From positions 1 through 55,137 of the forward strand of contig CALWVN010000011.1 in assembly GCA_944384995.1 (NCBI GenBank): a DNA stretch of 55,137 bases, in the 5' to 3' direction. The stretch is from an uncultured Clostridia bacterium. GTDB lineage: Bacteria > Bacillota > Clostridia > Oscillospirales > Acutalibacteraceae. Under the pieces are notes generated by a model. It saw only the letters and a list, made by a program, of their open reading frames with translations, made no database searches and was not told the DNA's origin. Position numbers and translations under genes: made by a program. This document shows, piece after piece, positions 1 through 55,137 of the stretch. Every line of letters starts with the position of its first letter. Position 1 is the stretch's first letter.

Positions 1-76
1 TGGCAGGGGCAGAAGGACTTGAACCCTCGGCACGCGGTTTTGGAGACCGCTGCTCTACCAACTGAGCTATACCCCT
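1..76 (-). tRNA. tRNA-Trp (CCA anticodon)
   Basis: Read on the minus strand, it folds as a complete cloverleaf. The seven-pair acceptor stem (AGGGGTA with TGCCCCT, one G-T pair), discriminator G and encoded CCA end lie at bases 1-3. The anticodon loop reads CTCCAAA, so the anticodon is CCA (Trp). It lies just downstream of tRNA-Met and probably shares its promoter at 210-238. The window starts exactly at its 3' end, so no terminator is visible. Confidence 0.97.
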
Positions 77-113
77 GTATTCTATTTGATCCGAACGGGA
101 AACTGGCAAAAAA

Positions 114-190
114 TGGTGGGCCATCAGGGACTTGAACCCCGGACCGACCGGTTATGAGCCGGTTGCTCTAACCAACTGAGCTAATGGCCC
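114..190 (-). tRNA. tRNA with CAT anticodon (elongator Met, or Ile2)
   Basis: Minus-strand cloverleaf with acceptor stem GGGCCAT paired to ATGGCCC, discriminator A and encoded CCA at 114-116. The anticodon loop holds CAT. The stem starts with a normal G-C pair and lacks initiator features, so it is not tRNA-fMet. Elongator Met is the default call; a lysidine-modified Ile(CAU) tRNA cannot be excluded from sequence alone. Confidence 0.94.
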
Positions 191-209
191 AAAGCCAAAC
201 TGCCTATTT

Positions 210-238
210 ATTATATCGACAAACCCTGCCCCTGTCAA
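210..238 (-). promoter_or_regulatory. Sigma-A promoter for tRNA-Met/tRNA-Trp
   Basis: On the minus strand, TTGACA (233-238) and TATAAT (210-215) are separated by exactly 17 bases. Transcription would start about 15 bases before tRNA-Met. Both hexamers are perfect consensus, as expected for a stable-RNA promoter. Confidence 0.85.
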
Positions 239-342
239 GCAATTTTTACAGGAGGCAAGAAATATCTTTTATACGGCTTTTCTGCACGCCTTCGCCCAAA
301 TGCGAGGTTCTATTCGAGCGAAGGCATGCAGTTTTCCCTGTT

Positions 343-1717
343 TTAACCGTTCCCGTTCTGCGGTTTGTTTTTGCGTGCCGACAGACGCAGCAGCAGGCTG
401 CCGAGATACACCGCGAAGCAGAGCGCAAAGACCCAATACGGCAAAACGTATACCACGCGGTTCGCCGAATAGGTAATAACCTCCGAGGCAAAATGCACCA
501 GACAATAGCTGACTGCACTGCCCAAAAGCAGGGCTGCGGCTCGCTGGAGATTCGGGCGCGTCCGGGCGGAAGCGACCAGCACAATGCAAATACATCCGGC
601 TATGACCGTCAAGCCCGTTGACGAACATACAGCCGAGCATCAGCCAAATGACCATACCCTTCGGGGCGTTGGTCACGACGGGGTACATCATGAGGATGAA
701 GAAAACGCTTAAGACGTTGGAGGTGATCAGCAAATTGCGCTTGCCGATCTTGCGGATGAGGATCGGCGCGAACAGCATCGACCAAAGCGAGGAGTTGCCG
801 TACACGGCGGTCACGATGGAATATTCGAGCGGTGAGCAGGCGTTTTGGTAGTTATAAAGCCAGGCAAGGATCGTGGCGAAGGAGGATTCCAGAAAGCCGA
901 TCCAGCCCGCAAGCGAGATGATCCAGAAATACTTGTTTTTTGCCACGGCGCGCAGCGCGTCCCAGAATTTGATCTGCACGACATGCGTTTTTGCCTGTAC
1001 GATTTTTTCTTCCGTATTGACATGGATAAACACAGTCAGCAGCAAACCGAACAGCAAAAGCGGCGGGAAGACCGCGCGGTAGATCCGCATGTCGTAAATG
1101 GTGTTCTGCCCGGTGATGAGCTGCGCGAGCAGCGGCAGCAAAAAGCCGGCGATCGTGGGTGCAAAGGAATCGACCACTGCGGTGACGGAGTTCACGTCGG
1201 AGCGCTCGTATGTATTGGGCGACAAGACGTTTATGATGTTCGTATAGGAATCGAACATGAACATGTAGAAAAACTGGAACCCGATGTTGTAAAGCAGAAC
1301 GGTCACACATTTCCACAGCATGGTCATGCTGTCATACGGCATATAGGTAAAGCCGATGGCAAGAATGACGGTCGGGATCGTCATGGTGAAAATATAGGGG
1401 CGGAATTTTCCCTTGCGGTTGCCGGAATTGTCAATGATCTTAGCCCGTAGCGCCGTAAGCGGAAAGCTGGAAAGCACACTCAGAATATAGATGATATACA
1501 ATTCGCGCGGCGGGATGCCAATGGTGTTGCCGATGAGGGTGTTGCCGACGCTTAAGATCATCAGCTGGACGGCATAGCAGATGAATTTCACGCCCATGCC
1601 GCCGACGGCAAGGGAGGCAATCTCCTTAAACGACATATACCTGCCGTGCGGCGGTTGCGTCCAATACAGCCGTAAATTTTCGGCACCGTTGCGGATGCGC
1701 GCTTTTACATCTTTCAT
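343..1717 (-). pseudogene. GPH-family sugar:cation symporter, frameshifted near the C-terminus
   Basis: Membrane symporter of the glycoside-pentoside-hexuronide (GPH/MFS) type, which imports oligosaccharides or glycosides with H+ or Na+. The first ~365 residues read as a normal multi-spanning transporter from ATG 1717, preceded by a GAAGGG ribosome site. At about 610-615 the frame shifts by one base. In the original frame the protein ends in an Arg/Pro-rich non-membrane tail stopping at 269. In the other frame the expected last two hydrophobic segments continue and stop at 343. Removing one base at the shift restores a 457-residue protein, the usual family length. This is either a pseudogene or a sequencing/assembly error. 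Its neighbours, DUF5696, GH29 and GH95 genes on the same strand, suggest it imported their substrates. Confidence 0.82.
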
Positions 1718-1841
1718 AATTCGCCCTTCTTTTGCGCTCGTATTTTATTAAAATTATACAGGACAAAAGCGAAAAAGAACTTCTATTTCCTGCCGTATAA
1801 TTTAGAAATTCGACTGTAAAACACAAGGGAAGTCCCGCACA

Positions 1842-1881
1842 CAAAAACGCGGTCCGAAGCCTGTGCTTCAAACCGCGTTTC
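1842..1881 (-). terminator. Rho-independent terminator of the fucosidase operon
   Basis: Minus-strand hairpin with arms 1865-1880 and 1843-1860 (AAACGCGGT...ACCGCGTTT, with an inner GAAGC/GCTTC stem) followed by T residues. It sits just downstream of the DUF5696 stop codon at 1904 and before the symporter gene, so the symporter is probably a separate transcript. Confidence 0.75.
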
Positions 1882-1903
1882 GATATCCTTGCTTTTGCAA
1901 AGC

Positions 1904-3817
1904 TTATTCCTGCACCGTGTACGTGTCCTTTTCGAAATCCACCGTAACCGTCGTGCCGTCTGCATAGGTCGTTCTCTGGCGGCGTGTGCTGCCGAGGAAT
2001 TCGTGCCTGACCATTTCTTTATTGTAAAGCTTTTCCTGGAGTGCCGTAAGCGGCAGAACGCGCGCGATCTCGGCTTTCAGTTCTGCTTCGGGAAGAAGCT
2101 CCATATCGGCGGAACGGTTATCGTTCCCGATTTTCCTGTCCGTTTGGGCAAAGGGGTGGAAATACGGCATGCCTGCGTTTAAAGCGCAGTGTAAAATGCC
2201 GTCCTCGCCTTTCGGGATGCCCCAGTTGTGCCACCAGTTCCACGGAATCATCACACAATCATGGAACACAAGGCTTCCAAGCGGCACGGGAATGCCCACC
2301 GGCGCGCCATCCTCCTGCGGGCGCAGCGTATAGGGGCCGTGATGCACCAGCGCGATCTTGTCCAAAAGCTGCATGGCGGGCTCTTCGGAGGACATAATCA
2401 GCCCCTTGTCATTGAGATAGTCGAAGCATTCGCCGCGGCAGCGGATGCTCTCTTCCCGTGTTACCGTGTGATCGGGGTGGAAGCATTCGTCGCCGGGCAC
2501 GACGGAGAACACGTCCAAATATGCGCCCTGCACGTCTACGCCGTGCGCTTCCAATTCGCTGTACGTCTTTTCGACGAATGCCGGTGCCTGGGCGGCACAC
2601 AGGAAGGTGTGCTCGCCACCGTCCCAGATGGAGCAATACGGGTGTGAGCCGTCGATGTTGGTGACCGCTTTTTCCCGATCATACGCGGGCGAAGAATAGT
2701 AAAAATCGCGGTACTGGTCGTGTAATGCAAAGATATAGCCGAGACTGCGGCAGGTGTCGGCAAGCGTTTTTAAGCCGTCCCAGCCGCCCGCCTGCGGGCA
2801 GGGCGGAAGGATATAGGGGTGGTTGTTGTCATACCCCTGCTCACCCCAGCCGTCGGTGTGGATATAGAGCTTTTCGAGCCCCGCTGCCTTGATCTTTTGC
2901 ATCTGTTCGGCGCGCGCTTCGAAGGTAGCGTACAAAAATGTATTGGTGCCGTTTGGGTCGTAAAATTTGGATGCCGGCCGGATCTGCGAATAGATCTTAT
3001 GGTGCAGCACCGGGCAGCCGAGCAGGCGGCGGATGTTTGGGTTTTTCTCGATTTTTTCGTCGATGGAAACAAACTGCCCGGTCTCTTTTAAATAAGCGCG
3101 GTAATCCTTGGCGATGGTGTTGTAGTCACATTCGGTATGGAACACAAAGCGTAGCTTGCGCTCGTAAGAAAGCTTCCCGAGCGAGGACGACCAATGCACG
3201 GAATTGACAAACGCGCTGTGTTTGCCGAACGAGGAGAACATGCACGCGTCATAGGGCGTTTCGACAATGGCGCAGAAGCCGTGACCGTCGCACACCCTGC
3301 CCCAAAACGGCATGTAGCAGTCGCCTGTGTTGATCTTGCGCAGGTAATGCGCGAAGCCAAAGGTGGAAAGGAAGTTCTTTTTGTAGCCGTCCGGCAGCAA
3401 AAAGCCCTGCCGCATGGCGTCTACATGATAAGAGATCTTGCCTTTCTCTTTGGAATTGAACGGTGCGGGGAAATAGACAGCCTGCACGTCAAAGCCCGTT
3501 TCATTCTCTGCGCGAAGTGAAAATTCCACGGTGTCGTCGCCTGTGATCTCGGCGGTGCAGACGAGCGTGAAATCAAGCAGCTTGCCGAACGCGACAAAAT
3601 GGCTGTACCGGCAGGTGACGCGGTTTTCCGTGGTTTCCACCTGCTTTTTCAAAGCGCTTTGCAGCGGGCGGAAGGTGCTTATATACCGCTTGCCGGCTTT
3701 TTTCCGTAGGATGATATACGGCCGTCTGCCGTCGCTCACCCACGAAAATCCGTTGTGCTTGATCTCGTAATCCCCCGTTACCGGGCTAAAGGTCAGCTTG
3801 ATGTTTCCGTTTTTCAT
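1904..3817 (-). CDS. DUF5696-type putative glycoside hydrolase (GH101/GH129-like fold)
   Basis: A 637-residue protein with no signal peptide, so cytoplasmic. The N-terminal ~250 residues look like a beta-sandwich substrate domain and the rest like a TIM-barrel glycosidase. Visible features are HTDGWGEQGYDNNHP near residue 320, YLDVFS with Asp435, and SSEEP with Glu478. An Asp-about 40-Glu pair in this setting matches the nucleophile and acid/base of the GH101/GH129 group (alpha-GalNAc-releasing enzymes); the divergently transcribed neighbour at 7764 shows the same pattern. Substrate is therefore inferred as an alpha-linked host-type sugar, unproven. The stop lies 1 base from nothing else downstream; the upstream GH29 gene ends at 3819, one base away, indicating tight translational coupling. 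Confidence 0.75.
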   Translation of the reverse strand: MKNGNIKLTFSPVTGDYEIKHNGFSWVSDGRRPYIILRKKAGKRYISTFRPLQSALKKQVETTENRVTCRYSHFVAFGKLLDFTLVCTAEITGDDTVEFSLRAENETGFDVQAVYFPAPFNSKEKGKISYHVDAMRQGFLLPDGYKKNFLSTFGFAHYLRKINTGDCYMPFWGRVCDGHGFCAIVETPYDACMFSSFGKHSAFVNSVHWSSSLGKLSYERKLRFVFHTECDYNTIAKDYRAYLKETGQFVSIDEKIEKNPNIRRLLGCPVLHHKIYSQIRPASKFYDPNGTNTFLYATFEARAEQMQKIKAAGLEKLYIHTDGWGEQGYDNNHPYILPPCPQAGGWDGLKTLADTCRSLGYIFALHDQYRDFYYSSPAYDREKAVTNIDGSHPYCSIWDGGEHTFLCAAQAPAFVEKTYSELEAHGVDVQGAYLDVFSVVPGDECFHPDHTVTREESIRCRGECFDYLNDKGLIMSSEEPAMQLLDKIALVHHGPYTLRPQEDGAPVGIPVPLGSLVFHDCVMIPWNWWHNWGIPKGEDGILHCALNAGMPYFHPFAQTDRKIGNDNRSADMELLPEAELKAEIARVLPLTALQEKLYNKEMVRHEFLGSTRRQRTTYADGTTVTVDFEKDTYTVQE

Positions 3818-3818
3818 G

Positions 3819-5288
3819 TCAATCCACCTCGATTGTAAAGCAAATCGGCAGTTCTTCGTTTACCGCATCTTTGGTATATACGGTAAGCGCCCGCTTGTTC
3901 TGCCTGAAAGAAAGCGGGGTGTTTTCGCCAAGCAGGGTCACACGCTTAATGACGCAATGGAACAGATCCATGCTGTCCGCAAGCGTGCGGATCGCAAATT
4001 TCGATCTGCCTTTCGGCTTGAGCGCAAAGGCATAGACCGCGCCCGGCTTACAGGTGAAGCGGTAATCCCGCGGCGTATACCGCAGGTTTTCATGGAAAGA
4101 GCCGCCGCGCTGGCGTTTTCCTTCGCCAAACACTTTGTAAGGCTGTGTACCCCAAATTCCTTCGCCGTTTCGTTTTGTCCACGCCCCGAGCGCATCTAAG
4201 ATCCGCAGTTCCTCTTCACAAAAAGAGCCGTCCGCGCGCGGGCCGAGATTCAACACAAAGCAGCCGTTTTTGGAAATGACATCCAGCAGATTGCAGATGA
4301 TCGTGTGCGGCGTTTTGAAGCGGTTCGTGGTACAGTAGCTCCATGCGTTATAAGCGGTGGAGGTCTCGCCCTGCCAGATGTAGGGGGAAACGCCCTCCAG
4401 CTGTCCGCGCTCGCGGTCAAAGATCGCACAGTTGTACATCACCGCGTCAGACTTGTAATAGACACAGACCGCCTTGCCCCATTCCAGTGAACGGTTGTAA
4501 TAGTAGGCAAGGAATTTTTTCATATACGGCCGAAACGCCTTGTAGGACACCCACCAGTCAAAAAAGAGGGACGCAGGGCGATAGCGGTCCACAAGCTCGC
4601 ACGAGGACGCAAGCCAGTCCTCCAGCCATGCCTTTGTGGGTTCAATGCCGTGCTCCTGCCGCAAAAGCGTATGCAGGTTGTTGTATTTATGTATATTTTT
4701 GCAAGGACCGTAAAACGTGCGGTAGGCTTCCTCCTGCGTCTCGTTCGGGCGGCCTACGGTCTGCCCGCCGTTTAAAAACCAGAAATGCTCGGCACGGTGG
4801 CTCGAGGTCGAAAAGATCAAATCGTTTTTCTCACAGGCAGCTTTCAGTTCCCCAAGGATGTCACGGTGCGGCCCCATCTGCACGCTGTTCCATTCAGACA
4901 GGTCGCTTGCATACAGCTTGAAGCCGTCGTGATGCTCGCCGACGGGCATGATAAATTTTGCGCCGCAGGCCTTGACGCGCCGCACCCACTCGTCCGCATC
5001 AAAGCGTTCGGCGCGGAACATCGGGATGAAGCGGCGATAATCAAAATCCCTGCCGTATTTCCGCCTATGGTGCCAATATACCGGATTGCCCTTGTAATAC
5101 ATCAGTCGCGGATACCACTCGCTGAAATACTCGGGAACGGTGAACACGCCCCAGTGTAGAAAGACGCCGAACTTGGCATCGCGGTACCACTGCGGCACGG
5201 GATATTGCGACAGCGAATCCCAATCCGCCTTATATTTGCCGCGCTCGATGGTTCGGTCGATCTCCTGCAAATAATCCTGAATCGTCAT
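3819..5288 (-). CDS. Alpha-L-fucosidase, GH29
   Basis: 489-residue exo-fucosidase that removes terminal alpha-L-fucose from glycans. Family signs are the N-terminal WYRDAKFGVFLHWG motif, the EHHDGF barrel motif (residues ~118-123) and SLFFDWW, whose Asp244 is the likely nucleophile. There is no signal peptide, so it acts in the cytoplasm. The start at 5288 is chosen because GGAGG lies six bases upstream; an earlier in-frame ATG at 5327 overlaps the GH95 gene and lacks a good ribosome site. It follows the GH95 gene and precedes the DUF5696 gene in one operon, consistent with successive trimming of imported fucosylated oligosaccharides. Confidence 0.92.
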   Translation of the reverse strand: MTIQDYLQEIDRTIERGKYKADWDSLSQYPVPQWYRDAKFGVFLHWGVFTVPEYFSEWYPRLMYYKGNPVYWHHRRKYGRDFDYRRFIPMFRAERFDADEWVRRVKACGAKFIMPVGEHHDGFKLYASDLSEWNSVQMGPHRDILGELKAACEKNDLIFSTSSHRAEHFWFLNGGQTVGRPNETQEEAYRTFYGPCKNIHKYNNLHTLLRQEHGIEPTKAWLEDWLASSCELVDRYRPASLFFDWWVSYKAFRPYMKKFLAYYYNRSLEWGKAVCVYYKSDAVMYNCAIFDRERGQLEGVSPYIWQGETSTAYNAWSYCTTNRFKTPHTIICNLLDVISKNGCFVLNLGPRADGSFCEEELRILDALGAWTKRNGEGIWGTQPYKVFGEGKRQRGGSFHENLRYTPRDYRFTCKPGAVYAFALKPKGRSKFAIRTLADSMDLFHCVIKRVTLLGENTPLSFRQNKRALTVYTKDAVNEELPICFTIEVD

Positions 5289-5319
5289 ATGTGCCTCCGC
5301 CGTGCAGTTTTGAAAAGAC

Positions 5320-7554
5320 TTATGCATCGTTTTCGGTCTGTACGGACAGCGTTTCGCCTTTTTTCAAGGTGATGCGCATGCCGTTTTCCGTCGGTTCGCA
5401 TTCGCCGCCGGTGAATCGAAGATCCTGAACTGTTCCGCGCAGCAAAAAAGAAACGTCGTTTTCCGCTGTGAATGCCGCACAGGAAAGCTCGCCGCCGCGC
5501 CTTTCCGCCGAAACCAAAACGCCGCCCCATGCCCGCAGCGTTCGGAACGAAACGTCCCGCCAGGCGCTCGGGACGGCGGGGAACAGCTCCAAAACACCGT
5601 TTTCGGCATACAAAAGCATCTCCTGCAAGGCGTCCAGCGCGCAGAAGTTGCCTTCTAAGGTGAACGGGCGGTAGGTCAGATCCGAATAGCCCTGCTTTGT
5701 GAAGTCCCCGTTGAGGTGGAAGGTGTTGACCGAGCAGAAATACCGCCAGAAAATTTCCAGATATTCGAGTGCCTTATCTCCGTTTTTTGCCGCAGCATAC
5801 AGCGCGGCGAGCCACGCAAAGGAATAGCCCGTATAGGCTTTTGAGCCAAGCGACACGGTATATTGGATCGTTGCGTCTATGATTTCGGCGTCTCTTGGTT
5901 TCGCATAGTCCAAAAGTCGAAGCGGGTAGATCGCCATGGCGTGCGACTGGTGGCGGTGCGACTCCCGCAGGTCCTCGTCAGGTGACAGGCGCAGCACATG
6001 CGCCGCATTGACCGCAAGCGGGCGCAGCTTTTGAAGCGTCGCTTCCCAAAGCCTGCGGTCGTCCGCTTTTCCTAAAACATCTGCGAGCCGCGCGAGACAG
6101 GAGAACGTATACAAAAGCAGCGCCTGATCGTAATTGGAATTGGGCGTCAGGAAAGACTTTTGCGTGTTGTCGTGGATCTCCGGAGAACTGGAGACGGGCA
6201 GCACATAGAAGCCTTCCGCATCCTCTTGCAAAAGGGAAAGGATACACCTTGCCGACTGCTCGATAAACGGGTATGCCGTTTTCCGCAGGAACTCGACATC
6301 GCCCGTATAAGCATAGTAGCGCTCAAACGATTGGCACAGCCAAAGCTGGTTGGTCGGCGAAAGCGAGTACATCGGCCAGCCGCCTAAGGCATAGCCGTCG
6401 ATGTCCATGACCGCGGGCAGGCAGATGCCCTCCGCGCCATAGAAATCGCGGGCAAATTCCCGCCCCCTCTCCGTCAGCGAAGCGAGATAATCCAAAAAGC
6501 ATTCGCCCTGTTCGAGGCGGTTCGCTTTCAGAAAGCTCAAATAGGTCAATTCCGTGTTCAGGTCGTGGTGATAGTCGCCCTTCCACGGCGGCAGATATTG
6601 GTCGTCACAGGCTGTCCAAAGCCCCTGCAGGGGCATCGGGAAGTTTTCTTTGCGTGAGGCGCTGCCGAGCAGATAGTTCCCCATATTGTAGCGGCTTTGG
6701 ATGTAATCGTCCGGCACGCAGATCTCGGATCTCGCGTTGTACGCGCGCCACCACGCCCGGTGCGACGGGAACAGCGCGTCATAGCCTTTTCGAAGCGCAT
6801 CGGTGACCTTTTCGGTCAGTGTGTTTTCGAGTGCCTTCCCTCGCCCGCTGTAAGCGTAAAACGCAAATTCCTGCCCGCATGCGGTCTGCCGTTCACCGAC
6901 GGCGACGCCGAACGCACTGCCGTTGTTTAGAGGTTGGATAAAGAGCTGCACGCACACGTCCCGTACAAGCGGATGCTTTAAGACAGGTTCGGGATATTTT
7001 ACGTTCTTCAGCTTGTTGGAGACGGCTGCCCGCCGCGAAAACCTTTCAAAGAAAGCACTGTATTTTGTTCTTTTCGCGAATTTCGGGCGCACAAGGCGAA
7101 TTTTGACGGGAACACCTTCGGTTTTGAGCATACCGACACCCTGTGCTGCGTGCACAAAGGCAGTAAGCCGGAAATCCCCGTTTGTAAAGGTGCACGCGGC
7201 GGTTTTCAGATCCAGTGCAAAACAGCAATCCTGTGGAACTCTATCGCCCTGCACAAAAAGCTCCAATCTGCCGCAGGGCAGTTTTGTGGGCGTGGGGCGC
7301 TGGTAAGGCAGGTCAAAGGTCTTGTATATGGCTTTTCGGTCGCCGCTTTTTGCCCATTTTACTAAATTCGCGTAGCAAAAGCCCGGCGTGTTTTCCGGCG
7401 AACCGCTTTTGTCCCATATATCGCCGCGGTCAAGCGAAACCGTCAGCTTTTTTGCAGAGCCGAACACAAGCGCGCCCAGTTCTCCGTTGCCGAGCGGGAT
7501 CCCCTCGTCCCAGCGGTCGATCTCACGTTCTATGATCAGCTTATTCGGATCCAT
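5320..7554 (-). CDS. Alpha-L-fucosidase, GH95 family (1,2-alpha-fucosidase-like)
   Basis: 744-residue inverting fucosidase candidate. The N-terminus carries the GH95 motif GIPLGNGELGALVFG, followed by a beta-sandwich domain, an (alpha/alpha)6 barrel (LPPWKGDYHHDLNTEL region, ~residue 330) and a C-terminal beta domain beginning at ELFPAVPSAW. GH95 enzymes cleave Fuc-alpha-1,2-Gal; some members act on L-galactose, so the exact sugar is inferred. No signal peptide. AAAGG lies eight bases before the ATG at 7554, favouring it over the ATGs at 7560 and 7578. First gene of the GH95-GH29-DUF5696 operon. Confidence 0.9.
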   Translation of the reverse strand: MDPNKLIIEREIDRWDEGIPLGNGELGALVFGSAKKLTVSLDRGDIWDKSGSPENTPGFCYANLVKWAKSGDRKAIYKTFDLPYQRPTPTKLPCGRLELFVQGDRVPQDCCFALDLKTAACTFTNGDFRLTAFVHAAQGVGMLKTEGVPVKIRLVRPKFAKRTKYSAFFERFSRRAAVSNKLKNVKYPEPVLKHPLVRDVCVQLFIQPLNNGSAFGVAVGERQTACGQEFAFYAYSGRGKALENTLTEKVTDALRKGYDALFPSHRAWWRAYNARSEICVPDDYIQSRYNMGNYLLGSASRKENFPMPLQGLWTACDDQYLPPWKGDYHHDLNTELTYLSFLKANRLEQGECFLDYLASLTERGREFARDFYGAEGICLPAVMDIDGYALGGWPMYSLSPTNQLWLCQSFERYYAYTGDVEFLRKTAYPFIEQSARCILSLLQEDAEGFYVLPVSSSPEIHDNTQKSFLTPNSNYDQALLLYTFSCLARLADVLGKADDRRLWEATLQKLRPLAVNAAHVLRLSPDEDLRESHRHQSHAMAIYPLRLLDYAKPRDAEIIDATIQYTVSLGSKAYTGYSFAWLAALYAAAKNGDKALEYLEIFWRYFCSVNTFHLNGDFTKQGYSDLTYRPFTLEGNFCALDALQEMLLYAENGVLELFPAVPSAWRDVSFRTLRAWGGVLVSAERRGGELSCAAFTAENDVSFLLRGTVQDLRFTGGECEPTENGMRITLKKGETLSVQTENDA

Positions 7555-7591
7555 TTGCATCTGCCTTTCCGAATGCACAGGTATATATTTT

Positions 7592-7620
7592 ATTATACAG
7601 AAGCACAGGTGCGCGGTCTA
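7592..7620 (-). promoter_or_regulatory. Probable promoter of the GH95-GH29-DUF5696 operon
   Basis: Minus-strand TATAAT (7592-7597) with TAGACC (7615-7620; four of six matches to TTGACA) at 17-base spacing, 38 bases upstream of the GH95 start. It lies in the 209-base divergent region shared with the GH101-like gene at 7764, which would allow joint control of both transcripts. Confidence 0.5.
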
Positions 7621-7763
7621 TCAAAAAACGCGCAAAAACTTTAGAAAATCTGCCGCCGCTTGGATTTGGTCGTATTTCTGAACTTTTCGATGATATTTCG
7701 AATGGAAAAACCCTTCCGCTTTTGTTATTCTGTAAGCAGAAATCGAAAAAGGGGCAGTGGCAC

Positions 7764-9116
7764 ATGAAACCGCAATGGCAGTACAATTACGATTATACCA
7801 AGTGCATGGTCATGAAGTTGGGGCTTGCGCACCCTGACAAAGCGAATCCGGATAAAAGCAAGGTCTTAATGACGTTTGAACAGGCGCTGGACTTCATCAA
7901 AAAAGTGGATGCCATCACGCAGGGCATCCCTAAAATATATTACTTAGTCGGCTGGCAGTACCTCGGGCACGACGATAAGTACCCTGATTTTTTTGAGGTG
8001 AACGAAGCGCTCAAGCGCGCGCAGGACGCGACCGCTTACGACAGCTTTCGGTGGCTGTGCGAAGAGGCAAAGCAGTATCATTCCGTTGTCAGCGTACATA
8101 TCAATTTCAACGACGCGTACGACAACGCTCCCTCATTTGACGATTTTGTTCGGGCAGGTGCGCTGATTCGGAAGAAAAACGGGCAGCCGCGCGCCATCGA
8201 AAAATACAACGGGCGCGCTTGCTATAAGACCTGCTTGAAAGCCTACTGGGAATCGGGGCTGTTCAAACGGCAACTTGACCGCTTTGTTGAGACGTTTCCG
8301 TTTATTGCCGAAACGGGCACCATCCATGTAGACAATTTTCAGTGCTACAAAAACCAAAGCCCGGCGGTCAGCATTCGGGAAATGCAGAACGCCAGACGTA
8401 AAATAATCACCTATGCGCATGAAAAGGGGCTGGACATCACCTCGGAATTTACCTATAAGGAAACCGAAGACCTGCCGACTCGTCCGCTTTTCGGGCTCCC
8501 GCGCGAGCATCACCGCAGCGCGCCGATGGACACGGTCGGCTTTATCCCGATGACCTGGTGGTGCAATCGGCAGACAAAAAAAGAACTGGTCGAGGTCCCG
8601 CCGCAGGTCTATTGCGGCGGCATGTTCCGCGAGAAGCGCTACGAAAAGATCCTGTACGGCAACATGCACGGTGAGGACATCCTCACCACGGATAACGCAC
8701 ATTGGGCCGAGGATTTTCTGCATCAGTTCGCCACGCTCCAAGTCCCCTACCATTTTCTGTGCGCGCACAAACGGCTCGCGATAGACGGGTTCGGGAGCAA
8801 TTTACACTGCACGCTTTCCGATGGGATCGAGTCGTTCGGCAAAGCCCAAACCATTACGCAAAACGGCGTTGTGCGTAAAAAAGGAGACACCCTGCTTTTG
8901 CCGCTGGTGCAAAAAAAGGGGCAGTATATCGCGTACAGCAAAACCGGGGACATCCGCACCTGGCACATCCCCGAGGCGGTCGGCGGCACGGCGCAGGTAT
9001 ACGCGATCACCGAAAACGGGAACGCTTTTATAAACACGCTGCCGATTAAAAACGGCGATCTCACGCTGCAAATCGAACCGCGGCAGGCACTGCTTGTGGT
9101 GACGGAAGAAGCGTAA
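7764..9116 (+). CDS. Small GH101-like (endo-alpha-GalNAc-ase-related) putative glycosidase
   Basis: 450-residue protein, no signal peptide. The motif IYYLVGWQYLGHDDKYPDF (about residues 57-76) and the following VSVHINFNDAY closely resemble the catalytic barrel of GH101 endo-alpha-N-acetylgalactosaminidases. Asp190 (in TIHVDNF) and Glu228 (in DITSEFTYKE) occupy the expected nucleophile and acid/base places. Known GH101 enzymes are very large secreted proteins; this one is only the barrel plus a short C-terminal beta domain and appears cytoplasmic. AAAGGGG lies eight bases before ATG 7764. It is transcribed divergently from the GH95 operon. Enzymatic activity and substrate are inferred from motifs only. 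Confidence 0.7.
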   Translation: MKPQWQYNYDYTKCMVMKLGLAHPDKANPDKSKVLMTFEQALDFIKKVDAITQGIPKIYYLVGWQYLGHDDKYPDFFEVNEALKRAQDATAYDSFRWLCEEAKQYHSVVSVHINFNDAYDNAPSFDDFVRAGALIRKKNGQPRAIEKYNGRACYKTCLKAYWESGLFKRQLDRFVETFPFIAETGTIHVDNFQCYKNQSPAVSIREMQNARRKIITYAHEKGLDITSEFTYKETEDLPTRPLFGLPREHHRSAPMDTVGFIPMTWWCNRQTKKELVEVPPQVYCGGMFREKRYEKILYGNMHGEDILTTDNAHWAEDFLHQFATLQVPYHFLCAHKRLAIDGFGSNLHCTLSDGIESFGKAQTITQNGVVRKKGDTLLLPLVQKKGQYIAYSKTGDIRTWHIPEAVGGTAQVYAITENGNAFINTLPIKNGDLTLQIEPRQALLVVTEEA

Positions 9117-9135
9117 ACGAAAAAAGCATGATCTT

Positions 9136-9175
9136 AAAAGACCCGACGCGGCTTTGTGGCTGCGTCGGGTCTTTC
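9136..9175. terminator. Bidirectional terminator between convergent genes
   Basis: Perfect 13-14 bp stem AAAGACCCGACGC / GCGTCGGGTCTTT with a loop of about 12 bases, A-rich on one side and T-rich on the other. It lies between the GH101-like gene (plus) and the PHP gene (minus) and can serve both. Confidence 0.9.
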
Positions 9176-9185
9176 AGGTGTTCGT

Positions 9186-9899
9186 TCAATTTCCGTTGAT
9201 AAAGTCGATGAGCGCAGCCGGCGTGCAGGCGGAAAGCGCCAGCGGCTCGTTTGGTTCCACCATGTTTTCGAGATAATGCGCGTCGGAATTGCGCACGATA
9301 CGCTTGCCGTGCAAATGCGGATGTCGCTCGAGATACTGCGGCAAAAAAGCCTTGTGCGTAAATTCTGCCGTTTGGAAATCGAGCGCCTCGTACCATTCGC
9401 CGAGCACCGACAGAACGCTGTAGGACGCGCGGTCGAGGTGCGCAGGAAAGCACGCGCCGCCGAATGTGCGCACGAGCGCGGGCAGTGCGTCGATACCGAT
9501 AGTGCTTGCCGTTGTCAGCAGCAGCGGTTCGGTGTCCAAGATGTTATCCTGCGCATCCAGAACGAGCTGCTCTCCGAAAATTTCGGGACGGTTGCGCACG
9601 GGCGGCAGCGTTGCGTGCACATGCTCGGAAAACGCCTCGGCAGCCGCGAGATCGGGCAGCAGACAGACGCAGTGGATCTCCTCGGCGGTGCAAAGCTCCA
9701 TGCCCGGCACAACCGTGATCCCCTCCTGCACGCCGACCTCCACGGCAGCCGCGCAGTTGCGGCAGGAGTTGTGGTCGGTCAGGGCGATCATATCATAGCC
9801 CAAAAGCTTCGCCATGCGCACCAAATTGTTGGGCGTCATGTCCGTGTCCCCGCAGGGCGACAGGCAGGAATGCAGATGCAGGTCGGCGTAAACGTTCAT
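9186..9899 (-). CDS. PHP-domain metal-dependent phosphoesterase
   Basis: 237 residues with the four PHP metal-binding motifs: YADLHLHSCLSPCG at the N-terminus, ALTDHNS near residue 40, CFPAHLDRA near 150 and VRNSDAHYL near 200. PHP proteins of this class hydrolyse phosphoesters (for example nucleotides or histidinol phosphate-like substrates) with Mn, Zn or Fe; the substrate here is unknown. It is the last gene of the hydrogenase-like signalling operon and overlaps the preceding DRTGG gene by four bases (ATGA), so it is translationally coupled and probably serves the same signal pathway. Confidence 0.88.
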   Translation of the reverse strand: MNVYADLHLHSCLSPCGDTDMTPNNLVRMAKLLGYDMIALTDHNSCRNCAAAVEVGVQEGITVVPGMELCTAEEIHCVCLLPDLAAAEAFSEHVHATLPPVRNRPEIFGEQLVLDAQDNILDTEPLLLTTASTIGIDALPALVRTFGGACFPAHLDRASYSVLSVLGEWYEALDFQTAEFTHKAFLPQYLERHPHLHGKRIVRNSDAHYLENMVEPNEPLALSACTPAALIDFINGN

Positions 9900-10222
9900 A
9901 GCAGTTTCGAGAGCGCCGAAGCGAGCGTGTAGGCGTTCTGCTCAGACAGCAGGACATTCACGCCCTGCTGCTGCGCTTTCTGCTTTGCCGCATCGTCGAG
10001 CGGCGCGTTCTCGCAAAGCACGATGCACGCGCAATCCGCCAACACGCTCACCGCCACGGCATTGATGTTGCCCATGACGGTGAACCAGCAGTCGCCGCTT
10101 TGCGCGCGCGACATGACCCAGCTTAAAAGGTCACCGCAGTAGCCGCCCGTGATCTCACGGTCAAGGTCTGCTTCCACCGCCGTCTGCAATCCGATTTTTT
10201 CCGCAAATTCCCGAACCGTCAT
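9896..10222 (-). CDS. DRTGG-domain protein (second copy in operon)
   Basis: 108 residues resembling the DRTGG domain, seen in the centre as REITGGYCGDLLSWVM. DRTGG domains occur next to CBS pairs and phosphotransacetylases and are thought to sense a small ligand. The protein consists of this domain alone, without an output domain. It lies between the TIGR04076 gene (13 bases upstream) and the PHP gene (4-base overlap). The partner copy at 12353 has the same size, so the operon is bracketed by two DRTGG proteins. Confidence 0.78.
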   Translation of the reverse strand: MTVREFAEKIGLQTAVEADLDREITGGYCGDLLSWVMSRAQSGDCWFTVMGNINAVAVSVLADCACIVLCENAPLDDAAKQKAQQQGVNVLLSEQNAYTLASALSKLL

Positions 10223-10234
10223 AGTCTCTCCTTT

Positions 10235-10579
10235 TCAGCGCACAGGCGTATAATCGAGCTTGGAGATTTCGTCTGTGGCTTCCAGCTTGAATATGACCGG
10301 GCGCAGGCCATCGTTGCAGCAGCAGATCGCGACGCCCGGTTCACGGATCCAGTCGCCGAAATAAAACGTATCCTTGGAAGCGCCGTGCGCAAGTGCGAAC
10401 ACATATTGATAGATCGCCTTCCACGCCTCGTCGCAGAAGCCGTCGGGTTTCGCATAATCGGCGTAAAATACCTGCCCCTCTTTGAGCATCGGGCATTTGT
10501 CTAACCCTGCCACACCGTACTGCGCGGCGAGGTCGGCCTGTAAGGTGGTCTTTAAAACGGTAATTTTTACTTTAGTCAC
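10235..10579 (-). CDS. TIGR04076 family protein
   Basis: 114 residues. The core with CPMLKEGQ, then CCNDGLRPVIFKLE near the C-terminus, is typical of TIGR04076 proteins, small Cys-containing proteins of unknown function found in anaerobes. Four cysteines (one in CPML, one in FCDEAW, then CCC) could bind metal or a cluster; this is inference. It overlaps the 3' end of the hydrogenase-like gene by eight bases, indicating coupled translation. Confidence 0.75.
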   Translation of the reverse strand: MTKVKITVLKTTLQADLAAQYGVAGLDKCPMLKEGQVFYADYAKPDGFCDEAWKAIYQYVFALAHGASKDTFYFGDWIREPGVAICCCNDGLRPVIFKLEATDEISKLDYTPVR

Positions 10580-11903
10580 GGCGGTCTCCTTTTTCTTTCA
10601 TCTCGTCCGATTTTCGGAACGGCGCGGGGATCGGGATGCAGCCGCTGCCGTCAGCCGTGTCGCGCGTAAAGAACACGCAGTCCTCGATCGCGCCCTTGCC
10701 GCGCACGATATCCTCCGCAAGATCGCGGCACGACGGCGCGCCGCAGGTACCGCAGTCCAGTCCCGGCAGCAGTTTTTCGATCTCGTTGAGACGCTGCATT
10801 TTTTCCATGGCACGGCGGATATCTTTGTCGAGCTTTAAAATATCCACGGGTTCAAGCGGCGTTTTCCACCGCATTTCACGCGGGATCGCGGCATCGGCGA
10901 GGCGGTTACATGATTCCGGCAGATATTTGCGCAGCCGCTGGAGCCGGGCTTTTGCGACATAGGGGTTTTCTACCGTCAGCGGCCCGCCGACACACCCGCC
11001 CGAGCAGGCGTTGAGCTCAATGAAGTCGAGGTCGTTGAGCTTTTCATTTTCGAGCTCTTCGAGCACCTGAATGACGTTTTCAATGCCGTCCGCCGCCAAA
11101 TATCGGTCATCCTTAAGCGCGGCGGACTCCCCGCCGGACGAGGCCCAGCGCACGCCTGCAAAACCCGAATCCGCCAGCTTTTCGACTTCGTCGCGCGTGA
11201 GCTTTTCCATTTGGGAAAGCAGCACGGGGTAGATGTCCTTGATGCCGAACACACCGCTGACCTCGGACTTTTCATTACAGATGGGCTGCTTGATCGCCGA
11301 AATTTTCGCCGTACAGGGCGTAAGGAAAAAGACGCCGATGTCTTCGGGTGCAAGCCCCGTTTTCTTTTGCGCGCGCGCTCGCGCGAGCCGAGCTGCCTCC
11401 TCCATGGGGGCGTTTAGGTCGAGCACGTTTGGGATGAGGTTCGGGAAACGCACGCGAATAAGCCGCACGATGGCGGGGCACGCCGAAGAGATAACGGGAC
11501 GCACGATGTCCTGCCGTTCCAAATAAAGCCGCGTCGCATCCGAGACGAGCTCCGCGCCCGCCGAGACCTCAAACACATCGTCAAAGCCGAGCCGCAAAAG
11601 CGCGGTCAGCACGTAATTTACGTTTTCGAGGTTGTTGAACTGCCCGTACAGCGTCGGTGCGGGCAGCGCCACGCGGTATTTGTAATCCAAAATTTCGTTG
11701 AAGGAATACCGTTCGGCATATTTCGCGTGGTTCGGGCAAATGCGGATGCACTCGCCGCAGTCGATGCAGCGCTCCGAGATGATATACGCCTTGCCGCGGC
11801 GCACGCGGATAGCGCCCGTCGGGCAGCGCTTGATGCAGTTGATGCAGCCCTTGCACTTTTCCTCGTCGAGCCGAACCGAATGAAAAAAGTCCTTGGAAGC
11901 CAT
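10572..11903 (-). CDS. HydS-like sensory [FeFe]-hydrogenase homologue
   Basis: 443 residues. Two [4Fe-4S] motifs come first (Cys17/20/23/27 and Cys46/49/52/56), then the H-cluster domain, then a C-terminal Cys-rich iron-sulphur module (DCGTCGAPSC, ~residue 395-405). All four H-cluster ligands are visible: Cys142 in SSACP, Cys197 in LTPCTAK, Cys300 and Cys304 in NACSGGC. In catalytic enzymes the first motif is TSCCP, whose first Cys relays protons; here it is Ala141. That substitution and the Fes-type C-terminus fit the putative sensory hydrogenases (HydS, groups C/D) rather than a H2-producing enzyme. It sits in an operon with an RsbW-like ATPase, two DRTGG proteins and a PHP phosphoesterase, and no electron-transfer subunits are nearby. 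A role in sensing H2 or redox state is inferred. Confidence 0.86.
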   Translation of the reverse strand: MASKDFFHSVRLDEEKCKGCINCIKRCPTGAIRVRRGKAYIISERCIDCGECIRICPNHAKYAERYSFNEILDYKYRVALPAPTLYGQFNNLENVNYVLTALLRLGFDDVFEVSAGAELVSDATRLYLERQDIVRPVISSACPAIVRLIRVRFPNLIPNVLDLNAPMEEAARLARARAQKKTGLAPEDIGVFFLTPCTAKISAIKQPICNEKSEVSGVFGIKDIYPVLLSQMEKLTRDEVEKLADSGFAGVRWASSGGESAALKDDRYLAADGIENVIQVLEELENEKLNDLDFIELNACSGGCVGGPLTVENPYVAKARLQRLRKYLPESCNRLADAAIPREMRWKTPLEPVDILKLDKDIRRAMEKMQRLNEIEKLLPGLDCGTCGAPSCRDLAEDIVRGKGAIEDCVFFTRDTADGSGCIPIPAPFRKSDEMKEKGDRRD

Positions 11904-11933
11904 ATAGATCGCTCCGAATCGAGAACGATAGCG

Positions 11934-12356
11934 CTATTTCACGTCTACACGAAGATACATGGTCGTACCCTCGCCGAGCTTTGTATCTATGCGCATATCG
12001 TCCGTGTATTTTTTGATGTTTGGAAGCCCCATGCCCGCGCCGAAGCCCAGCGCGCGGACATTGTCGGGCGCGGTGGAATAGCCCGCCTGCATGGCAAGCT
12101 CCACGTCCGCGATGCCGGGACCCTTGTCTGCAAGCACCATGCGGATGCAGTCGGGGTCGATGGAAACGTCGATCGTTCCGCCGTTTGCATGGATGACCAT
12201 GTTGATCTCGCCCTCATACAGCGCGATGACGACGTTGCGGATCAGCGCGGGATCGAAGCCGAGTTTTTTAAGCTGGGCTTTCACATTGCCGGATGCCTCC
12301 CCCGCGCGGGAAAAATCGTCGCCGGGCACGTCGTAATGCAGCTCAATAAGGCTCAT
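11934..12356 (-). CDS. RsbW-like anti-sigma/histidine-kinase-type ATPase
   Basis: 140 residues forming a lone GHKL ATPase domain: an N-box-like ALYEGEINMVIHA, the G1 motif LADKGPGIAD and a G2 motif FGAGMGLPNIKKY. It has no dimerisation or sensor domain, like serine kinases RsbW/SpoIIAB. Such proteins phosphorylate or sequester partner proteins. It overlaps the upstream DRTGG gene by four bases and precedes the hydrogenase-like gene by 30, a context known from other clostridia, suggesting it relays the hydrogenase signal. Its target is unknown. Confidence 0.85.
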   Translation of the reverse strand: MSLIELHYDVPGDDFSRAGEASGNVKAQLKKLGFDPALIRNVVIALYEGEINMVIHANGGTIDVSIDPDCIRMVLADKGPGIADVELAMQAGYSTAPDNVRALGFGAGMGLPNIKKYTDDMRIDTKLGEGTTMYLRVDVK

Positions 12357-12703
12357 TGGATGGTGCCTCCCCGCAAACCCTTTTCATACAGCATCCCGCA
12401 CGCGGCGAACATGGGCAGCTGCGTGGACAGCAGCACGATGTCGCGGTCACGTGCAAGCCCGATGATGCTTTCATCCGGATGCTTGCCGCGCACGAACACG
12501 ATGCACTGCATATCCATCATCTCCGCCGTTCGCACCACCTGCGGGTTCACAAGCCCCGAAAGCAGCACCGCCTGCTCTTTTACATATGCCAATACGTCGC
12601 TCATCATATCGCTGCCGCAGGCGGAAAAGACCTCGCGGTCGAGGAAGTCCTCGCCGCAGATCACTTCGGCGGACAGGATCTCCTGAATCTCACGAACCGT
12701 CAT
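12353..12703 (-). CDS. DRTGG-domain protein (first gene of HydS operon)
   Basis: 116 residues, a stand-alone DRTGG domain (ACGSDMMSDVLAYVKEQ in the centre) similar in size and layout to the product at 9896. AGGAGG lies eight bases before ATG 12703, which is preferred to the ATG at 12709, only two bases from the ribosome site. The stop overlaps the ATPase start. A promoter lies at 12745-12773. Ligand and partner are unknown; a small-molecule-binding role is inferred from the family. Confidence 0.78.
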   Translation of the reverse strand: MTVREIQEILSAEVICGEDFLDREVFSACGSDMMSDVLAYVKEQAVLLSGLVNPQVVRTAEMMDMQCIVFVRGKHPDESIIGLARDRDIVLLSTQLPMFAACGMLYEKGLRGGTIQ

Positions 12704-12744
12704 CGTCATGACCTCCTAAGGCGTAATACCATTTCTAATTTAAC

Positions 12745-12773
12745 ATTATACATAAAAAATTAAGAACGCACAA
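12745..12773 (-). promoter_or_regulatory. Promoter of the HydS signalling operon
   Basis: Minus-strand TTGTGC (12768-12773), 17-base spacer, TATAAT (12745-12750), about 42 bases before the first start codon. Confidence 0.65.
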
Positions 12774-12825
12774 GCTGTTTTTGCATATTTTCGGCAGGAT
12801 GTGTACAGGTTTTCCGTTGGAAACG

Positions 12826-12854
12826 TTGCAGTGTGTAAGCCCTTGTGCTATAAT
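12826..12854 (+). promoter_or_regulatory. Promoter of the trkA-trkH fusion gene
   Basis: TTGCAG (12826-12831), 17-base spacer and TATAAT (12849-12854), followed by GAAAGGGG and ATG 12887. It is divergent from, and about 50 bases away from, the HydS operon promoter. Confidence 0.7.
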
Positions 12855-12886
12855 TATTTTGTTTTTTCGAAAGGGGTAAGCAGAGC

Positions 12887-14002
12887 ATGCATATCGTGAT
12901 CGTCGGCGACGGCAAGGTCGGCGCCGCGCTGACCGAGCATCTTTCCAAAGAGGGGCACGACGTGGTTGTGATCGACAAAGACCCGCGCGTTGTGGAAGCG
13001 ATGGCGAACACCTACGATGTTATGGGACTGTGCGGCAACGGCGCGAGTTACAGCGTTCAAAAAGAGGCAGGGGTAGAAAAGGCGCGCCTGCTCATTGCCG
13101 CGACCTCGTCGGACGAGCTGAACATTCTTTGCTGCCTTGTGGCAAAGAAGATCGGCGCACGCCACACCATCGCGCGCGTGCGCAATCCCGAGTATGCGCA
13201 GCAGCTCCATTTTTTCCGTGAAGAATTAGGCCTGAGCCTGGTGGTCAACCCCGAATTTGCCGCGGCGAACGAGATCGCGCGTATTCTGCGCTTCCCGACT
13301 GCGATCAATATGGAGAGCTTTGCGGGCGACCGTGTGGATCTTGCGGAAATCAAGATCGGTGCAAACAACCCGCTTGCGGGGCTGTGTGTGCGCGACATCC
13401 CCACACGCTTCAAAGCCCGCGTACTGCTTTGCGCGGTACAGCGCGGCGAGCAGGTCTTTATCCCGAACGGCAGTTTTCAGCTGGAGGCGGGCGACCGCAT
13501 CCACTTCACCTCCAAGCGCAGCGATATGGCGGCGTTTATGAAGGAGCTGGGCATTTACAAGCACCCGACCAAGCATGTGCTCATCGCCGGCGGCGGCTTT
13601 AAGGTGGAACGCCTGATGGTGCTTTGCAAAACGATCGTCGCGCAAATCAAAAAGGCGATCAACGGCCGTGCCGTCGTGCCCGTTAAGGTGGACGGAAGGA
13701 TGGTCGATTCCAATTATATCCGCGGGGTGCTGACGTATTTAGGCGCCTACGTCGCGATGGTGTGCGTCGGGCCGTTTTTAATTTGCTTTGACGACGTGAC
13801 CATGGAGGAGGCTGTCGGCGGCGTTCTGACCTGCTTCAACAACGTCGGCCCCTCCTTCGGGCGCATGAGCCCGGTCGGCAACTTCGGGATCCTTTCGAGC
13901 TTTTCCAAATATGTGCTGTCCTTTTTGATGCTGGCAGGCCGTTTGGAGATCTACCCGATGCTCATCCTGTTCTACTACAAGGCATGGAAGCGCCGCAACT
14001 GA
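12887..14002 (+). CDS. TrkA-TrkH chimeric ORF produced by internal deletion
   Basis: A single 371-residue ORF whose two halves belong to different genes. Residues 1-~238 are TrkA: Rossmann NAD-binding start VIVGDGKVGAALTEHL, a TrkA_C domain at ~140-220, then the start of the second TrkA Rossmann fold (HVLIAGGG). From GGGFKV onward it is the last third of the TrkH K+ channel: selectivity-type segment NVGPSFGRMSPVGNF and the C-terminal signature MLAGRLEIYPMLILF. Clostridia often carry trkA directly before trkH; loss of about 1.7 kb between them would give this ORF. Both genes encode GGG at the joint (13585-13597), so microhomology-mediated deletion is likely. The product lacks half the regulator and most of the pore, so it is probably non-functional. 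An assembly collapse is the alternative. Confidence 0.88.
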   Translation: MHIVIVGDGKVGAALTEHLSKEGHDVVVIDKDPRVVEAMANTYDVMGLCGNGASYSVQKEAGVEKARLLIAATSSDELNILCCLVAKKIGARHTIARVRNPEYAQQLHFFREELGLSLVVNPEFAAANEIARILRFPTAINMESFAGDRVDLAEIKIGANNPLAGLCVRDIPTRFKARVLLCAVQRGEQVFIPNGSFQLEAGDRIHFTSKRSDMAAFMKELGIYKHPTKHVLIAGGGFKVERLMVLCKTIVAQIKKAINGRAVVPVKVDGRMVDSNYIRGVLTYLGAYVAMVCVGPFLICFDDVTMEEAVGGVLTCFNNVGPSFGRMSPVGNFGILSSFSKYVLSFLMLAGRLEIYPMLILFYYKAWKRRN

Positions 14003-14020
14003 ATCTACGCAAGAACCTCC

Positions 14021-14059
14021 CACCCGTAAGGAGCACAATGCTTTTTACGGGTGTTTTTT
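14021..14059 (+). terminator. Rho-independent terminator after trkA-trkH ORF
   Basis: Stem CACCCGTAA (14021-14029) / TTACGGGTG (14045-14053) followed by six T residues, 18 bases after the stop codon. Confidence 0.88.
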
Positions 14060-14252
14060 GTCGGTTTGCAAATATAGGTCATTTTTCGTAATGGTTGCGC
14101 AGAAAATCGAAAGTATCTTCCCCTATTTCTGTTATACTGAAATACATCGTGATAATTTCCATGTTTTTTGTTATGTTTTCGCTGGCAAAGTATCACGGAA
14201 TCTGCTATGATGCCGAATAGCTATAATAAGCGGATGCAAAAGGAGCGTTAAT

Positions 14253-16337
14253 ATGCCCATTTATGTGAAAGACAATATTTTTGTACTGGAAACCGAGCGC
14301 ACGCAATATGTGTTCGGAATAGACAACAGCGGGTTGAACCGCCATCTGCACTGGGGTGCGAAATGCGATCCCGCAGACTATTTTATTGAGACCTTCGGCG
14401 ACGAAAATTCCAATCACACCATGCTCGACGAATACCGACAGGAATACACCGTGTTCGGCTCGACGATGTATCGCGAATGTGCACTGAAGGTCCGTTTTTC
14501 GGACGGCTGCCGGGAACTGGATCTGCAATACGACGGCTTTGCGCAGGAGGGTGACACGCTGGAGGTGCGGTTCTCGGACCGGCACTATCCGCTTAAAGTG
14601 CGGCTCTGCTACGAACTGACCCCGGGCTTTGATGTGTTCACCCGTTGGGTGGAGCTCGAGAATACGGGCGAGCAGCCCATTTTGCTTGAAAAGGTATGCA
14701 GCGCCGAATTCTCTCTGCCGTCGCAAAAGCCCTATACGTTCCGCAACACCAACGGCGCCTGGGGCGGTGAAGGGATCGAATGCATGCAGACGCTCATGGG
14801 CGGTACGCTGGTGTTTGAAAGCCGCCGCGGCATATCCGGGCACAATCAGTCTCCGTATTTTATCGCGTATCAAAATGCAGATGAAGCCTCAGGCGACGTC
14901 TATTTTGCCGCGCTCGCATACAGCGGCAACTTCAAGGTGAGCGCCGCACGCGATCTGTACAGCTTTACGCGCATCCATGTGGGGCTCAATGATTTCGATT
15001 TTTCCTATACGCTCCACGGCGGCGAAAGCTTTGAAACGCCGAAGGTGTTTTGCGGTCTTGCTAAAGGTTTCGGAGACATGTCGCGCCAAATGCACAAATT
15101 CACCGTGCAAAATGTCCTGCCGCAAGCGTTTGCCGAAAAGCCGCTGCCCGTGCTTTACAATTCCTGGGAAGCGACGGGCTTTGACGTCAATGCCGAAAAC
15201 CAGATGCGGCTTGCCGAAAAGGCGGCCGCGGCGGGCGTAGAGCTGTTCGTCATGGACGACGGCTGGTTCGGCGCGCGCAACAATGACCGCGCGGGGCTCG
15301 GGGATTGGTTCGTAAACTCGGAAAAATTCCCGAACGGCTTGCAGGCGCTGATTTCGCATGTCAACAGCCTCGGCATGGATTTCGGCATCTGGGTCGAGCC
15401 TGAAATGGTCAACGCCGACAGCGACCTGTATCGTGCGCACCCCGACTGGACGTATCATTACGATACGCGCACCCCACATGAGCTGCGCAACCAGCGGGTG
15501 CTCAATCTGACACGTGCGGACGTACAGGCGTATTTGTTTGAGTTGCTGGATCGTCTGTTGACGGAAAACAACATCCGTTATATCAAATGGGATATGAACC
15601 GGCCGTTTTCCGAGACGGGCGCCGATAACCTTGAAAATCCGCAGATGCTTTGGCACCTGCACACGATGGCGGTATATGATCTGGTAGACCGTCTGCGCGC
15701 GCGCCACCCGCAGGTGCAGTTTGAAAGCTGCGCTTCCGGCGGCGGGCGGTCGGACCTCGGGGCGCTTTCGCATTTCGATGAAGTCTGGCCCAGCGACAAC
15801 ACGGATGCGATCGACCGCATGACGCTGCAAAAGACCTATACGCTGCTGCGCCCCGTCAAGACCATGCGCGCGTGGGTCACGGACGTCGGCGGTCCGAACA
15901 AGCCGACTTCCCTCGAATTTCGCTTCAACATCGCCATGCAGGGCGCTTTGAGCCTCGGCGGGGATCTGACAAAATACAGTGAAGCAGATATGGAAATCTG
16001 CCGCGAAAACGTTGCACTGTATAAAGAGATCCGCCCGCTTGTGCAGTTCGGCGATCTGTACCGGCTTGCCGATGCGGACGAGGATGAATTCCTTTGCACG
16101 CAGTATGTCAATAAAAGCAAAACGGAAAGCGTCGTGTTCCTCGCCGCCCGCGGCACGCGCTTTTATAAGAAACGTGTGATCCTGCGCCTTGCGGGGCTAG
16201 ACCCCGTTCGCCGCTATCGGCTGGAATTTGATGGGAAAATGATTGAAAAAAGCGGCGCATATCTTATGGAAGCCGGGCTTGCCGCCCATATTCGCGGCGC
16301 GGATTATAACACGGTGCTGCGGCTGTTCGCGGTTTGA
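14253..16337 (+). CDS. Alpha-galactosidase, GH36
   Basis: 694-residue cytoplasmic enzyme that hydrolyses terminal alpha-galactosides such as raffinose-family sugars. An N-terminal beta-supersandwich (~1-290) is followed by the TIM barrel with FVMDDGWFGARNND, WVEPEMVN, KWDMNR (Asp447, nucleophile), ESCASGGGR and SDNTD (Asp515, acid/base), and a C-terminal beta domain. Full family length and no signal peptide. AAAGGAG lies eight bases before the ATG. It is a single-gene transcript with terminators on both sides. The 190-base upstream region contains TATACT near 14131 but no convincing -35 box; no operator could be recognised. Confidence 0.95.
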   Translation: MPIYVKDNIFVLETERTQYVFGIDNSGLNRHLHWGAKCDPADYFIETFGDENSNHTMLDEYRQEYTVFGSTMYRECALKVRFSDGCRELDLQYDGFAQEGDTLEVRFSDRHYPLKVRLCYELTPGFDVFTRWVELENTGEQPILLEKVCSAEFSLPSQKPYTFRNTNGAWGGEGIECMQTLMGGTLVFESRRGISGHNQSPYFIAYQNADEASGDVYFAALAYSGNFKVSAARDLYSFTRIHVGLNDFDFSYTLHGGESFETPKVFCGLAKGFGDMSRQMHKFTVQNVLPQAFAEKPLPVLYNSWEATGFDVNAENQMRLAEKAAAAGVELFVMDDGWFGARNNDRAGLGDWFVNSEKFPNGLQALISHVNSLGMDFGIWVEPEMVNADSDLYRAHPDWTYHYDTRTPHELRNQRVLNLTRADVQAYLFELLDRLLTENNIRYIKWDMNRPFSETGADNLENPQMLWHLHTMAVYDLVDRLRARHPQVQFESCASGGGRSDLGALSHFDEVWPSDNTDAIDRMTLQKTYTLLRPVKTMRAWVTDVGGPNKPTSLEFRFNIAMQGALSLGGDLTKYSEADMEICRENVALYKEIRPLVQFGDLYRLADADEDEFLCTQYVNKSKTESVVFLAARGTRFYKKRVILRLAGLDPVRRYRLEFDGKMIEKSGAYLMEAGLAAHIRGADYNTVLRLFAV

Positions 16338-16364
16338 CGGCGGATGCCCAAATTTTTGACGGAC

Positions 16365-16394
16365 AAAGCCCCGAGGGACATCCCTCGGGGCTTT
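16365..16394. terminator. Bidirectional terminator between GH36 and GNAT genes
   Basis: Perfect 14-bp stem AAAGCCCCGAGGGA / TCCCTCGGGGCTTT with a two-base spacer, lying between convergent genes. A-rich and T-rich flanks allow use in both directions. Confidence 0.92.
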
Positions 16395-16418
16395 CGCTTG
16401 CTTATGTCTTTACAACGG

Positions 16419-20537
<4,119 letters not shown>

Positions 20538-20541
<4 letters not shown>

Positions 20542-22031
20542 GCGAACACAAAGGTCGTCACGGACTGCGCGGGGACTTCGCCCGTGTATGCGCCGTCCTG
20601 TGCGATAAGCGGCGAAGTGACTTCTTCAAGGTCGTGCTGCGCGTCCGTCAGGTACGCCTGCACTTCGGAAACATTTGCGTCGCGGTCAAAGCGCAGCGTA
20701 CAGCTTTGCGGAGTATCGGCGGAATTGACGACGATGACCGTGATGGTTTCCCCGTCGGAAAAGGCGACTGAGGAAAGCGGGCTTTCTTCGTTGAGCTTTG
20801 TGCGGATACGCTGTGCACCCGGCTCGACAAAGCGCGAGAAATTCCCCAATGCCCAAAGGCGCTTGGTCGTTTCATAGGTATGCGCGTCGCGGTCCACATA
20901 GATAAGACCGTCGCGGTAATCGTAAGCGGAAACGGCGATCCAATAGCTCCAGCTTTCAGCGTCAAGGATCGTCAGATCCTCGATCATGGTTTGCGCGAGC
21001 ACCAGCGCAGAATCCATGGTCACATCCTTGCCGTTCACCATTTCCGTCCATTCCGTGCACGCCACGGCGAGGTCCGGGTAGTGCCAGCGCAGATACCGCG
21101 CGGTCTTTTCCTTATCCTCCGCCGTTCCCCAATAGGAATGGGTGTCCACCGTTTGGAACACGGCGGAAAGCGTATCGTCGTCGGCAATGGCTTCGAGATA
21201 CCGTTTAAGCGTATCGCCGAACGGCTGCCCGGATTCAAACATCGAAAGCGAGACGGTATCCGTCATGCCGCGCGCCTGCATTTCGGCAAGGAACACCTTA
21301 TAGATCGCGACGACCTCTTCAGGCTCATAATGGCAGCCCTCCTGCCCGCCCTGCCACGTCCACTGCGGCTCATTGATCGGCGAAACGGCGGTCACGGGGA
21401 TGCCCTCGGCACGGAAATGCGCAGCGGCATCGAGCACATAATCCGCAAAGTTTTGATACTGCGACGCATCCAGATTCGGCAGGGAAAAATAGTGATTTTC
21501 GCCGTTCTCATCGGTATAATCAAGCCGGGAGGTATCGGGATCGGAATGGGTCTTACCGTTTATGGTCATGGTATCGGGCGCGCTGTTGGAGAAAAACACC
21601 ACGCTCGGTACGCCGAGCTCGGTCGCCTTTCGCATGCACCAGACGGCGTTTGCATCGAGCGTATAATCCACGGTGCCGTCGGCGGCAATAAAGCTCTGCG
21701 TTTTGCGCCAAGGGTCGGAATAGTAGGAGCTGTCCTCTGCCTTGGAACCTGCACCGAGGTTGTAGCGGTAAATGTCGAGATCGATGCCCGTGTCGCCGTA
21801 GAGAAGCGTCAGAATCTCGTCGCGTACCGCTTCACCGCTCTCGCCGACCTCAGTCCAGCCGCCGACGTCCTGCGCCCACCACGCGGCACTCGCCCCGAAG
21901 CCCTGCATGGTCTGGTAGGTCTTGCCGGTATCCACGGAAATCACGCTCTGCCCGTCCTTATCACACGCCGTCAGCATAAAAATCAGCCCTCCGAGCACAC
22001 ACAGTCCCACAAGAATTTTTCGGAATCTCAT
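20538..22031 (-). CDS. GH30-family glycosidase lipoprotein
   Basis: 497 residues with a lipoprotein signal peptide ending in the lipobox LTAC (lipidated Cys23), so anchored on the outer face of the membrane. The GH30 barrel starts with QGFGASAAWW; the acid/base Glu is in SPINEPQW and the nucleophile Glu in CTEWTEM. A side beta domain follows (residues ~400-497). GH30 includes endo-beta-1,6-galactanases, xylanases and beta-1,6-glucanases; the QEGCHYEPEE region after the acid/base resembles the galactanase-type branch, which is only suggestive. GGAGG lies before ATG 22031. The upp terminator lies directly upstream, so transcription may start there or read through. Confidence 0.88.
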
Positions 22032-22046
22032 GTTTCTCCTCCATGC

Positions 22047-22082
22047 AAAAAGCGGGCAGAAAGGCGCCTTGCCCCTGCCCGC
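22047..22082 (-). terminator. Terminator of the upp operon
   Basis: Minus-strand stem GCGGGCAG / CTGCCCGC (22075-22082 with 22052-22059), followed by five T residues (22047-22051). It sits between the upp stop and the GH30 ribosome site, leaving almost no room for a separate GH30 promoter. Confidence 0.85.
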
Positions 22083-22088
22083 ATATGT

Positions 22089-22718
22089 TTATTTTGTGCC
22101 GAAAATACGGTCGCCCGCATCGCCGAGGCCCGGCACGATGTAGCAGTGCTCATCGAGCTTTTCGTCGAGCGCGGCGCAGTAAATGTCCACGTCCGGATGC
22201 GCGCTCGTGAGCGCCTCAAGCCCCTCCGGCGCGGCAATGATGCCCATGAATTTAATGGACTTCGGATGATAGGTCTTGATCTGGCTGATCGCGTCCACCG
22301 CGGAACCGCCCGTGGCAAGCATCGGATCAAGCACGATGACCTCGCGCTGCGAGATATCCGACGGCAGCTTGCAGTAATACGGAACGGGCTTGACCGTTTC
22401 GGGGTCGCGGTACATGCCGATGTGCCCGACCTTTGCGGAAGGCACCAGCTCCAGCACGCCGCCGAGCATACCCATGCCCGCGCGCAGGATCGGTACGAAT
22501 GCGAGCGTTTTGCCCGAGATCACCTTGGTTTTTGCCATGGAGACCGGCGTTTCGATCTCGACCTCCTGCAGCGGCAGGTCGCGCGTTGCCTCATAGCACA
22601 TGAGCATGGCGATCTCCTGCACGAGCGAACGGAATTCCTTAGAACCCGTGTTCTTGTCGCGCAGAAGCGTGAGCTTGTGTTGGATCAGCGGATGATTGGT
22701 GATGGTAACCTTTCCCAT
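22089..22718 (-). CDS. upp: Uracil phosphoribosyltransferase
   Basis: 209 residues, full length. Converts uracil and PRPP to UMP in pyrimidine salvage. The PRPP-binding loop [14 protein letters not shown] (~residue 125-138) and the uracil-binding C-terminus [17 protein letters not shown] are intact. It has its own promoter at 22754-22782 and ends at the terminator 22047-22082. It follows rpiB on the same strand by 93 bases. Confidence 0.97.
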
Positions 22719-22753
22719 AAAGCGCCTCCGAGAGTTTATTCATATCGTTTTTC

Positions 22754-22782
22754 ATTATAGCCTGTCCGACAAAAAATTACAA
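22754..22782 (-). promoter_or_regulatory. upp promoter
   Basis: Minus-strand TTGTAA (22777-22782), 17-base spacer, TATAAT (22754-22759), 35 bases before the upp start codon. Confidence 0.75.
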
Positions 22783-22811
22783 GGATTTTTCAAGGGATTC
22801 GATCATATAAG

Positions 22812-23273
22812 TTATGCCTTGTTCAGATTCTCGCCGTTTTCCAGCGCAGCGATCTGATCGATGCGGCGCTGGTGCCGCCCGCCCTCAAAATCCGTATGCA
22901 GGAACACATCTACAAGCTCGCACGCAAGCCCCGCGCCGACCACGCGCCCGCCGAGGCACAGCACGTTCGCGTCGTTGTGCAGTCTTGTGTACTTTGCGGC
23001 AAAATAGTCCGAGCAGCACGCAGCGCGTATGCCATGGATTTTGTTCGCCGCCATGGAAATGCCGATGCCCGTTCCGCAGCAAAGCACAGCGCGGCTGCTT
23101 TTGTCGGGATCGGCGAGCAGTTTCAGGCAGGTTTTCTGCGCGATGGGCGCGTAGTCCACCGAGTCCTTGGAATCCGTACCGCAGTCTACAAAGGGGATCT
23201 CCTGTTCCGTGAGATACGCCTTGATTTCTTCCTTGAGTGCATAGCCGCCGTGGTCGGCGCCGAGATAGATCAT
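22812..23273 (-). CDS. rpiB: Ribose-5-phosphate isomerase B
   Basis: 153 residues. GADHGGYALKEEI at the N-terminus, the catalytic CCGTGIGISMAANK (Cys at about residue 65) and the C-terminal FEGGRHQRRIDQI are RpiB signatures. It interconverts ribose-5-phosphate and ribulose-5-phosphate in the pentose phosphate pathway; some members act on allose-6-phosphate or galactose-6-phosphate. It overlaps tsaB by four bases and shares its transcript. Confidence 0.95.
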   Translation of the reverse strand: MIYLGADHGGYALKEEIKAYLTEQEIPFVDCGTDSKDSVDYAPIAQKTCLKLLADPDKSSRAVLCCGTGIGISMAANKIHGIRAACCSDYFAAKYTRLHNDANVLCLGGRVVGAGLACELVDVFLHTDFEGGRHQRRIDQIAALENGENLNKA

Positions 23274-23980
23274 ACCGTTTGCTCCTTTTGCTTTGTTTTT
23301 TTATTCAATTCCCGCTGCGCCTGCGGCAGCCGGAGATAGACAGGGCTGAGCTTGGCCGCCTCCACGGGAGCTTCCCCGCGCGCCATGTGTGCCCTTGCCA
23401 AAAAGGCGACGCTTGACGCGCGCGGCAGCCGAAGCTGCGCGGGTGCCGTCACAAGGCGTTCGCCGAGTTTTTCTTGCAGGGCATTGTATACGAGCGCTGC
23501 GCCGTCGCCGACGAGCAGAATTTGCCCCGCGATCTGCCCGAGCCGTTCGCTGAGCACTTCAATGGTCAGCGCTTCGTCGGGCGTTCGGCGTTCGCCGTTT
23601 TGGAAAAGCGCGGTGTAGACCTGCATGCAGCGCGCATCCATGACCGCGCAGACCGTCCCCTGCGTGCCGAAAAACGGATAGGCGGCGGCTTCGAGCGCCG
23701 AAACGGGGAAGCAGGGCTTGCCCGCCGCGTCCGCCATGCCTTTTGTCGCCGCCACGCCGATGCGCACGCCCGTGAAAGAACCGGACCCCACGGTCACGGC
23801 AAACAGGTCGACAGAAGAAATCGGCGTTTCGCTGACAGTGAGCAGAGCTTCGGTCATGGGCATAAGCGTGCGGCTGTGCTTGAGCGCGGTCGCCAAAAAG
23901 CTCTCGCCCAACAGCTTGTCATCGTCCGTCAGCGCAGCGCTTGCCGAAACGCTTGCACATTCCAGCGACAAAATCCTCAT
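23270..23980 (-). CDS. tsaB: tRNA threonylcarbamoyladenosine biosynthesis protein TsaB
   Basis: 236 residues, ASKHA-fold pseudo-protease. ILSLECASVSASAAL is the phosphate-1 region and VTVGSGSFTGVRIG the central motif. TsaB scaffolds TsaD and TsaE in forming t6A37 of ANN-decoding tRNAs. The start at 23980 overlaps the tsaE stop (ATGA); a longer reading to 24097 lies wholly within tsaE and is rejected. tsaE-tsaB-rpiB is one operon. Confidence 0.93.
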   Translation of the reverse strand: MRILSLECASVSASAALTDDDKLLGESFLATALKHSRTLMPMTEALLTVSETPISSVDLFAVTVGSGSFTGVRIGVAATKGMADAAGKPCFPVSALEAAAYPFFGTQGTVCAVMDARCMQVYTALFQNGERRTPDEALTIEVLSERLGQIAGQILLVGDGAALVYNALQEKLGERLVTAPAQLRLPRASSVAFLARAHMARGEAPVEAAKLSPVYLRLPQAQRELNKKTKQKEQTV

Positions 23981-24405
23981 AGCTTTACCCCCTCCACCGT
24001 GATGATGCGTTCGTTTTCCTGCGCGCCCGGTGCGAGCGTTACACGGATCGCGTCTTCGGGCAGGGCGTTTTCGATGTTTTCGCTCCATTCTACGCACAGC
24101 ACGCTGCCTGCGTCCATATACTCAAAGAAGCCCGTGGAGGCAAGATCCTCCCACGTATCCACCCGATACATATCAAAATGGCAAAGCTCGTCATTCGCGC
24201 CGTAGACGTTGACGATCGCAAAGGTCGGGCTGCTGACCGCATCGGGAAGCCCCATGCCGCGGGCGACGCCTGAGACAAACACGGTCTTGCCCATGCCCAT
24301 CGGGCCAAACAGCGCCACGACCCTGCCGCCGCCCCGGAGGGCTTCGCCAAGCTGTACGCCGAGCGCGAGCGTTTGCGCCGCATTTTTTGTTACAAACTGC
24401 TGCAT
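23977..24405 (-). CDS. tsaE: tRNA threonylcarbamoyladenosine biosynthesis ATPase TsaE
   Basis: 142 residues. P-loop LFGPMGMGKTVFV, SPTFAIVNVY and CHFDMYRVD are typical of TsaE, the ATPase that drives the TsaB-TsaD complex in t6A synthesis. ATG 24405 gives the standard length; upstream extension would run through the promoter. Ribosome site is weak and the leader short, given the promoter at 24421-24449. First gene of the tsaE-tsaB-rpiB operon. Confidence 0.94.
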   Translation of the reverse strand: MQQFVTKNAAQTLALGVQLGEALRGGGRVVALFGPMGMGKTVFVSGVARGMGLPDAVSSPTFAIVNVYGANDELCHFDMYRVDTWEDLASTGFFEYMDAGSVLCVEWSENIENALPEDAIRVTLAPGAQENERIITVEGVKL

Positions 24406-24420
24406 GCCATCACCGAGACA

Positions 24421-24449
24421 AGTATACCACGCTTTAATTTTTCCGTAAA
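24421..24449 (-). promoter_or_regulatory. tsaE operon promoter
   Basis: Minus-strand TTTACG (24444-24449), 17-base spacer and TATACT (24421-24426), so close to the tsaE ATG that the leader would be about ten bases. Confidence 0.55.
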
Positions 24450-24460
24450 TACTTTTTTCC

Positions 24461-24489
24461 TTGAAAAACCACGGGCGGCATACTATAAT
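24461..24489 (+). promoter_or_regulatory. Promoter of the SEDS-FHA-SEDS-PBP operon
   Basis: TTGAAA (24461-24466), 17-base spacer, TATAAT (24484-24489), about 87 bases before the first start codon. Divergent from the tsaE promoter. Confidence 0.8.
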
Positions 24490-24575
24490 AGCCATAGGCA
24501 TATACCGAAAAACGATTTAAAATAAGACGACCGCCGCAAAAAAATGCGGGCGGGCAAGCCATATAAGGAGCCGCC

Positions 24576-25751
24576 ATGAAAAAACGTTTGGGCGCCGTAA
24601 GCCTTTTTATAAAAGAAACCGATAAGCTGCTGTTTTTCTCGTGCATTGCCGCGTCGCTGTTCGGCCTTTTGATGGTATACAGCGCCACGCGCTGCGACCG
24701 CGATGAAGGCGAATTGTTTTCGCGGGATTTTCTCATTATGTTCATCGCCGTGGTCTTAGGCATCGGGATGTGCCTTGTGATCTCGTATTTCAATTATGAG
24801 GTCTTCACGCGATATTGGCTGATCATCGGCGCCGTATGTATCATAGCGCTGCTGCTGCTGTTCCCGTTCGGCTCCGGCCCCTCGTCGCGTCCCGACGCGC
24901 GCACATGGATACGGTTCGGCGACCTGTTCAGTATCCAGCCCTCGGAATTTGTAAAGATCGGCTTTATCATCACGTTCAGCGTGCACCTGGAACGCCTGCG
25001 GGACAAGCTCAACCGCTTTTGGAGCGTCGCGCAGCTTGGGCTGCACGCCCTTATTCCCACCGCGCTCGTCCTGCTGACGGGCGACATGGGCTCGGCGCTG
25101 GTCTTCCTCATTATTGCGGTCATTATGCTCTTCATCGGCGGGGTGCACTGGGGGTACTTCTTAGGCGGTTTTGCGCTGCTGTGCGCGGCTGTGCCGCTGG
25201 TATGGACGTTCGTGTTCTCTTCCATTCAGAAAAACCGCTTTCTTGCCCTCATTTACCCCGAGCTTTACCCCAACATCATCTATCAGCAGCAAAACGGCAT
25301 CAACGCCATAGGCTCCGGCGGCATTACGGGACAGGGGCTGTTTCAGGGCGCATACACACAGGCAGGCACCGTGCCTGAAAGCCAGAACGACTTTATCTTC
25401 ACCGCCATCGGCGAGGAACTGGGCTTTATCGGCTGCCTTGCGGCGCTCGGGCTTTTGTGCCTCATTTCGGTGCGGCTCATCCTCATCGGCAGGAAATCAC
25501 GGGAGCGTTCGACGAACCTCATTTGCTGCGGCATGGCGGCGATGATCATTTCGCAGACGGTCATCAATGTCGGCATGTGCTTAATGCTCATGCCCGTCAT
25601 CGGCATCACCCTCCCCTTTTTCTCGGCGGGCGGATCGTCGAACCTCGGCGTTTACCTCGGCATTGGCTTGGCACTGAGCATTTACCGCCACAACTGCGAC
25701 CAGGGCGCGGTGAATATCCGCGTTTATGATTCCTTAAAGAATGTACAGTAA
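24576..25751 (+). CDS. SEDS peptidoglycan glycosyltransferase (RodA/FtsW/SpoVE family), first copy
   Basis: 391-residue polytopic membrane protein with about ten hydrophobic helices. SIQPSEFVKIGFI, LLTGDMGSALVF, SGGITGQGLFQGAYT and ITLPFFSAGGSSNLG are SEDS signatures. These enzymes polymerise lipid II into glycan strands together with a class B PBP. AAGGAG lies before ATG 24576. It opens a four-gene operon ending in a PBP; the second SEDS gene at 26528 is quite different in sequence. Whether this one serves elongation (RodA) or division/sporulation (FtsW/SpoVE) cannot be settled here; the SQNDF and GQGLF wording leans to RodA. Confidence 0.9.
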   Translation: MKKRLGAVSLFIKETDKLLFFSCIAASLFGLLMVYSATRCDRDEGELFSRDFLIMFIAVVLGIGMCLVISYFNYEVFTRYWLIIGAVCIIALLLLFPFGSGPSSRPDARTWIRFGDLFSIQPSEFVKIGFIITFSVHLERLRDKLNRFWSVAQLGLHALIPTALVLLTGDMGSALVFLIIAVIMLFIGGVHWGYFLGGFALLCAAVPLVWTFVFSSIQKNRFLALIYPELYPNIIYQQQNGINAIGSGGITGQGLFQGAYTQAGTVPESQNDFIFTAIGEELGFIGCLAALGLLCLISVRLILIGRKSRERSTNLICCGMAAMIISQTVINVGMCLMLMPVIGITLPFFSAGGSSNLGVYLGIGLALSIYRHNCDQGAVNIRVYDSLKNVQ

Positions 25752-25782
25752 CTCCCTGTAAAACGAAAGGAGTGCGGAAAGT

Positions 25783-26514
25783 TTGGAAGCTTTTTTCTCA
25801 CAGTTTGAATACCTTTCGCGGTATGTGCTCACGGGCATAGCCGTGTTGCTTCTCTTGCGGTGCGTATTTTCGCTGTTTCGTCTGCGCCCGCGCCGCGAGG
25901 TCATGGCGACGCTCGTAAATCTTGCGGACGACAGTGAGATCGAAATCGCAAATTGGGAGACCTCCATCGGTCGCAGTCGCTCGTGCGACATCGCGCTTCG
26001 CAAATACGGCACGGTCTCGCGCTTTCATGCGGTGCTCGCGCTTCGCAAGGAGGGCTGGTTCATCTTCGACACCGAGTCCAAGACCGGCGTATATGTCAAC
26101 GGCGAGCAGATCCGCCGGGCGCGGCAGATCACAGACGGCGACACCATCTCATTCGGCAACGTCGTGATGAAGTTCAATTCAAACGGCTACGGCGAGGCAC
26201 AGGAGGATGAAAACGGCGAGGTCGCCGACTTTACGAATGCGGCGCGGCTTGTGAACCTTGCCGACAACAGCGCGTTTTACCTGCGCGGCAGCTGCCTTAT
26301 AGGTCGCGACCGTCACTGCAATATCTGCCTGCCGATGCGCGACATCTCCGGCGAGCACGCCGAGGTGTATTTGACGCGTGACGGCTGGATGGTTTCCGAC
26401 CTGCAGTCGGAAAACGGCACGTACTTAAACGGCGAGCTGGTATTCGGTGCATATCCGCTGTATGACGGCGACATCATCTCCGTCGGCGCATACAGCTTTA
26501 TGTTCAGAGAGTAA
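25783..26514 (+). CDS. Membrane-anchored protein with two FHA domains
   Basis: 243 residues starting at a TTG with AAGGAG ten bases upstream. One transmembrane helix at ~15-30, then two FHA domains: the first with TSIGRSRSCDI, VSRFHA and GVYVNGEQI (~residues 58-110), the second with CLIGRDRHCNI, ISGEHAE and NGTYLNGEL (~165-225). All conserved phosphothreonine-binding residues (Gly-Arg, Ser, His, Asn-Gly) are present in both. FHA domains bind phosphothreonine peptides, so the protein probably tethers a phosphorylated partner to the cell-wall machinery encoded on either side. No kinase is encoded in the window. Confidence 0.9.
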   Translation: MEAFFSQFEYLSRYVLTGIAVLLLLRCVFSLFRLRPRREVMATLVNLADDSEIEIANWETSIGRSRSCDIALRKYGTVSRFHAVLALRKEGWFIFDTESKTGVYVNGEQIRRARQITDGDTISFGNVVMKFNSNGYGEAQEDENGEVADFTNAARLVNLADNSAFYLRGSCLIGRDRHCNICLPMRDISGEHAEVYLTRDGWMVSDLQSENGTYLNGELVFGAYPLYDGDIISVGAYSFMFRE

Positions 26515-26527
26515 GGGGGCGCAGCGT

Positions 26528-27805
26528 ATGGCAACCAAAAAGAAAAAAGCGACGCACGCGCGCCGATACAGAAAGCCTGTTAAATGGCCGTTCTGGCTGC
26601 TTTTGATGACACTGTTCCAGCTTTCCTGTATGCTGCAAATTTACATCAACGGCACACAGGAGAGTATGGTCACGCTGTTTACGGTATACGGCGTATACAT
26701 TGCGGCGGAATGGATTTACTTTTTTGTGTTCGGCATCATACTGCGGCGAAAAAGCTTTGAGATCGAGCTCATCGCGTTCTTTTTAACCGGGATTGGGCTT
26801 ACGCTTACGACAAGCGTCTATCCCGACCGCGCCTATACCCAGCTTGTTGCAGTGCTCATGGGCATGATCGTCTTTATCGTGATGCTTTGGGTCTTGAGCG
26901 ATACAAAGCGTGTCATTAAGCTGCGTACGCCCGTGGCAATCCTCGCGTTAGCGGCACTCGGCATCACGCTGATCATAGGCGATGAGATCAACGGCGCGAG
27001 GAACTGGATCGTGATCGGCGACGGTGCTTTGTCCATCCAGCCGTCGGAGATCGTTAAGGTCGCGTTCGTATTTGTCGGTGCGGCGACGCTTGAACATTTG
27101 CAGTCCACAAGAAGCCTGACCAAATACATTTTGTTCGCGGGCGCATGCATCGGCATGCTGTTCCTGATGAAAGATTTCGGTACGGCACTGATCTTCTTCT
27201 TTACATTTATCGTCATCGCGTTCCTGCGTTCGGGCGATATCAAGACCATTTTCCTTGTCTGCACGGCAGCGCTGTTGGGGGGCCTTGGCATCCTTACGTT
27301 CCGCCCCTATGTTGCGAATCGTTTCCAGACCTACCGCCATGTTTGGGAATATTCCAACGGCGGCGGCTATCAGCAGGTACGTTTGCTCATCTATTCAGTA
27401 AGCGGCGGGCTGTTCGGGCTCGGCATCGGCAACGGCAGGCTGCGCTCAGTCTATGCGGCGACGGAGGACCTCGCATTCGGTATGGTGTGCGAGGAATTCG
27501 GCATCATTATCGCTTTCACGGTGCTTCTGACCTTTGTGGCGCTGGTGGTCTACTCCATCCGCTATTCGGTAGCGGCGCGCTCCACGTTTTATTCCATTGC
27601 CGCGCTCGCCGCTTCGTCGCTTCTGCTGTTTCAAGCGGCGCTGCACGTATTCGGCGTAACGGACCTGCTGCCGTGGACGGGCGTGACGCTCCCCTTTATT
27701 AGCCGCGGCGGCAGCAGTATGATGTGCTGCTGGGGCTTGGTGGCATTTATCAAGGCGATCGACGTGCGCACCTACAGGCGCTATGACAAGATCGAGCGAA
27801 GCTGA
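26528..27805 (+). CDS. SEDS peptidoglycan glycosyltransferase, second copy (FtsW/RodA-like)
   Basis: 425 residues, basic N-terminus (KKKKATHARRYRKP), about ten to twelve transmembrane helices. NWIVIGDGALSIQPSEIVKV, FLMKDFGTALIF and GVTLPFISRGGSSMM identify the SEDS family. Start at ATG 26528 with AAGGGGGC upstream, 13 bases after the FHA gene. It directly precedes the class B PBP gene, the usual partner pair (19 bases). The N-terminal two helices before the core are longer than in the first copy, as in clostridial and actinobacterial FtsW-like proteins that sit beside FHA and PBP genes. Confidence 0.9.
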   Translation: MATKKKKATHARRYRKPVKWPFWLLLMTLFQLSCMLQIYINGTQESMVTLFTVYGVYIAAEWIYFFVFGIILRRKSFEIELIAFFLTGIGLTLTTSVYPDRAYTQLVAVLMGMIVFIVMLWVLSDTKRVIKLRTPVAILALAALGITLIIGDEINGARNWIVIGDGALSIQPSEIVKVAFVFVGAATLEHLQSTRSLTKYILFAGACIGMLFLMKDFGTALIFFFTFIVIAFLRSGDIKTIFLVCTAALLGGLGILTFRPYVANRFQTYRHVWEYSNGGGYQQVRLLIYSVSGGLFGLGIGNGRLRSVYAATEDLAFGMVCEEFGIIIAFTVLLTFVALVVYSIRYSVAARSTFYSIAALAASSLLLFQAALHVFGVTDLLPWTGVTLPFISRGGSSMMCCWGLVAFIKAIDVRTYRRYDKIERS

Positions 27806-27823
27806 GGGAAAGGAGACGGCCGT

Positions 27824-29224
27824 ATGAAAACGCTATCCCGCAGAGCATGGATTCTGTACGCCCTTGCCGCCCTGTTTGTAGCGGGGCTCGGCATCCTTTT
27901 CTATACCTTTTGGTCAAACGCGGACGATTGGGCAATGCGCCATGCGAACCGCCACCTATATGCAGGCGACACGCTCACCGCCGCGGGCTCCATTACAGAC
28001 GAAACGGGCGCCGTGCTTGCCGAGACCGTAGACGGTGATCGGCAGTACAACGACGACCGCGACGTTCGTACCGCCACGCTGCATGTGGTCGGAGACTCCG
28101 AGGGGTATATCGCAACCGGCGTGCAGACCGCCTATCAGGAGGAACTGACCGGCTACAATTTTGTGGACGGCGTATATGACGTCAAAAGATACGGGAAAGG
28201 CAACGATTTGCAGCTTTCCGTAAACGCAGATCTATGCGTAACGGCGTATGATGCGCTCGGAGACGAAAAAGGCACGGTCGGTATTTTCAATTATGAGACC
28301 GGGCAGCTCGTTTGCGTGGTCTCAAAGCCCGCGTTCGACATTGCAAACAAACCCACAGAAAACATCAACAATGATACGACCGGCGAATACGAGGGCGTAT
28401 ATATGAACCGTTTCTTTTCGGGGCTTTATACGCCGGGTTCGACCTTTAAGATCATCACCGCCGCCTCGGCGATCGACAACATCTCGGACATTGACGACCA
28501 ACGCTTCCGCTGCACAGGCAGCTACGGTATTGACGGCGGCTCGGTCAAGTGTCTGGGCACGCACGGCACGATCGGATTTGAGCGCGCGCTGAATGTTTCG
28601 TGCAACAGTGCCTTTGCGCAGATCGCCTTGCAGGTCGGCACGGAAAATCTCACGGCGACCACCAACGCGCTTGGCTTCAACCAGCGCTATACACTGGGGA
28701 ACATCCGGCTTGCGCAAAGCCGATTCGATCTTTCCGAAGCGTCGCAGCTTGACCTCGGCTGGGCGGGCGTCGGGCAATACACAACGCTTGTCAACCCCTG
28801 CCACATGCTGATGATCGTCGGCGCCATTGCAAATGACGGGCAGGCGGTCATGCCGTACCTTGTCGAACGCATCACCACCCAAAACGGCGATACCGTCTTA
28901 GAAGCGGAGACCACGCTCGGCGCACAGATGTTTTCGGAATCCACCGCCGCGCGGCTGCAGGAGCTGCTGCGCTCGAATGTCGAAAACTACTACGGTGACC
29001 GGCGCTTTCGCGGGCTTGAGATGTGCGGCAAAACCGGCACGGCGGAGGTCAGTTCCGAAGAGGGTGGCGACGACCCGCATGCGTGGTTCGTGGGGTACTC
29101 GCAGCGCGAGGATCTGCCCTACGCGATCGTCGTGGTCGTAGAAAACGGCGGCGGCGGCAGCTCGACCGCCATCCCGGTGGCAAACGAGGTCATGCAGGCC
29201 GTGGACGATTTGTATGGGGAATAA
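27824..29224 (+). CDS. Class B penicillin-binding protein (transpeptidase)
   Basis: 466 residues. N-terminal membrane anchor (~9-30), then a short pedestal domain and the transpeptidase domain with all three motifs: SxxK in PGSTFKI (Ser206), SxN in VSCNSAF and KTG in CGKTGTAEV. It cross-links peptidoglycan outside the membrane and is the beta-lactam target. It resembles PbpA of actinobacteria and similar short class B PBPs in clostridia that pair with an FtsW/RodA protein; the pedestal is compact. Last gene of the operon, followed by a terminator at 29249. Confidence 0.94.
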   Translation: MKTLSRRAWILYALAALFVAGLGILFYTFWSNADDWAMRHANRHLYAGDTLTAAGSITDETGAVLAETVDGDRQYNDDRDVRTATLHVVGDSEGYIATGVQTAYQEELTGYNFVDGVYDVKRYGKGNDLQLSVNADLCVTAYDALGDEKGTVGIFNYETGQLVCVVSKPAFDIANKPTENINNDTTGEYEGVYMNRFFSGLYTPGSTFKIITAASAIDNISDIDDQRFRCTGSYGIDGGSVKCLGTHGTIGFERALNVSCNSAFAQIALQVGTENLTATTNALGFNQRYTLGNIRLAQSRFDLSEASQLDLGWAGVGQYTTLVNPCHMLMIVGAIANDGQAVMPYLVERITTQNGDTVLEAETTLGAQMFSESTAARLQELLRSNVENYYGDRRFRGLEMCGKTGTAEVSSEEGGDDPHAWFVGYSQREDLPYAIVVVVENGGGGSSTAIPVANEVMQAVDDLYGE

Positions 29225-29248
29225 ACAAATAACCCACAATTTGGAACA

Positions 29249-29277
29249 CCCCGCCGAGTAAAACGGCGGGGCGTTTT
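29249..29277. terminator. Terminator of the cell-wall operon
   Basis: Stem CCCCGCCG (29249-29256) / CGGCGGGG (29264-29271) followed by CGTTTT, 25 bases after the PBP stop. Confidence 0.85.
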
Positions 29278-29317
29278 GGTAGATAACGGGGTTTTTCTTT
29301 TATATGTTAAAAATAGT

Positions 29318-29734
29318 CTACGCCCACAGTGTCTGCATGATTCTCGGATAGCATTCATCTACAATATTCAATGTCCGAAACATCAATTCTTTTGCAACCG
29401 GCGCGGCGGTCTCCGCTGTAATCGTTGCGTCATAAGAAGCAGTGACCTCATTGTCCGCATCTAAATAAAACCGCAGCCAGCGATATTCAACCATCAATTC
29501 ATTGAGCGTTTTGAGCATATCCGCAGTCTTGTTTTGCGGAACCTTCGCAATGGTAAAAACACGCAGCGCAACATCTTTACCGCCCAGATCGAAAAAAAAT
29601 TGTATGGAAATGGTGTTAATATTGTTTCCGTTGTACTTTACACCCACCCAATCCTTTTCCTCACGCTCTTTGGCCTCATACTTAATTTGCTCACTGTCCA
29701 TGTATTGTAAGAATCTTTTTGTTGTCTCTTGCAT
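29318..29734 (-). CDS. YbjN-like (bacterial sensory transduction regulator domain) protein
   Basis: 138 residues, predicted alpha/beta with the YbjN pattern (VGVKYNGNN, LNELMVEYRWLRFYLD, AAPVAKELMFRTL). These proteins resemble type III secretion chaperone folds and have no defined enzymatic role. GGAGG lies eight bases before ATG 29734, preferred over the ATG at 29749. It is less GC-rich than the cell-wall operon and stands at the edge of the AT-rich island, with a hairpin separating it from the 56-residue gene. Confidence 0.7.
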   Translation of the reverse strand: MQETTKRFLQYMDSEQIKYEAKEREEKDWVGVKYNGNNINTISIQFFFDLGGKDVALRVFTIAKVPQNKTADMLKTLNELMVEYRWLRFYLDADNEVTASYDATITAETAAPVAKELMFRTLNIVDECYPRIMQTLWA

Positions 29735-29768
29735 GGGAACTTCCTCCATTTCAAAATCATAAAGGCTC

Positions 29769-29806
29769 GGGACGATTCTGTGTCTAAAACGACACAGAGC
29801 CGTCCC
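29769..29806. other. Long imperfect hairpin between YbjN-like and Cys-rich genes
   Basis: GGGACG and TCTGTGTC arms (29769-29784) pair with GACACAGA and CGTCCC (29791-29806), interrupted by a two-base mismatch, loop six bases. No strong T tract follows on either strand, so it may be a weak terminator or mRNA-stabilising structure at the end of the minus-strand transcript from the Cys-rich gene. Confidence 0.6.
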
Positions 29807-29851
29807 TTACTTTTCCGGCGTACAGCATAGAGTGGTCGACGGACGTGGACG

Positions 29852-30022
29852 TTATGTATTGTCCTTCCAGATCTGGCACTTGCGATATTCCTCGCCATAG
29901 TCCGGCTTGCAGACATATTTTACTTCACTGCTGTCGCCGTACATGATCTTGTTCGGGCACAGGTCACACTGGTACTGATCGCGGTACCCGCCCTTGTATA
30001 CGAGATGCGGACATCTTGCCAT
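29852..30022 (-). CDS. Small Cys-rich (zinc-ribbon-like) protein, 56 residues
   Basis: A 56-residue protein with ATG 30022 and an excellent AAAGGAGG site that overlaps the 3' end of the TPR/CFI-box gene. Five cysteines occur at positions 4, 19, 22, 38 and 49; the CDLC pair followed by VCKPDYGEEYRKC looks like a small metal-binding knuckle. Similar small CPHL...KYVC...DYGEEY proteins are familiar from gut Bacillota but have no assigned role. The stop of the upstream gene is three bases before its ATG, so the two are translated from one message under the Xre-proximal promoter. Confidence 0.82.
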   Translation of the reverse strand: MARCPHLVYKGGYRDQYQCDLCPNKIMYGDSSEVKYVCKPDYGEEYRKCQIWKDNT

Positions 30023-30024
30023 GA

Positions 30025-31197
30025 TTACACCTCCTTTCCATCCTGATATGGTGTATCCTCAATTCCTTCTTTTTGAAGGTGTTGAACCAACTTATCCAAA
30101 GGCGTTTTGAACAGTTTGTGAAACCACGAGAAATTACCAAAACACTTAACCGCCGTTGGACTTATTGCATAATACAGACGAATAAACAGTCTACCAAATA
30201 CAGATTCTGCCAAAACGCTGTCTCGATATCTGCGCAGTGTCCAGACCTGCGGACAATCATAAGAACCGTAAACACAGGTTGCAACATAGCAGCCTTTTGT
30301 TTTTTCTTGTGAATTGACAGTTTCTGTTCGACTGCTATTCAATTCTACAGGTACATCGTCTATTATGTTATTTGTTAGATTATATATTTCTTCATCTGTT
30401 ATTGCATATCCCAGTCGCTTCGCTTGCTCTAAATATTGGATTGCTTTTTTCTTGTTTTTATATCCTGGTTCTGTTGCATAAATTAAGCCCGCATTATAAT
30501 TTGCATTAACAATGCAAATCATGGATTCGTCATAAGCTCGAGGAGGGGTATCAACAATTTTATATGTAGCCAATTCTTCAAATCCGGCCAAAGCCCCTCG
30601 AATGTTTTTTTCACCCAGAAATCCGCCATAAGCTAGGTTGGCAATATAGTAAATGGAGTCAACATAATCACAATCATTTTGTGCTTCAATAAGCCATTGA
30701 TATGCTACTCTGTAATCTTGATTTTCAAAATGTATTTTCCCGATTTGTGCTTTCGCCATGGCAAGACAACGTTTTTTCTGTAATTTCCACTCCTCTGTTG
30801 CATTGGGGCTGCTTATTAAGCCGTTTTGCAAAATTTCGATTGCAAGTTTTAAATTTTGTATAGCAAGGTCAATTTCACCTTTTCTTGCATAAGCTATTCC
30901 CAAACGAATAATCGGCATAGGCTCCATAGCCAAAATATCAACTGCCTCTTTATTATTCATCCATAGCACCATGTATTGAATAGTAGAATCATAATCTTTA
31001 ACGAGGTTATATAGTCTTGGCAGTTCAAATTTATAACCAAAATAATCAAAGTTATAAACAAGTATTTCACAATAAACTATCATTTCCTTTAAATTAAAGG
31101 CGGCCTCTGCTTCTTCATATTTTTTTACTATGAATTCTTTTTGTTCCTCTAACGAAAGGTTACTTATACTCGTCAGTATTTCATTTTTTGTTTGCAA
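30025..31197 (-). CDS. TPR/Sel1-type repeat protein with C-terminal CFI-box domain
   Basis: 390 residues, AT-rich unlike its neighbours. Residues ~1-290 form helical TPR or Sel1-like repeats (LGIAYARKGEIDLAIQNLKL, GLIYATEPGYKNKKKAIQYL). The C-terminal ~75 residues begin CYVATCVYGSYDCPQVWTLR, the CFI-box-CTERM signature, a domain of unknown function with invariant Cys, Arg and Trp residues, followed by a short hydrophobic segment. The start is a TTG at 31197 with GGGAG eight bases upstream; the poly-T next to it makes an alternative frame possible but less likely. A perfect-consensus promoter lies at 31290-31318. It is divergent from an Xre repressor and co-transcribed with the Cys-rich gene. 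Confidence 0.85.
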   Translation of the reverse strand: MQTKNEILTSISNLSLEEQKEFIVKKYEEAEAAFNLKEMIVYCEILVYNFDYFGYKFELPRLYNLVKDYDSTIQYMVLWMNNKEAVDILAMEPMPIIRLGIAYARKGEIDLAIQNLKLAIEILQNGLISSPNATEEWKLQKKRCLAMAKAQIGKIHFENQDYRVAYQWLIEAQNDCDYVDSIYYIANLAYGGFLGEKNIRGALAGFEELATYKIVDTPPRAYDESMICIVNANYNAGLIYATEPGYKNKKKAIQYLEQAKRLGYAITDEEIYNLTNNIIDDVPVELNSSRTETVNSQEKTKGCYVATCVYGSYDCPQVWTLRRYRDSVLAESVFGRLFIRLYYAISPTAVKCFGNFSWFHKLFKTPLDKLVQHLQKEGIEDTPYQDGKEV

Positions 31198-31270
31198 AAA
31201 AACATCTCCCTGTTATTTCATTTTCTCAAAGCATCGCAAAATGCTCGTCTCCCTTATGTTCGCACAATTA

Positions 31271-31335
31271 TTAGATGTACGACAGTTTGATTATACATAT
31301 TTTAGATGTATTTGTCAATACAATTTTTAGATGTA
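31271..31335. promoter_or_regulatory. Three TTAGATGTA operator repeats between divergent promoters
   Basis: The nonamer TTAGATGTA occurs three times in direct orientation at 31271-31279, 31302-31310 and 31327-31335. The middle copy lies inside the spacer of the minus-strand promoter, the third overlaps the -10 of the plus-strand promoter and the first lies just past the minus-strand start site. This arrangement fits binding sites for the adjacent Xre protein, repressing both directions. Inference from position only. Confidence 0.65.
31290..31318 (-). promoter_or_regulatory. Perfect-consensus promoter of the TPR/CFI-box operon
   Basis: Minus strand: TTGACA (31313-31318), 17-base spacer, TATAAT (31290-31295), about 85 bases upstream of the TTG start. 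Such a strong promoter implies that expression must be limited by a repressor. Confidence 0.85.
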
Positions 31336-31339
31336 TTGT
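31312..31339 (+). promoter_or_regulatory. Probable promoter of the Xre gene
   Basis: TTGTCA (31312-31317), 16-base spacer, TATTGT (31334-31339). Its -35 box lies on the opposite strand of the divergent promoter's -35 box, so the two promoters share the same DNA and would compete. Confidence 0.5.
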
Positions 31340-31361
31340 ACGATATGCACGGTGATAAAAT

Positions 31362-31601
31362 ATGTATTACAAACGGATTCGGGAGCTGCGTGAGGATAAC
31401 GACGAATTGCAAAAGGACATTGCCAAGCTGCTGAATACGACCCAGCAGCATTACAGCAAAATTGAAAACGGCGGTACGGAGATCACCGCCGACCGGATCA
31501 TTAAGCTGGCAAGGCACTACAAGGTCAGCGCAGATTATATTTTGGAGCTTTCCGACGAAAAAAGACCCGCAAACGGCAAGCAGCGCTATCCACGAGGATA
31601 G
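31362..31601 (+). CDS. Xre-family HTH transcriptional regulator
   Basis: 79 residues, a single Cro/C1-type helix-turn-helix: RIRELREDNDELQKDIAKLL, TTQQHYSKIENG (recognition helix) and LARHYKVSADYILELSD. No effector domain. Weak GGTGA ribosome site six bases before the ATG. It faces the TPR/CFI-box operon and probably regulates itself and that operon through the repeats at 31271-31335. The last codons overlap the 5' arm of the terminator hairpin, so the transcript ends almost at the stop codon. Confidence 0.92.
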   Translation: MYYKRIRELREDNDELQKDIAKLLNTTQQHYSKIENGGTEITADRIIKLARHYKVSADYILELSDEKRPANGKQRYPRG

Positions 31602-31613
31602 CGCTGCTTTTTC
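31578..31613 (+). terminator. Terminator overlapping the Xre stop codon
   Basis: Perfect 14-bp stem AAGCAGCGCTATCC / GGATAGCGCTGCTT with an ACGA loop and T tail. The TAG stop (31599-31601) lies in the 3' arm. Confidence 0.92.
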
Positions 31614-31687
31614 ATGATCGGGGTCAAGGGATGATTCAGCATCTTTGCGCGCAAAAGCATTCTCGACTTTTTCACAACAGGATTCCC

Positions 31688-32047
31688 TTATCCGAGGATC
31701 TCGCTTTGCTTTTTCTTGCTGAAGCCGTTTAGCACAAGGGCATAGGATGCATCCAGCATTTCTTTCAAGACCTCGTCGGGCACGTCGCCGTCCGGGCGCA
31801 CGGAATTCCAATGCATTTTATTCATATAGTACCCGGGTAATATGTCCTTATATTGCTCCCGCAGAAGCGCGCCGTCAGCGGGTTCGAGCTTCATCGTTAT
31901 GTATTTGGGGTTGTCATTGCTGTCCAGGCAAAGCGCCGTAAACAGCTTGTCGCCGATTTGGTAACGGATCCAATTCCACTCTGCTTTAAAGTCTTTCGTA
32001 ACGCCTTTTTTAGACATCAAATATGCGTCCAGCCAGTCGTATCGCAT
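31688..32047 (-). CDS. MmcQ/YjbR family DNA-binding protein
   Basis: 119 residues with the YjbR pattern: EWNWIRYQIGDKLFTALCLD, YITMKLEP and GYYMNKMHWNSVRPDGDVP. The family has a CyaY-like fold; the DNA-binding label comes from structural genomics and the cellular role is unclear. GGAGG lies before ATG 32047 and a good promoter at 32077-32106. Single gene, convergent with the Xre gene. Confidence 0.9.
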   Translation of the reverse strand: MRYDWLDAYLMSKKGVTKDFKAEWNWIRYQIGDKLFTALCLDSNDNPKYITMKLEPADGALLREQYKDILPGYYMNKMHWNSVRPDGDVPDEVLKEMLDASYALVLNGFSKKKQSEILG

Positions 32048-32076
32048 AGCAAACCTCCTGCGGTGTGTTTGCCGTA

Positions 32077-32106
32077 ATTATAAAAGGCAGAAGCGGATGT
32101 TGTCAA
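32077..32106 (-). promoter_or_regulatory. Promoter of the MmcQ/YjbR gene
   Basis: Minus-strand TTGACA (32101-32106), 18-base spacer, TATAAT (32077-32082), 30 bases before the start codon. Confidence 0.75.
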
Positions 32107-32225
32107 TATGCGCTGCGGTATGCTCTTGCAACGCGGCGATAACCGTCTCTTGATACGCGCCTTTTCCTACACGCACCTTTTTTAATCTGCCGTATCAAAA
32201 TCCTGCAAAAATCTTGGAATTTCTC

Positions 32226-32254
32226 TTGACAAACCGTGGCGCGCCATATATAAT
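32226..32254 (+). promoter_or_regulatory. Promoter of the tRNA-Arg/His transcript
   Basis: TTGACA (32226-32231), 17-base spacer, TATAAT (32249-32254), 18 bases before tRNA-Arg: a perfect stable-RNA promoter. Confidence 0.88.
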
Positions 32255-32272
32255 ATTCAAGCATTTGAATTT

Positions 32273-32349
32273 GCGCTGATAGCTCAGTTGGATAGAGCAT
32301 CTGCCTTCTAAGCAGAGGGTCGGGGGTTCGAGTCCCTCTCAGCGCGCCA
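32273..32349 (+). tRNA. tRNA-Arg (TCT anticodon)
   Basis: Complete cloverleaf: acceptor GCGCTGA / TCAGCGC, anticodon stem CTGCC / AGCAG region with loop CTTCTAA (anticodon TCT), GGTTCGAGTCC T-arm, discriminator G and encoded CCA at 32347-32349. Confidence 0.97.
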
Positions 32350-32429
32350 CTTTTGCGCGAGAGATGAGCTTAAAGCAAATGCAGTTTGATAGCTTCGTTT
32401 GCCTTACTTTTGCGCAAAGCCTTTTATAT

Positions 32430-32507
32430 GGTGGGTATAGCTTAGTTGGTTAAAGCGCCAGTTTGTGGCACTGGAGACCGTCGGTTCGAATCCGACTATC
32501 CACCCCA
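32430..32507 (+). tRNA. tRNA-His (GTG anticodon)
   Basis: Acceptor GTGGGTA / TATCCAC, anticodon GTG in the loop TTGTGGC, discriminator C and encoded CCA. The base before the acceptor stem is G (32430), giving the extra G-1:C73 pair that identifies tRNA-His. Confidence 0.97.
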
Positions 32508-32513
32508 CTTTTT

Positions 32514-32554
32514 AAACTCCGCCGCAAGCCCGTAAGGCAAGGGCGGAGTTTTTT
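32514..32554 (+). terminator. Terminator after tRNA-His
   Basis: Stem AAACTCCGCC (32514-32523) / GGCGGAGTTT (32542-32551) followed by T residues, seven bases after the tRNA. It lies only 12 bases before tRNA-Gln, whose own promoter is not obvious, so some read-through is likely. Confidence 0.8.
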
Positions 32555-32565
32555 CAAATCCATAT

Positions 32566-32640
32566 TGGGGTGTCGTCAAGCGGTAAGACACAGCACTTTG
32601 ACTGCTGCATTCGTAGGTTCGAATCCTGCCACCCCAGCCA
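32566..32640 (+). tRNA. tRNA-Gln (TTG anticodon)
   Basis: Acceptor TGGGGTG / CACCCCA with the T1-A72 pair typical of tRNA-Gln, anticodon loop CTTTGAC (TTG), discriminator G, encoded CCA at 32638-32640. Confidence 0.97.
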
Positions 32641-32683
32641 AAAATACACAGAAGCGGGTTTTCCTGCTTCTGTGTATTTTTTA
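32641..32683 (+). terminator. Terminator after tRNA-Gln
   Basis: Sixteen-base stem AAAAATACACAGAAGC / GCTTCTGTGTATTTTT starting directly at the tRNA 3' end, with a long T tract. Confidence 0.9.
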
Positions 32684-32905
32684 TGCGGGATTCGAACCTG
32701 TGAAGGTCTGCGCGTCAAAAAAAGTCCCTTGGAAAAAAACCGTTCTCATATGAGAGCGGATTTTGCTTGGTGTTTTTCTATATTCATTATGTACGACGCA
32801 TTCTTATTTTACAATAAAGACACCGACACGCACCTCTACCGAGATGGATACTTTCGGGCGGCACAGCGACCCGCCCCTACCGGGTTGTACAGACTTCGTC
32901 TTTTC
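32684..32905. other. Non-coding region with a T-arm-like remnant and a GC hairpin repeat
   Basis: No gene is supported here. GGATTCGAACCT (32690-32701) is an inverted copy of the T-arm of the adjacent tRNA-Gln, suggesting a tRNA fragment or old integration scar. A hairpin GGGCGG...CCGCCC at 32855-32876 inside a GCACAGCGACCCGCCCC-like stretch resembles short interspersed repeats of gut Bacillota. Both are recognised by eye only. Confidence 0.4.
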
Positions 32906-34267
32906 TTATTCTCCCATCTTCACCGATTCGAGGTCTGCTTTTGCCGCTTTGCCGTCGAAACGGATCAATTCGATGTTCTCGCAATATGCGGCATCCAGCG
33001 CATGGGCATAGTCATCGCAGACATTCTCGAACCGCACCTTGACCTTTTCAAGCGTTACATTCTTCGCGTACCGCAGGAAAAAGCCCGAATTCTTGTGCTG
33101 CTCCACGCCGTGATCCTTGCAAGGGCGCAGATCGTACAGCCCGCAGTCCCATTTGGAGGTCTTGGAAAGCGTCACACGGACATTCTCGAAAGTCACGTCC
33201 TCGATCGTGTTCTCTGCATTGCCGTGGATCAGCACACCGTTTTCACCCTTACAGGTAATATTATAAAACCGCACATTTTTGATCTTCCCCGAACGCGTGT
33301 TCTCGTCGCGGTCAAAGGTCGTCAGCACAATCGGCTCGGCCGTGCCCCACCAATCCGGGCAGAAGCGGCGTGTTTCGATCATAATGTTGGAATACTGCAC
33401 GTTTTCCACGTTGCCGCCGTCGCGGATCTGAATGGACAGCCCGCGGTTGGAACGGCTGATGATGCAGTTGTCCACAAGAACATTGCGAAAATCACCCACG
33501 CCCTCCGTGCCGATCTTGATCGCCGCGGAGGTGGAAATGAGCGTACAGCCGCTGATCAGGATATTTTCGCACGCCCCGTATTCCGCGTTACCTTTAGAGG
33601 TTTTCAGGCAGATGCAGTCGTCCGCACATTCAATGTGACAGCCCAAAATGCGCACATTCGTGCAGTGGTCGGGGTCGATGCCGTCGGAATTCGCGACATC
33701 CAGATCATTGAGGATGCGAATCTGCGAGATCAGCACATCGTCGCACCCTGCCGGGTGCAGTGTCCAGAACGGCGCGTCGGTAATGGTGATGTCACGAAAT
33801 GAAATATGGTTGCTCTTTTCGATATAAATGACCGTTGGGCGCGGATAAAAATTGCCCGTGACATAATAACGGTCTTTGCGCTCGACAAACGCGTGACCGT
33901 TGGCGTCGATCACGCCCTCGCCCGTTATGGAACAGCCGTCCGCTTCGAAGCCGTACAGGAACGCAAACGAAGGCTTGCCCGTAACCGGGTTGCCGATAAG
34001 GGCGGTTTTCGGATCGTTGATCGTCTCGCACGGACGGATGTAGCCGTTGATGTCCGCCGTCGCTTTGAGCCGCGCGCCCTTTTGCAGATGCAGTTCGACC
34101 TGTGCGCGAAGGTGCAGGGAATCACTGTAATAGGTTTTGCCGCTTGTGAGCACGACCGTGCCGCCGCCGTTTTGGTGCGCCGCGTCAAGGGCGTTTTGGA
34201 TCGCCGCCGCGTCGTTGTGCGCGCCGTCGCCGACCGCGCCGAAATCCTCCGGGTAGAAAAAGAGCAT
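32906..34267 (-). CDS. GH28 family pectin/polygalacturonate-type hydrolase
   Basis: 453 residues forming a right-handed beta-helix, no signal peptide. It begins with the pectate-lyase-like DFGAVGDGAHNDAAAIQNAL strand region. Catalytic Asp candidates are in NSDGIDPDHCTNV and ADDCICLKTS; the usual GHG motif is replaced by KIGTEGVGDFRNV, the IGSE-like variant of many intracellular exo-acting GH28 proteins. It probably removes galacturonic acid or a related residue from oligosaccharides; exact specificity is inferred. Start at ATG 34267 with AAAGGGG eleven bases upstream; further in-frame ATGs exist upstream at 34288 and 34300. Confidence 0.88.
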   Translation of the reverse strand: MLFFYPEDFGAVGDGAHNDAAAIQNALDAAHQNGGGTVVLTSGKTYYSDSLHLRAQVELHLQKGARLKATADINGYIRPCETINDPKTALIGNPVTGKPSFAFLYGFEADGCSITGEGVIDANGHAFVERKDRYYVTGNFYPRPTVIYIEKSNHISFRDITITDAPFWTLHPAGCDDVLISQIRILNDLDVANSDGIDPDHCTNVRILGCHIECADDCICLKTSKGNAEYGACENILISGCTLISTSAAIKIGTEGVGDFRNVLVDNCIISRSNRGLSIQIRDGGNVENVQYSNIMIETRRFCPDWWGTAEPIVLTTFDRDENTRSGKIKNVRFYNITCKGENGVLIHGNAENTIEDVTFENVRVTLSKTSKWDCGLYDLRPCKDHGVEQHKNSGFFLRYAKNVTLEKVKVRFENVCDDYAHALDAAYCENIELIRFDGKAAKADLESVKMGE

Positions 34268-34302
34268 TGTCTGTCGTTCCCCTTTCATGGTCGTGCCCAA
34301 TA

Positions 34303-34692
34303 TTACAGATCTACAACTACGCCTTCGTCGCCTGCGGCGCGCGCAAGCGCATCTTCAAAGACGTCTTCACCGAGCTCCATTGCGAAAAACTCCCGCTGCT
34401 GCTCGCTCATTCGGTGCGGATACAGCAAAATTTCTTCCCCGATCTCCGCGATCAGCACGCTGTCGCGCTTTTCCTGCTGGACAGCGGGATCGAATGCGGT
34501 ATTGCCCGCGAAGTGGAAATCGTCATCGTAAAGGATCGCCTCCGGGAAGCCGAGACGCGCTTCTTCCAAAAAGCTATCCCCGTCCAGCGCCGCCATAAGC
34601 GCATCCGGGATATAATTTGTGCAGATACCATCCTCGTACACGATCGCAGCTAAGTCTTGATTTTCATTTTCATAAAGTTCTGTGGTAATCAT
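34303..34692 (-). CDS. Hypothetical acidic protein, 129 residues
   Basis: Family not recognised. The sequence is acidic and soluble, with no signal peptide, membrane helix or cysteine cluster; it has an alternating alpha/beta look (AAIVYEDGICTNYIPDALM, DSVLIAEIGEEILLYPHRM). An AAAAGGACGG stretch precedes the ATG. It lies upstream of the GH28 gene on the same strand with 35 bases between them, so it may share its transcript. Coding status rests on ORF length, ribosome site and codon use like the surroundings. Confidence 0.6.
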   Translation of the reverse strand: MITTELYENENQDLAAIVYEDGICTNYIPDALMAALDGDSFLEEARLGFPEAILYDDDFHFAGNTAFDPAVQQEKRDSVLIAEIGEEILLYPHRMSEQQREFFAMELGEDVFEDALARAAGDEGVVVDL

Positions 34693-34896
34693 AGCCGAAT
34701 TTCCGTCCTTTTCCGTTTTACTATGCCGATTATAGCAAAACGGCAGTCCGATAGCAACTGTAAATCTGCGTTTTACGTGGAATTTTGCGGTGCCGAACTA
34801 TGCATTGCGAATTCCGGTATCGGTGTATTTACCGCCACAGTGCAAACATATCCAAAAAAGGAGAAAGCTTACGGTTCATTATGGACTCTGTCACGT

Positions 34897-35877
34897 TTAC
34901 GCGGCAAAATAGGCATCTAACCGCACGCCGACATTTTCCTGAAGGTTACGGTAAAAAAACTGATAGTCATAGATATGATATATGCCGTCTTGGAATATGG
35001 ACAGCCCCGCGGGAAAATCCTGCGCGGAAACATCCGTTATTTTCAATGCGCCGCGTTCCGAATCGATATAGGCGCCGGTAAATTGCGGAATTTCCGTTTG
35101 GATATTCCCCTCATAATCCGTGAAGCAAGCCCCTAAGTTTTCGGATTTATCCGCCGGTGTTCCATCGGTTTTCCAATTCAGCGGATTGATCGCCAGCGTA
35201 TGCGTACCGGCAGGTATGATCAGAGAATCGTCAATTTCTTCTGCCTCGCTGTTGAAAGAAACGATCACCCCGATATCCCGTTCACCGGAAGCGAATCGCA
35301 CATGCGGATATGCCGCCATTTCTTCATCGGAAATGCTCCAGCCGATCGCATAGCAGGCGACAAGCAAAGGTGCCGTCACTTCGTCGGCAAAGCAATCCTT
35401 CAAAAGCCGCAGGCATAGATCCGCCCCTTGGGAAAAGCCTGCTAAAATAATGGGCTGCCCCTCGTTGTAATGCTCCATATAGTAGAGGAACGCATTTTTC
35501 ACATCCGCATAGGCAAAAGCAAGGTATTCCTCCCTCTCCTGCGCAGACAGCGCATAAGCATTCAGCCCCGCCTGTCGATAGTACGGTGCAAAGAAACGGC
35601 ACCCCGCGTCATATATCCCTTTTTCCATATTGGTAGCGCCGACAAAGTCCGCTTTCGCCGAAGCGTCGTCCAAAGGCATATTGAAGCTGTCCGCGCTGCC
35701 GCCGTATACGGTCGGGCACACGAAAAACACATCGGCGCGCCCGGTTTCGTCAATCTCGAGATAAGCCCAGTTTTCTGCAAAGCCATAGTCTACCGTCTGC
35801 TCCGCCGTGTGCATGCAGCCGAACGAGGCCAGCAGCAAAACCCCGATCAGAACAACGGCTGTGATCTTTCTGTACAT
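34897..35877 (-). CDS. DUF3089 alpha/beta-hydrolase lipoprotein
   Basis: 326 residues. Signal peptide KITAVVLIGVLLLASFGC ends in a lipobox-like site (Cys about residue 21), so probably a membrane-anchored lipoprotein. DUF3089 motifs are VFFVCPTVYGG, RFFAPYYRQAG and the nucleophile elbow LAGFSQGADL (Ser in GFSQG), indicating an alpha/beta hydrolase, perhaps an esterase acting on acylated glycans. AAAGGGGG lies ten bases before ATG 35877; a TTG at 35886 is an alternative start. Single gene with no obvious operon partner. Confidence 0.83.
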   Translation of the reverse strand: MYRKITAVVLIGVLLLASFGCMHTAEQTVDYGFAENWAYLEIDETGRADVFFVCPTVYGGSADSFNMPLDDASAKADFVGATNMEKGIYDAGCRFFAPYYRQAGLNAYALSAQEREEYLAFAYADVKNAFLYYMEHYNEGQPIILAGFSQGADLCLRLLKDCFADEVTAPLLVACYAIGWSISDEEMAAYPHVRFASGERDIGVIVSFNSEAEEIDDSLIIPAGTHTLAINPLNWKTDGTPADKSENLGACFTDYEGNIQTEIPQFTGAYIDSERGALKITDVSAQDFPAGLSIFQDGIYHIYDYQFFYRNLQENVGVRLDAYFAA

Positions 35878-36040
35878 GAAAAACAAGCCCCCTTTGAAGG
35901 AAACCTCAAATTGTGCAAAACCATATCGTTAAGAATTACAATCTAAAAGCTGAAATCCGAATCGCGCCTTCCCTGCTCCGAATTTCAGCTTTACGTTTCA
36001 TGGGTTATGTTGACAAAATAGATACCGATGAAAAACGAGG

Positions 36041-36081
36041 GCAAAAAGTCGCGCACTCCACAAACGTGAAGTGCGCGACTT
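36041..36081 (-). terminator. Terminator after tRNA-Leu
   Basis: Perfect 12-bp stem AAGTCGCGCACT / AGTGCGCGACTT, followed on the minus strand by T residues, 20 bases beyond the tRNA 3' end. A second hairpin (AAAGCTGAAAT...ATTTCAGCTTT, 35946-35993) lies further downstream. Confidence 0.88.
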
Positions 36082-36100
36082 GGAAGCGGCAGCTTGCCGC

Positions 36101-36187
36101 TGGTGCCGCTGACCGGACTTGAACCGGTACGGTGTTGCCACCGAGGGATTTTAAGTCCCTTGCGTCTGCCGATTTCGCCACAGCGGC
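36101..36187 (-). tRNA. tRNA-Leu (TAA anticodon)
   Basis: Minus-strand class II tRNA with a long variable arm (CGGTGGCAACACCG region). Acceptor GCCGCTG / CAGCGGC, anticodon loop CTTAAAA (TAA), discriminator A and encoded CCA at 36101-36103. Confidence 0.97.
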
Positions 36188-36203
36188 GTTTGTGACGAAC
36201 TCT

Positions 36204-36232
36204 ATTATAGTCAAAACGCGGGCGGTTGTCAA
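36204..36232 (-). promoter_or_regulatory. tRNA-Leu promoter
   Basis: Minus-strand TTGACA (36227-36232), 17-base spacer, TATAAT (36204-36209), 17 bases before the tRNA: perfect consensus. Confidence 0.88.
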
Positions 36233-36264
36233 TCCGAAATCCGCGCCGTGCACGGAGAAAGTGC

Positions 36265-36305
36265 AAAAACGGGGAGGACTTGCAGGAAAGTGCCTCCCCG
36301 TTTTT
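36265..36305 (-). terminator. Terminator of the GH43-GPH-GH3 operon
   Basis: Stem AAAAACGGGGAGG / CCTCCCCGTTTTT with a 15-base loop, immediately after the GH3 stop codon (36309). Confidence 0.9.
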
Positions 36306-36308
36306 GCC

Positions 36309-38759
36309 TTATTCTTTCGGCTTCATCCGTTCCATAGCGGGGCTGTGCATTGCAAAGTGCAGGACATTTTTCGCACTGCGCTGCATTTCGCCTAAGGTAA
36401 TCCCCTCCGGCTTTCCGTATGTTTTCAGCAGTGTCCCGTCGCTTTTGCGCTTGCCCGTGCGGCTGCCGCCGGGCATCAGAACATCCACCTGGGCGCGCAC
36501 ACGGTAGGCGTTGTCGCGCATGTTCGGGAATTCCGGCGAATGCTGCGGGCGCATCCACCAGTCGGTCATCACAAGCCCCCTGTAGCCCCACTCCCCGCGC
36601 AGGAGCGTGGTGCAAAGATCATAATTGTAATGCGCGTATACACCGTTGATCTTATTGTACGAGGTCATGATCGATTTCGGGCTTGCTTCCTTTACGCAAA
36701 TTTCAAAGCCCTTGAGATAGATCTCGCGCAGTGCGCGTTCGGAAACGCGCGAATCGTTGCGGTTGCGGCGAAATTCCTGATTGTTGCAGGCAAAATGCTT
36801 CGGGCAGGCAGAAACGCCCGCGCTCTGCAGCCCGCGCACACAGGCTGCGGCGATCTTGCCCGTCAAGTAGGGGTCTTCGGAAAAATACTCGAAATTGCGT
36901 CCGCAAAGCGGGTTGCGGTGGATATTCATGCCGGGGCCTAAGAGGACGTCCGAGCCGCGTGCGCGCATTTCCTGCCCGAGAAGCGCATAAACCTCTTCTA
37001 CAAGCGCTGTATCAAAGGTACAGGCAAGCAGCGTACCGATGGGCAGAAGCGAGCAGCAGCTGTAAAGCCGAATGCCCGAAGGGCCGTCGGTCGTCGTGAC
37101 AGGCGGCACGCCCTTTGCACGCAAAGACGCAAGCACCCCGCCGAACGCGCCGGCATTGCCCGGCACACCGAGGGCGCTGTTCATCGTATAATCGCCGCGT
37201 GAAATGGCTTCCAGCTCCGTCAAATCAAGCTGTGCGACAAATGCGTCCATGGTCGCTTTACCGTCGCGCACATCGGAAAGCTTCAGCCCCTTGTCACCCG
37301 TCATCGGTACGGCTTCAGGCAGGCTGTGCAGGATACGTTTTTTCAGATCGCTGCGCGCGGTACGCACAGGCACTTTGACCGCCGTGCGCACACCGTTCGT
37401 CTCTTTCGCACGGAACACATTGAACGTTTCGCGCGGGGCACATGCCTCCCGAAGCGTCGCGACCGATTCGGTTTTGGATTGGGCATAAGAGCCGATCTTT
37501 TGGGCTTCGCGCACACTGCCGCCGAGGAAAAATTCGTATTCGCCCGCTTCTATGACATAGGCGTGCGGATAACCCGTCTCGCCGCTTGTGTCATAGGAGG
37601 ACAACTGTTCACGCGGGACAAAAATTTCCAAAGTCTGCTGCTTGCCGGGGGCAAGCGGCTTCGTTTTTGCAAAGCCGCCTAAAACGCGCGCGGGATTGCC
37701 GAGCACGCCGTTCGGCTTTTTCAAATACACCTGCACCGAGGTTTTGCCCGTATAGGTCTTGCCGACGTTTTTTACCACGCAGACGGCCGTAAAGCCCTGC
37801 GCGGACGCGGACAATTTTTGGAATTTTGTTGTGAATTTCGTATAGCTCAAGCCGAAGCCGAACGGATATTGCACGGCGTTGGGCTGGAAGGTCTCAAACC
37901 AGCGATAGCCGACAAAGATGTCCTCCGTATAGGTATTAAAATCACGCCCGCCGAAGTTTTCTGCAGACGGATACAGGCTGTAGCTGAGCGCCGCTGTATC
38001 GGCAAGCCGACCGGACGGCGTTACCGCACCGCAAAGCAGATCTGCAACGGCATTGCCGCTTTCCATGCCGCCCTGCCAAACGAGCAGCGCCGCACCGATC
38101 TTCCCGGAAAAGCCGTTGAGCCATGAAAAGTCCATCATGCTGCCGATATTGAGCAGAACGGCAACTTTGTCAAAACGGTCCGTCACGGCGGCAAGCAGCC
38201 TTGTTTCTTCATCCGTCAAATAATAGCTTCCCTTTTCCAGCGCATTTTCCCGGTCCTCACCCGAGGAACGCCCGATGACGACCACCGCACAGTCCGAAGC
38301 CTTTGCCGCTTTCTGCACGTCGGCATCCGAAACGGGCATTTCCGGGTAAAAGCGCGGCCAGTGCCCCCAAAAGGCATGGTCGATCGGGTTTTCGGCGTTC
38401 CACTTTGCATACTGTTCGGCGAGCGTTTCGTTCAGTTGCAGATCTGCACAATTCCGTAAGCCCGTGATCAGATCCACGGCATAGGGCTTATTGACGTCGC
38501 CGCCTGAGCCGTAGCCCGTGTAAAACCATTCGGTCTGCCCGCGCCCGAACACAGACACGCGGCTGCCCTTCGGGAAGGGCAGTATATTTTCGTTTTTCAA
38601 AAGTACGGCGCCTTCCGCCGCAGCACGGCGCAGAATTTCGGGCATGCCGGGCGTTACGACCTTTTCTGCCTGCGCGCGGGCGCTTTCCTCCTGCGAAAGT
38701 CCGTTAAAATGGGCGGCGATCGCTTCCGCCGTCGAGATCACCTTTTGTTTCAGACTCAT
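36309..38759 (-). CDS. GH3 beta-glycosidase with permuted domain order
   Basis: 816 residues, cytoplasmic. The usual GH3 order is reversed: the C-terminal-type alpha/beta-sandwich comes first (AAAEGAVLLKNENILPFP, then VVVIGRSSGEDREN), followed by a fibronectin-like domain (~residues 310-420), and the TIM barrel with the active site comes last. In the barrel, TTTDGPSGIR, GRNFEYFSEDP, CPKHFACNNQE and VMTDWW are visible; the Asp of TDWW is the expected nucleophile. GH3 enzymes cleave beta-glucosides, beta-xylosides or related sugars. AAGGAG lies before ATG 38759. Last gene of an operon with a GPH symporter and GH43, suggesting import and hydrolysis of a plant oligosaccharide. Confidence 0.92.
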   Translation of the reverse strand: MSLKQKVISTAEAIAAHFNGLSQEESARAQAEKVVTPGMPEILRRAAAEGAVLLKNENILPFPKGSRVSVFGRGQTEWFYTGYGSGGDVNKPYAVDLITGLRNCADLQLNETLAEQYAKWNAENPIDHAFWGHWPRFYPEMPVSDADVQKAAKASDCAVVVIGRSSGEDRENALEKGSYYLTDEETRLLAAVTDRFDKVAVLLNIGSMMDFSWLNGFSGKIGAALLVWQGGMESGNAVADLLCGAVTPSGRLADTAALSYSLYPSAENFGGRDFNTYTEDIFVGYRWFETFQPNAVQYPFGFGLSYTKFTTKFQKLSASAQGFTAVCVVKNVGKTYTGKTSVQVYLKKPNGVLGNPARVLGGFAKTKPLAPGKQQTLEIFVPREQLSSYDTSGETGYPHAYVIEAGEYEFFLGGSVREAQKIGSYAQSKTESVATLREACAPRETFNVFRAKETNGVRTAVKVPVRTARSDLKKRILHSLPEAVPMTGDKGLKLSDVRDGKATMDAFVAQLDLTELEAISRGDYTMNSALGVPGNAGAFGGVLASLRAKGVPPVTTTDGPSGIRLYSCCSLLPIGTLLACTFDTALVEEVYALLGQEMRARGSDVLLGPGMNIHRNPLCGRNFEYFSEDPYLTGKIAAACVRGLQSAGVSACPKHFACNNQEFRRNRNDSRVSERALREIYLKGFEICVKEASPKSIMTSYNKINGVYAHYNYDLCTTLLRGEWGYRGLVMTDWWMRPQHSPEFPNMRDNAYRVRAQVDVLMPGGSRTGKRKSDGTLLKTYGKPEGITLGEMQRSAKNVLHFAMHSPAMERMKPKE

Positions 38760-38769
38760 GTTTCGCTCC

Positions 38770-40260
38770 TTATTTGATGTTTTCTGTCTGCAAAACCGCT
38801 TCGCTCTCCGCAGCAGCTTTAGCACGGCGTTTTTTCAGCTCCGCTTCCACCTGCTTTTTGAGGCTGTCGGGATAATGGATGAACAGAAGCGGGATCAGAT
38901 TTAAAATGCTGCCGACGATCGGTCCCAAGATAAACAGCGGCCAGATCCAGCGGTCGAATTCGGGAGAAAGCGGCTGCCCCGCGTCGTATGCTTCGGCGCT
39001 GTAATTCAGCAGAATAAACAGCACCGTGCTCACGCCCGTATTGATCGCGCCGACGATCTTGCTGCAAAAGGTCTGCGCGGCGAAGGTGATCGCCTCGGCA
39101 CGGCGGCCGGTCTTATATTCCATATAGTCGATCGAGTCGCCGAACAGCGCCGTCATGGCGATGCCGGTCATACCCGAAGGGATGCTGGCGATCCCCATGA
39201 GCACCATGACGATCAAAATGTTATAGCCCCCATAGCCGACAAAGAAGCAGATCACGCGCATAATAATAGCGGCAAGGCACGATAGGATCAGGATGTTTTT
39301 CATGCCGCCCACTTTTTTGGCAAATTGCGGCACAAACAGCATGGCGAGCGTACCGGGCAACCCGGCGAAAATACCGTAGAGGAAGGAAGCGGTCTCGCCG
39401 TCGATATAAAAGCCAAACAGTGTAAGGCTGACCTTGTATTTGAAGAAGTAGATCTGCGGGACCGTCAGCGAAAGCCCGCTTAAAATGCTGCCGAGCAGGA
39501 CAAGCATGACCATTTTGTTTTTGAACAGGTCACTTAGATTATCGCGAAGCCCCGCCGCGCCCTTTTCGGGCACGGAGAGCACACGCTCGTGCCCGCACGA
39601 GGAGCAAATGGACAAAAGCATGCCGCCGAGCCCCAAAACAAACCCCAGCACCGCGAACAAAATGCGCTGGGAAAGCCCGATACGGTTGGCGATGGACATA
39701 AATACGGTAATCAGCCCCGGCAGCCATGAGCCGACCGTGCCGCCGATGCGCCCCCACTGCGAAAGCCGGCTGCGCTCCTCGGAATGCGGCGACATGACGG
39801 CGGTCATGCCCCACATGGTAATGTCCTGCATGGTAAAGGTCATGTCGTAGATCAAATAGATGATCGCGATAAAAGCCGATTGCAGCGCCAGACTGTCTTC
39901 GGTAAAGCCGGGCTTTATAAACATCAAAAAGGCGCAAATGCCTGCGGCAATCGGCGTGATGCGCAGCCACGGGCGCAGCTTTTCGCCGTTTTTAAAGCGA
40001 TGGCGGTCCACAAGCACGCCCATAAGCGGGTCATTGACCGCATCCCAAATACGCGCGGCAGTCAATACAACGGCTATGACGCGCATGTCATAGTAAGCGA
40101 CATCCGTGCAGAAATAGTAAAACCAGCCGACCATTCCGCACGAGACGTTTTGCCCTGCGATACCGATGGCATACAGAAGCCCTTCCCGGCGCGGTACGCA
40201 GCCGCCGTCTTTCAAAATCGGTGCTTGCAGAAAGGTACGCAAACTATGCTTGATTGCCAT
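38770..40260 (-). CDS. GPH-family sugar:cation symporter
   Basis: 496 residues, about 12 transmembrane helices, intact. WDAVNDPLMGVLVDRHRFKNGEK spans the conserved GPH loop (split by the Asp-Pro pair), and GDSIDYMEYKTGRRAEA is the second hallmark. Imports glycosides or oligosaccharides coupled to H+ or Na+. AAAGGGG lies before ATG 40260. It stands between GH43 (26 bases upstream) and GH3 (10 bases downstream), so its substrate should be what those enzymes process, such as xylo- or arabino-oligosaccharides. Confidence 0.92.
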   Translation of the reverse strand: MAIKHSLRTFLQAPILKDGGCVPRREGLLYAIGIAGQNVSCGMVGWFYYFCTDVAYYDMRVIAVVLTAARIWDAVNDPLMGVLVDRHRFKNGEKLRPWLRITPIAAGICAFLMFIKPGFTEDSLALQSAFIAIIYLIYDMTFTMQDITMWGMTAVMSPHSEERSRLSQWGRIGGTVGSWLPGLITVFMSIANRIGLSQRILFAVLGFVLGLGGMLLSICSSCGHERVLSVPEKGAAGLRDNLSDLFKNKMVMLVLLGSILSGLSLTVPQIYFFKYKVSLTLFGFYIDGETASFLYGIFAGLPGTLAMLFVPQFAKKVGGMKNILILSCLAAIIMRVICFFVGYGGYNILIVMVLMGIASIPSGMTGIAMTALFGDSIDYMEYKTGRRAEAITFAAQTFCSKIVGAINTGVSTVLFILLNYSAEAYDAGQPLSPEFDRWIWPLFILGPIVGSILNLIPLLFIHYPDSLKKQVEAELKKRRAKAAAESEAVLQTENIK

Positions 40261-40286
40261 ATCGGAACTCTCCCCTTTATACCGCT

Positions 40287-41297
40287 TTATTTGCCGAAGG
40301 CTTCAACAAGTGCGTCGTATTCCTCCGCCGTAATTGCGACGACCGAGCCGTGCCGCGGGTTGAAATCCATAGTATAATCGCTGCGGCGCAGCTTCAGGAA
40401 ATTTTCAAAATCCGTGGTCTGCTGCGCAAAAAAGCGTCCCTCGCCGTATTCGTCCATGATCATCACCCAGGTATCTGTTCCCGTGATGGGATACATGGAG
40501 CTACCCTCTACGCCCGTAGGCGCAAGAGAGACGACAACGGGTTCGTCCGCATACGGACCTACCGGGCTTTCCGCCGTGACATAGGCGATGGTCTGGTCCT
40601 CATCATGCTTGAAATACATATAATATTTGCCGTTTTGCGCGTTGTAGACGATATCCCCGTCAATCGTTTGGATGCCCTCGCGGACATACAGCGGCTGCGG
40701 GGTCGTGAGCGTCTTGAAGTCGGTCGTGTAGGCGTAATACATGGCGGCGATGTCGTTTTCCTCTGTGGAATTTGCCCAATAGACCATATACGCCTGCTTT
40801 TCTTTGTCCCAGATCGCCTGCGGCGCCCAGGCGCGCGTGGTAGCGGCAAATTCGCCGCCGAAATCGCGGATGTCGACGATGGTTTCGTCCGTCCATGTGA
40901 TCAGATCCGCAGACTTCCAAGTAACGAGCGCGTGGTTCGATGTCCACCCCTCTTCGCTTTTCATATCCGTGCCGATGATGTAAAAATACCCGTCCTCCCC
41001 GCGCAGGATATACGGGTCGCGCACGGACTGTTTACCGAGCGTTTGGAGGATGACGGGTTCATTTTGGTTAAGCGGCTCGAAATGGTAGCCGTCGGTGCTC
41101 ACCGCAAAATGGATGCGCTCCTGTGCAGGCTCGTTGCCCACAAAATAGCAGAACAGATACGCCCCCGATGTGCTTTCGGCTGGCTTTGCGAATTTGAGCA
41201 CGCCTGTCGCGTACAGCACACCGACGGTCACCCCCGCCGCAACGGCAAGTGTCCCGACAGCCGCCGCAAGGATCTTTTTCGGTTTGGATAGCGCCAT
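40287..41297 (-). CDS. Membrane-anchored GH43-family glycosidase
   Basis: 336 residues. An N-terminal uncleaved-looking hydrophobic helix (KKILAAAVGTLAVAAGVTVG) anchors a five-bladed propeller outside the cell. GH43-type residues are the Asp of VRDPYILRG, an Asp in the DGDIVYN region and the Glu of VEGSSMYP. GH43 covers beta-xylosidase, arabinofuranosidase and related activities; the exact one is not readable here. First gene of the GH43-GPH-GH3 operon, with a likely promoter at 41331-41359, so sugar release outside would feed the symporter and GH3 inside. Confidence 0.84.
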   Translation of the reverse strand: MALSKPKKILAAAVGTLAVAAGVTVGVLYATGVLKFAKPAESTSGAYLFCYFVGNEPAQERIHFAVSTDGYHFEPLNQNEPVILQTLGKQSVRDPYILRGEDGYFYIIGTDMKSEEGWTSNHALVTWKSADLITWTDETIVDIRDFGGEFAATTRAWAPQAIWDKEKQAYMVYWANSTEENDIAAMYYAYTTDFKTLTTPQPLYVREGIQTIDGDIVYNAQNGKYYMYFKHDEDQTIAYVTAESPVGPYADEPVVVSLAPTGVEGSSMYPITGTDTWVMIMDEYGEGRFFAQQTTDFENFLKLRRSDYTMDFNPRHGSVVAITAEEYDALVEAFGK

Positions 41298-41330
41298 AAC
41301 AGTCTCCCCTTTTTCGGCAATCTATACATA

Positions 41331-41359
41331 AGTATAACGGAACGCGGAAAAAAAGTCAC
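41331..41359 (-). promoter_or_regulatory. Probable promoter of the GH43-GPH-GH3 operon
   Basis: Minus-strand GTGACT (41354-41359; four of six), 17-base spacer, TATACT (41331-41336), 34 bases before the GH43 start. Confidence 0.5.
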
Positions 41360-41516
41360 GTTGCAGATTGACGAAATCCAAAGCGCGCGTTTAGATATTT
41401 TGAATAGAAATCGTTTGGCGCGTTGTAGGCACCCTTTGCGCAAAAAAACAAACGGCACAAAGCCTGCCTGTCCTCGGTTCTGCGTTCTGCATATCAGAAT
41501 GGGCACAAAGAAGCTT

Positions 41517-41726
41517 TTATTCTCCGTCATCTCTCTTTCGTTCCGAGTGCAACACCATACAACCGTGATAACATTTCCAACGATTGTTTTTATTCCTGCA
41601 AATTCCTAACAATTCGCATTGTCTGCAATACCGCGGAACATGATTCAAATAGTTGCGTTTTTCTTCATCGGAAATTATCCATTCAAATGAATCCCTAAAA
41701 AAATTTATAAAATCAAAATATCGCAT
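41517..41726 (-). CDS. Small Cys-rich protein, 69 residues
   Basis: Family not recognised. AT-rich gene. The N-terminal half is helical (DFINFFRDSFEWIISDEEKR); the C-terminal half carries five cysteines in a C-x2-C-x5-C-x9-C-x3-C pattern (YCRQCELLGICRNKN then KCYHGC), likely a metal site. AGAGG lies eight bases before ATG 41726 (an ATG at 41729 is the alternative). It is transcribed divergently from an Xre gene and has a good promoter at 41759-41787 that overlaps a putative operator. The layout copies the module at 29.8-31.6 kb. Confidence 0.72.
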   Translation of the reverse strand: MRYFDFINFFRDSFEWIISDEEKRNYLNHVPRYCRQCELLGICRNKNNRWKCYHGCMVLHSERKRDDGE

Positions 41727-41758
41727 CATGAAAACCTCTTTCAGGTATAATTTCCATT

Positions 41759-41787
41759 ATTATACATCTATAGATTAAATATGTAAA
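41759..41787 (-). promoter_or_regulatory. Promoter of the Cys-rich gene with TACATCTA operator octamer
   Basis: Minus-strand TTTACA (41782-41787), 17-base spacer, TATAAT (41759-41764). The octamer TACATCTA (plus strand, 41763-41770) overlaps the -10; the same octamer forms the core of the repeats at 31271-31335 near the other Xre gene. An imperfect inverted repeat (AGATT...AAATCT, 41773-41790) covers the -35 region. Confidence 0.65.
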
Positions 41788-41853
41788 TCTTTAGGTGCTT
41801 ATAAATAAACCTGAAAAACCATATACTAAAACCACAGGATAGGTGGTGCGCAT

Positions 41854-42177
41854 ATGAAAACAGAGGATTTGAAAAAAATCGGTGTTCGCATTGCAAATCG
41901 GCGAAAAGAATTGAAATTCACGCAAGAGCAACTTGCCGAGCGTATGAATGTCTCTATCCAAATGATTTCCAACATTGAACGAGGAAACAAGGCTATAAAA
42001 ATCGACAACCTCTTAAACTTATGCGCTATACTCCAAACAAGCACCGATTATATATTGACCGGCAAACGGACAAATGCTGATTATGATCATTTGGCGAGCA
42101 AGATTGTACAATTACCGGAGTCGGATTATAAAATGATCGAAATGCTGGTGGATTACCGTTTGAACGAGAAAAAATAA
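41854..42177 (+). CDS. Xre-family HTH transcriptional regulator
   Basis: 107 residues. Cro/C1-type HTH at ~9-63 (RIANRRKELKFTQEQLAERM, SIQMISNIERGNKAI), followed by a short C-terminal helix region (LPESDYKMIEMLVDYRL) common in small clostridial Xre regulators. GGTGG precedes the ATG. AT-rich like the divergent Cys-rich gene. Likely represses its neighbour and perhaps itself. A strong terminator follows at once. Confidence 0.92.
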   Translation: MKTEDLKKIGVRIANRRKELKFTQEQLAERMNVSIQMISNIERGNKAIKIDNLLNLCAILQTSTDYILTGKRTNADYDHLASKIVQLPESDYKMIEMLVDYRLNEKK

Positions 42178-42219
42178 AAAGGTATGCGGAAATTTTTGTT
42201 TTCCGCATACCTTTTCTTT
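42176..42219 (+). terminator. Terminator of the second Xre gene
   Basis: Seventeen-base stem AAAAAGGTATGCGGAAA / TTTTCCGCATACCTTTT with a T tail, starting at the stop codon. Confidence 0.92.
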
Positions 42220-42227
42220 TGGATATA

Positions 42228-42258
42228 CAAAAACAGACACCTGTCTTTCGGCAGGTGC
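42228..42258 (-). terminator. Terminator of the perR-rubrerythrin operon
   Basis: Minus-strand stem CACCTG (42252-42257) / CAGGTG (42238-42243), loop CCGAAAGA, followed by TCTGTTTTTG; 19 bases after the rubrerythrin stop. Confidence 0.75.
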
Positions 42259-42276
42259 CTTGCTTTTTGTCGTTTC

Positions 42277-42825
42277 TTATTTCCCGAAGTAACGGTTGAG
42301 CAGGCCCTCGAACGCTCTGCCGTGACGAGCTTCGTCACGCGCCATTTCGTGCACGGTGTCATGAATGGCGTCAAGCCCCTCTTCCTTCGCACGCTTGGCA
42401 AGCTCGAATTTGCCCATGGTCGCGCCGTTCTCGGCTTCAACGCGCATTTCGAGGTTCTTCTTGGTGGAGTCGGTCACGACTTCGCCTAAAAGCTCTGCAA
42501 ACTTCGCGGCATGCTCCGCCTCTTCATACGCGGCCTTTTCCCAATAGAGACCGATCTCGGGATAGCCCTCGCGGTGCGCCACGCGCGCCATGGCAAGGTA
42601 CATACCGACCTCGGAGCACTCGCCGTTGAAGTTGGCGCGAAGCCCCTCCAGGATATCCTCGGGAACGCCCTTTGCGACGCCGACAACATGCTCGGCAGCC
42701 CAGGTCTTGCTGTCTTCCTTCACCTCAGTGAATTTCGAGCCGGGCACGCCGCACTGGGGGCATCTTTCGGGCGGGGTGTCGCCCTCATGGACATAACCGC
42801 AAACGGGACATACGAATTTTTTCAT
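42277..42825 (-). CDS. Reverse rubrerythrin (rubredoxin-first)
   Basis: 182 residues. An N-terminal rubredoxin domain with [12 protein letters not shown] and RCPQCGVPG is followed by a four-helix diiron ferritin-like domain ([31 protein letters not shown]). Reverse rubrerythrins reduce H2O2 and O2 in anaerobes with electrons from NADH via rubredoxin-type partners. GGAGG lies eight bases before ATG 42825, preferred to the in-frame ATG at 42840. It is the second gene after the PerR-like regulator, 30 bases away, so it is probably induced by peroxide. Confidence 0.95.
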
Positions 42826-42855
42826 GGTTGTTTCCTCCAAACTATAATATTTCCT

Positions 42856-43248
42856 TTATTTTTCGTCGGCGGCACAGGCGCAATGCGCGCAGACGCCGAA
42901 AAAAATCAAACTGTAATCGCGGATCTCGCCGTCGTATTCGGGGATCGGCACGGCACGAACCGCTTCGGGCGACACGGGGAGATCATAAAACCTGCCGCAG
43001 CAGTCGCACTTGATATGCCAATGCGGCGCGGTGCAGGCGTCGTAGTGCTCCTCGCCGCCGTCGGAAAGGCGGATGATCTTCCCGCTGTCGCAAAGCCCTT
43101 TCAGATTCCGATACAGCGTGCCGAGGCTCAAAGAGGGAATCTCCTCGCGCACGGACAAATACAGCTCCATCGCCGTGGGGTGGTCGCAGCGGGCGCGCAG
43201 ATTATTGAGGATCGCGTCGCGCTGGCGGCTTTTTCTGGTTTGCTGCAC
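42856..43248 (-). CDS. Fur/PerR-family metalloregulator
   Basis: 130 residues with a GTG start, AAAGGAGG eight bases upstream. The winged-helix domain (ARCDHPTAMELYLSVREE, LSLGTLYRNLKGL) is followed by the metal domain with HWHIKCDCCGRFYDL and a C-terminal CAHCAC, the structural zinc site. PerR-type rather than Fur-type is inferred from the co-transcribed reverse rubrerythrin and short length. A 7-1-7 palindrome at 43295-43309 lies at the promoter start site, so the gene is probably autoregulated. Confidence 0.92.
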   Translation of the reverse strand: MQQTRKSRQRDAILNNLRARCDHPTAMELYLSVREEIPSLSLGTLYRNLKGLCDSGKIIRLSDGGEEHYDACTAPHWHIKCDCCGRFYDLPVSPEAVRAVPIPEYDGEIRDYSLIFFGVCAHCACAADEK

Positions 43249-43294
43249 GGGAAAAACCTCCTTTCACTGTGCTTCTCAGAACGATCATTAACAA

Positions 43295-43309
43295 TAACGA
43301 TAATCGTTA
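43295..43309. promoter_or_regulatory. 7-1-7 Fur/PerR-type operator
   Basis: Perfect palindrome TAACGAT-A-ATCGTTA. It lies five bases downstream of the -10 box of the perR promoter, over the start site, where binding would block transcription. The 7-1-7 geometry is that of Fur/PerR boxes although the bases differ from the B. subtilis consensus. Confidence 0.8.
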
Positions 43310-43314
43310 CTGTT

Positions 43315-43342
43315 ATTATAGCAAAATAAAACCCTTTGTCAA
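43315..43342 (-). promoter_or_regulatory. perR-rubrerythrin promoter
   Basis: Minus-strand TTGACA (43337-43342), 16-base spacer, TATAAT (43315-43320). Its -35 box lies inside the terminator hairpin of the kinase operon. Confidence 0.78.
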
Positions 43343-43349
43343 GGGTTTT
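43328..43349 (-). terminator. Terminator of the RR-ABC-HK operon
   Basis: Stem AAAACCCTT / AAGGGTTTT with a four-base loop, T-rich on the minus strand, 49 bases beyond the kinase stop. It shares bases with the -35 box of the next promoter. Confidence 0.7.
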
Positions 43350-43397
43350 TCAAAAAAATTTTTACTTTTTTCGTTTTGCTCTGCGCGGCGTATGTTT

Positions 43398-44336
43398 TTA
43401 TTCGCCCGGTTTTTCCGGCGCACCTATTCCGCGTGCAGATCTTGCTTCGGGAAAGCGCAGCTCGATGGAGAAACGGTTGTCCTGCAGCGCGGCGGTGATC
43501 GTCCCGTTCATTTTTTCCGCAAGGCCTTTTGCAATGGATAAGCCCAGCCCCGAGGACACGCGCGTGCGGGCAGAATCCGCCTTGTAAAAACGGCTGAACA
43601 CCTGTTCGACGTCGATCTCCTCCGGGCGCTCAACATCGTTTTCGCAGCGGAAGCAGACTTCGCCGCCCGTTTGGAACAGGGCAAGGGAAATCTGCGACTT
43701 TCCGTGCATCAAGGCATTTTTGAGGATATTCTGCACGATGCGCCGCACCGCCTGTTCGTTGCCGTCGATAAACAGCTGTTTTTCCGTAAAGTCCGCCCGT
43801 GACGTGACGGATCGGTCCTGAAACACATCATAAAAGGAAAAGGCCGTGTCATACACGCATTGTGTGAAGTCCATGCAGGCAAGCTCCAAATCGTACTCGG
43901 CATCCTGCAATTTAGTGTAAGTAAACAATTCTTCGAGCATATCTTTCAGGCTTTGCAGACGGTTTTGGATGACCTCCAGATAATGCTGACGCTCCTGCTC
44001 GGAGTCGCTTTGCACCAAGAGCTGAAAATAGCCGTCCAAAGACGTCAGCGGCGTACGGATGTCGTGCGAAAGGTTGGTGATCGTTTCTTTCAAGACCGCT
44101 TCGCTGTGCCGCGTGGTTTGCTGCGCTTCGTCAAAACGGTCGAGCAGGTCGTTGACATTGTCCGCAAGCGCGCCGAGCTCCCGAAACGGCAGATCGGCAG
44201 TCAAACGCTGGTTGGTTTTCTGCGTGCGGATAAACGCCAGCCGGCGGCAGGTCAAAACGACCTGTCGCCGATAGACGATCAAAAGAATCAACAGCCCGAC
44301 TGCAGTAGCAGTCGCAAGGCTCGCCCAAATCACCAT
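43398..44336 (-). CDS. Sensor histidine kinase
   Basis: 312 residues. One N-terminal transmembrane helix (~4-21) with no extracellular sensor loop, then HAMP-like linker, HisKA with NLSHDIRTPL (His91) and the HATPase domain (N box NILKNALMHG, G2 motif SSGLGLSIAKGLAEKM). Intramembrane-type kinases of this kind sense antibiotics or envelope stress through a partner ABC transporter. The start at 44336 has AAAGGA upstream. Fourth gene of the RR-ATPase-permease-HK operon. Confidence 0.92.
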   Translation of the reverse strand: MVIWASLATATAVGLLILLIVYRRQVVLTCRRLAFIRTQKTNQRLTADLPFRELGALADNVNDLLDRFDEAQQTTRHSEAVLKETITNLSHDIRTPLTSLDGYFQLLVQSDSEQERQHYLEVIQNRLQSLKDMLEELFTYTKLQDAEYDLELACMDFTQCVYDTAFSFYDVFQDRSVTSRADFTEKQLFIDGNEQAVRRIVQNILKNALMHGKSQISLALFQTGGEVCFRCENDVERPEEIDVEQVFSRFYKADSARTRVSSGLGLSIAKGLAEKMNGTITAALQDNRFSIELRFPEARSARGIGAPEKPGE

Positions 44337-44350
44337 GGCAGACACTTCCT

Positions 44351-45211
44351 TTATCTGATATCGCGTTTTTGCATGACCAGCGCGGAAAGTGCGGTGCACA
44401 CGATTGCGAACACACAGCCGACAAGGCCTGCCCGCAGTAATACTTCGGACGGCGCGCCGAACCCTGCCATGCTGATATTGCCGTCGAGCATGTAGCGGCT
44501 GCAATCAAAGTCCGCGGCGGGGAACAGCACGGAGACCGCTTTGTTGACCGCGGAATACAGCGGCACGCAAAGCCCGAAACTCACAAGGATCCCCGGCACC
44601 ATGCCGCCCGCTGTACTTTTTGTTAAAATACACAGGAACAGGATCAGAGACGCAAAGCCCAAATGCAGCAGATACTGCACGCCGAGGACCCGCAAAAGCT
44701 CAGAAACAGAGCCTATGTTGAACCGGTCGCCCCAAAGCAGGAAGCCCGCCAACACGGTGGTCGCAACGAACGCAAGCAGCAGGGCAAGCACCCAAAATGC
44801 GACCGTCAGCCATTTGGAGAGGACGGGCAGACCCCGATTTGGGAATTGCCCCGCGATATTTTTGATATAGCCGTTTTTCTGCTCCGCGTTGACAAACACG
44901 GCGGTAAACAGGATGCTGATCAACAGCAGCAAGCCGCTTTGCATTTCTTCGATAATGACCTCGCCGACATTCATATTGCCCGCTACCCATTCGGGATTTG
45001 CTTCCACGGAAAAACCGATGCTGCGGTCTTCGTTGCGCGTGATCTCGGTCTGCGTTTGTGCGGTGCCTGCGCCCTCGGCGGCAAGCGCGCTGATATCGGC
45101 ATCCGTCATCGCCACGCAAAACACGGCGAGGCCGACGGCAAGCACAAGAAAGATCCACGTAGACACGGCACGTGTGAGCCGATGTAAATCCATTTTCAGC
45201 AAATTAAACAT
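44351..45211 (-). CDS. ABC-2 type transporter permease
   Basis: 286 residues, six predicted transmembrane helices with a large extracellular loop between helices 1 and 2 (~45-90). Layout and operon place resemble lantibiotic-immunity permeases and other export permeases of the ABC-2 class. It overlaps the ATPase gene by eight bases and precedes the kinase by 14. Confidence 0.88.
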   Translation of the reverse strand: MFNLLKMDLHRLTRAVSTWIFLVLAVGLAVFCVAMTDADISALAAEGAGTAQTQTEITRNEDRSIGFSVEANPEWVAGNMNVGEVIIEEMQSGLLLLISILFTAVFVNAEQKNGYIKNIAGQFPNRGLPVLSKWLTVAFWVLALLLAFVATTVLAGFLLWGDRFNIGSVSELLRVLGVQYLLHLGFASLILFLCILTKSTAGGMVPGILVSFGLCVPLYSAVNKAVSVLFPAADFDCSRYMLDGNISMAGFGAPSEVLLRAGLVGCVFAIVCTALSALVMQKRDIR

Positions 45212-46118
45212 GCTTTGCCCCTCCCGTCAAATTCAGATAGTACTCCTCCAGCGCCTCGTTCTGCACGGTAAGCCCTAATATCTTGACTTGGTGGTTTGCA
45301 AGGCATGCGGCGATCTCGCCGCCGTCTTGGAGACGTTCAAAAATATGGATGGTATCGGCATCGATGACCTTGAAGTTTGTAAATCCCATGTTTTCAAGCA
45401 GCACGCACGCCGCGCGCGTGTTGTCGGTTTTCAGCTCGATATGCTCGCTGCATTTGGCAAGCAGTTCTTCACGATCCAGCTCCTGCAACAATACGCCGTC
45501 GTGTAAAATGCCGTATCGGGTGGCGATTTTGGAAAGCTCCTCCAAAATGTGGCTCGACACGATCAGCGTGATGCCGCGTTCCCGGTTGAGCTTGGAGAGC
45601 GTTTCGCGCACCTCGGCGATGCCCTGCGGGTCCAGCCCGTTGATCGGTTCGTCGAGAATGACGAGGTCGGGACTACCGACGAGCGCAAGCGCGATGCCGA
45701 GCCGCTGTTTCATGCCGACGGAGAAATGCTTGACTTTCTTTCTGCCGACGTCCGACAGCCCGACGATTTGCAGCAGTTCCTCGATCTCCCCTTTTTTGCG
45801 CACGCCGAGCGCTAAGCACTTGAGCTTCAGATTTTCATAGGCGGACATATTCGGATATACGCCCGGCGCCTCAATGAGCGTGCCGATGCGCGACATGTAG
45901 GGCGCTGCCTTCCTGCCAGAAGCGCCGAACAGCGTAAAACTGCCCGAAGTCGGGGCGCTCAAGCCGCTGAGCATTTTTAAGACCGTCGTTTTGCCTGCAC
46001 CGTTGCGCCCGATCAGTCCGTAAATATCGCCCTGCCGCACGTGCAGGCCGACGTTGTTTACCGCCTTGTGCCTGCCGTATTGCTTCGTCAGGCCCTCGGT
46101 GGTGAGTAGATATTCCAT
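45204..46118 (-). CDS. ABC transporter ATP-binding protein (antibiotic-resistance/immunity type)
   Basis: 304 residues. Walker A GRNGAGKTT, signature HFSVGMKQRLG, Walker B LVILDEPINGLD, and a C-terminal extension typical of BcrA/CcmA-like export ATPases. The signature is FSVGMKQR rather than LSGGQ, as usual for this subfamily. AAAGGAGG before ATG 46118. Together with the permease it likely exports or detoxifies a membrane-active compound. Confidence 0.93.
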   Translation of the reverse strand: MEYLLTTEGLTKQYGRHKAVNNVGLHVRQGDIYGLIGRNGAGKTTVLKMLSGLSAPTSGSFTLFGASGRKAAPYMSRIGTLIEAPGVYPNMSAYENLKLKCLALGVRKKGEIEELLQIVGLSDVGRKKVKHFSVGMKQRLGIALALVGSPDLVILDEPINGLDPQGIAEVRETLSKLNRERGITLIVSSHILEELSKIATRYGILHDGVLLQELDREELLAKCSEHIELKTDNTRAACVLLENMGFTNFKVIDADTIHIFERLQDGGEIAACLANHQVKILGLTVQNEALEEYYLNLTGGAKHV

Positions 46119-46201
46119 ACGGTTGCCTCCTTTGCTTTGTGCTTCTATCCTACCGTGCAACCACCAAAAAAGCGCAAAGGAAGGGTAAAGAAAACGTAAA
46201 G

Positions 46202-46879
46202 TTATTTGGCAAGGCGGAAGCCGATGCCCCAGACCGTTTCGATATATTCCGTGTCGGAGACGGCTTTGAGCTTTTTGCGGATATTGCTGATGTGGACGTT
46301 GATGGTCTTATCCTCCCCGATATACAGGTCGTCCCAGGCGTAATTGTAAATATCCTGCTTGGAAAACACGCGTTCGGGATTGGACAGCAGCAGTTCGAGG
46401 ATCTTGAATTCCTGCTTCGTCAATTCGATGGGACATCCGCCTGCGCGGACAGTGAAGGTGTCCGTGTGCAGTTCCAGATCCTTATAGGCAAGCACGGTCT
46501 GTTTTGCCAAAGGTTCCCCGGAAAAGCGGCGGATCTGCACGCCCGCGCGGGCGACCAATTCGCGGATGTCAAAGGGCTTGGTCATATAGTCCTCCGCGCC
46601 CGCGGTCAACAGGTCGATCTTGCTGTCTAAGCTGTCTTTAGCGGACACCACCATAACGGGCGCTGCCTGTTTTGCCTTGATCTGCGGCAGCAGCGCTTCG
46701 CCGTTCATGCCGGGCAGCATTAAATCGAGCACGACCAGATCGAACGGCTCGTGTTCGATATGCAAAAGCCCCTCTGTGCCCGAAAACGCCTGCGTGCAGG
46801 CATAGCCCGCTTTGCACAGGGCATCGGCAGTCATGTTGTTGATGTCCGTATCGTCCTCAATGATCAAAATGCGCTTCAT
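46202..46879 (-). CDS. OmpR/PhoB-family response regulator
   Basis: 225 residues. Receiver domain with Asp52 in VVLDLMLPG and Lys in TKPFDI, then a winged-helix DNA-binding domain (TKQEFKILELLLSNPERVFSK, INVHISNIRKKL, VWGIGFRL). Cognate of the kinase at 43398 and first gene of the operon; probably activates the ABC genes behind it. Confidence 0.95.
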   Translation of the reverse strand: MKRILIIEDDTDINNMTADALCKAGYACTQAFSGTEGLLHIEHEPFDLVVLDLMLPGMNGEALLPQIKAKQAAPVMVVSAKDSLDSKIDLLTAGAEDYMTKPFDIRELVARAGVQIRRFSGEPLAKQTVLAYKDLELHTDTFTVRAGGCPIELTKQEFKILELLLSNPERVFSKQDIYNYAWDDLYIGEDKTINVHISNIRKKLKAVSDTEYIETVWGIGFRLAK

Positions 46880-46927
46880 GCTTTTCGTCCTTTTTCCCGC
46901 CGCTGGATGCGGCGTGATTTCTTCTGT

Positions 46928-46956
46928 ATTCTATACCAAACCGCGCAAAATGACAA
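46928..46956 (-). promoter_or_regulatory. Promoter of the RR-ABC-HK operon
   Basis: Minus-strand TTGTCA (46951-46956), 17-base spacer, TAGAAT (46928-46933), about 50 bases before the response-regulator start. Confidence 0.65.
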
Positions 46957-47007
46957 GCCGCCGGCTTTTCTTACGTGCAATCGGCGGCAAGCTATATAAA
47001 AAAATGC

Positions 47008-47036
47008 TTGACAGATGCAAAAATGTATGCTATGCT
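47008..47036 (+). promoter_or_regulatory. Promoter of the 37-codon gene
   Basis: TTGACA (47008-47013), 17-base spacer, TATGCT (47031-47036), 30 bases before the small ORF. A GCCGCCG/CGGCGGC inverted repeat lies just upstream (46956-46988). Confidence 0.75.
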
Positions 47037-47065
47037 TGCAAAAATTCTAAGAAAGGAACACGGGT

Positions 47066-47179
47066 ATGATTCAGACTTCTGTTTTCACAACCGCATACAT
47101 GCCGTCGAATACCAAGCGAGATCTGGTTTTGCTTGGGCTTGCCCCGCTGTATCCTTTTTTAAGGCGTCGCAAAAAATAA
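47066..47179 (+). CDS. Putative 37-residue basic small protein
   Basis: Short ORF with AAAGGA eight to ten bases before the ATG, a promoter at 47008-47036 and a terminator at 47201-47236, so it forms a complete transcription unit of about 200 bases. The peptide has a polar N-terminal third (MIQTSVFTTAYMPSNTKRD), then a hydrophobic stretch LVLLGLAPLYPFL and a RRRKK end. This is too short for a normal spanning helix; an amphipathic or membrane-surface peptide is possible. Family not recognised. It stands beside the RR-ABC-HK operon and before the ABC exporter genes, which could be coincidence. Confidence 0.55.
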   Translation: MIQTSVFTTAYMPSNTKRDLVLLGLAPLYPFLRRRKK

Positions 47180-47200
47180 GCGGCAAACGGATGCAACAAG

Positions 47201-47236
47201 GCGGTGCAAGTCCGAAAGGGCTTGCACCGCTTTTTT
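47201..47236 (+). terminator. Terminator of the 37-codon gene
   Basis: Perfect ten-base stem GCGGTGCAAG / CTTGCACCGC with a ten-base loop and six T residues. Confidence 0.93.
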
Positions 47237-47305
47237 ATATACAGTATGGAATGACGCTTTGGCATAAGGGGAAGTTTTATGAGAAAAGTATAACGGAAAA
47301 CAAAA

Positions 47306-47328
47306 ACAGGGACGCAAAAGCGCCCCTG
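47306..47328. repeat. 23-bp direct repeat, copy 1 (hairpin)
   Basis: Exact 23-base copy of 47504-47526. Each copy is itself a hairpin (CAGGG-CGC, AAAA loop, GCG-CCCTG). The two copies flank the palindromic element 47354-47479. Confidence 0.85.
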
Positions 47329-47353
47329 TCAGACGGTCAAAAAAGTCTTTTTT

Positions 47354-47479
47354 CCTCCCTCTGACGAGGGAGGTGGCACGCGCGAAGCGCGTGACGGAGG
47401 GAGAGAAACCTTGATATATCAAGACTTTTGACTACCCCTCAGTCTCGCTTCGCTCGACAGCTCCCCTGACAAGGGGAGC
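47354..47479. repeat. Interspersed palindromic repeat element
   Basis: Series of hairpins: CCTCCCTC/GAGGGAGG, CACGCGCGAAGCGCGTG, GATATATC, GCTCCCCT/AGGGGAGC and CTCGCTTCGCTCGA, with no coding potential. CCTCCCTCTGACGAGGGAGG-like and GCTCCCCTGACAAGGGGAGC-like blocks are known by eye from repeats scattered through many gut clostridial genomes. Outer sequences (AAAAGTCTT before, AAGACTTTT inside) pair as well. Confidence 0.7.
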
Positions 47480-47503
47480 AAAAGTTATTTTTTCGACACG
47501 CTC

Positions 47504-47526
47504 ACAGGGACGCAAAAGCGCCCCTG
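47504..47526. repeat. 23-bp direct repeat, copy 2 (hairpin)
   Basis: Identical to 47306-47328. It lies nine bases from the stop codon of the ABC exporter gene on the minus strand, where its hairpin could aid termination. Confidence 0.85.
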
Positions 47527-47534
47527 CAAAACTC

Positions 47535-49427
47535 TTATTCGAGCTCGAACGCGCCGGTATACAGCTGGTAATACTGTCCCTTTTGCTCAAGCAGCTCTTC
47601 GTGCGTGCCGCGTTCGATGACGCGCCCGTGGTCAAGCACCAGAATCACATTGGAGTTTTTGACCGTGGAAAGACGGTGCGCGATGACAAACACCGTTCTG
47701 CCGTACATGAGCGCATCCATCCCCTGCTGCACGATCGCCTCGGTGCGTGTGTCAATGGAGGACGTCGCTTCGTCGAGGATCATAACGGGCGGGTCTGCCA
47801 CGGCAGCGCGGGCAATGGACAAAAGCTGCCGCTGTCCTTGGGAAAGGTTCGCGCCGTTGCCGGTAAGCTGTGTCTGATACCCTTCCGGGAGGCGTTCGAT
47901 GAAGTCATCCGCACCCGCGAGCTTGGCAGCCGCGATGCATTCTTCATCGCTCGCGTCAAGATTGCCGTAACGGATATTCTCCATGACCGTACCCGTAAAC
48001 AGGTTCGTATCCTGTAAGACCATGCCGATGGCGCGGCGCAGGTCGCTTTTGCGGATCTTGCCGATGTTGATGCCGTCGTAACGGATCTTGCCGTCGGCGA
48101 TGTCATAGAAGCGGTTGAGCAGGTTCGTGATGGTGGTCTTGCCCGCGCCCGTTGCGCCGACAAACGCCACCTTCTGCCCGGGCTTCGCATACAGGCTCAC
48201 GTCGTGCAGAACGGGCTTGCCCGGTTCATATTCAAAGTCGATGTTGTAAAGACGAACATCGCCGGTAAGTCTTGTATAAGTCACGGTGCCGTCCGCACGG
48301 TGCGGATGCTTCCAAGCCCAAATGCCTGTGCGCTCCGTCGCTTCCACCAGCTCGTCGCCCTCGTATTTGGCGTTGACCAGTGAGACATAGCCGTTATCCT
48401 GCTCGGGCTGCTGGTCCATCAGATTGAAAATACGCTCCGAACCCGCAAGACCCATGACAACAGCGTTCACCTGCATGGACACCTGGTTGATGTTGCCGAC
48501 GAACTGCTTGGTCATGTTAAGGAACGGCACAACAATGCTGATGGAAAGCGCCATACCCGAAATGCCGACATTCGGCGCTCCGGCCAGCAGCAGCGCCCCG
48601 CCCGTAAGGGCTACGAGCACATACAGCACGTTGCCGATGTTGTTGAGGATGGGACCTAAGATATTGGCATAGCGGTTCGCGCGCTCCGAAGTGTGGAACA
48701 GCTCATCGTTGAGCTTGTCAAACGCGGCGATGCTTTCCTCCTCGTGGCAGAACACCTTGATGACCTTTTGGCCGTTCATCATTTCCTCGGCGAAGCCTTC
48801 GACCTTGCCGAGCGCCGTCTGCTGGCGGAAGAAATAGCCCGCCGAGCCGCCGCCGACTTTCTTCGTGATGAGCACCATGATGATCACGCCGGCGAACACC
48901 ACCAGCGTCAGCCACAGGCTGTAATACAGCATGATGCCGACCACGGTCAAAATCGTCACGCACGAGATCATCAGCTGCGGGAAGCTCTGCGCCACCATTT
49001 GCCGCAGGGCATCGATATCGTTGGTGTAATGGCTCATGATGTCGCCGTGGTTGTGCGTATCAAAATAGCGGATCGGCAATCTCTGCATGCCGCCGAACAT
49101 CTTTTCGCGCAGCTTTTTCAGCGTGCCCTGCGTGATGATCGCCATCAGCTGGCTGAATGCAAACGCTGCCCCGAGCGAAAGAATATAAAACACGACCAAA
49201 ATCGAAACGAGCCTTATGATCTGCCCGCTTACGCCGTTCCAGTCGCCGCTTCGCCAGCTCGTCTCTACAATGGCGATGACGTTCTGCATGAACACGGCAG
49301 GTACGGAGCTGACCACCGCGCTGAAGATGATACACAGGATGGTGACCGGCAGCATGACCGGGTAGAAGCCCCAAATGGTTTTGAAAAGGCGGCTTGCCGT
49401 CTTAGACCGCGACTGTTTATTCTTCAT
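47535..49427 (-). CDS. ABC exporter, subunit with canonical ATPase site (heterodimer partner 2)
   Basis: 630 residues. Six-helix transmembrane domain (~20-330), then the nucleotide-binding domain with Walker A GATGAGKTT, signature LSQGQRQLL and Walker B VMILDEATSSID with the catalytic Glu. An insert of about 40 residues precedes the NBD (~350-395), as in MdlA/MdlB-type clostridial multidrug exporters. ATG 49427 has GGG eight bases upstream; it overlaps the preceding ABC gene by 11 bases. The pair forms one heterodimer that exports drugs, lipids or peptides. Confidence 0.93.
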   Translation of the reverse strand: MKNKQSRSKTASRLFKTIWGFYPVMLPVTILCIIFSAVVSSVPAVFMQNVIAIVETSWRSGDWNGVSGQIIRLVSILVVFYILSLGAAFAFSQLMAIITQGTLKKLREKMFGGMQRLPIRYFDTHNHGDIMSHYTNDIDALRQMVAQSFPQLMISCVTILTVVGIMLYYSLWLTLVVFAGVIIMVLITKKVGGGSAGYFFRQQTALGKVEGFAEEMMNGQKVIKVFCHEEESIAAFDKLNDELFHTSERANRYANILGPILNNIGNVLYVLVALTGGALLLAGAPNVGISGMALSISIVVPFLNMTKQFVGNINQVSMQVNAVVMGLAGSERIFNLMDQQPEQDNGYVSLVNAKYEGDELVEATERTGIWAWKHPHRADGTVTYTRLTGDVRLYNIDFEYEPGKPVLHDVSLYAKPGQKVAFVGATGAGKTTITNLLNRFYDIADGKIRYDGINIGKIRKSDLRRAIGMVLQDTNLFTGTVMENIRYGNLDASDEECIAAAKLAGADDFIERLPEGYQTQLTGNGANLSQGQRQLLSIARAAVADPPVMILDEATSSIDTRTEAIVQQGMDALMYGRTVFVIAHRLSTVKNSNVILVLDHGRVIERGTHEELLEQKGQYYQLYTGAFELE

Positions 49428-51162
49428 CTTCATCACCCTTCTTGTTCTGCGAGGTGTAGATCTCACGGTAGATCTCGTTGCTCGCAAGCAGTTCTTTGTG
49501 CGTGCCGACCGCCTGAATTTTGCCGCCGCCCATTACAAGGATCTTATCGGCATCCTCGACCGAGGCAGTACGCTGGGCGATGATGATCTTGGTCGTCTCG
49601 GGCATATAGGTACGCAAGGCGCTGCGGATCTTTGCATCCGTCTTGGTATCGACCGCGCTCGTGGAGTCATCCAAGATCAAAATCTTCGGGTTTTTTAAGA
49701 GCGCGCGGGCAATGCAAAGGCGCTGCTTCTGCCCGCCGGAAACGTTGGTGCCGCCCTGCTCGATATGGGTATCATAGCCGTCGGGGAAGGTGTCGATGAA
49801 TTCGTCGGCACAGGCGATGCGGCAAGCTTGAATCAGCTGCGCGTCCGTCGCCTCCTTATTGCCCCAGCGCAGGTTTTCCTTGATCGTACCGGAGAACAGC
49901 ACGTTCTTTTGCAGCACGACCGCCACCTGATTGCGCAGCGTTTCGAGATCATACTCGCGCACATCGCGCCCGCCGACCTTCACCACGCCTTCGGTCGCGT
50001 CGTAAAGGCGGGGAATCAGCTGAATGAGCGAGGATTTGGAAGAACCCGTACCGCCGATGATCCCGACGGTCTCACCGGAACGGATCTCCAGATTGATATC
50101 GGAAAGCACCATACGCTCCGCCGCTTCGGAATACTTGAAGCTGACGTTTTGGAACGAAATCGAGCCGTCCTTCATATCGTACACCGGATTTTCAGGATTG
50201 TGCAGCGTGCTTTCTTCCGTCAAAATCGCGGCGATACGTTTGCCCGATTCGGCGGCCATGGTGATCATCACGAACACCATGGAGACCATCATCAGGCTGC
50301 TTAAAATCATGAAGCTGTATGTAAGCAGCGAGGAAAACTGCCCGACGTCCAGATCCACGCCGCGGCTCGTGATGATCGTATATGAGCCGAACGAGAGCAC
50401 GAACGCCATGACGACATACATGCAGAACTGCATAAGCGGGTTGTTGATCGCCAGAATGCGTTCGGCACGTGTGAAGTCGCGGCAGACATCCTCAGCAGCC
50501 GCATTGAACTTCTTCTGCTCGTGGTCTTCGCGCACAAAGGATTTCACCACGCGGATCGCCTTGATGTTCTCCTGAATGGATTCGTTGAGCTTATCGTATT
50601 TGCGGAACACCTTGCGGAACAGCGGGATCGTCTTGTAAATGACAGCGATCAGGCCGATGGCCAAAATCGGCACGACGACCAAAAAGATCCATGCCATCCT
50701 GCCGCCCATGACAAATGCCATGACAAACGCGAAAACCAGCATCAAAGGCGCGCGTATGGCGATGCGGATGATCATCATATACGCCTGCTGGACATTGGTT
50801 ACGTCGGTGGTCATGCGCGTGACGAGCGACGAGACTAAGAATTTGTCGATATTTTCAAAGGAATAGGTCTGGATACGCGCGTACATATCCTTGCGCAGGT
50901 TTTTCGCGAAGCCGCTGGACGCCGTTGCACAAGTCGAGCCCGCAAGCGCACCGAACAACAGCGACAAAAGCGCCATAACGACCAAAATCGTACCGTAACG
51001 CAGCAAAAGCTCCATGCTCACATCGTTTTTAATCGCGTTCACAAGCTGGGCGATCACAAATGGGATCACACATTCCAGCAAGACCTCAAGTGAGACGAAG
51101 ATCGGCGTTAGAATCGAAGTTTTTTTGTATTCCCGTATGCTTTTTGCGAGAACTTTGATCAT
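49417..51162 (-). CDS. ABC exporter, subunit with degenerate ATPase site (heterodimer partner 1)
   Basis: 581 residues. Transmembrane domain ~15-320, NBD with a Walker A variant GGTGSSKSS, signature VSGGQKQRL and Walker B ILILDDSTSAVD, where Asp replaces the catalytic Glu. This is the hallmark of the non-hydrolysing site in heterodimeric exporters (TM287/288, BmrCD type). Start at ATG 51162 after GGGTGG; the frame is open up to 51345 but that part is leader. A strong promoter (51305-51333) and a leader hairpin with T tract (51250-51294) precede it. Confidence 0.93.
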   Translation of the reverse strand: MIKVLAKSIREYKKTSILTPIFVSLEVLLECVIPFVIAQLVNAIKNDVSMELLLRYGTILVVMALLSLLFGALAGSTCATASSGFAKNLRKDMYARIQTYSFENIDKFLVSSLVTRMTTDVTNVQQAYMMIIRIAIRAPLMLVFAFVMAFVMGGRMAWIFLVVVPILAIGLIAVIYKTIPLFRKVFRKYDKLNESIQENIKAIRVVKSFVREDHEQKKFNAAAEDVCRDFTRAERILAINNPLMQFCMYVVMAFVLSFGSYTIITSRGVDLDVGQFSSLLTYSFMILSSLMMVSMVFVMITMAAESGKRIAAILTEESTLHNPENPVYDMKDGSISFQNVSFKYSEAAERMVLSDINLEIRSGETVGIIGGTGSSKSSLIQLIPRLYDATEGVVKVGGRDVREYDLETLRNQVAVVLQKNVLFSGTIKENLRWGNKEATDAQLIQACRIACADEFIDTFPDGYDTHIEQGGTNVSGGQKQRLCIARALLKNPKILILDDSTSAVDTKTDAKIRSALRTYMPETTKIIIAQRTASVEDADKILVMGGGKIQAVGTHKELLASNEIYREIYTSQNKKGDEDEE

Positions 51163-51249
51163 ATCCGTTCCACCCTTCCGTTCCGTATTCGCGCACGGTC
51201 CGCACCGCGCGCACCTTGACCGAATTACGAGCCCGCAAATCGGCAGCTT

Positions 51250-51294
51250 AACAAAAAACAAACGTGTTGACAGCGGTAAAACCGCTTCGACACG
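51250..51294 (-). promoter_or_regulatory. Possible attenuator in the ABC exporter leader
   Basis: Minus-strand imperfect hairpin CGTGTCGAAGCGGT / ACCGCTGTCAACACG (51263-51294), followed by TTTGTTTTTTGTT. It begins about four bases after the predicted transcription start and would end the message near +48 unless overcome. The rest of the leader runs to 51163. Confidence 0.5.
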
Positions 51295-51304
51295 CGATAC
51301 ACAT

Positions 51305-51333
51305 ATTGTAACGATTTCAGAAGAATTTGTCAA
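51305..51333 (-). promoter_or_regulatory. Promoter of the ABC exporter operon
   Basis: Minus-strand TTGACA (51328-51333), 17-base spacer, TACAAT (51305-51310). Confidence 0.82.
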
Positions 51334-51390
51334 ATGGTTTCCCACCGAACCGTTCGTAGAAAATCACTAAAAACAAAAGGAGGAATTTGT

Positions 51391-52473
51391 ATGAAAACAC
51401 CGATTTTAGAAACCGAAAGGCTAATCCTGCGCCCGCTGACTACGGCAGACGCCCCAGCCGTATTCGCATGTGCCGGCGACGAGCGAGTAACGCGGTATAT
51501 GGGCTATAAGCGGCACGAAACGACAGCCGACACGCTCGAATGGCTGCAAAGCGTCGACAATGATTCGGGCGCATCTTATGATTTCGGGTTCATTGAAAAG
51601 GCAAGCGGCGAATTGATCGGCGTGGGCGGTCTTTACTGGGAAGCCGAAAGACAGCAATGGCGTCTCGGCTACTATCTGCGCTATGACCGCTGGCATCAAG
51701 GCTTTACGACCGAGGCGGCGGTGAAGATCGTACAATTCGCAAAGGAGACACTGCATGAAACACGCATCGGTTCCTGCCATGCGGTGGAAAATCCCCGCAG
51801 CGGGCAGGTCATCCGAAACTGCGGGCTGGTGTTTACCGGCTACGGCGAATATGAAAACTTCGACGGCAGCAAGCGTTTCCGCAGCAAAGAATACCTGTGG
51901 ACAAAAAACGGCGAAGAGCTGACGCACCACAAGGGAACGCAGACGCTTCAAACCGACCGGCTCGTCCTGCGCCGATTTTGCGAAACGGACGCGGCAGATA
52001 TTTTCGCATGGGCGGGCAACCCTGCGGTCACGCGCTATGTCAGCTACCGGACACACCGTAACGTAGAAGATTCCGAAAAGATCCTGCAATACTGGCTGGA
52101 GGGCTACAAGCGCGAGGACAACTACAACTGGGCGATCACCTTGGACGGCAGGAAAGTCATCGGGCAAATTTCGGTCACAGAGCACGATGGCCTTTGGGAC
52201 GCCGGGATGGGCTGGCAGATCGATAAGCCCTATTGGAACCAAGGCTATATGACCGAAGCCGCGCATGCTGTGTTCGAATACCTGTTCTGCGAGATCGGCT
52301 TTCACCGCATTTATTCGGGTCACGACACACGCAACCCCGCTTCGGGCAAGGTCATGCAAAAGCTCGGCATGGCGCCGGAGGGCATCGCGCGCCAGCATTA
52401 CTATAAGGCAGGCTTCGGCACGGGCGACGCGCAGAAGTACGGGATATTAAAAGAAGAGTGGCTGGATCAATAA
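51391..52473 (+). CDS. Tandem GNAT (RimJ/RimL-type) N-acetyltransferase
   Basis: 360 residues built from two complete RimJ/RimL-like GNAT domains (~1-175 and ~180-360). Each begins with a matching ETERLILRPLTTADA / QTDRLVLRRFCETDA block, has a coenzyme A segment (RWHQGFTTEAAVKIV; YWNQGYMTEAAHAVF) and ends with a KYxDG/Y-type strand. Both halves look active. Substrate may be a ribosomal protein, an antibiotic or a small amine; unknown. AAAAGGAGG lies before ATG 51391. Probably a single-gene transcript ending at 52487-52526. Confidence 0.9.
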   Translation: MKTPILETERLILRPLTTADAPAVFACAGDERVTRYMGYKRHETTADTLEWLQSVDNDSGASYDFGFIEKASGELIGVGGLYWEAERQQWRLGYYLRYDRWHQGFTTEAAVKIVQFAKETLHETRIGSCHAVENPRSGQVIRNCGLVFTGYGEYENFDGSKRFRSKEYLWTKNGEELTHHKGTQTLQTDRLVLRRFCETDAADIFAWAGNPAVTRYVSYRTHRNVEDSEKILQYWLEGYKREDNYNWAITLDGRKVIGQISVTEHDGLWDAGMGWQIDKPYWNQGYMTEAAHAVFEYLFCEIGFHRIYSGHDTRNPASGKVMQKLGMAPEGIARQHYYKAGFGTGDAQKYGILKEEWLDQ

Positions 52474-52486
52474 CAGAGAGCAGTAA

Positions 52487-52526
52487 AGGATCCGCCCTGT
52501 TCTCGTCGAACAGGGCGGATCTATAT
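52487..52526. terminator. Terminator after the tandem GNAT gene
   Basis: Fourteen-base stem GATCCGCCCTGTTC (52489-52502) / GAACAGGGCGGATC (52508-52521), between convergent genes; T tract is short. Confidence 0.75.
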
Positions 52527-52539
52527 AAGCGTTCAAAGA

Positions 52540-53373
52540 TTATGTGAGGTCTGAAACGGACAACGGCACCGCATTCGGCGATGAAAACACAACGCTTTGA
52601 TTGGTATAAGAAATACCGTTTTCCAAGCAATATATAATTTGTATCACACCGCCGTGCGTGACCAAAAGCGTGTCGCCCGCGGCGTTTTCGTAATTTGCTT
52701 AAGCTGCCGGGAATCGAACACAATATGGTTTTCAGCGGATGCTTCCCGCGCGGGCAGCGTTAAAAAGCTTGAAATACGTCAAGATCCTTACGCTTTTGTG
52801 CCTTGCCCGCACAAAAATCCTCTCGCTGAAAACTGCTGCGCACCGAAAAACGATGGCGGCAGGGATGGGATTTTCGTTTTGAGCACGCAGGCGGGCTGGC
52901 GCCTGCCAAGGGTGAAAAAGGGAAAGGCCGCCGTGCCGGCGCGTTTTCGGCATATTGGGTTCGACTCTCGGCAGCTTAAAGGCTTTCCACGCAGATGCGA
53001 TCCTGTCAAAAAATGCATGCGGGCTTTCGCCGTTTGGATAATACTCGTCCCATGCAAGTGCTCGATAAAACATGCCCGGGAATTGCCGTTCGGCCTGCAC
53101 ATGCTCCATATCGGCAAGAAGACCGTTATTGATTTCCCGAATTTGCGGGGCGGCAGTTACAGGCAAAGACAGCGCCTGCGCAAGACGTTCGGCAGTCTGC
53201 ACAGCCCGCGGCAAATCACTTGAAAAGATGCGGTGTACATGCATTGCCGTATTCATCAGAATGGACTCTGCCAAACGCTCCGCCTGCAACACGCCTGTAT
53301 CCGTCAAGCCTGAGTGGCTCCACCCGCCGCGAACGGTTTGATCCTCTTCCCCGTGCCGAATCAAGTACAGCAT
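52540..53373 (-). pseudogene. Histidine phosphatase (phosphoglycerate mutase-like), split by an insertion
   Basis: The gene starts at ATG 53373 (AGAGG upstream) with MLYLIRHGEED, whose RHG motif carries the phospho-accepting His7, and reads normally to AWKAFK at 52980. The expected second half, ENAAGDTLLVTHGGVIQII with the second catalytic His, is found at 52540-52697. The 273-bp element 52703-52975 separates them. Translation runs into the element and stops at 52732, giving a 214-residue product that lacks the second His. Joining the halves at a single TTAA still leaves the downstream part out of frame by one base, so further decay has occurred or the boundary differs slightly. The intact protein would have had about 185 residues. 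It follows a NUDIX gene by 28 bases. Confidence 0.88.
52703..52975. mobile_element. 273-bp MITE-like element with inverted ends and TTAA target duplication
   Basis: Both ends carry the same 25-base inverted repeat (52703-52727 and 52951-52975; 22 of 25 identical), consensus beginning GCTGCCGRGARTCGAAC. The element is flanked by TTAA on each side (52699-52702 and 52976-52979). Read outward, each end looks like a tRNA T-arm (GTTCGAYTCYCGGCAGC). The interior has no convincing ORF, so it is non-autonomous. It interrupts a histidine phosphatase gene, which defines its boundaries independently. Confidence 0.82.
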
Positions 53374-53401
53374 TTTGTCAGCCTCTTCATGTAAGAAAAA
53401 T

Positions 53402-53866
53402 CTATACATCCAAACCCAATAACTCTTTATGCGCCGACGCCCAACGAAGCACGGCTTCGGCTCGGCTTTCGAGACGGGGCAGCGCATCCAAGGCAAAATA
53501 TTCAAGCGCAAGGCTTTCGTCGTCCGTGATGCGCAGATCACCGCTGACCTCTAAAGCCCGGTACAAGGCGACAACGGAATACAGCTTGTCGCCGTTCGGG
53601 TATTCAAAGTAAAAGTCCCGCCCCGAAAACACAGTCAAAAGCCGCAGCTCTTGTGCGCAAAGCCCGGTTTCCTCCGCAAGCTCGCGCCGCGCCGTATCCT
53701 CCAAGGACTCCCCTAACTCCATGCCGCCGCCCGGGATGCCCCATGTATGCGTATCGGCACGCAGGTTCAGCAAAACCTTTTGATCCTGTATCACCAAAAC
53801 CGTCGCGCCCGCCGACAAAAGCGGTCTATGCCCCACCAATTTACGCAGTTCCTTTAAATAGCTCAT
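53402..53866 (-). CDS. NUDIX hydrolase
   Basis: 154 residues. Intact NUDIX box GGGMELGESLEDTARRELAE plus ETG (~residues 46-68), preceded by the usual LLNLRADTHTWGIPGG strand. Hydrolyses nucleoside diphosphates linked to another moiety, such as oxidised nucleotides or sugar nucleotides; substrate unknown. AAAGGA lies nine bases before ATG 53866, better placed than for the ATG at 53875. It precedes the disrupted phosphatase in a two-gene unit. Confidence 0.92.
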   Translation of the reverse strand: MSYLKELRKLVGHRPLLSAGATVLVIQDQKVLLNLRADTHTWGIPGGGMELGESLEDTARRELAEETGLCAQELRLLTVFSGRDFYFEYPNGDKLYSVVALYRALEVSGDLRITDDESLALEYFALDALPRLESRAEAVLRWASAHKELLGLDV

Positions 53867-53898
53867 GCCGTTCATTCCTTTATCTTGCTTGAAGCCGG

Positions 53899-54909
53899 TT
53901 AAAAGGCGATCTCTGTAAAGTCATACATATCTTTTGTCGCCTCTGCGTTCGTGTGGATCGTGACCAGCGAACAGCCGGGTGCATCTGTAATGGAATAGCC
54001 CGACGAACGGACGACCTGATAGTATGTTTTGTTATAAAAGCTCACGTAATTTGTTTCGGGATGGATGTGCCCGATGGAAACAAGACCCACACAGCCCGCA
54101 TCTGCCAGTGCATCGTCCAAAGCGTCGTTGCCGTCGATCCCTGTATAAAAATCAGCGGGAACAGGTGCGATCTCTTCGGAATACGGCGTACCGTTCTGCC
54201 CGGAAAGGGCGAAATTCGGCGTATTCATATGGAAAAACAGGCTGACGGTGACATTCGGATTTGCCGACTGTTTTTCCACGATAGTACGGCTGGCCCACTG
54301 CACTTGATCGTCTTTCATATAGTCATAGTCGTTGTTCGCGTCGCGCGCCAGTGAATCCATAAAAATCAGGCTGTGCGCAAGCGTACCGTCAGCACGCAGC
54401 AGATCGACCACATACTGCGTCGCGCCTGTTAAATTCTCTTCATCGGCGACAATACAGTGGTTATACGTCGACAAAACAGCGACCACATCCTCGGTCGAAC
54501 CGTTCTTCTCGCCGTCGTTATTGCCGGGGACATACGCCCAATATTGCCCGAGCTCCTCAAACAGCGAGCCGACCGTTTCAAGCGCGGCAAGCTTATTAAA
54601 GCGCGGGTCAGCATTGTTCCCCTCGATCATATCCCCCGAGATCACGACCATGTCGGGCTTTTGCGTCTCTATTTGCGTGCGCATGGCGGCAAGCGTCTTT
54701 TCGTCCTTGCCCGTCGTGCCGCTGATGAGGTGGGTATCCGTAAATTGCAGCACGGTAAAGTCGCCGTTCGCGTCCACGGTAAAGGTCGGCACTGTCCGCC
54801 CGACAACCGAAGCGCTCTGCGCACGGTCTGTAATGTCTCCGCCGCACGCGGTCAAGCAGGTAAGCGCAAGCAGCAAAGCAAGCAAGCTGACACCGATTTT
54901 GGTTTTCAT
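53899..54909 (-). CDS. Calcineurin-like metallophosphoesterase lipoprotein
   Basis: 336 residues. Lipoprotein signal peptide with lipobox LTAC (Cys22), so anchored outside the membrane. Metallophosphoesterase motifs follow in order: LQFTDTHLI, VVISGDMIEG, PGNNDGE, FFHMNTP and SIGHIHPETN. It binds two metal ions and cleaves a phosphoester of unknown kind. Resembles the purple acid phosphatase/icc group. GGGGGAG lies before ATG 54909 and a promoter at 54936-54965. Confidence 0.9.
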   Translation of the reverse strand: MKTKIGVSLLALLLALTCLTACGGDITDRAQSASVVGRTVPTFTVDANGDFTVLQFTDTHLISGTTGKDEKTLAAMRTQIETQKPDMVVISGDMIEGNNADPRFNKLAALETVGSLFEELGQYWAYVPGNNDGEKNGSTEDVVAVLSTYNHCIVADEENLTGATQYVVDLLRADGTLAHSLIFMDSLARDANNDYDYMKDDQVQWASRTIVEKQSANPNVTVSLFFHMNTPNFALSGQNGTPYSEEIAPVPADFYTGIDGNDALDDALADAGCVGLVSIGHIHPETNYVSFYNKTYYQVVRSSGYSITDAPGCSLVTIHTNAEATKDMYDFTEIAF

Positions 54910-54935
54910 CCGTTTCTCCCCCGTTTCGTTTTTTC

Positions 54936-54965
54936 ATTGTAGCATGGGCAGGGAGAAAATGGCAA
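54936..54965 (-). promoter_or_regulatory. Promoter of the metallophosphoesterase gene
   Basis: Minus-strand TTGCCA (54960-54965), 18-base spacer, TACAAT (54936-54941), 27 bases before the start codon. Confidence 0.6.
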
Positions 54966-55024
54966 CATATCCTGCGCACATTCGTCAGAAAATACAAATC
55001 CAAGGACAAATTTGACATAAACAT

Positions 55025-55060
55025 AAAAAAGAACCTGTCCGAATGGACAGGTCCTTTTTT
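55025..55060. terminator. Terminator near the window end
   Basis: Stem ACCTGTCC (55033-55040) / GGACAGGT (55045-55052), A-rich before and six T residues after on the plus strand. No plus-strand gene ends here within the window; on the minus strand it would end a gene lying beyond the window. Confidence 0.8.
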
Positions 55061-55137
55061 AATTACACCCTAAAAACTGAACAAAGGGGGGAAGTGAGTG
55101 TGGGGGAAGAAAGAGAGGGGACAAGCAAGTGGTTTCA
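55061..55137. other. Terminal non-coding sequence, possibly rRNA-operon leader
   Basis: CCCTAAAAACTGAACAA (55068-55084) resembles the CCTTGAAAACTGAACAA-type sequences that flank rRNA genes in Bacillota. It is followed by a G/A-rich stretch to the window end. The likeness is by eye and the region is too short to confirm. Confidence 0.25.

Follow-up and report, generated by a model that had tools for sequence, protein, structure and literature searches.

The segment that splits a histidine phosphatase gene in the window, by which we mean the whole 55,137-nt stretch of DNA that was analysed, is best read as one copy of an orphan, order-wide MITE family of unusually conserved length and fold, of which no prior description was found in open-licence PMC texts. 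Multiple copies, inverted ends, a TA duplication at one empty site, the lack of a common reading frame, a length of about 278 bp and a covarying fold were observed. The family is probably non-autonomous and TA-targeting, spread across the order in the Clostridia, moved in trans and under selection for its full fold.

The window copy and its target site

The features of the window copy and of the interrupted gene, in window coordinates, are as follows.

52540..52699, minus strand: C-terminal piece of a branch-1 histidine phosphatase (weak match to His_Phos_1 below the cut-off, E 0.015, collinear with the other piece)
52700..52978, plus strand (arbitrary; plus has the left end with GGTTTT): mobile element of 279 bp, from left TA to right TA (inverted ends, recurrence, alignment)
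52700..52701, no strand: left copy of the TA target duplication (flanks of 50 copies; empty site of another copy)
52700..52727, plus strand: terminal inverted repeat at the left, forming the 5' strand of stem P1, with GAATCGAACAC, which complements the T-loop-like motif
52728..52833, plus strand: arm P2 of the predicted four-way junction, with an inner hairpin at 52773-52786 whose loop is GNNA in 21/24 representatives
52834..52842, plus strand: arm P3, a 3-bp mini-hairpin
52843..52950, plus strand: arm P4, with a tip hairpin at 52890-52907 (GGCGGGCTGGCGCCTGCC) whose loop is TNNC in 24/24 representatives and whose stem has compensatory changes
52951..52978, plus strand: terminal inverted repeat at the right, forming the 3' strand of stem P1, with GGGTTCGACTCTC
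52977..52978, no strand: right copy of the TA target duplication (flanks of 50 copies; empty site of another copy)
52979..53373, minus strand: N-terminal piece of the same phosphatase (His_Phos_1, E 4.6e-28)

The initial annotation had described two halves of one phosphatase separated by an insert, and the profile matches agree: the piece at 52981-53373 (minus strand) matched positions 1-131 of His_Phos_1 and the piece at 52540-52698 (minus strand) matched positions 137-163, collinearly and weakly (15.4 bits, the cut-off being 21.7). The inverted-repeat ends were likewise found, extending over 29 nt (52699-52727 against 52951-52979) with agreement at 26/29 positions (90% complementary), and TTAA is indeed read on each flank, with 273 bp between the two TTAA. 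As a short (279 bp), noncoding segment bounded by terminal inverted repeats of 29 nt, the insert has the form of a MITE, and its description as a mobile, non-autonomous inverted-repeat element that breaks a gene is upheld by more copies, one of which has an empty counterpart. Both phosphatase halves are still open frames, which suggests a fairly recent, undated insertion. No empty counterpart was obtained for the window copy's own site, the locus in the relative G038 holding another gene; inspection by eye showed an unrelated small lipoprotein-like gene (L199:1797-2498) where the window has the phosphatase.

The flanks were compared among 50 copies, these being distinct sequences preselected at 255-300 bp in which both ends could be recognised (copies that were decayed, cut or short are excluded), three of which were reversed in orientation for alignment. 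TA is intact on both sides in 40 of them and TTAA stands on both sides in 14; T precedes TA in 29/50 and A follows it in 28/50. The TTAA of the window copy is in part due to chance, and a mild preference among these copies for TTAA around TA accounts for the impression it gives. Comparison of filled and empty sites, which the initial annotation had called for, showed a TA duplication of the IS630/Tc1-mariner kind at one locus, where a 192-bp copy in G002 (CGTCT-TA...TA-ACGC) is absent from three relatives with a single TA each: CGTCT-TA-ACGC in G037, CGTCT-TA-ACGC in G038 and CGTCT-TA-GCGC in G025. The clean empty site is therefore that of one locus, one short copy and three relatives; at a second orthologous site, that of a 126-bp copy, divergence was too great for a reading. 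The proposed piggyBac-like duplication of TTAA was not sustained: the flanks of the window copy would suit such an element, but TTAA on both sides in just 14/50 copies and an empty site reading CTTAG in G025, from which it follows that TTAA is not the duplicated unit, leave this explanation a nearly negligible likelihood. The TA duplication at the empty site instead places the family with the TA-targeting MITEs of the ERIC, Correia and RUP kind.

Copy number, length and host distribution

When further copies were sought, as had been advised, 11 more places were found in the window's own genome (1.89 Mb, 86% complete), giving 12 distinct places with the window copy included, and element matches were obtained in 22/39 genomes of the genus (own genome included). 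Five of the copies in the own genome are full-length, the window's among them, and the other four of these are 90-94% identical to it; at the remaining places there are one copy shortened to 209 bp by deletion, some partial copies, and diverged ones that are older. Beyond the genus, the end pattern was matched with up to three mismatches in 15/398 genomes of the family (10/135 genera) and in 12/394 genomes of the order (10/168 genera), with zero matches for the control columns in both sets and the own genome counted in each. The pattern was absent from 383/398 and 382/394 genomes, respectively, and misses diverged copies: G034 holds a full copy by whole-element comparison, yet has zero end-pattern matches. 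Conversely, solo end matches at three mismatches include chance matches, the reversed control also scoring. Copies in three other families of the same order (f10, f25 and f26) were confirmed by whole-element profile matches, and no element match was found in the viral contigs (exact pattern), plasmids and phages searched.

The length of the element is nearly constant. The 50 distinct copies measure 267-280 bp and 48 of them fall within 274-280 bp, a count that is not one of independent events, some copies being orthologous insertions in sister species. For alignment, 24 representatives with less than 88% identity to each other were taken, whose identity to the window copy goes down to 46%; any given frame is open from end to end in at most 2/24 of them. 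Six extra copies from other groups, used in alignment A2 and the tree only, measure 279, 280, 299, 279, 258 and 245 bp, so that length outliers do exist (245, 258 and 299 bp), and copies of 279-280 bp are present in families f25 and f26. Besides the full length, shorter forms of 43 to 209 bp occur. Deletion in place is indicated by G000:C1 (278 bp) and G038:C4 (130 bp), which have the same flanks, some insertions being common to different species. Two 160-bp deletion forms at different loci and in different species (L107:1042-1201 in G025 and L114:1030-1189 in G002) have nearly the same join points, which by eye coincide with the tips of arms P2 and P4, while each form resembles the full copies of its own species; this is perhaps a recurrent deletion between hairpin tips. 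Minimal copies of 48 bp (L171:5050-5097, G276) and 43 bp (L128:4584, G037) contain little beyond the two ends. Copies lying head to tail with one common TA were also seen (L249 and L218 in G580:C61; L251 at G267:C1:71155), and look as if they had inserted in the TA at another copy's end.

The tree of the elements is discordant with that of the hosts: copies from f26 group with those of the window's genus (support 0.996), copies from f25 with genera of the window's family (1.000) and copies from f10 with g22 and g91 (0.993), and the window's genus is spread over several separate clades. Such a tree suits old subfamilies, horizontal transfer or both. It also bears on whether the element could be a non-mobile host-function RNA gene or intergenic regulatory element, a proposal that would fit the covarying fold described below and the position of the copies relative to genes, no ORF of at least 70 aa reaching the element in 33/50 copies (such an ORF, in some cases perhaps a chance one, runs into it in 17/50). 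Against this, an empty site with TA was found, one copy lies within a gene (the phosphatase), the tree does not follow the hosts, and there is no clear orientation bias to neighbouring genes, the 46 classifiable copies comprising 17 in the same and 10 in the opposite orientation, 11 divergent and 8 convergent. A non-mobile host function is accordingly judged very improbable indeed. Terminator-like hairpins directly adjoin several insertions, as noted by eye in the flanks of L004, L002, L102 and L114, and a TPP riboswitch (L054:2551-2662) lies near one copy.

Predicted fold and the tRNA-like letters of the ends

The predicted layout consists of stem P1, formed by both ends, and arms P2, P3 and P4, joined in a linker-free four-way junction, which also appears when the window copy by itself is folded to minimum energy. 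On both strands that copy has a folding energy far below those of its dinucleotide shuffles (z -6.95 and -8.03). RNAalifold applied to the 24 representatives gave 56 pairs, 46 of them with compensatory double changes, and with RIBOSUM scoring yielded -154 kcal/mol, whereas 30 column shuffles averaged -22 (sd 3); the corresponding values for the other strand were -147 and -20. A denser structure of 102 pairs had 86.5% of its cells paired (72.1% when shuffled, 36-45% when slid), a covariation score of 0.402 (0.161 shuffled, 0.10-0.13 slid) and 338 double-change cells against 114 in shuffles, none of the 500 shuffles reaching as high; this structure was tested on the same alignment that predicted it, a dependence that works in its favour in the slid control. 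Searches of Rfam with the window copy returned two chance-level matches only (E 1.5 and 4.3, under the gathering score), and at the gathering score no match was obtained for seven loci and one, a TPP riboswitch outside the element, for ten loci.

Mismatches within the pairs were GT in 57 and AC in 55 cases overall (internal helices, GT 32 and AC 18; P1, GT 25 and AC 37), wobble and mirror types being about equally frequent overall and giving no clear strand preference. As the minus strand also folds nearly as well, the data demonstrate no requirement at the RNA level and none for a single strand. Many copies align over their whole length to their own reverse complement, that is, the element is a quasi-palindrome, and template-switch repair is for this reason the main rival to selection as the source of the paired arms.

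Read outward, the ends of the window copy do carry the letters GTTCGATTCCCGGCAGC and GTTCGACTCTCGGCAGC that had been likened to a tRNA T-arm, but the tRNA-like structure suggested along with them was not confirmed. Among 48 ends, the canonical GTTCRANNC occurs in 26 and the letters GTTC hardly vary at either end (G in 42, T in 45, T in 48 and C in 47), but all five T-stem pairs are present in only 7 (1/24 left and 6/24 right ends); in this count the left ends of L061 and L147 are shifted out of register past a one-base gap. At the position which we take, in T-loop numbering, to be 58, A is found in 39/48 ends and another base in 9/48, and at the one likewise taken to be 60, T is found in 45/48. 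Position 60 is variable in tRNAs. In the outer bases (columns 5-12) the two ends of one element are 91.5% identical, against 68.2% for the ends of different elements, and in lineage L045 the motif has changed at both ends together with the end-to-end pairing kept.

If the element were derived from a tRNA or exploited tRNA-like structure, its ends serving as T-arms, the near-invariant GTTC and the recurrence of GGGAGTCGAACCC in other families of the order would be accounted for. This reading is nevertheless quite improbable in view of the rarity of a complete T-stem, the incomplete conservation of A58, the near-fixity of a position that varies in tRNAs, the joint alteration of both ends in L045, and the failure of either Rfam or ARAGORN to find a tRNA in the window copy. 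The likeness is one of letters. By our own arithmetic a T-arm match of such looseness is expected in about 0.5% of random 28-mers, counting two strands, which makes a coincidence spotted after the fact plausible. Under the preferred reading, a TA-specific transposase supplied in trans would recognise both ends as matching inverted repeats and move the element, and this recognition would be the reason that the ends change together.

Search for a mobiliser and related elements

The DDE_3 domain of IS630 was found in 0/39 genomes of the genus and in 0/13 carriers in other genera, some of these genomes being incomplete and some carriers 97-99% complete; as a control, the same search detected it in 3/14 control genomes. 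An IS630 parent recognisable by DDE_3 was rejected on these grounds. DDE_Tnp_1 was present in 2/24 genomes (G041 and G580) and in 9/14 control genomes, and was rejected as the parent: neither gene lies between two element ends, and near the one in G580 the site most like an end has 4 mismatches, a level reached by shuffles too. The close inverted end pairs inspected were of element size or less, nested or tandem elements (299-391 bp; L207, L247 and L248) or a 1383-bp pile of decayed copies (G580:C44), and wider pairs lay between two complete copies or used one poorly matching end. In two of these wider pairs, the enclosed DNA has a PGA_cap gene as its main ORF (L116) or is collinear host DNA in relatives (L115). 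No transposase enclosed by element ends, that is, no autonomous copy, was found among the end pairs inspected, and fifteen solo ends had no common interior beyond the element sequence, save for a stretch in L134 and L135 far from the ends. Eight recurrent neighbour clusters of at least three members, with one member of each scanned, contained no transposase: six are ordinary (ABC transporter, DUF1846, MnmE, Spo0A, UxuA and DUF4417) and two had no Pfam match. The initial annotation had looked to a full-length transposase with the same ends, which did not appear in the pairs inspected, and had raised the idea of a new class of element, which stands in altered form, as a near-constant length and a covarying fold that extend over several families, no mobiliser having been found.

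An ordinary MITE descended from an old Tc1/mariner-IS630 or IS5-type element since lost or missed, its arms kept by template-switch mutation and not by selection, would explain the quasi-palindrome and the lack of strand preference among mismatches, and a TA duplication is typical of IS630 relatives, with a precedent in RUP and IS630-Spn1 (PMC2229807). We nevertheless consider this rather unlikely, in that DDE_3 is absent from all 52 genomes, nearly complete carriers included, arm repair leaves the near-constant length across families unexplained, and the full form has not been replaced by the 43-209 bp deletion forms that exist. In the preferred account, the full-length fold would be selected for helping movement or tolerance, the folded agent being a folded single strand, a cruciform or a transcript, and such selection may be why the form of about 278 bp predominates while deletion products recur. 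It is conceivable, and here offered tentatively, that the whole 278-nt four-way junction is recognised by an unlinked TA-specific enzyme or tolerated by the cell, so that structure and not sequence is inherited.

Among the closest known systems is ERIC/IRU, which has TA termini with a duplication and an end-to-end paired fold, for which a 2007 review names no matching insertion sequence (PMC2229807), and which is present in more than one bacterial family (PMC10969869). ERIC differs in its length of 127 bp (PMC2759123) against 278 bp, the two being set apart by description and not by sequence, and in having ends of 7 contiguous pairs, whereas the element has 28-nt ends. Correia/NEMIS and RUP are also TA-ended MITEs with inverted repeats, and for RUP a candidate IS630 mobiliser with similar ends is described (PMC2229807), whereas for the present element DDE_3 was found in none of the 52 genomes searched. 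CIR of Caulobacter has a phylogenetically conserved armed fold (PMC2229807), but its two arms and linker lack the stem made by the two ends, whereas the element has an end-formed stem and three arms. The element is moreover a four-way junction found in Clostridia, whereas ERIC is enterobacterial. To our knowledge, REPINs do not combine a TA duplication with long inverted ends. They resemble the element in being non-autonomous, in keeping hairpin-forming capacity and length, and in showing common compensatory changes (PMC3116915), but cluster near RAYT genes, whereas no transposase was found among the recurrent neighbours examined here.

Bacterial MITEs are usually viewed as decaying leftovers of an insertion sequence. 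Here a non-autonomous form has mostly kept its length and fold over several families at sequence identities below 50%, while the two transposase families searched, DDE_3 and DDE_Tnp_1, are missing from almost all carriers tested. The family thereby opens two questions to testing: how orphan MITEs of the ERIC sort are mobilised, and whether selection acts on the body of a MITE as well as on its ends.
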